Shown here: positions 1 to 50,655 of the stretch, piece after piece
Position numbering within the stretch: the stretch's first letter is position 1
Layout: every line of letters begins with the position of its first letter
Source of the DNA: Candidatus Parcubacteria bacterium
GTDB taxonomy: Bacteria > Patescibacteriota > Patescibacteriia > Patescibacteriales > BM507
Length of the DNA: 50,655 nucleotides
Assembly (NCBI GenBank): GCA_002869265.1
Contig: PKTH01000008.1
Span: 1-50,655, forward strand
Direction: 5' to 3'
Made by a program: the position numbers and the translations under genes
The notes under the pieces: model-generated
What the model was told of the DNA's origin: nothing
Databases searched by the model: none
Seen by the model: only the letters and a program-made list of their open reading frames with translations

Positions 1-78
1 TGGTTCAGCGACCTCTGGTGTTGGTTCAGCGACCTCTGGTGTTGGTTCAGCGACCTCTGGTGTTGGTTCAGCAAGATC
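1..78. repeat. 21-bp tandem repeat (tggttcagcgacctctggtgt), 3 full copies plus partial, extending past window edge
   Basis: Exact repeats visible in the first 63 nt followed by a partial unit; encodes (TPEVAEP)n on the minus strand. Confidence 0.97.
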
Positions 79-3000
79 AACTTCTCCAATATCTCCAGAT
101 TTCTGAATTGAGTTGCCGGCGCCCTCCAGTGCTTCTTGATTTCTCAATAAATATTGTTCAACTGTTTCACCTTCTTTAGGGGGTCCAATGAGATTCTTAA
201 CTTTTTGAAGTTCTGAACTCAATTCTTTTCTATTGGTTAATTCTGCGATATCAAGTCTATCTCCCAAAAAAGTATCACGTTTATCTGCTGGGTTAGCCAA
301 AAATTCTTCTTTTAATATTTCGTTCATCTCCTCAGTTTTACTATAATCATATTGGTATTGAGGAGGACCTTCATTTTCAAGTCTTCCTGGGTACCTAAAC
401 TTTCCTTCCAAAACATCGCTCGCTTTTAAGTCTTTATTATACTGCCATTCTTCTGATTGATCTCTAAAAAAACTACCCTTGTTATAAATTTTATCCTCAA
501 TACTTTTTTTCAATGCCTCCTTGGCGTCTAGATCATTATGAGGATTCTCTAAATCTTCTTTATCCAAAACTTTTTCAGCTGGCCCAGAGGATGGATTATG
601 TTTATATTCATATTTTTCTAAATTGCCTTTATCAGCACCTTCAAATTTATTATTACTATTAATATAATGCCCCTCTTCACTTACCACTCCTCCATCTTTG
701 TACACCTCATGAACATAAGCCCCTCTCTGAGGGTCTGTGTCGATAACATAAGAAACTTTGCCTATGCCAGCTGAACCAACTCTCACCTCCTGTCCGGTAT
801 CTAGGTCAACATAGCCAGCCTTTATTGCTAACCTATGAGCCTCTCGGCCAGACCACTCCTTAACAGCCTCCGCATCACCGAGATCACCCTTGTAACCAAA
901 AACTTTTGGATTGTCAACCAATTGTCTTTTTAGGGCATGTTCTATTCCTTCCCCTTTTCGAATCATTGCTTTCTCAAGTAATTCATTTGAAATCTCTACC
1001 TTAGACTCAGCCTCAGTGACCACCTTACTAGCATCAATGCCATCTCTATCATTTTCGAAGCCTCTATCACCAGCACTGTCAACTGCGTCTATCTCAGCCT
1101 CTCTAGCAAAAACTGAATCATAGGGTTCTTCAGGAATATTTTTTGTAACTTCTTCAGCAGTCTTTACTGCTTCTTCACCAAATGCTGTGTATGGAGGAGT
1201 GTTTGTTTGCTCTGCAACATTAGGATTAAAGCCTTCTGGATAAACAAATTCTCCATTTTCCACTAAAGGGGTCCCCCCTCTCATTGGAACCTTAAATCCA
1301 GATTTATCTGAGGAAACACCATCAGCAAGCTCTTCTCTACTCCCTGAAAAATTTCCCTGCAACTCTCTTATACCGGCACCGACAACAGCAAAACCAGCAC
1401 TCCAGATCACACCATTACGAACCTTTTTAAAAATAAATTTTCTTCTTTCAGAGCTTATTTTTTGCTCTTTGAGATTCAAGAAATTCTCAAGTCTCTGCTC
1501 TAGCTCTTCCTTTACCGCAGGACTGTTTTCAGAGACTAAAACTTTTGCTTTTGCTACAGCACTAACAAGAGAATATTCAGAAGACACTCTATTGTCGATC
1601 TCTCCATAATTAACTAATCCATCAGCAATTTTTTCCTGTGTGAAATCTAGCCTAGTCATTATCCTAGATAATAATTCATCAATTTTTTCTTGATTTGTTT
1701 CAGCATCCTGCTGAAGTGTCTCCAGGTCGTCAAACATTCTATTTAATTTTTGAGAAAGTCCATCTCCGCTAACTATATTTTTGGCTTGCTCAGACTTATC
1801 AAGAACACCCTCTCTAGCCAACCTATCATTTTCGCTCAACTCCCCCTTTCCTCTTTGATAGGCTCGCAAACCACCAATTGAAGCTGCCACTAGGGGTGCG
1901 GCTGCAAAACCCAATACTGCCCCAGTTGCCCCTCTCGCTATATAACCACCTCCAGAAAACAAAAGCCTTTCTGTCACAACGCCTTTGAGTGCTTCTTTGT
2001 ACCATTTACCATCCTTTATGTTTTTTATTTGATCTTCCACATCTGGATTTGCATTAAAATACTGAGTCATTCTAACGCTCTTATCTATTTCACTAATTCT
2101 CTGCATAGCTTCTACTTCAGAACCTTTAGAAGCCATCAAAGTAAGCATCTCCTGCAAGGCCTTTTCAAACCTAGCTTGTCTCATGCTATACACTTCTCTG
2201 TCATGCTTACTGCCAAAAGACTTGTCTTGTGATGTTTTTGAAAAATTAGAGGCTATTATATTAAACTGCTTAATAGCTTCCTTCTCTTCTTCGGTCATGC
2301 CCTCTTGTTCTCCAATAAAATTCATTCTTGTCTTTCCGTCAACCAATTCCACTTCAGGACCACTAGACCTCATTACATCTACAATTTGCTTCAACAAATT
2401 CTCATAATCCTTTTCCCTATCACCCTCCATAAGGTTCTTATTTCTCATTTCAGATAATTTGTCTTTTTTAATATCTGCAACTTTTTTATGCTTGCTAAAT
2501 GCCCCCCAAACTTTTTTTAGAAAACCCCTATTCTTTTGGTCTTCTTTATATTGTGCATCCGACTCAGAAATAACCTTACCAAGTAACAGCTGTTTCATGT
2601 TCTCCATCGCTAAAATCTGTTGCCCTTCTGACAATTCACCAAAACCCTCTATCTTCTTTAAATCTTCCATCTTAATGCCCAAATTTTCTTCTATAAGAGC
2701 AATATCTTCTGGACTTAACTTAATTTCACCTGAAGATGTTTCACTTATATTTTCAGTTTTATGTTCATTTTCTTCATCATTTTTATTTAATTCTTCCAAC
2801 TCTTCGGCAGAAATAATCTTGTACAAAGGGTCTTCTTTAGTCTCGGAGTATTTTACAACAAGAGCCTGCCCTCTCACATAGCCCATGATAAACCAATCAT
2901 CTTCTATATCCCCTGAACTTCTCTTAACTTTAATCAATCTATTTTTTCCATCTTCCATTGCAGCTAAAACATCTTCTTTTGAAAATGAAAAATCTTCTTT

Positions 3001-4215
3001 TTTTACTTTCTTAATCTCATGCTCAACACTAGAGTTTTCTGCATTGTCAATCGAGCTGTTAGGATTAGACATTCTTATTTCGTCCCCCTCATTCAGTTCC
3101 TGAAAATCAGAGATACTAATTCCCTTAACAAGATTACCCTCACCATCAGGATTTTTTTTCCAAACTGAAATAATATTTCCACGAACCTGTGACACAATCC
3201 AATCATCTTCAATATCACCACTGGTCCTTCTCACTTTAATTACCTGATTAATTCTAGGCTCAAGTCCAACTATTTCTTTTTTATCTTCTGACTGGATGCT
3301 TTCATGTTCTCTAAAATCAATATTTTCTGTATCATCTTCTTTTGCATCAACATCTTCAGAGCTGACTCCATCTTTCACTTCGAGACTTTTCTGTCTTATT
3401 AATTTCACTACATCTCTTAGAGAGCTAATTCTTGGAAGGCTATTTAAGTTTTTATTTTCAAGCACAACCTCATGAATCCTATTGACCAGGTCTTCCGGAT
3501 CATAGGTCTTACCACCCTGCTCCACAGGACCAATTTGTCTTATTAACTCATATAACTCATGGGGTCCTTGAACATTCTCAAGTCCTTTCTTAAATAGCTC
3601 TTCATTCTCATTTACTTTCACAGATTCCTCAACACTACCTACAGAAGAAACTTTGCTCTCTACAATTTGTTCATCACTCGGATAATCACCCTCATGAAGC
3701 TTCTCCTCATCAAGACCTGGAATATCCATATATTTATCACCATCTCTCTCATTCTCATAAACCCTTTTAACTTCGTTGTATTTTTGATTTACTTTATCTT
3801 GCTCAGTCTGTAATTCATTAATCAACGCTTTGCAGGCATTAATATGATTCTCTAACTCCAAACCGCCCCCAAGAGCACCGGTCTCAGACAACTTAGCGTA
3901 AGTATTTTTTACTTCGGCATTAAGCGCTTGCATTGCTTCTTGGCTTGCTTGATTAAAAACTTTATAGGCATTTTCCTCAAAGTACTTAAAAATTTTCAAA
4001 GCATCTCCAAAAAAGTTTGTTTCAGAAATAGCCCGCAATTTGTCCTTTGAATTTGCCAGCTCCTGACGAGCAGAGGAAACAGTTTTTTCAAAACTATTTT
4101 TTATCTGCTCTATTTTTTCCTTTGAAGCATTAAGACTAAAATTTTCCCGAGACTCTACCTCACTTTCTTCTTCGGGAGATTTTAATAATTCTTCAGGCTT
4201 TTTGTCGTCTGTCAT
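1..4215 (-). CDS. Giant protein (>=1405 codons, C-terminus beyond window); coiled-coil/charged N-terminal half, duplicated 'SGDIEDDW' module, central hydrophobic segments, TPEVAEP repeats at the window edge
   Basis: Manual reverse translation from ATG at 4213-4215 (MTDDKKPEELLKSPEEESEVESREN...). Frame checked at 2884, 1735, 667 and 1; no stop seen. Not in supplied ORF track because it is open at the edge; track ORFs 911-3103 (+) are antisense to it. Confidence 0.88.
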   Translation of the reverse strand, partial: MTDDKKPEELLKSPEEESEVESRENFSLNASKEKIEQIKNSFEKTVSSARQELANSKDKLRAISETNFFGDALKIFKYFEENAYKVFNQASQEAMQALNAEVKNTYAKLSETGALGGGLELENHINACKALINELQTEQDKVNQKYNEVKRVYENERDGDKYMDIPGLDEEKLHEGDYPSDEQIVESKVSSVGSVEESVKVNENEELFKKGLENVQGPHELYELIRQIGPVEQGGKTYDPEDLVNRIHEVVLENKNLNSLPRISSLRDVVKLIRQKSLEVKDGVSSEDVDAKEDDTENIDFREHESIQSEDKKEIVGLEPRINQVIKVRRTSGDIEDDWIVSQVRGNIISVWKKNPDGEGNLVKGISISDFQELNEGDEIRMSNPNSSIDNAENSSVEHEIKKVKKEDFSFSKEDVLAAMEDGKNRLIKVKRSSGDIEDDWFIMGYVRGQALVVKYSETKEDPLYKIISAEELEELNKNDEENEHKTENISETSSGEIKLSPEDIALIEENLGIKMEDLKKIEGFGELSEGQQILAMENMKQLLLGKVISESDAQYKEDQKNRGFLKKVWGAFSKHKKVADIKKDKLSEMRNKNLMEGDREKDYENLLKQIVDVMRSSGPEVELVDGKTRMNFIGEQEGMTEEEKEAIKQFNIIASNFSKTSQDKSFGSKHDREVYSMRQARFEKALQEMLTLMASKGSEVEAMQRISEIDKSVRMTQYFNANPDVEDQIKNIKDGKWYKEALKGVVTERLLFSGGGYIARGATGAVLGFAAAPLVAASIGGLRAYQRGKGELSENDRLAREGVLDKSEQAKNIVSGDGLSQKLNRMFDDLETLQQDAETNQEKIDELLSRIMTRLDFTQEKIADGLVNYGEIDNRVSSEYSLVSAVAKAKVLVSENSPAVKEELEQRLENFLNLKEQKISSERRKFIFKKVRNGVIWSAGFAVVGAGIRELQGNFSGSREELADGVSSDKSGFKVPMRGGTPLVENGEFVYPEGFNPNVAEQTNTPPYTAFGEEAVKTAEEVTKNIPEEPYDSVFAREAEIDAVDSAGDRGFENDRDGIDASKVVTEAESKVEISNELLEKAMIRKGEGIEHALKRQLVDNPKVFGYKGDLGDAEAVKEWSGREAHRLAIKAGYVDLDTGQEVRVGSAGIGKVSYVIDTDPQRGAYVHEVYKDGGVVSEEGHYINSNNKFEGADKGNLEKYEYKHNPSSGPAEKVLDKEDLENPHNDLDAKEALKKSIEDKIYNKGSFFRDQSEEWQYNKDLKASDVLEGKFRYPGRLENEGPPQYQYDYSKTEEMNEILKEEFLANPADKRDTFLGDRLDIAELTNRKELSSELQKVKNLIGPPKEGETVEQYLLRNQEALEGAGNSIQKSGDIGEVDLAEPTPEVAEPTPEVAEPTPEVAEP

Positions 4216-4222
4216 ATATAGC

Positions 4223-4381
4223 TTATAAATTTATATCTTTTTTTAATTTTTCTACATATTCATTTTCTGCTCGCTCTAAAAGACTTGCCATTTCCTGATC
4301 TTTCAGGTCCTTAGCCTTTTGGATATCACTCTTATACTTCTCGTATATTTCTGATATTTTTTTATTTATATCCCCTACCAT
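4223..4381 (-). CDS. Small charged coiled-coil-like protein, 52 aa
   Basis: MVGDINKKISEIYEKYKSDIQKAKDLKDQEMASLLERAENEYVEKLKKDINL*; directly upstream of the giant ORF, same strand; below the track length cutoff. Confidence 0.6.
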   Translation of the reverse strand: MVGDINKKISEIYEKYKSDIQKAKDLKDQEMASLLERAENEYVEKLKKDINL

Positions 4382-4464
4382 TTTCTTCAATAGATATTAA
4401 AAACTGATTTTTACTTTGAAAAATCATTTAGTTTATATTTATATTATACAACATTTTCATAAAA

Positions 4465-4488
4465 CAAAAAACCCTGCTAAGCAGGATT
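4465..4488 (-). terminator. Rho-independent terminator downstream of the wHTH gene
   Basis: CCTGC-TTA-GCAGG stem then GGGTTTTTTG on minus strand. Confidence 0.8.
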
Positions 4489-4507
4489 ATTTTTTGTGAA
4501 AAATTTT

Positions 4508-5167
4508 TTAAGCTAGGCCAATATTATCAACTATTACTATCTTATCGCCTTCTAAAACATTATAGAGAAAAACGTCTGTCATATCACGTCTAAATAAATA
4601 TTCTTTTTGATCCATGATAGTATAATTTAGCTCTCTCCCCATTTCACGCTCTAGATCATTTATTATTTTTGCTAATTTAGATTTATTTAGTTTCCCTATA
4701 ATAAATAAATCCACTGGAGAATTATCGGAATTTACAAAAAAACCAGTTAAATAAAAAAGTTGTGGATTGCCAAGTTCTTGAATTTTTTTAACAAAGTTTC
4801 TCTCATAGAGCATTTGAGACTTTACTATCAGGTCTTTTATCTCTTCATAGAGAACAAATTCTTTATTCACTTGAAAATACTTTTTTTCTTGTCCGGTTGC
4901 CGCATCAAGTTTTTTTTCTTTCTTTCTGGTAGTGGTAGAATTCCTGGTTTTAACTGTGTCGTACTCTTCGGCAACAGCTGAGTCTTTAGCTGAGAAAGAT
5001 TTAAGCAAGCCAAATTGTTCAAGATTTTCAAGTTCTCTTCGAACTGAGTTAATCTGCAAGCTCAAATCCCTTGAAATTTGTCTAATATAATACTTTTCTT
5101 CTGGATGTAAAAGAAACAATTTTAAAATTTTTATTCTTGCATTAGATCCAAAAAGCTTGCCTAACAT
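4508..5167 (-). CDS. Winged-HTH transcriptional regulator with C-terminal nucleotidyltransferase-like region
   Basis: N-terminal ARIKILKLFLLHPEEKYYIRQISRDLSLQINSVRRELENLEQFGLL is wHTH-like. Confidence 0.65.
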   Translation of the reverse strand: MLGKLFGSNARIKILKLFLLHPEEKYYIRQISRDLSLQINSVRRELENLEQFGLLKSFSAKDSAVAEEYDTVKTRNSTTTRKKEKKLDAATGQEKKYFQVNKEFVLYEEIKDLIVKSQMLYERNFVKKIQELGNPQLFYLTGFFVNSDNSPVDLFIIGKLNKSKLAKIINDLEREMGRELNYTIMDQKEYLFRRDMTDVFLYNVLEGDKIVIVDNIGLA

Positions 5168-5201
5168 AATTTATCACTTAATTTTAGCCTTTTTATTTTT
5201 C

Positions 5202-5230
5202 TTAACGTTTGTATTTTTTTATAGTATAAT
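5202..5230 (+). promoter_or_regulatory. Putative sigma70-type promoter for the 743-aa ORF
   Basis: TTAACG - 17 nt - TATAAT (5225-5230). Confidence 0.5.
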
Positions 5231-5264
5231 AATAACATAAAATAGTCAAAAAAAATAACTCTAT

Positions 5265-7496
5265 ATGGGACACAGGATTGGACAACTTATTTTAACACCT
5301 GCAAGCAAGAACAGTACAATCAGTGAAGTTTTTGTTGCTGAACCTGATTCGGAGAAAGAAGCATTGGCTGGTAAAATTTTTATATTACTAGAGATAGAAA
5401 CAAAAAGGTCAGACGGCTTAAAGCTTTCTAATTTCCTTATTAATTTTATCAACAATTCTTATTATCAAAACGAAAAGTTAATCTTGAAGGAAAAAATTCC
5501 ATCCCTAAGGATTGAACACATATTTGAATCAGTTATTTCAAAAGCAAATAAAAAGATTCTTGAGTTTATAAAAGAAGAAAAAATCAAAATATCTACCAAA
5601 TCTCTTAATTCAACGATTGGTCTTATTTACAATGACGAAATTCACTTCAGCACTGCTGGTAAAAACAGGTCTCTTTTGATATACAAAAAAGCACAAAGTC
5701 AAAACAATAGCTATAAAACAATTGATTTAAATAATTCATCCACTGAAGAAGATGCTTCAAGAGACAAAATATTTACAAACGTTATCAGTGGGACCATACC
5801 GGAAGGAAGTACTTTTGTTTTTTCCAACGAACCGCTTCCAGAATACCTGTCGCCTAACCAGCTTTCTGATATTGTAACCAAACTACCACCAACAAGCGCC
5901 GTTGAACAAATGAAAAATACTCTCGCTCAAATTAATGAGTACATTTCATTTATTGGTATTATTATAAAAAGCTCGAATCTGCTAAGTGCGGAAGCAAATA
6001 CTACGCCGATCTCTAACAATAATGAATCTTCTATTAACAAATTAAATAACACCGAACAAGAAACAGAGGAAATTTTAAGTCCCACTGGAGCTTCGAAAGT
6101 AAAAAAATATGCTAAAGCACCGGTAGAGCTTTTATCTAAAATGGCAAAAGGGAGCCAAAAACAGGACGATCTCTTCACCAGAACTAAATCAAAAATAAAT
6201 CCCAGGGTATTTAAATTTTATTCAAAGAAACTCTTAAACGCCACAAAATCATTGTTGATTCTTATTCTTAACTCTATTTTCTTTCTGTTTAAATATCTAA
6301 GTGACAAAGAAAAATTAAATGCTACAAAAAACTCCACTCTTCAGTACTCAACTAGCGCTTTCACTAAAATGAAATCTATTTTTTCCCTAATGCGTGGAAG
6401 ATATAAATATATAATAATTATATTTATTTTTTCGGTCTTCGGAATATTTTACAATATAAACAAATCAAACCAAGAAAAGCTAGCGGCAGAGAAACTTGCT
6501 CAATACAATGAATTAAAGTCATCGATTGAACAAAAGCAAAATCAAGCCGAAGCAAATCTCCTATACAACAACGATGATGGAGCTAAAGAATTATTTATTG
6601 AAATTCGCGACCTTCTCGACACACTCCCTCAAGAAACAGAAGAACAAAAAACACAATATGATGATTTTTATACAAAACTTAACGAACAAATTGACAAAGT
6701 AAGAAAAGTGGTCGAAATACCTCTGAGCGAATCCATGGTAAACTTTAGCAGTGTAAACAAAAATGCCAAAGTAAGCTCTATAGTTCTTCTTGACAACAAC
6801 ATATACGCTAGTGACCCTGACCAAGATTCTATCTATATTTATGATATAAACTCAAAACTAGCTACAACAATTACTGACATCAATAAATCTTTTAATAACT
6901 TGTCTTCTCCTATTGTTTCAGATGACGGCTCTATCTATTGGTACAACAATGAAAGCATAATAAAACTAGACTCGGGTTCTGAAGAAATATTCCAAGTAGA
7001 CTTAGCCAAAGAAGATAATTCTGATATTAAAGATATGAAAATTTTTAACAATCGACCATATATGCTTGATTCAAACAACTCTCAAATCTATAGATACGAA
7101 ACTGGTGATAGCGGTTTTGCTCAATATTCCACATGGCTTAACGAAGATATCGACCTTTCAAAATCAGTTGCCCTAAGTATTGACGGAAATATTTTCACCC
7201 TTGACACATCAGGTCAAATAAATAAGTTTTTAAAAGGAGATCAAGAAAATTTTATCCAAGATCTAGTAGAGCCAGAAGTTGAAAACGCTAACAAATTAAT
7301 TGTCTCCCAAAACGAAGATTTATTATATATTCTTGAAGGACAAAAATCAAGAATCATCTCATTCCGAAAAGACGGAAAATTTATTGAACAATACCAGTCA
7401 AAAAATCTAAACTCCATAGACGATATTATTCTAGATGAAGAAAATAAAACCTTCTATATATTATCAAACAATTCTATTTATTCATTTGCCTTTTAA
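5265..7496 (+). CDS. Membrane protein: possible degenerate PP2C-like N-terminal domain, single TM, coiled coil, C-terminal beta-propeller-like domain
   Basis: TM YKYIIIIFIFSVFGIFYNI near aa 385; repeated propeller-like blades after it; N-terminal STAGKNRSLLI / FVFSNEPLPEYLSPNQL resemble PP2C core strands without metal-binding Asp. Confidence 0.6.
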   Translation: MGHRIGQLILTPASKNSTISEVFVAEPDSEKEALAGKIFILLEIETKRSDGLKLSNFLINFINNSYYQNEKLILKEKIPSLRIEHIFESVISKANKKILEFIKEEKIKISTKSLNSTIGLIYNDEIHFSTAGKNRSLLIYKKAQSQNNSYKTIDLNNSSTEEDASRDKIFTNVISGTIPEGSTFVFSNEPLPEYLSPNQLSDIVTKLPPTSAVEQMKNTLAQINEYISFIGIIIKSSNLLSAEANTTPISNNNESSINKLNNTEQETEEILSPTGASKVKKYAKAPVELLSKMAKGSQKQDDLFTRTKSKINPRVFKFYSKKLLNATKSLLILILNSIFFLFKYLSDKEKLNATKNSTLQYSTSAFTKMKSIFSLMRGRYKYIIIIFIFSVFGIFYNINKSNQEKLAAEKLAQYNELKSSIEQKQNQAEANLLYNNDDGAKELFIEIRDLLDTLPQETEEQKTQYDDFYTKLNEQIDKVRKVVEIPLSESMVNFSSVNKNAKVSSIVLLDNNIYASDPDQDSIYIYDINSKLATTITDINKSFNNLSSPIVSDDGSIYWYNNESIIKLDSGSEEIFQVDLAKEDNSDIKDMKIFNNRPYMLDSNNSQIYRYETGDSGFAQYSTWLNEDIDLSKSVALSIDGNIFTLDTSGQINKFLKGDQENFIQDLVEPEVENANKLIVSQNEDLLYILEGQKSRIISFRKDGKFIEQYQSKNLNSIDDIILDEENKTFYILSNNSIYSFAF

Positions 7497-7502
7497 TAAA
7501 AT

Positions 7503-7535
7503 AAAAAAAAGAACCTTTCTAGGTTCTTTTTTTTA
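7503..7535. terminator. Bidirectional Rho-independent terminator between convergent genes
   Basis: aaaaaaaagaacctttctaggttctttttttt. Confidence 0.9.
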
Positions 7536-7549
7536 TTTGTGAAATTGGT

Positions 7550-7969
7550 TTATTTCAATGTTACTTTTGCACCTGCTTCTTCTAGTTGTCCTTTGATTTC
7601 TTCTGCCTCTTCCTTCTTAACTCCCTCCTTAACAACCTTTGGAGCTGCATCAACAAGGTCTTTTGCTTCTTTTAGACCCATCTCTGTAATAGCTCTAACT
7701 GCTTTAATGACAGCAATTTTGTTTCCACCAGCTTCGGTGATTTCAATATCAAAGCTATCTTTTTCTTCAGCTTCTGCTTCACCGCCTGCGGCAGGACCAC
7801 CTGCTACCATCATTGCTGGAGCAGCTGCAGAAACACCAAATTTGTCTTCTAGAATTTTAACTAGCTCAGCTAAATCTAGAACTGACATTTTTTCGATTTC
7901 AGAAACTAGTGATTGAAATTTTTCAGGAACTACAACCTCGCTTGTTTCTTGTGTTTTTTCTTCTGACAT
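7550..7969 (-). CDS. rplL: 50S ribosomal protein L7/L12
   Basis: Ala/Gly-rich hinge followed by [49 protein letters not shown]. Confidence 0.97.
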
Positions 7970-8016
7970 ATTTTTTATTTTACCGTAAAAACGGATTAAT
8001 TATTATTAATAAATTA

Positions 8017-8541
8017 TTATTTTTTTTCTTCAAATGCTTTCAAGACTGTAACTAGTCCTCTTAGGTTTCCTGCTAATACGTTTACAAAACCTGAAACTGG
8101 AGCGTTGATTGAACCAACAATCTTAGCATAAAGTTCTTGTTTGCTTGGAAGACCTGCTAGCTGTTTCACACTATCGGGCCCCATAAACTTATTTTCTAGG
8201 ATACCACCAACAAACTCAACCTTTCCTTCGTGGCTAGAAATAAATTTATCAACTACTTTAGCTGGTGAAACCTCGTCATCATATCCAAACACAGCGGCAA
8301 CCCTACCATCAAAACTCTTAACATCCAGGCCATCGACTTTTGAATCCTTGAATGCAATATCTAATAAAGTTTTCTTGGCAACGAAATATTCATTATTTTC
8401 ATTTCCAAGTTCACCTCTTAACTCTTCATTTTCTTTAACACCCAAACCATCAAATTTTGTAAAAATGACAGATTTCGATCTGCTAATTTTGTCTTTTAGA
8501 GCCTGAAGGATTTCTTGCTTTTGTTCCTTTGTTTTAGGCAT
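8017..8541 (-). CDS. rplJ: 50S ribosomal protein L10
   Basis: MPKTKEQKQEILQALKDKISRSKSVIFTKFDGLGV...; upstream of rplL. Confidence 0.95.
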   Translation of the reverse strand: MPKTKEQKQEILQALKDKISRSKSVIFTKFDGLGVKENEELRGELGNENNEYFVAKKTLLDIAFKDSKVDGLDVKSFDGRVAAVFGYDDEVSPAKVVDKFISSHEGKVEFVGGILENKFMGPDSVKQLAGLPSKQELYAKIVGSINAPVSGFVNVLAGNLRGLVTVLKAFEEKK

Positions 8542-8581
8542 ATTTTTATATTATTTAATTACTAATTATAAAATAAAAAAA

Positions 8582-8663
8582 TCTGTGTTTCCACAGACAT
8601 TAAAAAAGCTAATATTCGCCTTAGTTTCCTAGGTGGGTCTTATTTTTTGCCCACTGTCTGCGG
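8582..8663 (-). ncRNA. L10-leader-like ribosomal protein leader overlapping an intrinsic terminator
   Basis: Minus strand: CCGCAGACAGTGGGC...GACCCACCTAGG...TGTCTGTGG closing stem; overlapping TCTGTG-GAAA-CACAGA-TTTTTTT. Confidence 0.82.
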
Positions 8664-8706
8664 TAACTTTATATATACTATCAATTTTTTGATAAAAGGT
8701 CAAGCT

Positions 8707-11067
8707 CTACCTTCTAGACTCTTGATAATTAAATACTGGGCCCATAATTATTACTTTACTTTCGTCAAATTTTTTAATCGCGCTAAGCATATTCACACCA
8801 TCTATTCTTTCTTTGATTGCTCCTGAATTTTCAACTTTAATAATATGTTCTTCTTCACCATAGTCTACAACAATGTAATTACTTGCGAATTCTTCGATAA
8901 ATTCACAATCCCCCTTTTCCAGTACCTCGTTATTTAATTCCTTCTGAATTATTTCCGATAGGGTCATCAAATTTCTATTTAATTCCTTGAATTCACCAGT
9001 AACAAGATTTGTTTTCTTGGTTAACCCAAGCGCAACAAGCATATCACTTAACATGTTTGTTTTTGCGATCAGCTCTTGGACTAAAGCTTGATTTGGCTCA
9101 ATATAGTTGTACTCATTACATTCTCCAGTAGCATCAAACCCGCTTGTAGTTCTTACGTCGTTAATTTGTAATATATCTGAATCAAGGTGAAGGTTTGTCC
9201 AGATACCTAGGGCGGTGTTTGTGGTCTTTTCTCTCCAGGCTTCTGTGTCCATAAAAACCAAAGAATTCTCTTTCGGCACATTTAGAAATACAGAAATTGT
9301 ATCAAGAGTTGACCAATACATATTACTTTGCCAACTATTTAGATTAAATTTAGAAATTTCATTACTTAAAAGATCTCTTCGCACTGTAAAATTACTATAC
9401 AAAGTATTTTCAATATATTTATCATTTTCAGACATGGGATAAACTATGTTTAGAACATCCAAGCCGTTTGCGACACATCGAAATACTCTAGCCCCCCGCT
9501 TTTCTGAACAAGCAGTTAAAGGCAACTTAATATCATCAGATTTTTCACTGTATTGTAAATCGCTTCCCGATAAACTAGAAAAAATATAGTCATTTGGCCA
9601 ATAATTCTCCTGCAGAATCCTCATGCCAATTTTATTCTTGAGCTCAGACTCGTTTCTATCAAGAGAACCTTCAAGGTAAGAAAATTTATATTCGACAATC
9701 TTTTCTTGAAGTTTTAAATGGTCTTCATCCCAGGTCTCATTATCTCGAGAAAAAACATCTTCGATAGTTCTGTCGCCAAAAACTCCTCTAAAAGCTTCAT
9801 CAAAATGAAGATAGGTTAACTCTTGCCTAAGGCCACTAAAAAAAGAAATTATTTTATAAATAGCGGCCCATTCATTTTTTACGTCTTGATTTTCTTGAAA
9901 ATCTCGAGCTATTATATTCGCCGCTGTAATATTTATCCGCCAATCCTCTTTGTCGAGAGCACATTCAAGGCATGTTTCATTTCTATAATAAAGCGGGAAA
10001 AGATGATTCAGCATCTTTGTGGCCAAGTAAAAATTGTTAAGTTTTGAATTTTTCTGATAACTCTCTGGTATCTTATAGTAAGAATAATCTATATCTTGAA
10101 GAAAAATGTGTGATTTTGAAATTCCAGAGGCTTTTCTTATTAACTCAACCTCACGCAAAACATCATCTCGTATATATTCTAAAAGCATATACTCATAATC
10201 CTGAGCTTCTTGTTCAGTAAATTTAGTATCATCGTTTAAGGCTGTGCCTCTATTGATTTGATTTTCCATCGGCTTTAAAAGCTCAAGGATGGTTGCAAAG
10301 TATGAAGCCGTCAGTCTCTCTCCTTCTAATACCGGATCATTCGTGATGCCTTTTTCTGCATAATGTGTTCTATATCTTGTGCTTGAAATCTCATACATTT
10401 TTTCAGAAATATTCCAGAGATTTTCATAAAAAACACTCTTTTCTATTTCTTTGAAAGATTGTTTCAGAATATTTTGTTGATAATATGAAATAAAGTCACT
10501 AGTAATAAAAACCGGGATACCTAGTTCTCTTAATTTCCTATATGAAGAATAAAAATCATCTGCTTCTTTTTTAAATGGATTGTCTATAATCACCACACCG
10601 TCTGAATTAAGTTGATAAATATATGGTTCCAACTCTAACTGTTTAGAAACATGTGGGTAGTTTTTTATGTCAGCTTTAACATTTACTGGTAATTCATAGG
10701 TGTTTAATTTATAATTATAATCAACAGAAGGTACTGTATAAAAATCTGCGAAGAATAAAGATTCCGCATTTGCTTCTAAAAAATTTCCTTTATCACTTGT
10801 GTCCTTACCATCTTCCAGTCCACCAAACTCAGGCAGTTTGCCAGTTCCAGTGGCCGTGTCTTCAATCAAGCTTGGATCATCAATAATAACGGGATCACTT
10901 TTCTTAGGAGCTTTAGAAAAAATTAAAATGACGACAAAGGCAATTATCAATAAAACAACAATTATCGCGGCGGCGATAATTATTAGTTTTTTTAGAAAAT
11001 TACTTGAATTGCTACTCAATTCAGTTTGTGAGTAATCATCAAAATTGTCTTCGTAATCCTTGGACAT
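8707..11067 (-). CDS. DUF3160-family membrane-anchored protein
   Basis: N-terminal TM, then ...RKLRELGIPVFITSDFISYYQQNILKQSFKEIE... resembling DUF3160. Confidence 0.75.
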   Translation of the reverse strand: MSKDYEDNFDDYSQTELSSNSSNFLKKLIIIAAAIIVVLLIIAFVVILIFSKAPKKSDPVIIDDPSLIEDTATGTGKLPEFGGLEDGKDTSDKGNFLEANAESLFFADFYTVPSVDYNYKLNTYELPVNVKADIKNYPHVSKQLELEPYIYQLNSDGVVIIDNPFKKEADDFYSSYRKLRELGIPVFITSDFISYYQQNILKQSFKEIEKSVFYENLWNISEKMYEISSTRYRTHYAEKGITNDPVLEGERLTASYFATILELLKPMENQINRGTALNDDTKFTEQEAQDYEYMLLEYIRDDVLREVELIRKASGISKSHIFLQDIDYSYYKIPESYQKNSKLNNFYLATKMLNHLFPLYYRNETCLECALDKEDWRINITAANIIARDFQENQDVKNEWAAIYKIISFFSGLRQELTYLHFDEAFRGVFGDRTIEDVFSRDNETWDEDHLKLQEKIVEYKFSYLEGSLDRNESELKNKIGMRILQENYWPNDYIFSSLSGSDLQYSEKSDDIKLPLTACSEKRGARVFRCVANGLDVLNIVYPMSENDKYIENTLYSNFTVRRDLLSNEISKFNLNSWQSNMYWSTLDTISVFLNVPKENSLVFMDTEAWREKTTNTALGIWTNLHLDSDILQINDVRTTSGFDATGECNEYNYIEPNQALVQELIAKTNMLSDMLVALGLTKKTNLVTGEFKELNRNLMTLSEIIQKELNNEVLEKGDCEFIEEFASNYIVVDYGEEEHIIKVENSGAIKERIDGVNMLSAIKKFDESKVIIMGPVFNYQESRR

Positions 11068-11126
11068 AGACCTCCTTATTTTGAGTATACTTAGATTATA
11101 CCATTTTTTGAACTATCTGATAATGC

Positions 11127-12155
11127 CTAATTTAAATATTTTGCCTTATTTCTAAGATGCTCATCGTAGTTCTTACTAAATATTGTCTCAAAAGTATCTT
11201 GCCGATTTAAATAAAACAAAAAATCACTTTCTTTAGGATAGACTGCTGCCTTAATTGCTTCTATCCCGGGGTTGCAAATTGGCCCTGGGGGTAGACCATA
11301 GTTTTTATAAGTATTATATGGTGAATCAATTTCTAAATCTTTATACGATGCTCCGGGGTCATTTTTCCCTGTAATATAGTTAATAGTGGAATCGACCTCT
11401 AGCCTCATTCCAATATTCATCCTTTTTATGAGAATCCCTGACACTGTTTTCATATCATCTTTATTCCTTACTTCTTTTTCGATAATAGAAGCTAGAGTCA
11501 TAACTTCATGGAAAGTCATTCCGGATTTTTCTATATCACCCAAGAGTTTAGAATCAGCTTTGTTTTTTAAATTATTCAAAGCTTTAAATACAATATCGGA
11601 AACACTTGCATTATTATATACCCTGTAGGTGTCTGGATAAATATAGCCTTCCAAATCGTGACCTCTGGGAACTGAGTCAAGGAAGGAGGGTTTTTAAAAC
11701 TCAAAAACCCAACTACTGACTGGCGCTTCTGTCAAAGAAAGAAAGTCTTTAGAGCTTGAAATGTTATTTTTTTCAAAATTTTCTGCTATATCCAAAAGAT
11801 TCCACCCTTCAATAATTTTTACATTTTTCTCATTTTCGATAACATCACCTCGAACAAAAATTGCAATTATCTCTGCGGGAGACAAGTTTTTACTAAGCTG
11901 GTATTTGCCTGATTGGATCTTTTTGTCCAATTTTTTCTCCCAAAGATAATATCTCAAATAAAGCTTAGAGCTGATCAAGTTTTCTTCAAACAACCTATTA
12001 ACGATCGAAGACACTCCTTCTCCTTTTGATATTGAGAATTCACTTATCGAGGTATTAATATCCGCCCCCTTGTAAATACTATTTCTGTAAAAAATATATA
12101 CCAATAGAGAAAATACAAGCAAAAGAATAACTATAATTTTGAGTTTTTTTATCAT
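11127..12155 (-). pseudogene. mltG: Endolytic transglycosylase MltG (YceG-like) interrupted by in-frame TAA at 11694-11696
   Basis: N-terminal ORF 11694-12155 (TM anchor + N-domain) and C-terminal ORF 11127-11654 (LEGYIYPDTYRV, LASIIEKEVR, LPPGPICNPG) lie in the same frame; readable as ...SSWVFEF*KPSFLDSVPRGHDLEGYIYPDTYRV... Confidence 0.85.
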
Positions 12156-12225
12156 ATGTTTTTAATATTCTAATAATATCAGAATGAATTAGATAGAGCA
12201 ATCTTATGATTTTAGCTAATATTAC

Positions 12226-12254
12226 TTGCATTTTTTTAAGTATTGTGATATAAT
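12226..12254 (+). promoter_or_regulatory. Putative promoter for CAP-domain gene
   Basis: TTGCAT - 17 nt - TATAAT. Confidence 0.6.
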
Positions 12255-12298
12255 GATAATAGAGTTAAAAACTCCAAAAACAAAAACAAAAAAAACAA

Positions 12299-13081
12299 AT
12301 GAATACTTTAAAAAATAAAAAATATTTTTTAATATTAGGCAAATTTAATACTTCAATAGCAATGCTTCTATTATTTGTAGGAGTTTTTTTATTCCCTAAA
12401 ACTGCCTATCTGAGCTCAATTAGCCCAGAAAAAATTGTAGAATTAAGCAACAAAGAAAGAATAGAAAAGGACCTAGATCCCCTGTCGGTAAACCAACACC
12501 TCTCTAAAGCGGCCTATGATAAAGCAGAGGCAATATTTTCTGAACAAAGATTTGAGCACAATTTTGATGATAGAAAATTTTCAGCCTGGGTAAAAGATGT
12601 AGGTTATGAATATAGGTATGTTGGAGAAAATTTAGGCATTAACTTTGTAACCAGTGAAGGGCTTATGCAGGCATGGAAAGATTCTCCTACTCATTATAAA
12701 AACATTATTAACGAAAAGTTCTCAGAAATTGGAGTCGCAGTATTAGAAGACAGCTATGAGGGGAGGAACAGCATATTGGTAGTTCAGGTTTTTGCTAAAC
12801 CTCTTTTAGTCGAACCATCTATTAGTGAAATATCTGTGCTTAACTTTAATCAAAATTTATCCCAAGATATAAACAACATATATTCCCTATCTCACACTCA
12901 AAATACAGTTTTAGAAAATAAATTCAACAATAATAACTATTACGTTCTTAATTCAACTGATAATATATTGCCAGTTGATAATAAAAAAGACCAAAAATAT
13001 TTAGATCTTCTTTTTACTTTTTTTGGTTTTATCTATCTTTTTATATTTAAACTAGTAAGTATAAAAAATATAGGTTTCTAA
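12299..13081 (+). CDS. CAP/SCP-domain secreted protein with N- and C-terminal hydrophobic segments
   Basis: ELSNKERIEKDLDPLSVNQHLSKAA...RYVGENLGINF...AWKDSPTHYKNIINEKFSEIGVAV; C-terminal LLFTFFGFIYLFIFKLV. Confidence 0.85.
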   Translation: MNTLKNKKYFLILGKFNTSIAMLLLFVGVFLFPKTAYLSSISPEKIVELSNKERIEKDLDPLSVNQHLSKAAYDKAEAIFSEQRFEHNFDDRKFSAWVKDVGYEYRYVGENLGINFVTSEGLMQAWKDSPTHYKNIINEKFSEIGVAVLEDSYEGRNSILVVQVFAKPLLVEPSISEISVLNFNQNLSQDINNIYSLSHTQNTVLENKFNNNNYYVLNSTDNILPVDNKKDQKYLDLLFTFFGFIYLFIFKLVSIKNIGF

Positions 13082-13890
13082 GCAAGTAAATAAGTTAATA
13101 CGATTAGAAGCGCGAGCAGGAATCGATAATAGGCAAAAACCACCAGACCATGCTTAGTGGCAAATTTTAGGAAATATTTTATTGCTAGAATTGCTGAAAA
13201 AAAGGCTGAAGCAAAAGAGATTGTCATAACTATTAATTCGTTTTTATCTACTCCCGAGCTCAAAAGCGCTCCCAAATTAAGCAACGAAGCCCCAGCAATA
13301 ATTGGAATAGACATTAAAAAAGAAATTCTTATTGCCTCCTCTCTCTTTAGCTTCGTAAAAAGACCTGCTATAATTGTAATACCAGATCTTGAAGTTCCGG
13401 GGATTAGGGCCAAGGCTTGAGCGATCCCAATAAACAAAAAGTTTTTTGCATTTAGTTGGTTTAAGGTCTTTTCTTTTTTGGCAATTTTTTCTACCACAAT
13501 AAAGAAAACCCCTACAAGAACTAACATAAAGGCAACAACCAAAACGCTTCTAAAAACATTTTCAATAAGATTCTCAAAGAAAAAACCAACTAACGCAGCA
13601 GGCATAGTTGCCAACAATATAAACCATGACAACTTTGTATAATCAGACCGATATCCAAAAAAACTTTTAAACCAAGCAATAACAATCTTTTTAATGTCAT
13701 CCCAGAAAAAAACGATTACGGCTATCAAGGTAGCCAAGTGCAAAAGAACATCAAACATAACTTCATTCTGCACTGGTAGGCCTAGATATTTATGTAGTAT
13801 AATTAAATGACCAGAACTTGAAACTGGCAAAAATTCAGTAGCTCCCTGGATAACTCCAAAAATAATTGATTTTAAATAAATAAATATCAT
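13078..13890 (-). CDS. uppP: Undecaprenyl-diphosphatase
   Basis: GVIQGATEFLPVSSSGHL, PGTSRSG motifs. Confidence 0.95.
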   Translation of the reverse strand: MIFIYLKSIIFGVIQGATEFLPVSSSGHLIILHKYLGLPVQNEVMFDVLLHLATLIAVIVFFWDDIKKIVIAWFKSFFGYRSDYTKLSWFILLATMPAALVGFFFENLIENVFRSVLVVAFMLVLVGVFFIVVEKIAKKEKTLNQLNAKNFLFIGIAQALALIPGTSRSGITIIAGLFTKLKREEAIRISFLMSIPIIAGASLLNLGALLSSGVDKNELIVMTISFASAFFSAILAIKYFLKFATKHGLVVFAYYRFLLALLIVLTYLLA

Positions 13891-13894
13891 TAAT

Positions 13895-14329
13895 ATGATT
13901 TATAGTATATTATTTTTCCCACTTTTTGCGGGGATTCTAGCCCAAATAATTAAATTTTTTATTCGATCAAATAAACAAAAGTTTAAACTGAGGAATATGA
14001 TTGCCTATTCTGGTATGCCTTCCGGGCATAGCGCTATAACCATTTCCCTGGCTACTATAATTGGACTAGAAGAAGGTTGGCATTCCCCTCTTTTTGCCAT
14101 TTCGGCTATCCTCGCCCTAATTGTTATTAGAGACGCTCTTGGAATAAGGAAATATCTCGGTCAGCATGGACGTGTTCTTAATATCTTAGTAAAAGATTTG
14201 GAAGAAGACAAGGTGATTGATGAACACTATCCTCATCTCCTAGAGAATATTGGTCATACCCCAATACAAGTAGTCGCTGGATCAATTCTAGGCTTCTTAG
14301 TTAGTATTCTTGGTTTCTACTTTTTATAA
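13895..14329 (+). CDS. Divergent PAP2 family protein (DUF212/YuiD-like)
   Basis: AYSGMPSGHSAI...RDALGIRKYLGQHGRVLN...EHYPHLLENIGHTPIQVVAGSILG. Confidence 0.85.
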   Translation: MIYSILFFPLFAGILAQIIKFFIRSNKQKFKLRNMIAYSGMPSGHSAITISLATIIGLEEGWHSPLFAISAILALIVIRDALGIRKYLGQHGRVLNILVKDLEEDKVIDEHYPHLLENIGHTPIQVVAGSILGFLVSILGFYFL

Positions 14330-14345
14330 AATCAAACAAACAAAA

Positions 14346-14367
14346 AAAACACTTATTACAGTGTTTT
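14346..14367. terminator. Bidirectional Rho-independent terminator
   Basis: aaaacact-tattac-agtgttttttt. Confidence 0.85.
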
Positions 14368-14371
14368 TTTG

Positions 14372-17113
14372 TTATTGAAAATTACAAGGAAAGTTAAAAT
14401 TAAAGTTACAGAAGGTAACACAATCTGAACATGTACCAGCCAATAATTCTACGGGGTCACAAAGACCATCTCCACAAGTGTAAGCGCAGGAGCTTGAAAT
14501 AGTATTACAACCATCACCATCCGTTGTGTTACCATCGTCGCAGTCTTCTCCAGGATCAAGAGAACCATCTCCACAAGTATGAAGACAGTTGTTTGAATCT
14601 GTATTACAGCCATCCCCGTCTACTGTGTTTCCGTCATCACACTCTTCTGGGGCTATAACGGTTCCATCACCACAGGTGTAGGCACAAGAACTGGAAAAAG
14701 TATTGCAACCATCTCCATCGGTTGTATTACCATCATCACAATCTTCTGGAGCAGTGACAGTCCCATCACCACAAGCATGCAAACAATTACTATTACAACC
14801 ATCTCCATCTATAGCATTGCCATCATCACAATCTTCCCCCATTTCCACAGCTCCATTACCACAAACTGCCGGCACCGGACAGTCTGCAAAACACAAACCT
14901 GCCTCTCCAGCGCTACAAAAACCATCCCCACAAGTAAACTGACAATTGTTTGAATCTGTATTACAACCATCCCCGTCTACTGTGTTTCCGTCATCACAGT
15001 CCTCCCCTGACTCCACTACTCCGTTTCCACAAACTGGTGGTAGAGTACAGTCACCTGGACAAGATCCAGAGGCCGATTCAGCCGCTGAACAACTCCCATC
15101 ACCACAAACATAAGAACATGAGGCAGTAAGGGTGTTACAACCATCTCCATCAATTGAATTTCCGTCGTCACACTCTTCTCCACTATCTAGGGAGCCATCT
15201 CCACAAGTATGAAGACAATTATTTGAATCAGTATTACAGCCATCCCCATCCACAGAATTTGCATCATCACATTCTTCAGGGGGAGAAACAAACCCATCAC
15301 CACATGTATACAAACACGAAATATTACAACCATCTCCATTTGAGGTATTACCATCATCACAATCCTCTCCTGGGTCTAGAACGCCGTTACCACAACCAGG
15401 AAGTGGAGTGCAATCAGAATCTAGAGCATCAATGTCTCCATCGCAGTCATCATCCAGGGAGTTTGTACAATCCGTTTCTGAAAGATTTCCTGGATTTACG
15501 CCAGCAAACCCAAGACCATCCATACAATCGCATGTTTGCGCTATGGTTAAGGGGCTCAAGGGGTTGGTTAGTGAACAAACTGGATATACAAAAGGATTCA
15601 CAACTATACTAGGCAGAGCTGGTGGACAAGCACAATATCCATCTCCGTCAGCATCACAACCTTCATCAGAAAAACCAGAACAATTATTATCTAAGTTATC
15701 ACATAATTCAGAGGCCCCTGGATTAATTGTAGTGTTCGATTCATCGCAATCACAAGTAGTCGCTCTGGAAGCGGCATTAGTATTATCAGTTTGAGTGCAG
15801 GTCAAAAGAAAAGCACCATCTACAAAAGTTTGACCGCAATCACAATAATTATCGTTATCAGCATCACAACCTTCATCAGGGGTAACACCAGAACAATTAT
15901 CATCAATGCCATTACAAATCTCTGGATTGCCTGGGAATCTAGAAGCATCATTATCGTCACAGTCAGCTGGAACATCACATGTATCCACTCCATCTCCATC
16001 ATTGTCTACGCAAGTTGCAGCACAGGGAGTATCTCCCCCAAAGCAGTCCTGGTCAATCCCATCACCACAAATATCAACAGCTCCCGGTTTTATATTGGGG
16101 TTTGTGTCATCACAATCAGCCAAAGGATTTGCACAAACAGAACCAACTGAGCCGAATGAATCTCCGTCAAAATCCAAGCAAGCTTGAGTGCAACCAGAAA
16201 AGGAAGCAAGGGGTGGTAAAACATTATAGGGGGTTTCAAATGTAGTACAAAGATCGTAGTTTGTTCCATTGCCGATAGAAAAATATCCGTACACTAAACT
16301 ATTTGTTGGCAGATCGGGCAAGGTGTCTGAAAAAGTTTTAATAACATCATTCCAGCAAGTTTTTTCATCAAAACCAACTCCCCCACAAGGACCTAGGTCA
16401 TTTACGGGATCAACGGGAACGCTAGCCCCTATTTCAGAAGAAAATGAAGAAGTCCAACTTGGCCAAACAGAAAGAGTCTTTCCTGGCAAGTATGACCCTG
16501 AAGAAAGAGAGGGATAAGACCCGTGTTCGTTATAGTAATTATCTAGGCGAATATTTAAGCTAGACAAATCTGAAAGTCTTTTTGTATCCCTAATCACTTT
16601 TGCTTTTAAGCTGCCACAAAAATCTCCTATAGAGCAATCATCATCATAGACGCAATATCTAGCTGTATCAAAATGACATAAACCAGTCCCAGAAATATTT
16701 GAATTAAATTTCCAATTTTCTAAAATATTACCAAAAATATCGCTTGTCTCATTATCAGCATTGATATTGTAAGTAATAAGATAAATGTTTGTATAAAGAG
16801 CATCAAGCACTCCATCCCCAGGAGGGGTATCCACTAAATTACTAACATTAACGTAAACTGAGTTTCCGTCTCGAACAGCCTCATATCCATCAACTAGCAT
16901 TGACTGAGGTGACCCAGTGAATTCTTGTTTATTATACCAATCCCTTGCTGATAAATGGTCAAGGTTTGGAAAAACACGAATAGCAATAGCATCCGAACTA
17001 GCAAATCCTACAAGATTATTTGAAAAAAACAATAAAATGACAAATAAAAACAGACCAATAATAACATGGGTTAAACTATTGCTATTTTTGTTTTTTAGTA
17101 GTTTTTTAAACAT
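14372..17113 (-). CDS. Secreted Cys-rich protein: pilin-like segment, about 4 MopE-type and about 8 Myxo-type CxDGxxxxxExCDDGNxxxGDGC repeats
   Basis: Repeated GEDCDDGNTVDGDGCN units; CNGIDDNCSG / CDNLDNNCSG units; signal-anchor-like N-terminus. Confidence 0.9.
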   Translation of the reverse strand: MFKKLLKNKNSNSLTHVIIGLFLFVILLFFSNNLVGFASSDAIAIRVFPNLDHLSARDWYNKQEFTGSPQSMLVDGYEAVRDGNSVYVNVSNLVDTPPGDGVLDALYTNIYLITYNINADNETSDIFGNILENWKFNSNISGTGLCHFDTARYCVYDDDCSIGDFCGSLKAKVIRDTKRLSDLSSLNIRLDNYYNEHGSYPSLSSGSYLPGKTLSVWPSWTSSFSSEIGASVPVDPVNDLGPCGGVGFDEKTCWNDVIKTFSDTLPDLPTNSLVYGYFSIGNGTNYDLCTTFETPYNVLPPLASFSGCTQACLDFDGDSFGSVGSVCANPLADCDDTNPNIKPGAVDICGDGIDQDCFGGDTPCAATCVDNDGDGVDTCDVPADCDDNDASRFPGNPEICNGIDDNCSGVTPDEGCDADNDNYCDCGQTFVDGAFLLTCTQTDNTNAASRATTCDCDESNTTINPGASELCDNLDNNCSGFSDEGCDADGDGYCACPPALPSIVVNPFVYPVCSLTNPLSPLTIAQTCDCMDGLGFAGVNPGNLSETDCTNSLDDDCDGDIDALDSDCTPLPGCGNGVLDPGEDCDDGNTSNGDGCNISCLYTCGDGFVSPPEECDDANSVDGDGCNTDSNNCLHTCGDGSLDSGEECDDGNSIDGDGCNTLTASCSYVCGDGSCSAAESASGSCPGDCTLPPVCGNGVVESGEDCDDGNTVDGDGCNTDSNNCQFTCGDGFCSAGEAGLCFADCPVPAVCGNGAVEMGEDCDDGNAIDGDGCNSNCLHACGDGTVTAPEDCDDGNTTDGDGCNTFSSSCAYTCGDGTVIAPEECDDGNTVDGDGCNTDSNNCLHTCGDGSLDPGEDCDDGNTTDGDGCNTISSSCAYTCGDGLCDPVELLAGTCSDCVTFCNFNFNFPCNFQ
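14440..15400 (-). repeat. DNA-level degenerate tandem repeats encoding Myxo-type Cys-rich units
   Basis: Near-identical segments e.g. around 14568-14641, 14922-14998 and 15190-15270. Confidence 0.85.
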
Positions 17114-17146
17114 TTTTATTATTATAACATATCCAATAATAGCAAA

Positions 17147-18739
17147 CTATATCAAACTCTCTCCGCTCATTTCTTCCGGTTTTTCTAGACCTAAAAGCTT
17201 CAATATTGTGGGTGCAACATCTGCCAAGACCCCTTGAGGCGGGACTAGACTCAAATCATTACCTGGAACACTCTGCCAGCCGAATGTTTTTCCGTCAAAA
17301 CTATTACCTATTATTAATAATGGAACAGGGTTGCTAGTGTGCTCTTTAAGCTTAACGCCTGCTTGCATGTCATACATAATATCAGCATTCCCATGGTCTG
17401 CGGTAATGAGCACAACCCCTTCCTTGTCATTAGTCGCTTTAACAATCTTATTCACAAGGACGTCAAGTGTTTCAACCGCCTCAATAGCAGCATCCATGTT
17501 TGCCGTATGCCCCACCATATCTGCATTGGCAAAATTAACAAGTATAAAATCATATTTCTCCTCTGATATAGCACTGAGAATTTTTTCGGTGACTTCAGGA
17601 GCAGACATTTCAGGTTTGGCATCATAGCTAGGAAGAGCAGGTGAAGGGACTAGAACATGATCCTCTCCAGGAAATGCCTCTTCAATACCTCCATTAAAAA
17701 AGTAAGTAACATGGGCATATTTTTCAGTCTCTGCGATCCTTAGCTGTTTTAACCCAGCACTTGAAATAATCTCTCCCAAAGAATTCTTCAAAACCACCGG
17801 TGGGAAAATAACATCAACTGGAAGTCCTTTTTCATATTCAGAAAAAGTAGCAAACTTCAAATTTTTAATTTTCTCTCCTCTATTGAAATTTTTAATTTCT
17901 GGAAGACAAAATGCTTTAGTTATTTGTCTTGCTCTATCTGGTCTATAATTAAAAAATATCACTGCATCGTTTTCCTTTATATTCCCTTTGGGGTCTCCAT
18001 CCTTTGTAACAACGCTTGGAACAAATTCTTCATCAAAAATTTTATTTTTATAGCTTTTACTAATAATTTCCAAAGGATCATTACCTGCATTCCCTTTGCC
18101 CTGAGTCATTGCTAGATAGGCTTTTTCTGTCCTGTCCCAATTATTATTTCTATCCATTGTATAAAATCTACCGGCAACGGTAGCTATCTCACCAACTCCA
18201 TTCTTATCAATAGCCGCCTGGATAGATTTTATATATGATTCTCCACCATTATAAACTGTATCTCTACCATCTAGAATTGCATGAATAAATACTTTTTTAA
18301 TATTATTCTCTGCTGCAAACACTAAAAGAGCAAATAAATGATCAATAGAAGCATGAACTCCTCCGTCAGAACATAGGCCCATCAAATGCAGACTAGAATC
18401 ATTCTTTTTTACATGATCGACTATATCCATAAAGGCCTTCTCCTTATAAAAAGAATGATCGCTAATTGCCTTATTGATTCTAGGCAAAAGCTGATAGACT
18501 ATCCTGCCCATTCCAAGATTGAGGTGCCCAACTTCGCTGTTCCCCTCCTCTCCCCATGGCAGACCAACCGCATCCCCGGACGCTCTGATAGTCATAGATG
18601 GATATCTTGAAATATAGTCATCCATGTTGGGGGTTCTTGCCATGGCTATTGCATTCCCACTGAATGGTTGACCAGCACCATATCCATCCAAAATAATTAA
18701 CACTACTGGTTTTGGAATTTTTTTACTTTCGTCGTTCAT
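17147..18739 (-). CDS. gpmI: 2,3-bisphosphoglycerate-independent phosphoglycerate mutase (copy 2)
   Basis: GNSEVGHLNLGMGR, FANADMVGHTANMDAAIEAVE, ITADHGNAD, HTSNPVP. Confidence 0.93.
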   Translation of the reverse strand: MNDESKKIPKPVVLIILDGYGAGQPFSGNAIAMARTPNMDDYISRYPSMTIRASGDAVGLPWGEEGNSEVGHLNLGMGRIVYQLLPRINKAISDHSFYKEKAFMDIVDHVKKNDSSLHLMGLCSDGGVHASIDHLFALLVFAAENNIKKVFIHAILDGRDTVYNGGESYIKSIQAAIDKNGVGEIATVAGRFYTMDRNNNWDRTEKAYLAMTQGKGNAGNDPLEIISKSYKNKIFDEEFVPSVVTKDGDPKGNIKENDAVIFFNYRPDRARQITKAFCLPEIKNFNRGEKIKNLKFATFSEYEKGLPVDVIFPPVVLKNSLGEIISSAGLKQLRIAETEKYAHVTYFFNGGIEEAFPGEDHVLVPSPALPSYDAKPEMSAPEVTEKILSAISEEKYDFILVNFANADMVGHTANMDAAIEAVETLDVLVNKIVKATNDKEGVVLITADHGNADIMYDMQAGVKLKEHTSNPVPLLIIGNSFDGKTFGWQSVPGNDLSLVPPQGVLADVAPTILKLLGLEKPEEMSGESLI

Positions 18740-20290
18740 TTATTTTTTTGAAATCAATGTCCTCCCAGTCATTAATTTTGGTTTTTTTATTTCAAAAAAG
18801 TCTAAAACTGTCGGAGCCATGTCGCAAAGTGCGCCGCTTCTTTTTAGTTCTACTTTATTGTTTTTGCTAATAAAAATAAAAGGAACTTTATTTGTTGTGT
18901 GCTCTGTATAAATTTCTTTTGTTTTTGGATTTAACATTTTTTCTATATTTCCATGATCGGCTGTTACCATAACCGCTCCACCCTTTTTTAAATATGCAGG
19001 AACAATTCTTTTCAAGCTCCTATCTATAGCTTCACAACACTTTATGCCTGCGTTTAAATCGCCTGTATGACCGACCATGTCGGGCGCAGCAAAATTAACC
19101 ATAGTGAATTCATACTTATTCTTTGCAATGGTTTTTAAAATATGCTTTGTTAGGCCCTCAGAACTCATTGCAGGAGTCTTGTTATACTTCTCAACATGTG
19201 GAGAGGGAATCATTTTCTGATCTTCTCCGTCTACTATGCCAGGATAGCCTCCATTAAAGAAATAAGTCACATGAGCATACTTCTCAGTCTCCGCTAAATA
19301 GAGTTGGCGATGTCCTTCAAGCACCATAGGTAGAGTCTCCTTTAAGTCAACACTAGGGTAGGCTGTAAAAATGTTTCCTAAATCAGGACCAAAATCAGTC
19401 ATCGAAACAAAATGGATGTTTTTTAACTTTCTTTTTAGTTTAAAAGAATTTTCATTTTGTAAATGAAACTTGGACTGTACAAATGTTTTAGCCAGCTGTC
19501 TAGCTCTATCTGACCTTAAATTAAAAAATATAATTCCGTCATTATTAGAAATCCTTGAACCCTTATCATCCCCAACGATACTTGGTTTAATATACTCGTC
19601 TGATTCTCCCCTATTATAGGCCTGAGTAATTGCCTCTTTGGCGTTTTCTGTTTTTATCCCCTCTCCCAAAACTAGCATATTGTATGACTTTTCTGTTCTC
19701 TCCCAATCCTTTTTCCTATCCATCGCATAAAAACGTCCCATTATAGAAACAATTTTTTCGTTTTTCTTTAATTTCTTTTCAAGCTCATGAACAAGATTCA
19801 ATGATGCATACCTAGGAGAATCCCTTCCATCGGTAAAAAGATGTAGATATATTTTCGAGACTTTCTTTTTTCTCGCTAGCTCAAGGAGTGCAAACAAATG
19901 ACCAGGATCACTGTGAGGACTCATTCCATTTGAGATAAGTCCCATCAAGTGAAGACCAGATTTGTTCTTTTTTACATGATTAATAATTTCCAAGAATGCA
20001 GCATTTTTATAAAAAGTACCGTTATCAATTGATTTACTTATTTTTACAACGTCTTGCTCAACTAGTCTCCCCGCTCCAATATTCATGTGCCCAGCCTCAC
20101 TATTACCGATTTGACCGTCTGGAAGGCCGACATGCTTACCGTGAGCAAATATAGAAGTATTTGGAAATTTTTTCAGCAAGCCATCATAGAAAGGTGTCTT
20201 TGCTAAAGAAATAGCATTCCCCTCTTTTTTATCACTTAGACCCCAACCGTCCAAAACTATCAAAATAAGAGGTGTTTTTTTCTTAGGCAT
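18740..20290 (-). CDS. gpmI: 2,3-bisphosphoglycerate-independent phosphoglycerate mutase (copy 1)
   Basis: GNSEAGHMNIGAGR, FAAPDMVGHTGDLNAGIKCCEAID, VTADHGNIE, HTTNKVP. Confidence 0.95.
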   Translation of the reverse strand: MPKKKTPLILIVLDGWGLSDKKEGNAISLAKTPFYDGLLKKFPNTSIFAHGKHVGLPDGQIGNSEAGHMNIGAGRLVEQDVVKISKSIDNGTFYKNAAFLEIINHVKKNKSGLHLMGLISNGMSPHSDPGHLFALLELARKKKVSKIYLHLFTDGRDSPRYASLNLVHELEKKLKKNEKIVSIMGRFYAMDRKKDWERTEKSYNMLVLGEGIKTENAKEAITQAYNRGESDEYIKPSIVGDDKGSRISNNDGIIFFNLRSDRARQLAKTFVQSKFHLQNENSFKLKRKLKNIHFVSMTDFGPDLGNIFTAYPSVDLKETLPMVLEGHRQLYLAETEKYAHVTYFFNGGYPGIVDGEDQKMIPSPHVEKYNKTPAMSSEGLTKHILKTIAKNKYEFTMVNFAAPDMVGHTGDLNAGIKCCEAIDRSLKRIVPAYLKKGGAVMVTADHGNIEKMLNPKTKEIYTEHTTNKVPFIFISKNNKVELKRSGALCDMAPTVLDFFEIKKPKLMTGRTLISKK

Positions 20291-20300
20291 ATTTTATTAA

Positions 20301-21566
20301 TTACAATTTATTATTAAGTATCATCTCTATTTCCATTAGCCTATTGTATTTAGCTAATCTTTCGCTTCTGGAGAGAGAGCCAGATTTTATATAGTCCGTT
20401 CCTAGTGCTACCGCCAAGTCAGCAATAAAGGTATCGCAAGTTTCGCCACTTCTGTGAGAAGCCATTGTTTTTAAGCCATGTTTTTGTGCCAGCTGAACGC
20501 ACTCGACAGTTTCTGATATACTGCCTACCTGATTTGGTTTAACCAAGAGAGCATTCGCCGCCTTTTCTTCCAAGCCCTTCCTTAGCCTTTTTATGTTTGT
20601 AACAAAAAGGTCATCACCAATTAACAACATTTGATCCCCTAGTTCTTGATTTAATTCTCTCCACCCAGCCCAATCATCTTGTTCCAAACCATCTTCAATA
20701 GAAATTATAGGGAATTTTCTAAACCATTCATTATACAACCCAATAAGATCACTTCTAGTAAATTGAGATTGATCTAACTTGAAAATATATTTTTTGTCTC
20801 CGTCATTATAAAACTCGGAAGCACCAACATCCATACCAAGACCAATATCTTCACCTGGCTTATAACCAGCGTTAATAATAGCTGCCATTATTAGCTCAAT
20901 AGCTTGGACTGATGAATGAATGTCTGGTGCATAACCACCCTCATTACCAACATCGGTGTCCATTCCAGCCTCTTTTAACACACGTCCCAGCTCGTGAAAA
21001 ATCTCAGAACCCATTCTAACTTTTTCTGAAAAACTTATATCTTTAATGTGTAAAATCATAAATTCCTGAAAATCAAGATTTGTATCTGCGTGTGACCCAC
21101 CATTAAAGATATTAAAAGATGGTGTGGGTAGGCTAACTTTTTTATTAAGATTAAAAACTTCTACCAAATGTTCATATAACTCAACACCCTTGTCTTGAGA
21201 AGCTGTTCTAGCTGCCGCCATAGAAACTGACAAAATTGCATTGGCGCCAAGATTCTTTTTATTCTCAGAGCCATCAAGCTTAATCATTATTTCATCAATC
21301 CTCTTTTGATCAGCCACATCCACCCCTACAAGGGCTTTATTAATCTTGGTATTTACATTTTTTACTGCTTTTAAGACTCCTTTACCTTCGTATCTTTTTT
21401 CATCTCCATCTCTAAGTTCCCAGGCCTCATGAATGCCAGTGGAAGCCCCCGAGGGCACACTCGCCTTAGCCATAACACCATTTTCTAATAAGATCCTTGA
21501 TTCAACCGTAGGATTTCCTCTCGAATCCAGGATCTCCCTAGCAATAATTTTCTTTATTTTTGTCAT
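20301..21566 (-). CDS. eno: Enolase
   Basis: AREILDSRGNPTVE, SGASTG, SIEDGLEQDDW, SHRSGET. Confidence 0.98.
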   Translation of the reverse strand: MTKIKKIIAREILDSRGNPTVESRILLENGVMAKASVPSGASTGIHEAWELRDGDEKRYEGKGVLKAVKNVNTKINKALVGVDVADQKRIDEIMIKLDGSENKKNLGANAILSVSMAAARTASQDKGVELYEHLVEVFNLNKKVSLPTPSFNIFNGGSHADTNLDFQEFMILHIKDISFSEKVRMGSEIFHELGRVLKEAGMDTDVGNEGGYAPDIHSSVQAIELIMAAIINAGYKPGEDIGLGMDVGASEFYNDGDKKYIFKLDQSQFTRSDLIGLYNEWFRKFPIISIEDGLEQDDWAGWRELNQELGDQMLLIGDDLFVTNIKRLRKGLEEKAANALLVKPNQVGSISETVECVQLAQKHGLKTMASHRSGETCDTFIADLAVALGTDYIKSGSLSRSERLAKYNRLMEIEMILNNKL

Positions 21567-21574
21567 ATATTTGA

Positions 21575-22138
21575 TTAATTTTTTAACATAACTATAATTA
21601 CATCATCACAGCCGTAGGAGCCGGGGGTTGCTCCGCTCGGGACTCCAAGACCATCGGGGCCATATGAACCAACAACAACTGCATCTGAACAAGCAATACC
21701 AGTGCATGCACAAGGGTCACCATTGGCATCAATCTGGTAATCTGTATCAAAGAAATACTCATGTCCCCAAGGATCTAATGTGCTAATTTTTATATAGGGA
21801 CCTGACCATCCAAAATATGTCCCATCATCAGAAGAAAGCCCTCCGAAATCACTAAACAGACTATTTAAACAATTGTTCGCATTCTCATCAGGACCGCACA
21901 GCTCATTTCCAGCGTCTGAATTTATTTGGTCATCCTCTTGATATCCTGGCCAAAGAGAAGTGTCGTTTGCAAATATATCAATGGCCTTTCGGATTTCTGA
22001 AATATCACTATACGCCTTTGTTCTTTTTGCTTTTATTCTTGCACCATTAAGACCAACAGTTGCCATAGATGATAGTATCCCTATGATAGCCAAGATGACT
22101 AAAAGTTCTATCAATGTAAAGCCTTTCTTATTTAGCAT
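21575..22138 (-). CDS. Type IV prepilin-like / GspG-like pseudopilin
   Basis: MLNKKGFTLIELLVILAIIGILSSMA prepilin motif; DPWGHEYFFDT. Confidence 0.93.
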   Translation of the reverse strand: MLNKKGFTLIELLVILAIIGILSSMATVGLNGARIKAKRTKAYSDISEIRKAIDIFANDTSLWPGYQEDDQINSDAGNELCGPDENANNCLNSLFSDFGGLSSDDGTYFGWSGPYIKISTLDPWGHEYFFDTDYQIDANGDPCACTGIACSDAVVVGSYGPDGLGVPSGATPGSYGCDDVIIVMLKN

Positions 22139-22140
22139 TT

Positions 22141-23307
22141 TTACTTGTTGATTATTTTTTTCAAGCCAGGCATCTTTTCACCACCCAAGTAGCTCAACAT
22201 TGCCCCTCCTCCAGTTGAAACCCAATCAACATGGTCTTGCATTTTTGTCTTTTTCAGGGCCTCTACCGTTTCACCTCCACCAACCAAACCAAAGGCTTTT
22301 CCAGTTGACTTGGAAGCAATAACTTGGCCAATCGACATTGTCCCGGCCTTAAACCTGGGGCTTTCATACATCCCCATTGGTCCATTCCAAATAACCGTTG
22401 CCGCCCTTTTAATAAAACTAGAAAAAAGCCTAATAGTCTCAGGCCCTATGTCTAGGATTGCATCAACGCTTTCTATTTCTGACAACTTTCTAGAATTTAT
22501 TTTACCGGTTAATTTATTTTTAACCACTACATCTATCGGAATAATTATTTTTTTTGATTTAAAAGACTTCGCAAACTTTATACTATCTCTATCTATTAAC
22601 GATTCCCCTGTTTTATAGCCACGCGCCAGTAAAAAATTATTTGCTAGGGCTCCGCCGACTAATATTTTATTGGCATTTTTATGCAATTTTTTAACTAATT
22701 TTATCTTTGTTCCGATTTTAGAGCCCCCCATAACTAAAATTAAAGGGTGCTTAGGTTTTAATATTTTATTGAGATTAATCAATTCTTTTTCTAACAGAAG
22801 GCCTGAGTAGACCGGAAGATAATTGGTCATGGCTGATACAGAAGCATGTGCTCTATGTGAAACAGCAAAAGCGTTATTTACATAAATATCTGCTAATTTA
22901 GCCATGCGCCTTGCAAAAGTCTTCGAGTTTTTCTCTTCCCCTTTATTAAATCTTAAATTATCTAGAAGAATTATATCACCAGGCTTCATTTTCCCTACTG
23001 CTGTTTCAGCTTCAAGACCAATCTCCCCAGGAATAAAATTTACCCTCGCCCCCAAAAGTCGTGAAATTCTCGTAGCCACTGGTTTTAGACTGTACTCTGA
23101 ATTATATTCTCCCCCTGGTTTACCAAGATGGCTAGCTAAAATGATTTTGGCTCCATATCTTCTTAAATGCCTTATAGTGGGCAAACTTGAAACTATTTTA
23201 AAATCATCTCTAACAATATTATTTTTTATAGGTACGTTAAAATCTGCTCTTAAAAAAACCTTTTTGCCTTTCAAATCTTTTATGTTTTTTATTGTTTTTA
23301 CATTCAT
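22141..23307 (-). CDS. pgk: Phosphoglycerate kinase
   Basis: KVFLRADFNVPI, LLDNLRFNKGEEKN, WNGPMGMYE, GGGETVEAL. Confidence 0.98.
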   Translation of the reverse strand: MNVKTIKNIKDLKGKKVFLRADFNVPIKNNIVRDDFKIVSSLPTIRHLRRYGAKIILASHLGKPGGEYNSEYSLKPVATRISRLLGARVNFIPGEIGLEAETAVGKMKPGDIILLDNLRFNKGEEKNSKTFARRMAKLADIYVNNAFAVSHRAHASVSAMTNYLPVYSGLLLEKELINLNKILKPKHPLILVMGGSKIGTKIKLVKKLHKNANKILVGGALANNFLLARGYKTGESLIDRDSIKFAKSFKSKKIIIPIDVVVKNKLTGKINSRKLSEIESVDAILDIGPETIRLFSSFIKRAATVIWNGPMGMYESPRFKAGTMSIGQVIASKSTGKAFGLVGGGETVEALKKTKMQDHVDWVSTGGGAMLSYLGGEKMPGLKKIINK

Positions 23308-23351
23308 ACTATCATTTTATTTCTTCTATATTATAGCATATTTTGGCAAAT

Positions 23352-23380
23352 AAAAAAACCTCTTCAATGGAGGTTTTTTT
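23352..23380. terminator. Rho-independent terminator
   Basis: aaaaaaacctc-ttcaatg-gaggttttttt. Confidence 0.88.
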
Positions 23381-23390
23381 GTTATTCTGG

Positions 23391-24539
23391 CTATTTTAAT
23401 TCAGACAATAAAACACTTAGTTCGATCTCCTCAGTATCCCTAAGAAGACCTATTTGTATTTTATCTCCAGGAGAATAATCCATTATCAAAGAAACTAAAG
23501 AGTTTTCTGAAGAAAGTTCAACTCCATCAACATACCTTATTATATCTCCGACCTCTATTCCCGCATCAATCCATGGACTAAGTACGCTACTAGGCTGTGG
23601 ATTAACCAGGGCGCCTCTCATGTCAAAATACTCATTAGCACTGTCTCCCACATAATAGGCAAGGTCTGAATAAACAAGTCCTAAGCTAGGTCTTGAAATA
23701 AACTCTTCTTCAAAAACACTTTCTATTGCTCTATTAAAAGCTCTCGCTGGTATTATTTCTCCATCCTTGTTTTCAGTTAAGACCAACTTACCTGATATAT
23801 CAAAAATAAAAGACGATTTAAAGTTTTCACCCATCTCGTTTGCAAGGTTAATTTTATTATAAAAATAATCAGATGAAACAGAATAGAAGTCTCTAACATC
23901 ATAAATTGATGAAACTGTGTTTAAAAATATATCACCTAGCTTGTTTACTGCAAAAGTTGTTTCTCCAAGATTTAGTTCGTTTTTACTTGATATTTCAAGA
24001 ACTGGAAGATCTCTAGTGTTTATTTTCAAAAAAACATAGCCGCTCTTTTCATCTAGGGCAAATTTTTCTATTTCAAATATATTGTTTTTTGAATCGATAA
24101 TCACATACTCTGAGAGTCCTTTTTCTGGGTCTGCTTGTGATAAACTCAATATATCAATCTCGTCAGTCATTAACCAACCATCACTTGTAACTATCAACCC
24201 CAAACCAACTGATTCGCCTCTCTTATAAAATGAATTAATATTAAAACCATCCTCTATTGGTTTCTCAATTTTATCATATATACCAACAAGGCTTTCCTCT
24301 ACACTAGCTATAGTCTCGCTTAATTTTTCGTCCTGCTGGACAACAACCTTTTTGGCTCCACTAATAACTACTCTGGGTTTTTCCAAATTCCCCTCGACAA
24401 AATTCAACTCCCCCCAGAAGGTAGACCCTGTTCCAAAAAACGATTTAACTGCTATGCTCCCCACCCCTCCAGCAATTAGTCCAAAAATTGTTGAAAAAAT
24501 CACTATAGCAATTATTCCATATTTATTATTTTCTTTCAT
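23391..24539 (-). CDS. Membrane-anchored HtrA/DegP-like protein with PDZ domain; catalytic triad apparently lost
   Basis: GLGLIVTSDGWLMTDEIDIL (HtrA: GSGFVVSPDGYILTNNHVV), C-terminal PDZ-like SPWIDAGIEVGDIIRYVDGVELSSENSLVSLIMDYSPGDKIQIGLLRD. Confidence 0.75.
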   Translation of the reverse strand: MKENNKYGIIAIVIFSTIFGLIAGGVGSIAVKSFFGTGSTFWGELNFVEGNLEKPRVVISGAKKVVVQQDEKLSETIASVEESLVGIYDKIEKPIEDGFNINSFYKRGESVGLGLIVTSDGWLMTDEIDILSLSQADPEKGLSEYVIIDSKNNIFEIEKFALDEKSGYVFLKINTRDLPVLEISSKNELNLGETTFAVNKLGDIFLNTVSSIYDVRDFYSVSSDYFYNKINLANEMGENFKSSFIFDISGKLVLTENKDGEIIPARAFNRAIESVFEEEFISRPSLGLVYSDLAYYVGDSANEYFDMRGALVNPQPSSVLSPWIDAGIEVGDIIRYVDGVELSSENSLVSLIMDYSPGDKIQIGLLRDTEEIELSVLLSELK

Positions 24540-24543
24540 AAAT

Positions 24544-25302
24544 TTAAATCCACCTTGAAGTTAGTAATATTATTAAAATACTTAGAAACCCAAATCCAAA
24601 ATACAATTTTACAGTTTTTGAATTAAGGGTCTCTGCTAAATGGTGTCTAGATAAACCCATAACCATGTAGTAACAAACAGCTAGCACCATTCCAGAAACT
24701 TTATAGGAAACTGGTAGGAAATAGACAGACCAAGCGAGCTCTATCATTATTAAACAGACTATTAGTACGTAGAATATTGACACTCTATTATCCACCTTGT
24801 TCACATACATCACAGAATACACAACCAGAGCTAGAAAAACCGAGAAAAAGGCCATTAAAACAAAGACTGGAAATCGCAAGAATGACTGGAGACCGTATAC
24901 TGACGAAGCCATAAAAAACACTAAAATAAAGTTACCAAATATTGTAATATTATTCAAGGACACCCCTTTGTCGATGCCCGAGAAAAAAGAACGTAGGGTC
25001 CTGAAATAAAAATACAAAATAACAGAATTAACCAATATTAAATAATGAGGAGTCGGACTTATGGGTTCCATCACCAAGTATGTGGTAAAGCTAAGTTCCA
25101 ATAAAACAGGAAAAATAAGAAAAATATACCACTTGATGTCGGTATCTTTTCTTGTTTTCACCCCCCACACTGAAAATATCACAAGAACTAAAGAAATAGA
25201 TATTAAATAACTGATTCGTGACAAATCCTGAACTAAATATTCCATTAACAAAAATATCAATAGTGGAGAAATCTTTGAAATCAGCGGTAAATATCGTTTC
25301 AT
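24544..25302 (-). CDS. Polytopic membrane protein, unknown function
   Basis: MKRYLPLISKISPLLIFLL..., about 8 hydrophobic helices; start at MKRY preferred over the track start, which overlaps the upstream gene. Confidence 0.75.
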   Translation of the reverse strand: MKRYLPLISKISPLLIFLLMEYLVQDLSRISYLISISLVLVIFSVWGVKTRKDTDIKWYIFLIFPVLLELSFTTYLVMEPISPTPHYLILVNSVILYFYFRTLRSFFSGIDKGVSLNNITIFGNFILVFFMASSVYGLQSFLRFPVFVLMAFFSVFLALVVYSVMYVNKVDNRVSIFYVLIVCLIMIELAWSVYFLPVSYKVSGMVLAVCYYMVMGLSRHHLAETLNSKTVKLYFGFGFLSILIILLTSRWI

Positions 25303-25307
25303 AAAGG

Positions 25308-25733
25308 TTATTTTAACCAATTGTTTTCATTCCCAATTTTATCTAGTTCTTCTGCTAAAGAACCAGTATCTTCAAGGTCGTTTTTGATTATATTATCCAT
25401 AACCAAAACTAAACTAATATGAAAAGCTCTATACTCAGCCGGCACCGTAAGTCCCATTACTTTATTTTTCAGAGAAAGCATTTCTTCGTTTGTTTCATCT
25501 TTATTTTCAATCGACTCATCCAATTTATTTCTTAACTGAGAGTAAACCTCCTTCATGGTTTCCTTGTATTCGCTCTCAAGCGCTACTAAATCAACTGGAG
25601 CCACCTGCTCCTGATTTATTTGCTCACTTTGTTCACTAGGAACTTTTATTTCCCTAGACACAATCAAGAGATAAACTAACAAGAAAAAAGAAAGAGTTGC
25701 CAACGAGATTAATATTTTTTCTTTTTTGCTCAT
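25308..25733 (-). CDS. Single-pass membrane-anchored protein, unknown function
   Basis: N-terminal TM ILISLATLSFFLLVYLLIV, acidic/coiled remainder; operon position. Confidence 0.7.
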   Translation of the reverse strand: MSKKEKILISLATLSFFLLVYLLIVSREIKVPSEQSEQINQEQVAPVDLVALESEYKETMKEVYSQLRNKLDESIENKDETNEEMLSLKNKVMGLTVPAEYRAFHISLVLVMDNIIKNDLEDTGSLAEELDKIGNENNWLK

Positions 25734-25743
25734 ATTTTCATTT

Positions 25744-28017
25744 TTAATTAATTATTTCAAAATCACTGTCTTTTTCCATATCCAATTTAAGACTATTTAA
25801 CTCATCCGCACTACTTAAAGAGTTCATCTTAATATATTTATCAGAAATAGTATAGAGCACATCATTTATATAAAGACTCCTCTTAACGCTAGAGTCATAA
25901 TAGTTATATCCATTCCATCTGTATGTTTTATCACTTTCATTTTCGCTTCCTGAATAGTGGCTAATCTGACTCTTTAGATCTATGTTGTCTTTTGTTATCT
26001 CAAACCATAATGCCCCCCTAAAAGACACTTTACCATAACTGTTATTTTCAGACTCTCTTAAGGTTGCCGGAATTACCAAGAGGTTATTTTCTCGAGAGAA
26101 TAAAAAAGCTTTATGGTCATTGAGCGCCAAGGAATCACTCCCAGCATCCCCTATGATAAAACTATCTGTTTCTCTTGGCTCCTCTACGTCTGACACATCA
26201 AAAAGGGAAACCTTTAAACCTTTTGTTATAACTCTTTCATATTCATTTAATTCTGTATCTTTCCCAATACCAATAAGTGTTTTCTCATCATATGGATGAA
26301 GATAGTTAGAAAACCCTGGTATTTTTAATTCGCCTAAAATTTTAGGCTCACTCGGACTACTTAAATCAATTACAAAAAGTGGATCCGTTTGTTTAAATGT
26401 TACCAGATAGGCTCTATCCTGCATGAAACGAACTGAGTATATTCTTTCTCCAGGAGCAATGTCCTCTACTGCTCCAATCTGCTTAAGGTTTTCATCTAAG
26501 ACGTATAAATTCGAATAAGAATCTTTTGATTCTCCATATTGAGACCAAGTTCTATTTTTTGTTGTAGCTATTCTAAAATTTCCACCACTCTCATCCATAG
26601 AAAATTGATTTAAGACATGCCCCGTTACTTCACCAGATTTTAGATATTCAATATTTGTCCCATTTATAGAAATTTTATGGATTACTGTTTTTTCCAGTTC
26701 TTTTGAAATATCTTCATATTTTTTATTTATCTCTTTTTCAAGCTCTTCCTCGAGTTTTTTTCTTTCATCATTGTTAAAACTGTAAACATAGGACTCTAAG
26801 ATACTCCCAATCTTTCTAGTCTTTTCATCTTCGCTTAAAACATAATTCTCAACCCCCTCGATATCAACTATTTTCATTCTGTCTTTTTCTGGTAGCCTTG
26901 GCATTAAAATTTCCTTAAGGATAGCCATCTCTAGGGTGCTTTCATTTATATATTTTGTATAGGTTATATAAATATTCTTTTGGGAAACATACATATTTTG
27001 ACTGTTTGCAAGAATATACACCTCTCTTTCTATCTCGCTTTCTAGATTTGATAAATCAATGACATTAACACTGGTAAAATTATAAGAATAATAAGGGAAG
27101 TCAAAATAATAAACATCTGGCATTATACACCTGTCTTGAGTGCAAGAAATATCCTTGCCCCCCTCTAAGATTCTTGGCAGGAGCGGCTCGTTCTTGATAT
27201 ATGAACCATAAGAGTTTGTCACAAAGTATACATAGTCTCCGATAAGTCTAGAATTAGAATAAGATCCTTCGAAATCTATGTTTTTCAATTGTCTTGGTTC
27301 CTTTTTATTGCTAATGTCAAAAACTTTAAAATAAGTATATTGTGATCTTCTACGAAACTCTTTAACAAAGTCTTCCTCTAAAATTTTATTATCATATCCA
27401 AATACAACCAATTTATCATCTTTTATGTAAATATCTCTAGGACTTGAATCAAATTTAATCTTAGACATTATCTCTGCTTCTGAACTGGGATTCGCTTTTA
27501 CGATATACAGATCGCTTCCACTTAACGAATATATGTACTCTCCATCAGTTTTCACAATATCTGCCTCATCCACTCCCTCTACTTGAATATTTGTCTTGGA
27601 AAATTCATTATCAGATTGAACCGCATCTTGACCAGAAACTGTCTTTGCGCCAAGACCGGTTGAATCCGCTGCTTCATTCATTATCATCTCAGCTCCCCAC
27701 AGATCATCAGACAGGCTAGTTGGCATAGCCACTATATCTCTATATGCAAAATTGCTAACGCTAGGCTGACTATTGTTTTCAAGAAACTCTTTTAATTCCT
27801 CCGGATTACTAAATTTATTAATATTTAATTGTTTAGCTAGAATTTCTTCAATGCTTTCAGTCTCCAGGGGTTCTTTTTTAACAGGGGTTTCTGTTTGCTT
27901 TTCTGTATTTTTAACTGTCTCCTCTGATGACGGTTTTTTTGACACAGAAAATGAACATGCGCTTAAACTCAAAAGTAAAAATAAAACAAGGCTATAAAAT
28001 TTAAATTGTTTTTTCAT
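25744..28017 (-). CDS. Lipoprotein with beta-propeller domain (Beta_propel/COG4880-like)
   Basis: Lipobox-like LLLSLSAC; NIQVEGVDEADIVKTDGEYIYSLSGSDLYIVKA characteristic N-terminal segment. Confidence 0.82.
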   Translation of the reverse strand: MKKQFKFYSLVLFLLLSLSACSFSVSKKPSSEETVKNTEKQTETPVKKEPLETESIEEILAKQLNINKFSNPEELKEFLENNSQPSVSNFAYRDIVAMPTSLSDDLWGAEMIMNEAADSTGLGAKTVSGQDAVQSDNEFSKTNIQVEGVDEADIVKTDGEYIYSLSGSDLYIVKANPSSEAEIMSKIKFDSSPRDIYIKDDKLVVFGYDNKILEEDFVKEFRRRSQYTYFKVFDISNKKEPRQLKNIDFEGSYSNSRLIGDYVYFVTNSYGSYIKNEPLLPRILEGGKDISCTQDRCIMPDVYYFDFPYYSYNFTSVNVIDLSNLESEIEREVYILANSQNMYVSQKNIYITYTKYINESTLEMAILKEILMPRLPEKDRMKIVDIEGVENYVLSEDEKTRKIGSILESYVYSFNNDERKKLEEELEKEINKKYEDISKELEKTVIHKISINGTNIEYLKSGEVTGHVLNQFSMDESGGNFRIATTKNRTWSQYGESKDSYSNLYVLDENLKQIGAVEDIAPGERIYSVRFMQDRAYLVTFKQTDPLFVIDLSSPSEPKILGELKIPGFSNYLHPYDEKTLIGIGKDTELNEYERVITKGLKVSLFDVSDVEEPRETDSFIIGDAGSDSLALNDHKAFLFSRENNLLVIPATLRESENNSYGKVSFRGALWFEITKDNIDLKSQISHYSGSENESDKTYRWNGYNYYDSSVKRSLYINDVLYTISDKYIKMNSLSSADELNSLKLDMEKDSDFEIIN

Positions 28018-28022
28018 ATATT

Positions 28023-28460
28023 TTATAAATCTATAATTATAGTTACGGGGCCATCATTTTTTAACTCCACATCCATTTTTGCACCAAACTCCCCTGTCTC
28101 TACTTTTAAACGTTTTTCTTTAAGTTTTGTAACAAACTCCTCATAATAAGGAATAGCTTTGTCAGGCCTAGCCGACTCCATAAAGCTTGGCCTATTTCCC
28201 TTTCTTGTATCTCCGTACAATGTGAACTGAGAAACAACCAAAATCTCCCCTCCCATATCAATTAAGCTATTATTCATTTTCCCCTCAGCATCTTCAAATA
28301 TCCTTAGATTACATATCTTATCGGACATTTTTTCAATCATATTCTCCGTATCGTCTACATGCACCGCGAAAAAAACAAGTAACCCTTTCTTTATCTCCCC
28401 TACGGTTTTACCAAGAATACTAACCCGAGCATTGCTCACTCTTTGAATAACTGCCTTCAT
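28023..28460 (-). CDS. dtd: D-aminoacyl-tRNA deacylase
   Basis: [15 protein letters not shown]...[28 protein letters not shown]. Confidence 0.97.
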
Positions 28461-28463
28461 CTC

Positions 28464-28793
28464 TTAACTAAAAAGATTAGCAGCCTCTACTTCATCCCAC
28501 TCGCCAGTGTCTTCATTTAATTTATAAACATCTAGCTGGCCTGTTTTCTCAGTGTCTGAATAAACGTATTCTACATTAGTCTCAGCCCCTATTCTCCTGG
28601 TGTAAGAGGTCTTCTTATCAAGAACAACTGGCCTACTAACATATTCTAATCTCATTTTCCCAAGAGGCCCCACAAATTCTATAAACTCTATATCCACTCC
28701 TCCTTCATCATCAATATGCTCAGACCCTTCGTCACTTACTTCGAAGGTGTCCTTGATGTGCCCAATTGTTTGTTTCCATTTTTCTTCTTGCAT
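28464..28793 (-). CDS. Conserved-looking hypothetical protein, 109 aa
   Basis: Tightly spaced between dtd and pilT on the same strand. Confidence 0.6.
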   Translation of the reverse strand: MQEEKWKQTIGHIKDTFEVSDEGSEHIDDEGGVDIEFIEFVGPLGKMRLEYVSRPVVLDKKTSYTRRIGAETNVEYVYSDTEKTGQLDVYKLNEDTGEWDEVEAANLFS

Positions 28794-28830
28794 ATAATTT
28801 TTTACCTAGCAAATAATCACTAAGCTGGAT

Positions 28831-29874
28831 TTAATAATAAGTAGCATGAGTCTCTAAATCCCTCCTTCTATTTGTGGCTGTCACCTCACTGATTAACCCT
28901 CGACGCAATAAATCATCAACAGATTTGTTCATTGTAAACATACCGCTCTTAGCGCTAGTTTGAATCACTGAATCAATCTGCCCAACTTGATTATTTCTAA
29001 TTAAATTAGATATTGCATTGTTGTTAATCATAATTTCACGCGCTGCCACAAGTCCTCCGCCTCTTCTTGGTAATAGTTGTTGTGATATAACTGCTCTCAG
29101 AACAGACGCCAACTGGTTTGTAATTTGGTTTTGGTAATCAGTCGGAAAAAAATCTATAATTCTTGAAACTGTCTCAGCAGCGGTTGAAGTGTGTAAGGTA
29201 GACAAAACCAAGTGACCGGTTTTTGCAGCTGTCAAAGCCGCTCTAACTGTCTCCCTGTCTCTCATTTCCCCTACCATTATAATATTTGGATCTTGTCTAA
29301 GCGCATATTTTAAGGCCGTAGAAAAATCCCTAGTATCTCTACCCAACTGTCTCTGTTCTATTATGCTTTGCCTGTCTTTAAAAGTGTACTCAATTGGGTC
29401 CTCAATTGTAACAATATGAGATCTTCTCTCTTTATTTATTATGTCCAACATCACAGCTAGCGTTGTTGACTTCCCTGCCCCAGAAGGACCTGTTACCAAA
29501 ACTAAACCATCTTTCATATGAGTTAGTTCATATATTATGGGGCTTAGATCAATTTCATCAGGACTTGGGATACTGTTGCTCACGTGTCTAGCTGACAAGC
29601 CTAGATGCCCCTCTTGAAAATGAAGATTTACCCTAAAGCGATTATCATAAAACTCCAAAGACAGGTCTATATCCTTTTCTTCTTCAAACTTTTCTTTCGT
29701 CCCTTTGTCGATAGAAGAATACACAGCATATTTAAGCTCTCCGGCTGGTATTTCTTCATCCCCCAATGGGTATAATTCCCCAGATATTCTCAGGGAAGGA
29801 ATACTCCCTTCCACTAAATGAAGGTCTGAAGCACCTTTATCTATTGCTTGTTTAAAATAATTTGGTAAATTCAT
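28831..29874 (-). CDS. pilT: Type IV pilus twitching ATPase PilT
   Basis: GASDLHLVEG, GPSGAGKSTTLAVMLD, IEDPIEY, DPNIIMVGEMRDRETVRAALTAAKTGHLVLSTLHT. Confidence 0.95.
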   Translation of the reverse strand: MNLPNYFKQAIDKGASDLHLVEGSIPSLRISGELYPLGDEEIPAGELKYAVYSSIDKGTKEKFEEEKDIDLSLEFYDNRFRVNLHFQEGHLGLSARHVSNSIPSPDEIDLSPIIYELTHMKDGLVLVTGPSGAGKSTTLAVMLDIINKERRSHIVTIEDPIEYTFKDRQSIIEQRQLGRDTRDFSTALKYALRQDPNIIMVGEMRDRETVRAALTAAKTGHLVLSTLHTSTAAETVSRIIDFFPTDYQNQITNQLASVLRAVISQQLLPRRGGGLVAAREIMINNNAISNLIRNNQVGQIDSVIQTSAKSGMFTMNKSVDDLLRRGLISEVTATNRRRDLETHATYY

Positions 29875-29929
29875 ATAAGCTATTCAATTTCTAGTTTATT
29901 ATAACATTATTAGATATTATCGAGCAAAT

Positions 29930-29972
29930 AAAAAAACCCTCCAGAAAGTTTCTAAAGGGCTTTGTTTTTTTA
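29930..29972 (-). terminator. Rho-independent terminator
   Basis: Minus: CCCTTTAGAAAC/TTTCTGGAGGG then TTTTTTT. Confidence 0.75.
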
Positions 29973-29998
29973 GGTAATGATTAATTTTTATTTTTGTT

Positions 29999-31726
29999 CT
30001 ATTCAAGCATTGAGTCAAAATCAGTATTTGAAATACCCAAACCAAGATTTCTCATCACGGCAAATGCGTCGTCTGGTCTCCCAAGAAAATATCTCCTGCC
30101 ATCATTAGGATTCACATACCAAGCCTCTCCTTTATTTTGAACTTGTAATAATATTTTACCTTTTTGTCTTTCACTAAAACCAAGGTCCGTGTTCTGTTTC
30201 CCAGAGCCTATTGGATTATATCCATTAGACAATTCTTCTTTGTCACTAAAGCCATCACCATCTGTATCAACATTACCCACATCAAGCCCCAAGACAGATT
30301 CAAGATAATCAGAAAGACCATCCCCATCCGTATCTACACCATTATTATTTATTCCAACTGGTATTTTATATAGATCTTCATTTGTAACACCAATACCCTG
30401 GTCTCGCATAACAGAAAAAGCATCATCAGGTCTGCCTAAATAATGAGCAATCTCTGTGACAGGATTCATATAGTATGCCTCACCCGATTCTTCAACTTTT
30501 AAAACAATTTTACCTTTCAATTTTTTATACATTTCTATATTAGAAAATTTTCTCTCAGTGATTATTTTTTCATCTTTAACGACTGGCTCAGTATTGTCTA
30601 TAGAGTATTCTAACATTTCTTCTTCTTGTTTATCAAAAACAAATATACTTTTTTCAACTATATTATTTTCTTCACTCACTTCAGGAAAACTATTATCTTT
30701 GTCTATTTTAAAAATTAAAGGATACTCACCTGACAATGAAAAGTTTACTTTCCAAGTAACTTCTACTCTTTCTCCTGATAAAAATGGAGAATGGACAAAT
30801 GGATAACTCTTTTCCACTCCCGCATCCAATATATTCAATGTAATCTCAGAACCGTAAATTGACTTGATTTGGAATTCAATATCAGTTAATGCTCTAACAG
30901 AATAAATATTACCCCCCTTATTCTCCAAATAAGCTCTTATCAAAATATCATCCCCTGTATATGCTTTATCAAAAAGAACATTATCTATTGCGATATCAAC
31001 AATGTCCCCAAGCTCATCTCCCACTTCCGTGGTTGCGGGCAGGTCAGGATTATTTAACTGTGCTATTGGTTGATTTTCCTTGATCACTATCTCATCATCT
31101 GAGATACATACTATATCATAAGTATAGTCCGTTTTGGCTTTTAGATCAGGAATACTAACCGAATACTCATTTTTCCCGTCATAAGAGTTTTCTGCTGTTC
31201 TGTTGAGTGTTCCTTTGTAACTAATTCTTCCTTTCTCATCTCCTGGCTCAAACACGTCAATGTAACAATCAACCTCTTCATTAGTTGCCCAAAAAATCAC
31301 AGTAGAGCCTTCTTGAACATGATGATTATATTTCTCATTTATAACTAGATCTGATGTTTCTTTTTTTAATTCTCTAACCATCGTGCTAACTTTAGCGCTA
31401 CCTAACGTGCATTCCACTTTATAAAAAATTCTCCCTTCTAGATTACTCAAAACAGCACTGTACTCATAATAAGAATATTCTCTGTCTTCCACATGACTAA
31501 CATTACCCCATACTCTTTTCAAATTAGAAAAATCATAATCATTAGAATATTCTACGCTACAGTCTGCTTCACCCATTAGTCTCCATTTTATTTCGGCACT
31601 TTTACCGTCCTCACTTAAATAATTATTTTCTAAACGAAAGCCATCAATAGATGCAACTTGAGCCAAAACCTCATGAGAAAGAAAAAGTGAAAAAACAAAA
31701 AAAATTATAAAGTAAAATTTTTTCAT
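29999..31726 (-). CDS. Secreted protein with CARDB-like region, TSP3-type DxDxDG repeats and two 'GEAWYVNP...YFLGRPDDAF' modules
   Basis: Signal peptide MKKFYFIIFFVFSLFLSHEVLAQ (start chosen inside track ORF 29999-31756); DTDGDGLSDYLE, DTDGDGFSDKEE. Confidence 0.82.
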   Translation of the reverse strand: MKKFYFIIFFVFSLFLSHEVLAQVASIDGFRLENNYLSEDGKSAEIKWRLMGEADCSVEYSNDYDFSNLKRVWGNVSHVEDREYSYYEYSAVLSNLEGRIFYKVECTLGSAKVSTMVRELKKETSDLVINEKYNHHVQEGSTVIFWATNEEVDCYIDVFEPGDEKGRISYKGTLNRTAENSYDGKNEYSVSIPDLKAKTDYTYDIVCISDDEIVIKENQPIAQLNNPDLPATTEVGDELGDIVDIAIDNVLFDKAYTGDDILIRAYLENKGGNIYSVRALTDIEFQIKSIYGSEITLNILDAGVEKSYPFVHSPFLSGERVEVTWKVNFSLSGEYPLIFKIDKDNSFPEVSEENNIVEKSIFVFDKQEEEMLEYSIDNTEPVVKDEKIITERKFSNIEMYKKLKGKIVLKVEESGEAYYMNPVTEIAHYLGRPDDAFSVMRDQGIGVTNEDLYKIPVGINNNGVDTDGDGLSDYLESVLGLDVGNVDTDGDGFSDKEELSNGYNPIGSGKQNTDLGFSERQKGKILLQVQNKGEAWYVNPNDGRRYFLGRPDDAFAVMRNLGLGISNTDFDSMLE

Positions 31727-31767
31727 ATTTATTTTATTAAATTTTATATTTTTCATAATATTATATC

Positions 31768-32694
31768 TTATTTACTCTCTCTTGCTTTCCTTCTCTTCTC
31801 TGCCTCAGCTAAAGAAAATTCGCAACCACAATAATCTTGCCTATATAATTGAAGCTCTCTAGATAGAGCAGCAGACTTCTTAAAACCATCATTTTTTTTG
31901 AAATCTCTATCCAGAAAACCAAGCTCATATTCTCGGCCAAGTTCTTGTCCAAACTTCATTATTGCCTTAGCGTTTTTATGAGGGCTGGTTGTGAGTGTCG
32001 TAGCAAAATAATGAAAATTATTTTTGTTGGCATATTTTGCCGTATTTTCTAACCTTTCCCTATAGCAAAGCATACATCTAGCACCCCTCTCTGGTTCTTT
32101 CTCGTAACCCCGGACCATCTCTCTCCATTTGTCATGATCATAGTCACCCAAAATTACTTTTAGTCTATACCTCCTAGCCACCTTCTTAATCTCCTCCAGT
32201 CTCTTTTCATACTCTCGTAAAGGGAAAATATTTGGATTATAAAAATACAGAGTAACTTTAAATTCTTTTTTTAATAGTTGACTTACATAAACCCCACAGC
32301 CAATACAACAAACATGCAACAAAAGACTTGGCTTTGGTGATTTATGAATGAAAAATGCATAAAACATTGCTAGGATGGCACCACCCACTCCGGCTAAAAG
32401 ATCTAGTTCGTCTACCGTTCTTCCTGGGACATAGTTCTGTAGGAACTCTAAGGAAAAAGCATACAAAGAGCCAAATAATAAAGACAAAATTGCTGATTTA
32501 AAAAATTCGTCTTTCCTCTGAATGAGTACTCGAAATAACAAAAAAGAAAAAACACCAAACAAGATAAAATGCACCCCTTTATCATAATAAGTCTGTTCGT
32601 GGGTTTCGAACTCTTTCATTGGAAACGTTAACATGACAAAAATTAACAATGACCAAAGAGATAGATATATATATTTCAACTTATCTTTTTTCAT
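31768..32694 (-). CDS. VanZ-like membrane domain fused to QueH (epoxyqueuosine reductase)-like domain
   Basis: N-terminal about 4 TM with DKGVHFILFGVFSFLLFR...SLEFLQNYVPGRTVDELDLLAGVGGAILA; C-terminal LLHVCCIGCGVYV, EYEKRLEEI, RCMLCYRERL, YRQDYCGC. Confidence 0.85.
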   Translation of the reverse strand: MKKDKLKYIYLSLWSLLIFVMLTFPMKEFETHEQTYYDKGVHFILFGVFSFLLFRVLIQRKDEFFKSAILSLLFGSLYAFSLEFLQNYVPGRTVDELDLLAGVGGAILAMFYAFFIHKSPKPSLLLHVCCIGCGVYVSQLLKKEFKVTLYFYNPNIFPLREYEKRLEEIKKVARRYRLKVILGDYDHDKWREMVRGYEKEPERGARCMLCYRERLENTAKYANKNNFHYFATTLTTSPHKNAKAIMKFGQELGREYELGFLDRDFKKNDGFKKSAALSRELQLYRQDYCGCEFSLAEAEKRRKARESK

Positions 32695-33763
32695 TACTTT
32701 TCTTCTCAACCAAACTAAAAGAGAATACTATTAATAACATTAAAAATACTAAAATTGCTAAAGCGTAAAACTTGCCAAGACTTTGTAAAAAAACGGCGCT
32801 CATACCAAAGACAATAGAAAGAATATAAAATATCAATACGGTCTTCCTTTGGCCAATTCCTAGATCATACAGTCTAAAGTGGAGATGCTTTCTGTCGGCA
32901 AAGGCAAAAGGGTTCTTGCCAGAAAAAAATCTTCTTATTATTGTCCAAACTACATCCATTATTGGAACTCCCATAACCAAAAGAGCAATCGCAATCTTCC
33001 CACCAGATATAATAGCCAAAATTCCTAAGAGAAAACCGAGAATGAGAGAACCACCTTCTCCTAAAAATATTTTAGCGGGATGCCAATTAAAAATTAAAAA
33101 ACCGAGGCAGGCAGCAAAAAGAATCAAAGAAGCTACTGCAATGTCTGGTTGATAATATTTTGAACTAAGTGTAAACACAAATATTATAAAAGCGCCAATT
33201 GCTGTTATCCCCGTAACAAGACCATCCATACCATCAAGAAGTTTTGTGGTATACATCATCCCTAAAAGCCATACAGAAATAAAAATATCAGACAAGACTG
33301 TAAAGGAAAAATCTACGCCCATCATTGAGAACAAGGGTATATCCCAAGTGTTAAAATAAAAATAACCACCAAAAGGGTTTGTTATTTTCTCGATCTCAAC
33401 CCCCGCTAAAACAACTATTGCTATAGCCAGTAGAGGAAACAATATTTGTTTTCTCGCTTTAAGATTATGCCTATCGTCAAGATAGCCACCAATCATTAAA
33501 ACAAGTGCTCCAAAAAAAACGCCTAACCAATGGACTAGATTTAAATCACCTACTAACAATTTGTCCTTAAAAATAAACGCTGCAATAAAAAAAGTAGCAA
33601 ATATTCCCAAGCCCCCAAGGAGAGGGATTTCCCCTTTATGAATTTTTCTACCTTTGTCAGCCTTGTCAACAATTCGTAAAAATATTGCCAACTTTTTAAC
33701 AAAAAAAGTAGCAAATATTGACAAAGAGAAAGTTATAAAAAATATTATTATATTAGTCATCAT
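32681..33763 (-). CDS. WecA/MraY-family undecaprenyl-phosphate glycosyl-1-phosphate transferase
   Basis: GYLDDRHNLKARKQI, KLLDGMDGLVTGI, FLGEGGSLILGFLLG, HLHFRLYDLGI; ATG chosen over track GTG at 33769. Confidence 0.92.
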   Translation of the reverse strand: MMTNIIIFFITFSLSIFATFFVKKLAIFLRIVDKADKGRKIHKGEIPLLGGLGIFATFFIAAFIFKDKLLVGDLNLVHWLGVFFGALVLMIGGYLDDRHNLKARKQILFPLLAIAIVVLAGVEIEKITNPFGGYFYFNTWDIPLFSMMGVDFSFTVLSDIFISVWLLGMMYTTKLLDGMDGLVTGITAIGAFIIFVFTLSSKYYQPDIAVASLILFAACLGFLIFNWHPAKIFLGEGGSLILGFLLGILAIISGGKIAIALLVMGVPIMDVVWTIIRRFFSGKNPFAFADRKHLHFRLYDLGIGQRKTVLIFYILSIVFGMSAVFLQSLGKFYALAILVFLMLLIVFSFSLVEKKSNEKR

Positions 33764-33791
33764 TGACACATAGATTATATTTAATTATACT
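33763..33791 (+). promoter_or_regulatory. Near-consensus sigma70 promoter for 92-aa mini-gene
   Basis: TTGACA - 17 nt - TATACT. Confidence 0.8.
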
Positions 33792-33792
33792 A

Positions 33793-34140
33793 CTTTGCAA
33801 GTGGGCACCTTAAAATACTCAAAACAAGAGGAGATTTAATGAAATCTTTTACGCCAGCAAGTCTTCACAAATTCTTAAAAACCGACCGCATCCCTAAAAT
33901 CGAAAGCATTCTCATCATAACTGGGAAAGGGGTCAAGTTAAACCCGGAGGAAGCTCGCAAAATCAAAAGAAGGGTGGGACTCCTCGTCACTACTGACACC
34001 CCCAACAGGTCAACCAAAGAAAGGTCCTTCGACCTGGTGCTGGAATATAACGGCAGACAATTTACCTTAACCGAAGACTCTTCCGAAACAAAAACTGAAC
34101 AAAAAATAGCAATATAATTCAATTACGCCCACTTACAAAG
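33793..34140. repeat. 14-bp imperfect inverted repeats (13/14) flanking the 92-aa gene
   Basis: CTTTGCAAGTGGGC (33793-33806) vs GCCCACTTACAAAG (34127-34140). Confidence 0.85.
33839..34117 (+). CDS. Orphan 92-aa protein, unknown function
   Basis: SD AGAGGAGA upstream of ATG; own promoter and terminator; composition less AT-rich than neighbours. Confidence 0.75.
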   Translation: MKSFTPASLHKFLKTDRIPKIESILIITGKGVKLNPEEARKIKRRVGLLVTTDTPNRSTKERSFDLVLEYNGRQFTLTEDSSETKTEQKIAI

Positions 34141-34166
34141 ACGCATCACAAGGTGCGTCTTTTTTC
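34139..34166 (+). terminator. Rho-independent terminator
   Basis: agacgca-tcacaagg-tgcgtcttttttct. Confidence 0.9.
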
Positions 34167-36749
34167 TTATTCTTCTAAAACAACTGCCCAATATTTATCC
34201 TGATCCAAAAACCCCTGTATATTCCACCCACTATCATTTAAATTATTAACATTGTAAGACCAAACTATATCATGCTCTCCAACAATATTTAAGCTAGAAC
34301 TGATTTTATCCCCTTCTGCTCCTGGTTGTTTTTGCAATAGAAGAGAATAAGGCCTCAAATTCTTCTTTTCTTCTTTAAAAAATCCTAGAAAGTTATCCCA
34401 AACATTATCTTCACTATCTAGCTCTGAAAAATCCACCTTAAAAGGAAGCTTATATTTCAGAGTCACAACAACACTCTCCCCAGGGTTCACCCAGGACCAA
34501 TTAGCAAAAACTGTTCTACCAAGATCCTCATAAATTTTTGTCCAAGAATCTGTATCAATAAATGCTTCTCGCTCTGCTATTAAATCATCATCTATTAACC
34601 AATCTTCTCCAGGCTCCTCATAGAACTCCTCGTCTATTGGCCAGAAACCACTAGCCTCGATAAATTCACTCCCCAGAGGAACATAGAAACGCATCCACGA
34701 ATTATTCCTCAGCCCAGTAAAAGGGTCTTCAGGATTACCTTTATGAATTCGCTCAACCCTAACTGTGTCAAATATTTCTCCACTTTCATTTATCTCCACA
34801 TTATGTGAGATTTTTTGTTCTATAACCCTATCACTTTTCCCTCCTCCGATATTCGTGTTTACTAACATAAAATAGTCATAAGAAACGTCGTTAAGCTCCC
34901 CGCTCCAACCATATTCTCTAACTTTGTTTTGCAGCACCTCATCACTAAAATAAAACATAACATGTTTTTCATTTAGTGAATTTAAAAATACTCTAAATAT
35001 TTTTGAAATATTATCAGAATTAATTCTCTCAGGGGCTACTGATATCATCTTATCCATGAGATCCCCAATAATCTTTTTGGGTTTATTGGTTTCTTCTTCT
35101 TTTCTTTCTGCCAAGGCCTGCGTCTCTACCCAGAAATTTTCATGATCAATCACGAGACCGTAGTCCTCACTCAAGTCAACTGAACCAAAAACTTCCAAAA
35201 GATCTTCAATCACACTAGGAGTTAAGCTAATAACGCCATCGACTGTCGGCCCATCGCTGTGCTCATAAAACCACATAAGCTTTTGGGCTGTTTTTTTGAA
35301 ATCTGGCCACCAGTTCGCATCCCAAAATTGCCACCTAGGATTTAGAATGTGCAGAGGCTCAGGAGCTACGATAAATTCTCTCATACCTGCCTCAACATCA
35401 TATGCTCCGCCACCCGGGACTTCAAGGTTTTCTAATTCTCCGTCAGAAAAATCAACAAGAGCATAGCTACCTATAAACCCTCCACTCGCTCTTAATTCTG
35501 AATTATTTTGAAAAACCAGCAAATATCTCTTATCTTCCTGGAACCCTAAAAATGTCAATAATTTTTCGGATAAATCAGACAACTCTTCAATACTGGGTTT
35601 TATCAATAAAATACTTTTTTTTGCCACCTCCACTTCCTCCCTATATTCTTCAGGGATGGAGCCCATATTGATGTCATTAAAAACAACTTCAATTTCTTCA
35701 ATATTTTTTTTGACTAAATTAATGTTGTCATTAAAAAGAATAAGAGAATCGGAAATCTTTCTCTCGTCATTATCAAAAGAGGCTACAGCTGAAAGAAAAT
35801 TATTAGCTATTTCCGTTCCTAAAACTCCTATTTTTATCAAATTCTTACCCTCAGATGCAAGACGAATTTTTTCACTAGGAATCAAAGATGCTAAAAAGAA
35901 AAAACTATCATTAACTTTTTCAAGCTCAATTTTAATACTAAGTAGGTCATCACCCGCTTTTAGAAAATTTGTTTCAGCACCCAAGACATCAAGAGAGCTC
36001 GCGGCCTGTGATCCTTCACGTAGATTTGAAAAAGCTTCTTCAGAAATACCTAAAACTTTTGCATCAAAGTTTTTTAGGTCTGATTTAGAATATACTTCAA
36101 AAATTTTAAATGGAGAGGCAAGAGCTAAAAGTAAGAATAAAAAAATAAAAGCTTTTTTAAGATTTATCTTAGAAAAAACTGGCAAACTGAATTCATAATT
36201 CAGAAAAGACTTAATAAAGCTTTGTTTACTTCTTTTTTCACTTGTGCTAGATCCTAGTATTCTATCCCCTGGAACAAAGGCGGCATCACCCCACTCTTCA
36301 ATTTTTCTACTTAAATCATCTTTGCTCTTTTTCTTAAATACATTAAAGCTAGAAAAATATAAAATCATCTTCTGTGTAGAAAAATAAAAAAATCTTAAAA
36401 AGAAATGACCTACCCAAAAAATTATAGAAACAACCTTATAGGCTACTTTCAAAAAAGGATAAAAAGACACTCTCTCAATTGCCTTTTTTTGCTTATCGTT
36501 TATTTTAAAAACTTTCTTGTCTCCACTAAATAATGTGGAGAGATATGAAAAAACATTTTTTAATCGGTTAACAAAAGTAAAGTTTTTTTTCTCTTTCCTC
36601 TCTTCGTTTTCTTTATAGGTCAGTTGCTCAATTTCGGACTTTAACTCAACCAAAAAACGCGAAGGTTTATCGCTTTTTTTTGTTTGGGCTCTGTTTTTAT
36701 TGACCTGTATTTTCATTCTTAAATATTTTTCTATTCTATATTTTAACAT
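34167..36749 (-). CDS. DUF4012 domain-containing membrane protein
   Basis: RYLLVFQNNSELRASGGFIGSYALVDFSDGELENLEV motif. Confidence 0.88.
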   Translation of the reverse strand: MLKYRIEKYLRMKIQVNKNRAQTKKSDKPSRFLVELKSEIEQLTYKENEERKEKKNFTFVNRLKNVFSYLSTLFSGDKKVFKINDKQKKAIERVSFYPFLKVAYKVVSIIFWVGHFFLRFFYFSTQKMILYFSSFNVFKKKSKDDLSRKIEEWGDAAFVPGDRILGSSTSEKRSKQSFIKSFLNYEFSLPVFSKINLKKAFIFLFLLLALASPFKIFEVYSKSDLKNFDAKVLGISEEAFSNLREGSQAASSLDVLGAETNFLKAGDDLLSIKIELEKVNDSFFFLASLIPSEKIRLASEGKNLIKIGVLGTEIANNFLSAVASFDNDERKISDSLILFNDNINLVKKNIEEIEVVFNDINMGSIPEEYREEVEVAKKSILLIKPSIEELSDLSEKLLTFLGFQEDKRYLLVFQNNSELRASGGFIGSYALVDFSDGELENLEVPGGGAYDVEAGMREFIVAPEPLHILNPRWQFWDANWWPDFKKTAQKLMWFYEHSDGPTVDGVISLTPSVIEDLLEVFGSVDLSEDYGLVIDHENFWVETQALAERKEEETNKPKKIIGDLMDKMISVAPERINSDNISKIFRVFLNSLNEKHVMFYFSDEVLQNKVREYGWSGELNDVSYDYFMLVNTNIGGGKSDRVIEQKISHNVEINESGEIFDTVRVERIHKGNPEDPFTGLRNNSWMRFYVPLGSEFIEASGFWPIDEEFYEEPGEDWLIDDDLIAEREAFIDTDSWTKIYEDLGRTVFANWSWVNPGESVVVTLKYKLPFKVDFSELDSEDNVWDNFLGFFKEEKKNLRPYSLLLQKQPGAEGDKISSSLNIVGEHDIVWSYNVNNLNDSGWNIQGFLDQDKYWAVVLEE

Positions 36750-36781
36750 TTTTTACCCCATATTAAAAGAAAATGGCAAGT

Positions 36782-36806
36782 AAAAAAACGCCTTGGGAGC
36801 GTTTTG
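36782..36806 (-). terminator. Rho-independent terminator
   Basis: Minus: AACGC-TCCCAAG-GCGTTTTTTT. Confidence 0.8.
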
Positions 36807-36820
36807 TATTTAAGGAGATC

Positions 36821-37972
36821 TTAGAAAGAATTTTCTAGAATTTCCTTCGTTTTTAGAGCACAAGTAGTCCAGGAATATTTATTTACTTGTTTTTGTCCTT
36901 TTAAAATCATACTATTCCTAAAATCATCGCTAAAGGCAATCTTTTCAATTGAGCTAAGCAGGTCTTCCTCGCTCTCTGGATCAAAATATAAAGCTGCCTC
37001 ACCCAACACCTCGGGCATACTGGCCTTATTTGAACTGATAACTGGGCAATTATTTGCCATCGCCTCTAGTGGGGGAATACCAAATCCTTCGTACTTCGAG
37101 GGGAAAACATAAGATAAGGCGCTTTTGAAAAGAATTTGCAAATCTTCATCAGGAACATAACCAGGGAATATAACAGAAAACCCCCTTTTTTCTTTTTCAG
37201 CATTTTTTAGTTTTAAATCATTTAATCTTGCATAAAAGTAATCTTCTTTCCCAACTAAAACTAAATTTATCCCCTTATCAAGGATCTTTCTATAATAAAC
37301 ATCCATTAACCATTCAAGGTTCTTATGAGGATAGGCATTGCCAACATACAATATGAAGGGCTTATTTATTTTATATTTTTCTAAAACTTTTTCTGTATCA
37401 ATATTTTGAACACTTAATAGATTTTTTGAAACCCCCTCAAGCGTCACATGAACCTTGCTAGCAGCTATCTTAAAATTATCTAAAATGTCTTTTATGGTGA
37501 ACTCAGAAACTGCAATTATTTTTTTTGATCTAGCTACTGCGATGTTTAAAACCAATCTATATGCGATATTCTTGATCTTATAAAGCCAGGGTGATAACTT
37601 TGTGGCTCTTAAACTTGGAAATTTTATTAGAATTAAATCATGAATAGTTACAACAAACCTAGTCGGGCAAAAAATTGGTATATTAAAGTGGTGGAAATGC
37701 ATTAAATCAATTTTCTCTCTCCATATATACAGAGGCATTAAAATTTGTTCTTTAAATGAATACCACCTAACATCAGCTAATACTTTTTTAACTTTTGGGT
37801 TCTCGGTTTTAAATGTATCAAAATTTTCCTTACATAAAAATATTACGTAGTTATTTTCGTGATCTACTTTAAGTAGATTATCAACCACCTCTTGAGTATA
37901 TCTACCAAGACCCTTACCGACAGGGCCGTAAAATCGAGCATCTATTCCAATTGTTTTATTATTTTTGTTCAT
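36821..37972 (-). CDS. Glycosyltransferase family 1 (GT4-type)
   Basis: [16 protein letters not shown]...[20 protein letters not shown]...[24 protein letters not shown]. Confidence 0.93.
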
Positions 37973-38002
37973 GTTTTAATTATAACACAAATACTGAATC
38001 AA

Positions 38003-39898
38003 CTACTTGCCTTCTGGTTCTGATACTTCTTTTACTTTTTCAATTCTATATAATGTAAAATCTCCTGAAATTCTAGAAACCTCCTCTATGCTTAAATCAA
38101 ACTCAGCCAGACGCCTTTTGTTTAGGTAATTTATATCTTTCTGAGGTAGCCTGAAGTTATAGTAATATAGTGGTACGTATGAGGCTATCCGATAGTATCT
38201 GGTAATCATCTCTTTGTCATCAAAAAGACCAACTACGACCTTTCTTTCAGGGAACAAAAGCTTGTCATGATACAGCGTTATAATTGCAGAATTTGGTTCT
38301 GTTAATTCCAACACTCTCTCGACTTCCCTATTAGCATTTGCTTGATTCTCTGCTGTATAGATAAGACCTTCTTCCGAACCATGCAAAACAAATCTAATAG
38401 AGACAATTGCTGTTATAGACAAAAAGAGAGACACTACTACCCACTTAACAAAAGAACTTCTTAAATATATATTCTTCCATTTGTTGTTTTCTAGTTTATG
38501 GGGAAACGGCAAAGAAAGAAGCTTTGCAACACTTAAAACGAACACTGCTGCCAAAGGGAAAGATCCCAAGTAGACTGGCAACCAATATCTTGTATATGAA
38601 TTACCAATGGTAAAACTGTTTGGATCGGGGTTGTCTGTAAAACCCCAGGACCCATAGTATATAACCAAAATAGAAGAAATAATAATATATGAGAGCAGAT
38701 ATACGAAATACTTTTTTCTTCTGTTTCTAAGAGCCATCACAAAAAAAACAATACCGCCAAGAAAGGCTGTCCAAAAAATCCAAGGAAACATATTTACAAA
38801 ATAATATTTAAAACGGAGTAAGCTCTGTTTAGGTTGCAAACCAAAATAAAATATACTTTTGCTTAGTTTTTCTATTGGGCCATCAACTCTACCCACCTCA
38901 CCACTCAATGTGTTTTTAACAATTTCCGTCCCTGCGTCTTTTATGTTAAGTATTGACTGGTTCATTTCAGAATACCCTCCCAGAAATGGTGATGAATATA
39001 GAACCTGGTTATAAAAAAACATGGGCAGAAGCGCCAAAATAAAAAACGAGCTAAAAACTGCTAGTTTCAATGCCCCCACCCTCCTAAAGTTAAAAACCCA
39101 TAAAACTAAAAACAATGGAGCAATCCACATTAATTCTGAGGTTCTAACTATCACTGCTAAGCCCACGAAAGCACCAGCCAAAGCTGAGAAGGCCAAATAC
39201 GTAAAAGCCTTATATTTTGGAGCTCCAAAAAATATCTTCAAGGGACCCCTTTCTCTTCTTTCTTCAATAAAATCGTCTTTGTTTTTCTTTCTAAATATAG
39301 ATTTTATAAATCTTCTAATACTTTTTCGCCTCTGAAGTTCAAAGCCCTCGGTCATCTTGTATGAATAAAACAAACCAACAACCAAAAAGACTGTAAAGAG
39401 GACGTTATGAAACATGCTTCTAGCACTATAGTATGTATATACCGGGAAAAAAACTAAAAGTACCGCAGAGACAAATGCTATATTTTTATTAAAAAGCTTT
39501 TTTATTAAGAGGTAATAATACACTATACCGATAGAGGCAAAGAGCGGAGTTAGGTACGGGATGATCTTATATGTGCTAAATTTAACCAAAGTTCCAAAAA
39601 CCAAGATTATCCCCAGAAAAGAAACTGGCTTTATCTCACCACTGTCACTACGAAAACTCCTGGGTTTCATAATATCGTCGACATAAAGATTGTATTTTTC
39701 AAAAATCTCCATTCTCCCCTCTTGGCCGTAAAGTTTGGTCAAAACATAGTTTGCTGTCTCATCAGGAGATAACCATTTAACAAAATCTTTATCCTGAGTT
39801 ACATAATTAAAACTACTAACCGAAACAAAAAAGAACACTGATAACCCAACTATGATGGCCAGGAATATAAAAGAGTTTGATTGAATAAATTTTTTCAT
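38003..39898 (-). CDS. Multi-pass membrane glycosyltransferase (GT39/PMT-like)
   Basis: About 10 TM segments; N-terminal luminal region WLSPDETANYVLTKLYGQ. Confidence 0.7.
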   Translation of the reverse strand: MKKFIQSNSFIFLAIIVGLSVFFFVSVSSFNYVTQDKDFVKWLSPDETANYVLTKLYGQEGRMEIFEKYNLYVDDIMKPRSFRSDSGEIKPVSFLGIILVFGTLVKFSTYKIIPYLTPLFASIGIVYYYLLIKKLFNKNIAFVSAVLLVFFPVYTYYSARSMFHNVLFTVFLVVGLFYSYKMTEGFELQRRKSIRRFIKSIFRKKNKDDFIEERRERGPLKIFFGAPKYKAFTYLAFSALAGAFVGLAVIVRTSELMWIAPLFLVLWVFNFRRVGALKLAVFSSFFILALLPMFFYNQVLYSSPFLGGYSEMNQSILNIKDAGTEIVKNTLSGEVGRVDGPIEKLSKSIFYFGLQPKQSLLRFKYYFVNMFPWIFWTAFLGGIVFFVMALRNRRKKYFVYLLSYIIISSILVIYYGSWGFTDNPDPNSFTIGNSYTRYWLPVYLGSFPLAAVFVLSVAKLLSLPFPHKLENNKWKNIYLRSSFVKWVVVSLFLSITAIVSIRFVLHGSEEGLIYTAENQANANREVERVLELTEPNSAIITLYHDKLLFPERKVVVGLFDDKEMITRYYRIASYVPLYYYNFRLPQKDINYLNKRRLAEFDLSIEEVSRISGDFTLYRIEKVKEVSEPEGK

Positions 39899-40031
39899 TT
39901 AAAGCAAGTTTAACACCTTATTAGAATTTACTTATATTAGCAAAAACACATTTTTTTGTAAACAAAACATCTGGCCTGCTCTAAAAAGTCTCTTTCTATT
40001 GATAAATATAATAATATGTTACAATCTAGGC

Positions 40032-42011
40032 ATGAAAATAGATATTAAAAAAATAGGTTTTTGGGACATTTTCCTAATAATAAACCTCATCTCTCTTTTT
40101 GGGGCTGTAATCTACAAGGTCTACGCCCTGAACACCATAGCCGTAATTCTGTCATTGCTTTTTTCGTATCTAGCCTTTACTTTTTTGCAAAAGCTAAAGA
40201 CAGAAATAAAGGTATCAGTTTTTACAAAATTAAAATCTCTGCTTTCGGGATTATTGTTAATTAAAAAGCTCAACTTAAACAAAGACAATATCTCAAAAAA
40301 GATTTTTTCTTTCCTGTATTTATGTGTTTATTTAAATTTGTTGTACATATTGTTCACTAATACCAGTGTTAATTCGATTACAAGCCCATGGCAGGTTATT
40401 CCTTCCTATTTCTTTATTTTCTATCTACTTCTAACGACTTTATTGTTTTTTGTCATAAAAAATCAATCCAATTTATTTTCATTATTCTTTGTTTCTCTTC
40501 ATTATTTTTTATCATTTTCAATCGCAATTATAGTTTACAAAATAGGATATGGTTTTGATCCCTTTGTTCATGAAGCAACCCTAGACATAATAAAAGAAAA
40601 GGGTTTTGTTGACCCTAAGCCCCTTTACTACCTTGGTCAATACAGTCTTATAATTATTTTAAACAAGCTTCTTTTTGTCCCAATATCATTTCTTAATAAA
40701 TTTTTAGTACCTATTCTTGCCTCCGTTTTTCTGCCAAGAGCCATCCTAGACTACCTAAACAAACAATTCACTGAGTCTCAAATATCTCTAAGGATTCTTG
40801 TTTTACTGCTGATTCTACCTTTCTCCCTTTTTATAATGACAACTCCTCAAAACTTGGCTTATTTACTTCTACTTATCATAATAATAAAGTCAATTAAGCT
40901 AGATAACCTATACGACTTAGCCTCTCTTTATGTTTTCTCTCTTGTAGCTCTTGTTACGCAACCAATTGCCGGAATCCCAGCACTTCTTTTTGTTCTTCTA
41001 ATTAGCTTCTATTATTCAGAACATAAATTTAAGAAATTGTTCATTTCCATTGTTCTCTTTTTTATGGCCATATCTCTCCCTTTGTCTTTTTTCTTGTTTC
41101 AAAACACACCAGAAACCAAGGTAAAAATTTCAAACAATTTTTTTGCTAGCACAGTTGCCTCGGTTAGTAATTCAATGAATAACACACTCACCCCAGTAGT
41201 TCCAAATAATGAAAATGCTTTCCTAAATTTTATTTATTTCTACTCCTTTAATCTAAAATTTATTATCCTTTTGCTGGTTTTTTCTGGTATTTACTTGTCC
41301 ATAAAAAACAAAAAAGAGTGTAAAATTTTTATACACTATCTTCTTGTTTTTTTAACTCTGTTTATTGCCTACCTCCTAACTTCTTCTCTCGATTTTTCAT
41401 TTTTGGTTGATTACGAAAGAAGCGCTTATTCAGAAAGAATCCTTCTAACATCTTCGCTTTTTTTGCTGCCATTTATTCTTCTCTCCTTTTACTATTTCCT
41501 ATTCAAGCTTCAATCAAATAAAAACAACATAAAGGTACCCGTTTATTTATTTATCGGAACATTAATTTTATCTTCTCTCTATACAAGCTATCCCCGCTTA
41601 GACAACTATCACAACTCTCATGGTATTTCTGTCGGCCAATATGATATAGAGGCTACAAAGTGGATTGAAGATAACAATAGGTGGCAATATATAGTACTGG
41701 CTAATCAGCAAGTAAGTGCTTCTGCTCTCAAAAATTTCGGCTTCAATAAATACTTTAGTAATAATATTTTCTACTACCCAATTCCAACTTCCAGTCCTCT
41801 TTATGAGCACTACCTAAACATGGTTTACGACAAACCCAGCAGAGAAAACGCTCTTAAAGCTTTAGACCTAGTGAATATTAACGAATTATATTTTGTTTTA
41901 AATAAATATTGGTGGGCATTCCCAAAACTACTAGAAGAAGCAAAGTTAGAAGCTGATTCATTTAAAGAATTTGGCGATGGAGATGTTTATGTCTTCAAAT
42001 ACATTAGATAA
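40032..42011 (+). CDS. Polytopic membrane protein, possible glycosyltransferase
   Basis: Many TM segments, C-terminal soluble domain; ATG at 40032 preferred over TTG 39999. Confidence 0.7.
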   Translation: MKIDIKKIGFWDIFLIINLISLFGAVIYKVYALNTIAVILSLLFSYLAFTFLQKLKTEIKVSVFTKLKSLLSGLLLIKKLNLNKDNISKKIFSFLYLCVYLNLLYILFTNTSVNSITSPWQVIPSYFFIFYLLLTTLLFFVIKNQSNLFSLFFVSLHYFLSFSIAIIVYKIGYGFDPFVHEATLDIIKEKGFVDPKPLYYLGQYSLIIILNKLLFVPISFLNKFLVPILASVFLPRAILDYLNKQFTESQISLRILVLLLILPFSLFIMTTPQNLAYLLLLIIIIKSIKLDNLYDLASLYVFSLVALVTQPIAGIPALLFVLLISFYYSEHKFKKLFISIVLFFMAISLPLSFFLFQNTPETKVKISNNFFASTVASVSNSMNNTLTPVVPNNENAFLNFIYFYSFNLKFIILLLVFSGIYLSIKNKKECKIFIHYLLVFLTLFIAYLLTSSLDFSFLVDYERSAYSERILLTSSLFLLPFILLSFYYFLFKLQSNKNNIKVPVYLFIGTLILSSLYTSYPRLDNYHNSHGISVGQYDIEATKWIEDNNRWQYIVLANQQVSASALKNFGFNKYFSNNIFYYPIPTSSPLYEHYLNMVYDKPSRENALKALDLVNINELYFVLNKYWWAFPKLLEEAKLEADSFKEFGDGDVYVFKYIR

Positions 42012-42012
42012 A

Positions 42013-42047
42013 AAGACCTACGCTATTTGAGCGTAGGTCTTTTTTTA
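42013..42047. terminator. Bidirectional Rho-independent terminator
   Basis: aaaaagacctacgct-atttg-agcgtaggtcttttttt. Confidence 0.93.
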
Positions 42048-42058
42048 TCTAAATATAA

Positions 42059-43303
42059 CTATTTTATTTCTGGTAAATCCGGTGCAATCTTATGTAATCT
42101 TTCAATTATCGGTGGAAGTATTTTTAATACTCTTTTCACTTCAGCCTCGGTGTTATCTTTTCCGAATGTAAACCGGATTGAAGAATGAGCTATTTCTTTT
42201 TTTATCCCCATAGCCAGAAGAACACTTGATGCTTTCAGTTGCATTGAGGCGCAAGCAGAACCAGTTGAGACCGCTACTCCTTCGAGATCCAAGGCTATCA
42301 AAATTGATTCGCCTTCAATCCCCGGAAAGATGAAGTGAGCATGAGATGGTACCGCCTCACCTCGGACTGTAGTTAACTTGGCTCCATGAACACTTTTTAA
42401 AACTCCATCAGCAAACATATCTCTTAGTTTTGAAACTTTTTTATTGTTTTTCTCAACGTTCTTTTTACTCAAAAGAGCAACCGCCTCCCCAAAACCAACT
42501 ATTCCTGAAACGTTTAGGGTCCCGCTTCGCTTATCCATTTCCTGATGGCCTCCAAGCTGCACAGCTCTTAGGGGAATACCTGTTTTCACATACAAAGCAC
42601 CCACGCCTTTTGGACCATAAATTTTGTGTGAAGAAAGGGAAAGCATGTCGACATAATTCCAAACAACATCAGAGTTCAAATAATTAATTGCTTGGGTAGC
42701 GTCTGTGTGGAAATAAATTTGTTGAGGTTTCTCTCCTCTTTCTGATACTCTAGTATTCTGCCAATCTTTCAGTCTTCGTTCGTTTATTTTTTTTATATTT
42801 TTACCGACCTCTCTTATGGGCTGAATTGCCCCCACTTCACTATTAACGTGCATTACTGAAACCAAGAGAGTGTTTTCTTTAATAGCCTCTTTTATGTCGC
42901 CGGCGCTTACTATCCCTTTTTTATTGGGCTTTATATAAGTGACCTCTACTAGACCATCTCGAACTAATCTCTCGACTGGCTCAAGAGTTGCTGGATGCTC
43001 AATCTCAGTTGTTATAATATGTGGATTTTTAAAACCTCTAGCAACAAAAGAATTCACCAAGCCAAAAATTGCTAAATTATTCGACTCGGTTGACCCTGAG
43101 GTAAAAAATATTTCAGAGAAATCACAGTTTAGATGGTCAGCAATTTGCTTTCGCGCTTTATCAACCGCCATAACAGATTCTCTACCAAAAGAGTGCAGAG
43201 AAGATGGATTTCCATAAACATCCGAAAAATACGGGAGCATTTTTTCTAACACTTTCTTATCTACTGGCGTAGTCGCACTATGATCAAGATAAATTGGCTT
43301 CAT
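42059..43303 (-). CDS. Cysteine desulfurase (NifS/IscS family)
   Basis: MKPIYLDHSATTPVD, FTSGSTESNNLAI, HTDATQAINY, SSHKIYGPKGVGAL, STGSACAS. Confidence 0.96.
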   Translation of the reverse strand: MKPIYLDHSATTPVDKKVLEKMLPYFSDVYGNPSSLHSFGRESVMAVDKARKQIADHLNCDFSEIFFTSGSTESNNLAIFGLVNSFVARGFKNPHIITTEIEHPATLEPVERLVRDGLVEVTYIKPNKKGIVSAGDIKEAIKENTLLVSVMHVNSEVGAIQPIREVGKNIKKINERRLKDWQNTRVSERGEKPQQIYFHTDATQAINYLNSDVVWNYVDMLSLSSHKIYGPKGVGALYVKTGIPLRAVQLGGHQEMDKRSGTLNVSGIVGFGEAVALLSKKNVEKNNKKVSKLRDMFADGVLKSVHGAKLTTVRGEAVPSHAHFIFPGIEGESILIALDLEGVAVSTGSACASMQLKASSVLLAMGIKKEIAHSSIRFTFGKDNTEAEVKRVLKILPPIIERLHKIAPDLPEIK

Positions 43304-43312
43304 ATGTTTAAT

Positions 43313-43537
43313 CTATGCGTTCATAACTTCTTTAACCTCTGGGATAGCGGCTGTAATTGTCTGTTCTATTCCCTGTTTCAAGGTAATCTCTGACATCGGA
43401 CAAGTTGCACACATCCCAACTAGACTTACTATGAGAACACCTGTCTTTTCGTTAAAATCTACGAACTCAACATCTCCACCGTCCATTTGTAGCTGTGGTC
43501 TTATTTTATCAAGTTCTTTTTGAATTTTTTCTTTCAT
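43313..43537 (-). CDS. NifU C-terminal-domain (Nfu) protein
   Basis: LDKIRPQLQMDGGDVEFVDF...GMCATCPMSEITLKQGIE. Confidence 0.95.
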   Translation of the reverse strand: MKEKIQKELDKIRPQLQMDGGDVEFVDFNEKTGVLIVSLVGMCATCPMSEITLKQGIEQTITAAIPEVKEVMNA

Positions 43538-43538
43538 G

Positions 43539-43600
43539 GCTTGCGTGTGAGCAAGTCTCCCGTTAGCTACGAAGTAGCACCAAACGGGGATAACCCGCTA
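43539..43600 (-). promoter_or_regulatory. Two GC-rich hairpins between iscU-like and nfu-like genes (candidate cis-acting RNA)
   Basis: Minus: CCCGTT-TGGTGCTAC-TTC-GTAGCT-AACGGG then CTTGC-TCACAC-GCAAG, ending 2 nt before the ATG. Confidence 0.65.
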
Positions 43601-43615
43601 TATTAATATTAATAA

Positions 43616-43981
43616 TTATTTTTTCTTATAGTTTTCAATTGCTTCCTGTAAGGCATCAATACCCAACATAGAGCAATGAATTTTTGATGGCGGTAAATCA
43701 CCAAGTGATTTAACTACATCATCTTTTGTGATCGCCATCGCATCTTCTAGTTTTTGTGACTTAGCAAGATCTGTCATGGCCGAAGTAACAGCGATCGCAG
43801 CAGCACAACCAAAAGTTTCAAACTTGATATCGGCAATCTTGTCGTCCTTTATTTTTAAATATATTTTCATCAAGTCTCCACAACCAACATTACCCTTCTC
43901 GCCAATAGCATCAGCGTTTTTTATTACCCCCTGATTATGAGGATTTTTAAAGTGTTCAATCACTTTATCTGTATATATCAT
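43616..43981 (-). CDS. iscU: Fe-S scaffold protein (IscU/NifU N-terminal)
   Basis: VIEHFKNPHNQGVI, GNVGCGDLMKIYL, FETFGCAAAIAVTSAMTD, PPSKIHCSMLGIDAL. Confidence 0.96.
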   Translation of the reverse strand: MIYTDKVIEHFKNPHNQGVIKNADAIGEKGNVGCGDLMKIYLKIKDDKIADIKFETFGCAAAIAVTSAMTDLAKSQKLEDAMAITKDDVVKSLGDLPPSKIHCSMLGIDALQEAIENYKKK

Positions 43982-43998
43982 ATTTGTTATATTATTTT

Positions 43999-44733
43999 TT
44001 AATAAATATTTACTTCTGTCCCCACTTCCGTGAGATTATATATTTTTTCAGCAGCCTCAGTACCAACTCTTACACATCCATGTGAAGCTGGAGCCCCAAG
44101 ATGGTCCTCTCCTTCTCTATACCCACTGGGCCAAATAGGCAATTCATGTATACCATATCTTCCGTCGGGTGTTATTGCCATCCAATACGGCATCCACAAT
44201 CCATAACTAGACCAAGCTTTGGGATGTTTATTCTGAATACTAAATTTCCCTCTAGGGGTTGTGTCAAACAAACCACTTGATACCGGATAGTCATACATCA
44301 TTACTCCTCCCAAAAAATAAAATAGTTTCTGAGAATAGAGGCTTATATCAATTCTTTTTTGAAGTTTCGCTCCGCTATTTTGCAGGGGGTCAAAACCACC
44401 ATAAACCTCTTGCCCATCATCATAACCATCTCCATCACTATCCTTGTTTTTTATTTTAGTCTTAAATTTCAATTCCAAACTATCAACTAGGCCATCCTGA
44501 TCAAAATCACTTTCAGCTAGCTTTACTGGTCTCGCTTCTAGGGGCGAATATCCTGTGTTGAGCTCTAGCCAGTCACTATAACCGTCACCATCCGTGTCAC
44601 CGCTATTAGGATTTGTTTCATAAACTTCTATCTCATCTCTATCCGGCACCCCATCCATATCTGAGTCAAGTAAGCCATTAGCAAAGACAAGTTCAGGCAA
44701 AAAGATAAAGAATAATAAAAATAGAGTTCTCAT
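43999..44733 (-). CDS. L,D-transpeptidase (YkuD) with N-terminal TSP3-type calcium-binding repeats
   Basis: DSDMDGVPDRDE, DTDGDGYSDWLE, DFDQDGLVDSLE, DSDGDGYDDGQE; catalytic GIHELP...SHGCVRV. Confidence 0.92.
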   Translation of the reverse strand: MRTLFLLFFIFLPELVFANGLLDSDMDGVPDRDEIEVYETNPNSGDTDGDGYSDWLELNTGYSPLEARPVKLAESDFDQDGLVDSLELKFKTKIKNKDSDGDGYDDGQEVYGGFDPLQNSGAKLQKRIDISLYSQKLFYFLGGVMMYDYPVSSGLFDTTPRGKFSIQNKHPKAWSSYGLWMPYWMAITPDGRYGIHELPIWPSGYREGEDHLGAPASHGCVRVGTEAAEKIYNLTEVGTEVNIY

Positions 44734-45128
44734 TATAATAATTCACTTAATTTAAAGTTCACCAAAGTGTCATTAACTGCCTTTTGCAAACGAGACAAAA
44801 CTTTCAAGGCTCCACAAGAACCATTATCACAGCTAACAGCCCCAGTCTCATCTACACACCTGAAGTATGAAATACTCCCCTCGAGCGTTTTTACAATATC
44901 AAGAATGCTTATATCCTCAGGCTTTCTACTTAAGGTATAACCTCCGTTTACTCCTCTTTCAGATGTAACTAGACCAGCTTTTTTTAGCTTTGAAAAGAGC
45001 CTTTCAAGATAGCCAAGCGAGATTTTCTCTTCTTCGGCAATTTTCGCTAAAGACAGCGAGTCTCCACTATTTTTAGCTAAGCTAATCATAGCTCTTATTC
45101 CATATGTAGATTTGGTAGAAAATTTCAT
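44733..45128 (-). CDS. Rrf2-family regulator, IscR-like
   Basis: MKFSTKSTYGIRAMISLAKN...LERLFSKLKKAGLVTSERGVNGGYTLSR; three Cys in FRCVDETGAVSCDNGSCGAL. Confidence 0.93.
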   Translation of the reverse strand: MKFSTKSTYGIRAMISLAKNSGDSLSLAKIAEEEKISLGYLERLFSKLKKAGLVTSERGVNGGYTLSRKPEDISILDIVKTLEGSISYFRCVDETGAVSCDNGSCGALKVLSRLQKAVNDTLVNFKLSELL

Positions 45129-45200
45129 TAAGACAATATAATTCCTACCAGCGTGGTAGGTGTTTATACAATATCATTTTATCTATTTTTGTCAAGAAAA

Positions 45201-45226
45201 AAGACCGGGATTTGTTTCCCGGTCTT
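45201..45226 (-). terminator. Rho-independent terminator
   Basis: Minus: AAGACCGGGA-AACAAA-TCCCGGTCTTTTTTC. Confidence 0.93.
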
Positions 45227-45248
45227 AATTAACTCAGTGCACTTAATA

Positions 45249-45491
45249 TTACTCACTCACGATTCCCAATTTTTTCTCCAATTTTTCAAACCTCTTACTG
45301 TTCGAAATTGCAGTTAATGTATAAACAATAACCAATAATGCCACCATCACTATCAAAAATGTTATCTGAATTTGCAGAATGTTAATTTCTGAATCAGTGA
45401 AATGAAAAAGAACTGCTAAGAAAATAGTCAAATAAGATATCACCAAGGTCGCTCGATGTAACAAGCCAATCTTTTTCTTAACAACATTCAT
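45249..45491 (-). CDS. Orphan small two-TM membrane protein
   Basis: MNVVKKKIGLLHRATLVISYLTIFLAVLF...; SD AGAAAGGAGATTTCA-ATG; track start at 45515 (TTG) lies upstream of the SD. Confidence 0.8.
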   Translation of the reverse strand: MNVVKKKIGLLHRATLVISYLTIFLAVLFHFTDSEINILQIQITFLIVMVALLVIVYTLTAISNSKRFEKLEKKLGIVSE

Positions 45492-45528
45492 TGAAATCTC
45501 CTTTCTAACAGTCAATCAGTTTATCCTT

Positions 45529-45840
45529 TTAAATCCACTGGTTTTTTTCTTTAAAACACTCAGTACAAGACCTTCTATCCATATTGTGCTTGCATTTTGG
45601 CACTGGGTTGCATACCATGCAAAGATTTGGATTTCCCCCATGAGAGCAAGGTTCTTGAGCTCTACCCTTAGCTTTGCACCTATAGCAAAAAACCGGATCT
45701 GATCCATGTTCACAGCGACCAGCTCTATCATCTTGGCAAGTTCTGCATCCCCTTCTATCTTTTTGATGATCGCAGCGATATCTTCCCTCACCTAAACAAT
45801 ACAGGCAAGGACTTCCTCCTCCAGTGTGTGTACATCTCAT
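45529..45840 (-). CDS. Orphan Cys/His-rich protein with five CxHx6CxxC putative zinc-binding motifs
   Basis: CTHTGGGSPCLYC, CDHQKDRRGCRTC, CEHGSDPVFCYRC, CSHGGNPNLCMVC, CKHNMDRRSCTEC; SD GGAGGTG upstream of ATG. Confidence 0.9.
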   Translation of the reverse strand: MRCTHTGGGSPCLYCLGEGRYRCDHQKDRRGCRTCQDDRAGRCEHGSDPVFCYRCKAKGRAQEPCSHGGNPNLCMVCNPVPKCKHNMDRRSCTECFKEKNQWI

Positions 45841-45870
45841 AAGAACACCTCCATTTAAGTAAATTTTGAA

Positions 45871-45903
45871 AAATAGCCGTCGGAGTATTTCGACGGCTAT
45901 TTA
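45871..45903 (-). terminator. Rho-independent terminator between mini-genes
   Basis: aaatagccgtcg-gagtattt-cgacggctattt. Confidence 0.85.
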
Positions 45904-45911
45904 TTTAACCT

Positions 45912-46322
45912 CTACAAACCCAAATATGTGACGACCCCGCTTCCCCGCGGGAGCTCTTCGAGGTCATTAGCCGACTTACCAAAAGTAAGATATGGGCCAT
46001 CCATATGCACATTCTCATATTCTCTTATCAAGGCAAATGCCTCATCTGCACTTTCTGCATTAGCAACTGCCTCCCCGCCAGGCCCACAATCAAGCTTAAA
46101 TGTTTTCATTTTTGTTATCCTTATAAAGAAGTCCATTCTAAAAAGATAAAACGACAACAAGCAAACTCCCGTCATAAAAAGTAGCCACTGATTTTCCTGA
46201 ATACGGTAATACATTTCTGGATTTTCACCAAAGCAGAGCTTCCATGAAAATAAACCAAGACATAGCCAGGCAAAGAATAAAACCATCACTTCATAAGTTT
46301 TTTCTAAATAATAGAATTTCAT
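45912..46322 (-). CDS. Orphan membrane protein (2 TM) with small cytosolic C-terminal domain
   Basis: SD GGGGAGGATAGAA-ATG; TM segments VMVLFFAWLCLGLFSW and WLLFMTGVCLLSFYLF. Confidence 0.75.
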   Translation of the reverse strand: MKFYYLEKTYEVMVLFFAWLCLGLFSWKLCFGENPEMYYRIQENQWLLFMTGVCLLSFYLFRMDFFIRITKMKTFKLDCGPGGEAVANAESADEAFALIREYENVHMDGPYLTFGKSANDLEELPRGSGVVTYLGL

Positions 46323-46386
46323 TTCTATCCTCCCCTTTCTGTTTGGATGTTAAAATATTCACTAAAAGTAAAAAGAACAGTTTTTT

Positions 46387-46415
46387 ACTTTATCACTTTT
46401 TTCATATTTTGTCAA
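46387..46415 (-). promoter_or_regulatory. Promoter for mini-gene cluster
   Basis: Minus: TTGACA - 17 nt - TAAAGT. Confidence 0.8.
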
Positions 46416-46437
46416 CTTCAGCCAAATAATCAATCTC

Positions 46438-46466
46438 TTGACATTATCCCCTACTTCCTGTAATAT
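46438..46466 (+). promoter_or_regulatory. Promoter for secE-nusG-rplK-rplA
   Basis: TTGACA - 17 nt - TAATAT. Confidence 0.8.
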
Positions 46467-46526
46467 AGAAGTAGTTAAATAAACGAGCCCGAGAGGCCGT
46501 TTTTATTTACGTAAATTTCAAAATAT

Positions 46527-46715
46527 ATGATCAAAAAAACGATTAATTATGTTAAGGGCTCAATTCTTGAAATGAAAAAAGTTACTTGGCCTAGCAAAAA
46601 AGAGACTATCAACTACACTGTTTTGGTTGTGGGTGTTAGCGTAGCAATTGCCGCATTCTTAGGCGGACTAGACTTTATTTTTCAAAAAGGATTAGAGATG
46701 TTCTTCTTGAGCTAG
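46527..46715 (+). CDS. secE: Preprotein translocase subunit SecE
   Basis: GSILEMKKVTWPSKKETINYTVLVVGV. Confidence 0.95.
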   Translation: MIKKTINYVKGSILEMKKVTWPSKKETINYTVLVVGVSVAIAAFLGGLDFIFQKGLEMFFLS

Positions 46716-46741
46716 AATTTAACAAATTAACACTTTTTAAT

Positions 46742-47287
46742 ATGGCAAAACAAACACTAAATCAGGGACGGAGATGGTATGTTATTCATACATATTCTGG
46801 TTATGAAGAAAACGTAGCCCAAAACCTAAGACAAAGAATAGAATCAATGGACATGGAAGACAAGATATTCAATATCTTAATCCCAATTGAGAAAAAAATT
46901 AAAATAAAGAACGGAAAAAGAAAAGTTACCGAAGAGAAGATTTTTCCAGGATATATCATGGTTGAGATGGTAGTAAACGATGACTCATGGTATGTTGTTA
47001 GAAACACTCCAAATGTAACAGGTTTTATTGGAACCGGGACAGTCCCAACACCAATTTCTGAAAAAGAGGTCAAAGATCTACAAAAGAGAATGGGCGTTGA
47101 AGAGCCAAAGTTCAAAATCGATATTTCAGAAAATACCCCTGTTTCAATTACTGACGGACCTTTCAAAAATCTTGAAGGTAAAGTCGTTAGCATTGACGAG
47201 GCTAAAGGTAAGGTTAAAGTACTTGTTTCAATGTTTGGACGTGAAACACCGGTTGAATTAGATTTCTTACAGATTAAAAAAATATAA
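46742..47287 (+). CDS. nusG: Transcription termination/antitermination protein NusG
   Basis: RRWYVIHTYSGYEENVAQNL...FPGYIMVEM...VRNTPNVTGFIGTG. Confidence 0.98.
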   Translation: MAKQTLNQGRRWYVIHTYSGYEENVAQNLRQRIESMDMEDKIFNILIPIEKKIKIKNGKRKVTEEKIFPGYIMVEMVVNDDSWYVVRNTPNVTGFIGTGTVPTPISEKEVKDLQKRMGVEEPKFKIDISENTPVSITDGPFKNLEGKVVSIDEAKGKVKVLVSMFGRETPVELDFLQIKKI

Positions 47288-47351
47288 TAAATATTATAAA
47301 TAACATTCTGTGCAATTTAATTGCTCGCTTCTCAGAATGAATGTTAAAAAA

Positions 47352-47777
47352 ATGGCAAAAGAATTATTAACAAAAATTAAATTACAAATACCAGCTGGAC
47401 AAGCAAACCCAGCTCCCCCAGTAGGGCCTGCTCTAGGTCAACATGGACTAAATATCCAAGAGTTCTGTACAAAGTTCAATGATGCCTCAAGAGACAGAAT
47501 GGGAGACATCGTCCCTGTGGAAATTAGCGTTTATGCTGACAGGACTTTTGACTTCACCATGAAGACTTCTCCTGCTGCTGTAATGCTTAAAAAAATCGCT
47601 GGTCTAAAAAGTGGTTCTGGAAAACCAAATACAGAAAAAGTTGGTTCTATCACTACTGCTCAATTAAGAGAAGTGGCAGAAGCAAAACTACCAGATCTAA
47701 ATACCAAAGACGTTGAACAGGCTATGAAAATTATTGCTGGATCAGCCAGACAAATGGGCTTAGAAATTAAAGACTAG
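47352..47777 (+). CDS. rplK: 50S ribosomal protein L11
   Basis: [38 protein letters not shown] at 47352 preferred over track start 47310. Confidence 0.98.
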
Positions 47778-47794
47778 ATAATTATAAAATAATT

Positions 47795-47822
47795 GTGGGA
47801 GTTCCATAGGGACGATTACCAC
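47795..47822 (+). promoter_or_regulatory. Putative ribosomal protein L1 binding site in mRNA
   Basis: GTGGGAG-TTCC-ATA-GGGAC-GATTACCAC resembles L1 stem with asymmetric loop; directly upstream of rplA. Confidence 0.7.
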
Positions 47823-47833
47823 GAAACAAACAA

Positions 47834-48484
47834 ATGGAATTAGACAAAATGAAACTGCACACAGTAGAAGAGGCAGTAAAATTAACAAAAGAACTATCAA
47901 AAACAAAATTTGATTCTTCTATAGAAGTACACTTAAGACTAGGAATAGATACACGTAAAGGTGATCAACAAATCAGAGGAGCTGTTAGCCTTCCACATGG
48001 AACAGGTAAATCAGTTAAGGTCGCTGCCTTTGTGTCAGCCGAGAAGGAAGAAGCTTGTAAAAAAGCGGGTGCCGATTTAGTTGGAAGCGAAGATCTAATC
48101 GAAGAGATCAAAAGAACAGAAAAGACAGACTTCCAGGTTGCTGTTACCGAGCCTGCTATGATGAAAAATCTGGCAAAAATTGCTAAAATTCTAGGAACAA
48201 GAGGATTAATGCCTTCTCCAAAGAATGAAACAGTAACACCAACTCCTGAAAAAGCTGTCGAAGAACTAAAGAAGGGTAAGGTTTCTTATAAGAATGATGA
48301 CACTGGAAACGTTCATGTTTCAATCGGAAAAACATCATTTGATGATGCAAAAATTATCGAAAACTTTGAAACTCTCCTTGATGCTATTAGAAAAGCTAAA
48401 CCAGCCTCATCTAAGGGTATATACATCAAAAACGCTTCTATGAGCTCAACAATGGGCCCTGGAATCAAAATCGCAGTTAGTTAA
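47834..48484 (+). CDS. rplA: 50S ribosomal protein L1
   Basis: SIEVHLRLGIDTRKGDQQIRGAVSLPHGTGKSVKVAAF...GTRGLMPSPKNETVT. Confidence 0.98.
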   Translation: MELDKMKLHTVEEAVKLTKELSKTKFDSSIEVHLRLGIDTRKGDQQIRGAVSLPHGTGKSVKVAAFVSAEKEEACKKAGADLVGSEDLIEEIKRTEKTDFQVAVTEPAMMKNLAKIAKILGTRGLMPSPKNETVTPTPEKAVEELKKGKVSYKNDDTGNVHVSIGKTSFDDAKIIENFETLLDAIRKAKPASSKGIYIKNASMSSTMGPGIKIAVS

Positions 48485-48499
48485 ACTTGATATATAAAA

Positions 48500-48527
48500 A
48501 AACCAGCTACTGTATAGCTGGTTTTTT
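48500..48527. terminator. Bidirectional Rho-independent terminator
   Basis: aaaccagcta-ctgta-tagctggtttttt. Confidence 0.9.
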
Positions 48528-48554
48528 CTTTGTTAAAATCACTTTCACAGGCTA

Positions 48555-48986
48555 CTAATTTAAAACTTTATTAATAAGAATTCGAAAATTATCAAATAAC
48601 TTTAGCTTACCCGTCTCCTCCAGGCTAAAAAAACCAATTTCTTCTTTCGATTCAAATTTATTAAAATCACTCTTGTTTTTCAGTTTACACAAATATATTA
48701 AATCATTGTGATAGTGACCATTCACCCTTTCACATAAAACAGCATACGGAATATTTAGAGAGGTAACATCCTCTCCTATATTAGAAAGACTATCGTCCTT
48801 GTTCTCTATTATTTCTACATCGAGGCCCGTCTCCTCTTTCACTTCCCTTAAGAGGGCTTCGTCCGGGTGTTCATCCTCCTCAATATGCCCGCCGGGATAG
48901 AGCCAAACTCCAAGCTTCTTGTGAAAGATTAATAAAATTTTATTTTGCTCAACTATAATAGCTGATGATGTAAAATGTTTTTTCAT
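48555..48986 (-). CDS. NUDIX hydrolase
   Basis: Nudix box GGHIEEDEHPDEALLREVKEETGL; internal ATG (MKKHFTSS) chosen. Confidence 0.95.
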   Translation of the reverse strand: MKKHFTSSAIIVEQNKILLIFHKKLGVWLYPGGHIEEDEHPDEALLREVKEETGLDVEIIENKDDSLSNIGEDVTSLNIPYAVLCERVNGHYHNDLIYLCKLKNKSDFNKFESKEEIGFFSLEETGKLKLFDNFRILINKVLN

Positions 48987-49040
48987 TTTCTTGTTTTTGT
49001 TATACAATAGTATTATAGATAAATTTATTAATTAAAGCTA

Positions 49041-49541
49041 ATGTATTCCAAAGAAGAAATAAGTTTGCACATCGCCAACTTTGTTATAAGTGTTTTTAGA
49101 ACTTTTTTTATCAACATCTACATGATGATATACTTCATGCCTATAATTGCGGTAATTATTTTTATTCAGGAAGGCATAAGTACCAATCTAGCAGTAGGCA
49201 TTCTACATACCCTCTTTTTAGGACAAGACTTGGTTGACGAGTCCGATCTTCCAAAAATATTTTCAATCTACCTTCTAGTTTTTTCTATAATCCTTAATAT
49301 TCTCGGTAAAGTCAGAAAGAAAAAAATAAGATTCACTCTAAAACAAAAAAACAAATTTCTTCTTATATACTTAAGTGTCTTTTATAGCCTCTTTCTCGTT
49401 GTAGCCATTATTTATAATTTCCCTTTCTTTATTTTAGTGCCAATGTATTTAGCCAGTCTCTTTTTCGGTGCAATCGCCACCACCTTCGACCACATATTAT
49501 CGTCAATGGAGCCTAAAAAACCCACGAATACCCAGGTATAA
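49041..49541 (+). CDS. Membrane protein, unknown function
   Basis: Four hydrophobic segments in a 166-aa ORF. Confidence 0.65.
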   Translation: MYSKEEISLHIANFVISVFRTFFINIYMMIYFMPIIAVIIFIQEGISTNLAVGILHTLFLGQDLVDESDLPKIFSIYLLVFSIILNILGKVRKKKIRFTLKQKNKFLLIYLSVFYSLFLVVAIIYNFPFFILVPMYLASLFFGAIATTFDHILSSMEPKKPTNTQV

Positions 49542-49582
49542 CTATTAGGAGAAAGTCCTTAATAAATAAACGAAAATAAAAA

Positions 49583-49609
49583 AACCAACTATTATAATAG
49601 TTGGTTTTG
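49583..49609. terminator. Rho-independent terminator
   Basis: aaccaacta-ttata-atagttggtttt. Confidence 0.85.
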
Positions 49610-49611
49610 CA

Positions 49612-49842
49612 CTAGTCTTGAATGGTCAGCTTTGTCTCTGAGCTCGACCAAATAACTGATAGGATCACTAGCCATATCACAAGACACAAAAACTGCGTGC
49701 CAAGCAAAAACCAGACACCAATTCCGATAACAAAGAATTCTTGCAAGAATCCTTCAGGGTTTACAATTCCCCTGAATCCAAGCCACATCCAAAACGGGGT
49801 CAACAAAACTGCCAAACTAACGACCGACAAAATAATCCTCAT
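49612..49842 (-). CDS. Orphan small two-TM membrane protein
   Basis: SD AGAGAGGAGACGATT-ATG; two hydrophobic segments. Confidence 0.7.
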   Translation of the reverse strand: MRIILSVVSLAVLLTPFWMWLGFRGIVNPEGFLQEFFVIGIGVWFLLGTQFLCLVIWLVILSVIWSSSETKLTIQD

Positions 49843-49972
49843 AATCGTCTCCTCTCTCTTGTTGAATATTCAAGACTCTACTTATAAATGTTCAAAAAAA
49901 TCCGAAAATACTTTTAATTAATTTTCATTGGCTTCATATTAAAGGTTTTTATTAAAAAAATCAAATAAAACA

Positions 49973-50000
49973 GGCTCCTTTCGATTTCTCGAAAGGAGCC
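49973..50000 (-). terminator. Rho-independent terminator
   Basis: GGCTCCTTTCGAGAAATCGAAAGGAGCC then TGTTTTATTTG on minus. Confidence 0.88.
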
Positions 50001-50014
50001 CTTTGTCTTTGCTT

Positions 50015-50434
50015 TTATGCAGTTGCAGCTTCCGCTATTTTAAACTCGCGGAATTCAACAACGTGCCCGGTATTAAGGATCGGCAACGAGTAACCCAGAA
50101 CATTCTCCTTGGGCGGAATCTTCAGTTGGGTCGTCGGTTCAACATAAGGAGTTGCAGTGATGTCCAACATGGTGAACTGCCTCCCTCCTTCAACCGTTTT
50201 AGTAATGACATTTACCGCTGCTACTACAGACCGACCCATCATTTCATGCGTCAGCCCGTAGTGACAAACATTCAAGATGACCCCCTTGAGAGGCTTTCCA
50301 GTCTGCCAATGAGGAAGAATGACATCACCCTTATCTGTGGTGAACTCCTCCACTCGCTTCATGTTCCTTGCCAACGGGATTTTCACTAAAACCCCCTCAA
50401 ATGTCTCCAACAATTCATAGGTTGTCTTTTTCAT
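50015..50434 (-). CDS. Orphan 139-aa protein, unknown function
   Basis: SD AAAGGAAGATTCAG-ATG (MKKTTYELLETFEG...); the track start at 50473 lies in the leader. Confidence 0.75.
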   Translation of the reverse strand: MKKTTYELLETFEGVLVKIPLARNMKRVEEFTTDKGDVILPHWQTGKPLKGVILNVCHYGLTHEMMGRSVVAAVNVITKTVEGGRQFTMLDITATPYVEPTTQLKIPPKENVLGYSLPILNTGHVVEFREFKIAEAATA

Positions 50435-50520
50435 CTGAATCTTCCTTTCGCTGGGGTTATGGAATATATGCACGCATTATGCGCTAAAAAGCTAAATTAT
50501 TCAAAGAGCACTGATTTTGT

Positions 50521-50549
50521 ATATTAGCATATTTTTTAATATTTGTCAA
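50521..50549 (-). promoter_or_regulatory. Near-consensus promoter for the 139-aa mini-gene
   Basis: Minus: TTGACA - 17 nt - TAATAT. Confidence 0.8.
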
Positions 50550-50604
50550 TAGTGTTGGGTAATGTGCACACACATATTGCACTTTTTTGTTAATCTAGGG
50601 GCAT

Positions 50605-50655
50605 ATGAAAACTATGCCAAATAATACACAAGAAGAAAGGTATCGGTGGATTAAA
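50605..50655 (+). CDS. 5' end of an unidentified ORF, truncated by window end
   Basis: MKTMPNNTQEERYRWIK... open at edge; too short to assign. Confidence 0.4.
   Translation, partial: MKTMPNNTQEERYRWIK

Follow-up and report, generated by a model that had tools for sequence, protein, structure and literature searches.

The minus strand of a 50,655-nucleotide stretch of Candidatus Parcubacteria DNA (the window, to which all positions refer) encodes P0001, a 103-aa protein built almost entirely of five C-x-H-x6-C-x2-C units. It is a real, constrained and species-specific array protein whose metal is presumably zinc, and its standing as a regular, probably zinc-binding array is well supported. 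Its role is more tentative. The reading preferred here, with a probability of about 0.42, is that P0001 is an intracellular five-zinc CCHC array that serves as a nucleic-acid-binding module or adaptor and is encoded in a gained-or-lost genomic pocket.

Five units in one reading frame

The first-pass annotation had placed five exact motifs, with 20 potential ligands in 103 aa and linkers of 5-9 aa, at 45529-45840. All five motifs and all 20 ligands are present, and the linkers between units 1 to 5 are exactly 7, 7, 9 and 5 aa. The ORF at that location is real; its strand, missing from the annotation, is minus, and the plus strand over the same interval is interrupted by stop codons.

45529..45840, minus strand: array gene P0001, 103 aa, ATG start, five C-x-H-x6-C-x2-C units (ORF 45840->45529)
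45796..45834, minus strand: unit 1, CTHTGGGSPCLYC (motif match)
45736..45774, minus strand: unit 2, CDHQKDRRGCRTC (motif match)
45676..45714, minus strand: unit 3, CEHGSDPVFCYRC (motif match)
45610..45648, minus strand: unit 4, CSHGGNPNLCMVC (motif match)
45556..45594, minus strand: unit 5, CKHNMDRRSCTEC (motif match)
45846..45852 (complement), minus strand: Shine-Dalgarno GGAGGTG of the array gene, strong, before the ATG (from the sequence)

By residue count, the 15 Cys and 5 His of P0001 are all motif ligands (20/20), with no extras. Cys accounts for 14.6% of the protein, the net charge is basic (+8), the ORF stops 8 aa past the last unit, and a signal peptide is absent by eye. At the DNA level, the motif pattern occurs six times on the two strands of the whole window, five of them in the array ORF within 280 bp, against an expectation from dinucleotide shuffling of 0.04 per 50-kb window (sd 0.20).

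A second ORF of 91 aa (45516-45791, minus strand, GTG start) overlaps the array in another frame and might be the true coding sequence, with the motifs as a by-product. Its frame is open, and a cruder codon score that includes amino-acid composition puts it ahead of the array frame, as is expected where a protein is Cys-rich. The synonymous codon score, however, is +4.2 bits for the array frame and -5.7 bits for the overlapping ORF, which also has no evident Shine-Dalgarno sequence, and chance is virtually excluded as the source of five exact motifs. The best evidence for the frame is the internal constraint pattern among the five repeats: all 80 comparisons at the first and second positions of the ligand codons show identity (100%), against 45% at the third positions of these codons and 27-40% at non-ligand codon positions. 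The units likely arose by duplication; if they did, the ligands have been kept while all else is saturated, which means that selection acts on the array protein frame. The pattern is compatible with the array frame alone and leaves the 91-aa reading close to refuted, with hardly any probability. The earlier preference for the array frame, based on the Shine-Dalgarno sequence and motif regularity, is borne out by the strong GGAGGTG, the codon scores and the repeat constraint.

The pocket between rrf2 and secE

The array gene is located in a 1.2-kb pocket of three genes (136 aa, array, 80 aa) between rrf2, of the isc operon, and secE. To the left, on the minus strand, are rrf2 (an Fe-S regulator) and genes for an L,D-transpeptidase and IscU-like, NifU-like and IscS-like proteins; to the right, on the plus strand, is secE-nusG-rplK-rplA (rp and sec names by reading).

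45249..45491, minus strand: downstream gene, 80 aa, two hydrophobic stretches (by eye), own Shine-Dalgarno sequence, no known family
45912..46322, minus strand: upstream gene, 136 aa, two hydrophobic stretches and a soluble C-terminal part (by eye), no known family
45871..45902, minus strand: perfect 12-bp hairpin with 8-nt loop, then TTTTT, between the 136-aa gene and the array (z -3.6)
46387..46415, minus strand: promoter-like site TTGACA-17-TAAAGT, TG before the -10, upstream of the 136-aa gene
45201..45226, minus strand: intrinsic-terminator-like hairpin, end of the pocket before rrf2

The array stop codon and the ATG of the 80-aa gene are separated by 37 nt, each gene has its own Shine-Dalgarno sequence, and the two are likely co-transcribed. 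The hairpin between the 136-aa gene and the array may be a terminator or an attenuator. The promoter-like site is a consensus match only, and such sites are no more frequent in the region than in shuffled sequence. The 136-aa and 80-aa genes match no Pfam family, and neither has a convincing relative among the viral contigs or within the order, where the best match has E 1e-3 and most have broken frames; no Rfam family was matched.

The sister species G001, whose rrf2 is 87% identical, lacks the pocket and all three of its genes, and its rrf2-secE gap is shorter than 200 bp. Since its flanks align up to both pocket ends, about 1.2 kb with three genes is extra in the array species. The pocket was either gained there or lost from the sister species, and both orders stand, because rrf2 is not adjacent to secE in either of two further relatives (2/2). 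A direct repeat of 34 columns (45163-45195 and 46382-46415) flanks the pocket but makes a weak candidate for an insertion scar: it is AT-rich and promoter-like, and 9 of 2000 shuffles reach its local score, as do 2 of 480 other segments of the window. The pocket is an example of accessory ORFan pockets arising beside housekeeping operons in reduced genomes.

Several neighbouring and more distant features of the window were also recorded. The L,D-transpeptidase (YkuD; 43999-45128, minus strand), a cell-wall enzyme, carries TSP3-type calcium repeats and lies inside the isc operon directly after rrf2, a pairing present also in G001, G004 and G019. A palindrome in the rrf2 promoter region, CCTACCAGCGTGGTAGG (45144-45160), is a probable Rrf2 operator; a similar, weaker palindrome, CCTACTAGCTAAGTAGG, occupies the equivalent rrf2 position in the sister species. 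Elsewhere on the minus strand are a VanZ-like membrane domain fused to epoxyqueuosine reductase QueH (31768-32709), a secreted-looking protein of 913 aa that combines seven Cys-rich DUF4215 repeats with three metal-binding motifs of the MopE type (14372-17113), and two different cofactor-independent phosphoglycerate mutases in tandem (17147-20290), in a genome of 1.27 Mb.

Relatives and recurrence of the motif

P0001 has no match in Pfam, NCBIfam, PHROGs, PADLOC or the PDB, in keeping with its first description as uncharacterised, and a protein search of the other 110 genomes in the order was likewise negative. A profile built from 19 arrays, used at a cut-off of E<=1e-4, returns P0001 as the sole match across the 111 genomes of the order, 384 sampled from the class and 384 sampled from the phylum; these sets overlap and hold fewer distinct genomes than their sum. 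Other matches in the order have E 3e-4 or worse. Those in G100 and G019 (E 3e-4 to 7e-3) were rejected, the two loci read being DnaJ-like CxxCxGxG or similar cysteine proteins and not arrays. A small DnaJ-like CxxCxGxG protein of G100 (L073), a related reduced genome, has a GvpN-like ATPase and an Hsp20-like protein as neighbours (names by reading), which may mark a gas-vesicle-like cluster.

Within the phylum sample the two-unit DNA pattern has one further match, which falls in a Cys frame that is short and of low complexity. Close-homolog scans with P0001 of genome contigs, viral contigs, phages and plasmids found no homolog; the single plasmid match (Streptomyces, E 0.03) overlaps an annotated gene that shows no array in its own frame, and is therefore taken as chance. 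A viral scan with 7-aa linkers yielded low-complexity or non-coding matches only. Literature searches returned nothing relevant on the motif string (in a small set of spellings), the array consensus or metallothioneins in Patescibacteria. The first-pass annotation had held that missing homologs together with frame-neutral substitution would count against the array: homologs are indeed absent in the genomes searched, but substitution among the repeats is constrained in a frame-specific way.

The motif itself is already recurrent, with the same spacing in viral arrays, and the domain-free five-unit form is a variant. Scans of viral contigs for two consecutive units recovered 33 and 16 stretches; the corresponding scan of genome contigs, which demanded TGT-GAN-CAY in the first unit and was not exhaustive, recovered 15. 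Many of these matches prove to be true arrays, with 2 to 24 units. The viral-type consensus is C-E-H-[GN]-[RK]-x-[RK]-x-x-C-[KR]-[ED]-C-GGSxI, with linkers of 5 aa in 166 of 197 cases, and most arrays run into another domain at the C-terminus. That domain is endonuclease VII (PF02945) in L016 and L029 and an HNH or other phage endonuclease in L013 (phrog_3322, 4.8e-31), L018 and L022; further arrays have tails resembling HNH or PD-(D/E)xK by eye, and L042, L043 and L031 are array-only pieces in viral contigs. The nuclease-linked arrays are mostly basic (net charge +3 to +15), and no Pfam model matched the array part of the nuclease-fused proteins. The motif recurs in viruses before several nuclease types, yet has no Pfam, NCBIfam or PDB match here.

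Several genome-contig matches appear to be contaminants of the MAGs, of algal or giant-virus origin. L057, from an Oscillibacter MAG, is a secreted SLH-domain protein of 740 aa with a signal peptide (by eye), repeats of the form CxHGNDPxTCxxC and an acidic array (net charge -8). The array ORF of L015 continues into an apparent IS200-type (TnpA-like) transposase, whereas in L024 an endonuclease-like tail follows the same array; by reading, L015 would have an insertion within a viral array gene.

The resemblance of P0001 to these arrays was assessed with its 20 Cys/His ligands fixed and all other residues shuffled 1000 times. Its score against a profile of the non-SLH arrays, mostly nuclease arrays, is reached by 318 of the 1000 shuffles. 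Among 18 single arrays only L057 stands out (1/1000), a match that is suggestive only, being the best of 18 arrays tried.

Proposed role and known systems

AlphaFold with an alignment gives a pLDDT of 65 (best part 71-81, medium confidence) and a pTM of 0.30 for a model without metal, and from the single sequence an unusable pLDDT of 40. The alignment-based model has a short helix starting at the C-x2-C of some units, a placement that would fit a mini treble-clef-like site. No PDB entry matched P0001 reliably, either by sequence or by fold (Foldseek on the AlphaFold model).

Each 13-residue unit would bind one zinc ion (CCHC), with two ligands supplied by a turn and two by the start of a short helix, so that the soluble 103-aa protein would consist of five zinc beads on short polar linkers and no other domain. 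The array most likely serves in the cytoplasm as a module or adaptor for binding nucleic acid, a role probably shared by the motif where it precedes phage and giant-virus endonucleases, and it would have arrived with the two small probable membrane-protein genes in the rrf2-secE pocket unless the sister species lost them. Zinc as the metal, one ion per unit and nucleic acid as the target are presumed, the last because the protein is basic and the motif is associated with nucleases elsewhere. Of the candidate functions, nucleic-acid binding ranks first in likelihood, ahead of protein scaffolding and then metal buffering. Counting against nucleic acid, the best array-level match is a secreted SLH protein, and P0001 has no nuclease domain or neighbour; nucleic-acid binding by the viral arrays is itself presumed, from their fusion to nucleases.

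The alternatives differ mainly in what the array would bind and where it came from. A protein-protein scaffold, whose partner might be one of the two probable membrane proteins (80 aa or 136 aa) at its cytoplasmic end, is possible but somewhat unlikely. It would suit the tight order with the 80-aa gene, the joint absence of the three genes from the sister species and the top non-ligand similarity to a surface protein that is not nucleic-acid-related, but the trio is not conserved elsewhere to indicate a functional link, the 136-aa gene and the array have a hairpin between them, and the charge of +8 points away from a scaffold. The same neighbours enter a decidedly unlikely reading in which an independently evolved array-only CCHC zinc protein and two small membrane proteins work together as an accessory system of three genes that might anchor nucleic acid at the membrane.

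A metallothionein-like buffer, whose 20 thiol and imidazole ligands would store zinc or scavenge toxic metals, is unlikely. Small size, solubility, a single domain, high Cys content and the Fe-S cluster genes adjoining the pocket are all compatible with buffering, but metallothioneins share their ligands in clusters, whereas those of P0001 fall into five separate and equally spaced sites of four ligands each, with neither CxC clusters nor any spare Cys; metal-resistance neighbours were not found, and Pfam metallothionein models fail to match it. Descent from a viral or phage array endonuclease, as a targeting module that lost its nuclease and now has no settled function or acts as a decoy, is very doubtful. 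The identical motif scaffold, the array-only pieces in viral contigs and the patchy, single-species distribution would fit such an origin, but the linker lengths depart from the viral 5 aa, non-ligand similarity is at background, viral genes are absent from the surroundings, and array codon use is native. Whatever its role, a domain-free form with five units in 103 aa is about the smallest natural object in which the zinc stoichiometry, fold and ligand of the motif could be measured.

Bacterial metallothioneins of the SmtA/BmtA type are, like P0001, small and rich in Cys and His, but have clustered CxC ligands in place of its separated sites. The retroviral zinc knuckle is CX2CX4HX4C, a spacing that P0001 does not share. 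The first-pass label of a bacterial zinc-knuckle array is sound as to a regular, probably zinc-binding array, but not as to the retroviral order or the novelty of the motif. The EsV-1-7 repeat proteins of brown algae and their viruses likewise have tandem Cys/His repeats, with a different spacing of C-x4-C-x16-C-x2-H-x12. EsV-1-7 repeats are reported from viruses as well as cells (PMC12993054, among other papers).

The SLH protein L057 has the same spacing as P0001, HGxDP-like units and 6-aa linkers, and offers the best non-ligand similarity, but it is large, secreted, acidic and anchored by SLH domains, whereas P0001 is small, basic and without a signal peptide. The viral array endonucleases share with P0001 the tandem units, an identical ligand spacing and, for the most part, a basic charge. 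They carry a C-terminal catalytic domain, whereas P0001 has no Pfam or PHROG domain; their linkers are nearly always 5-aa GGSxI, whereas the typical GGSxI linkers are missing from its 7/7/9/5 series; and their K/R-rich unit consensus is not followed, its profile score being no better than that of the ligand-fixed shuffles. Units 2 and 5 do carry the viral-type R at position 7. The likeness, judged from sequence, may reflect common descent or convergence on a simple scaffold, and convergence is quite possible.
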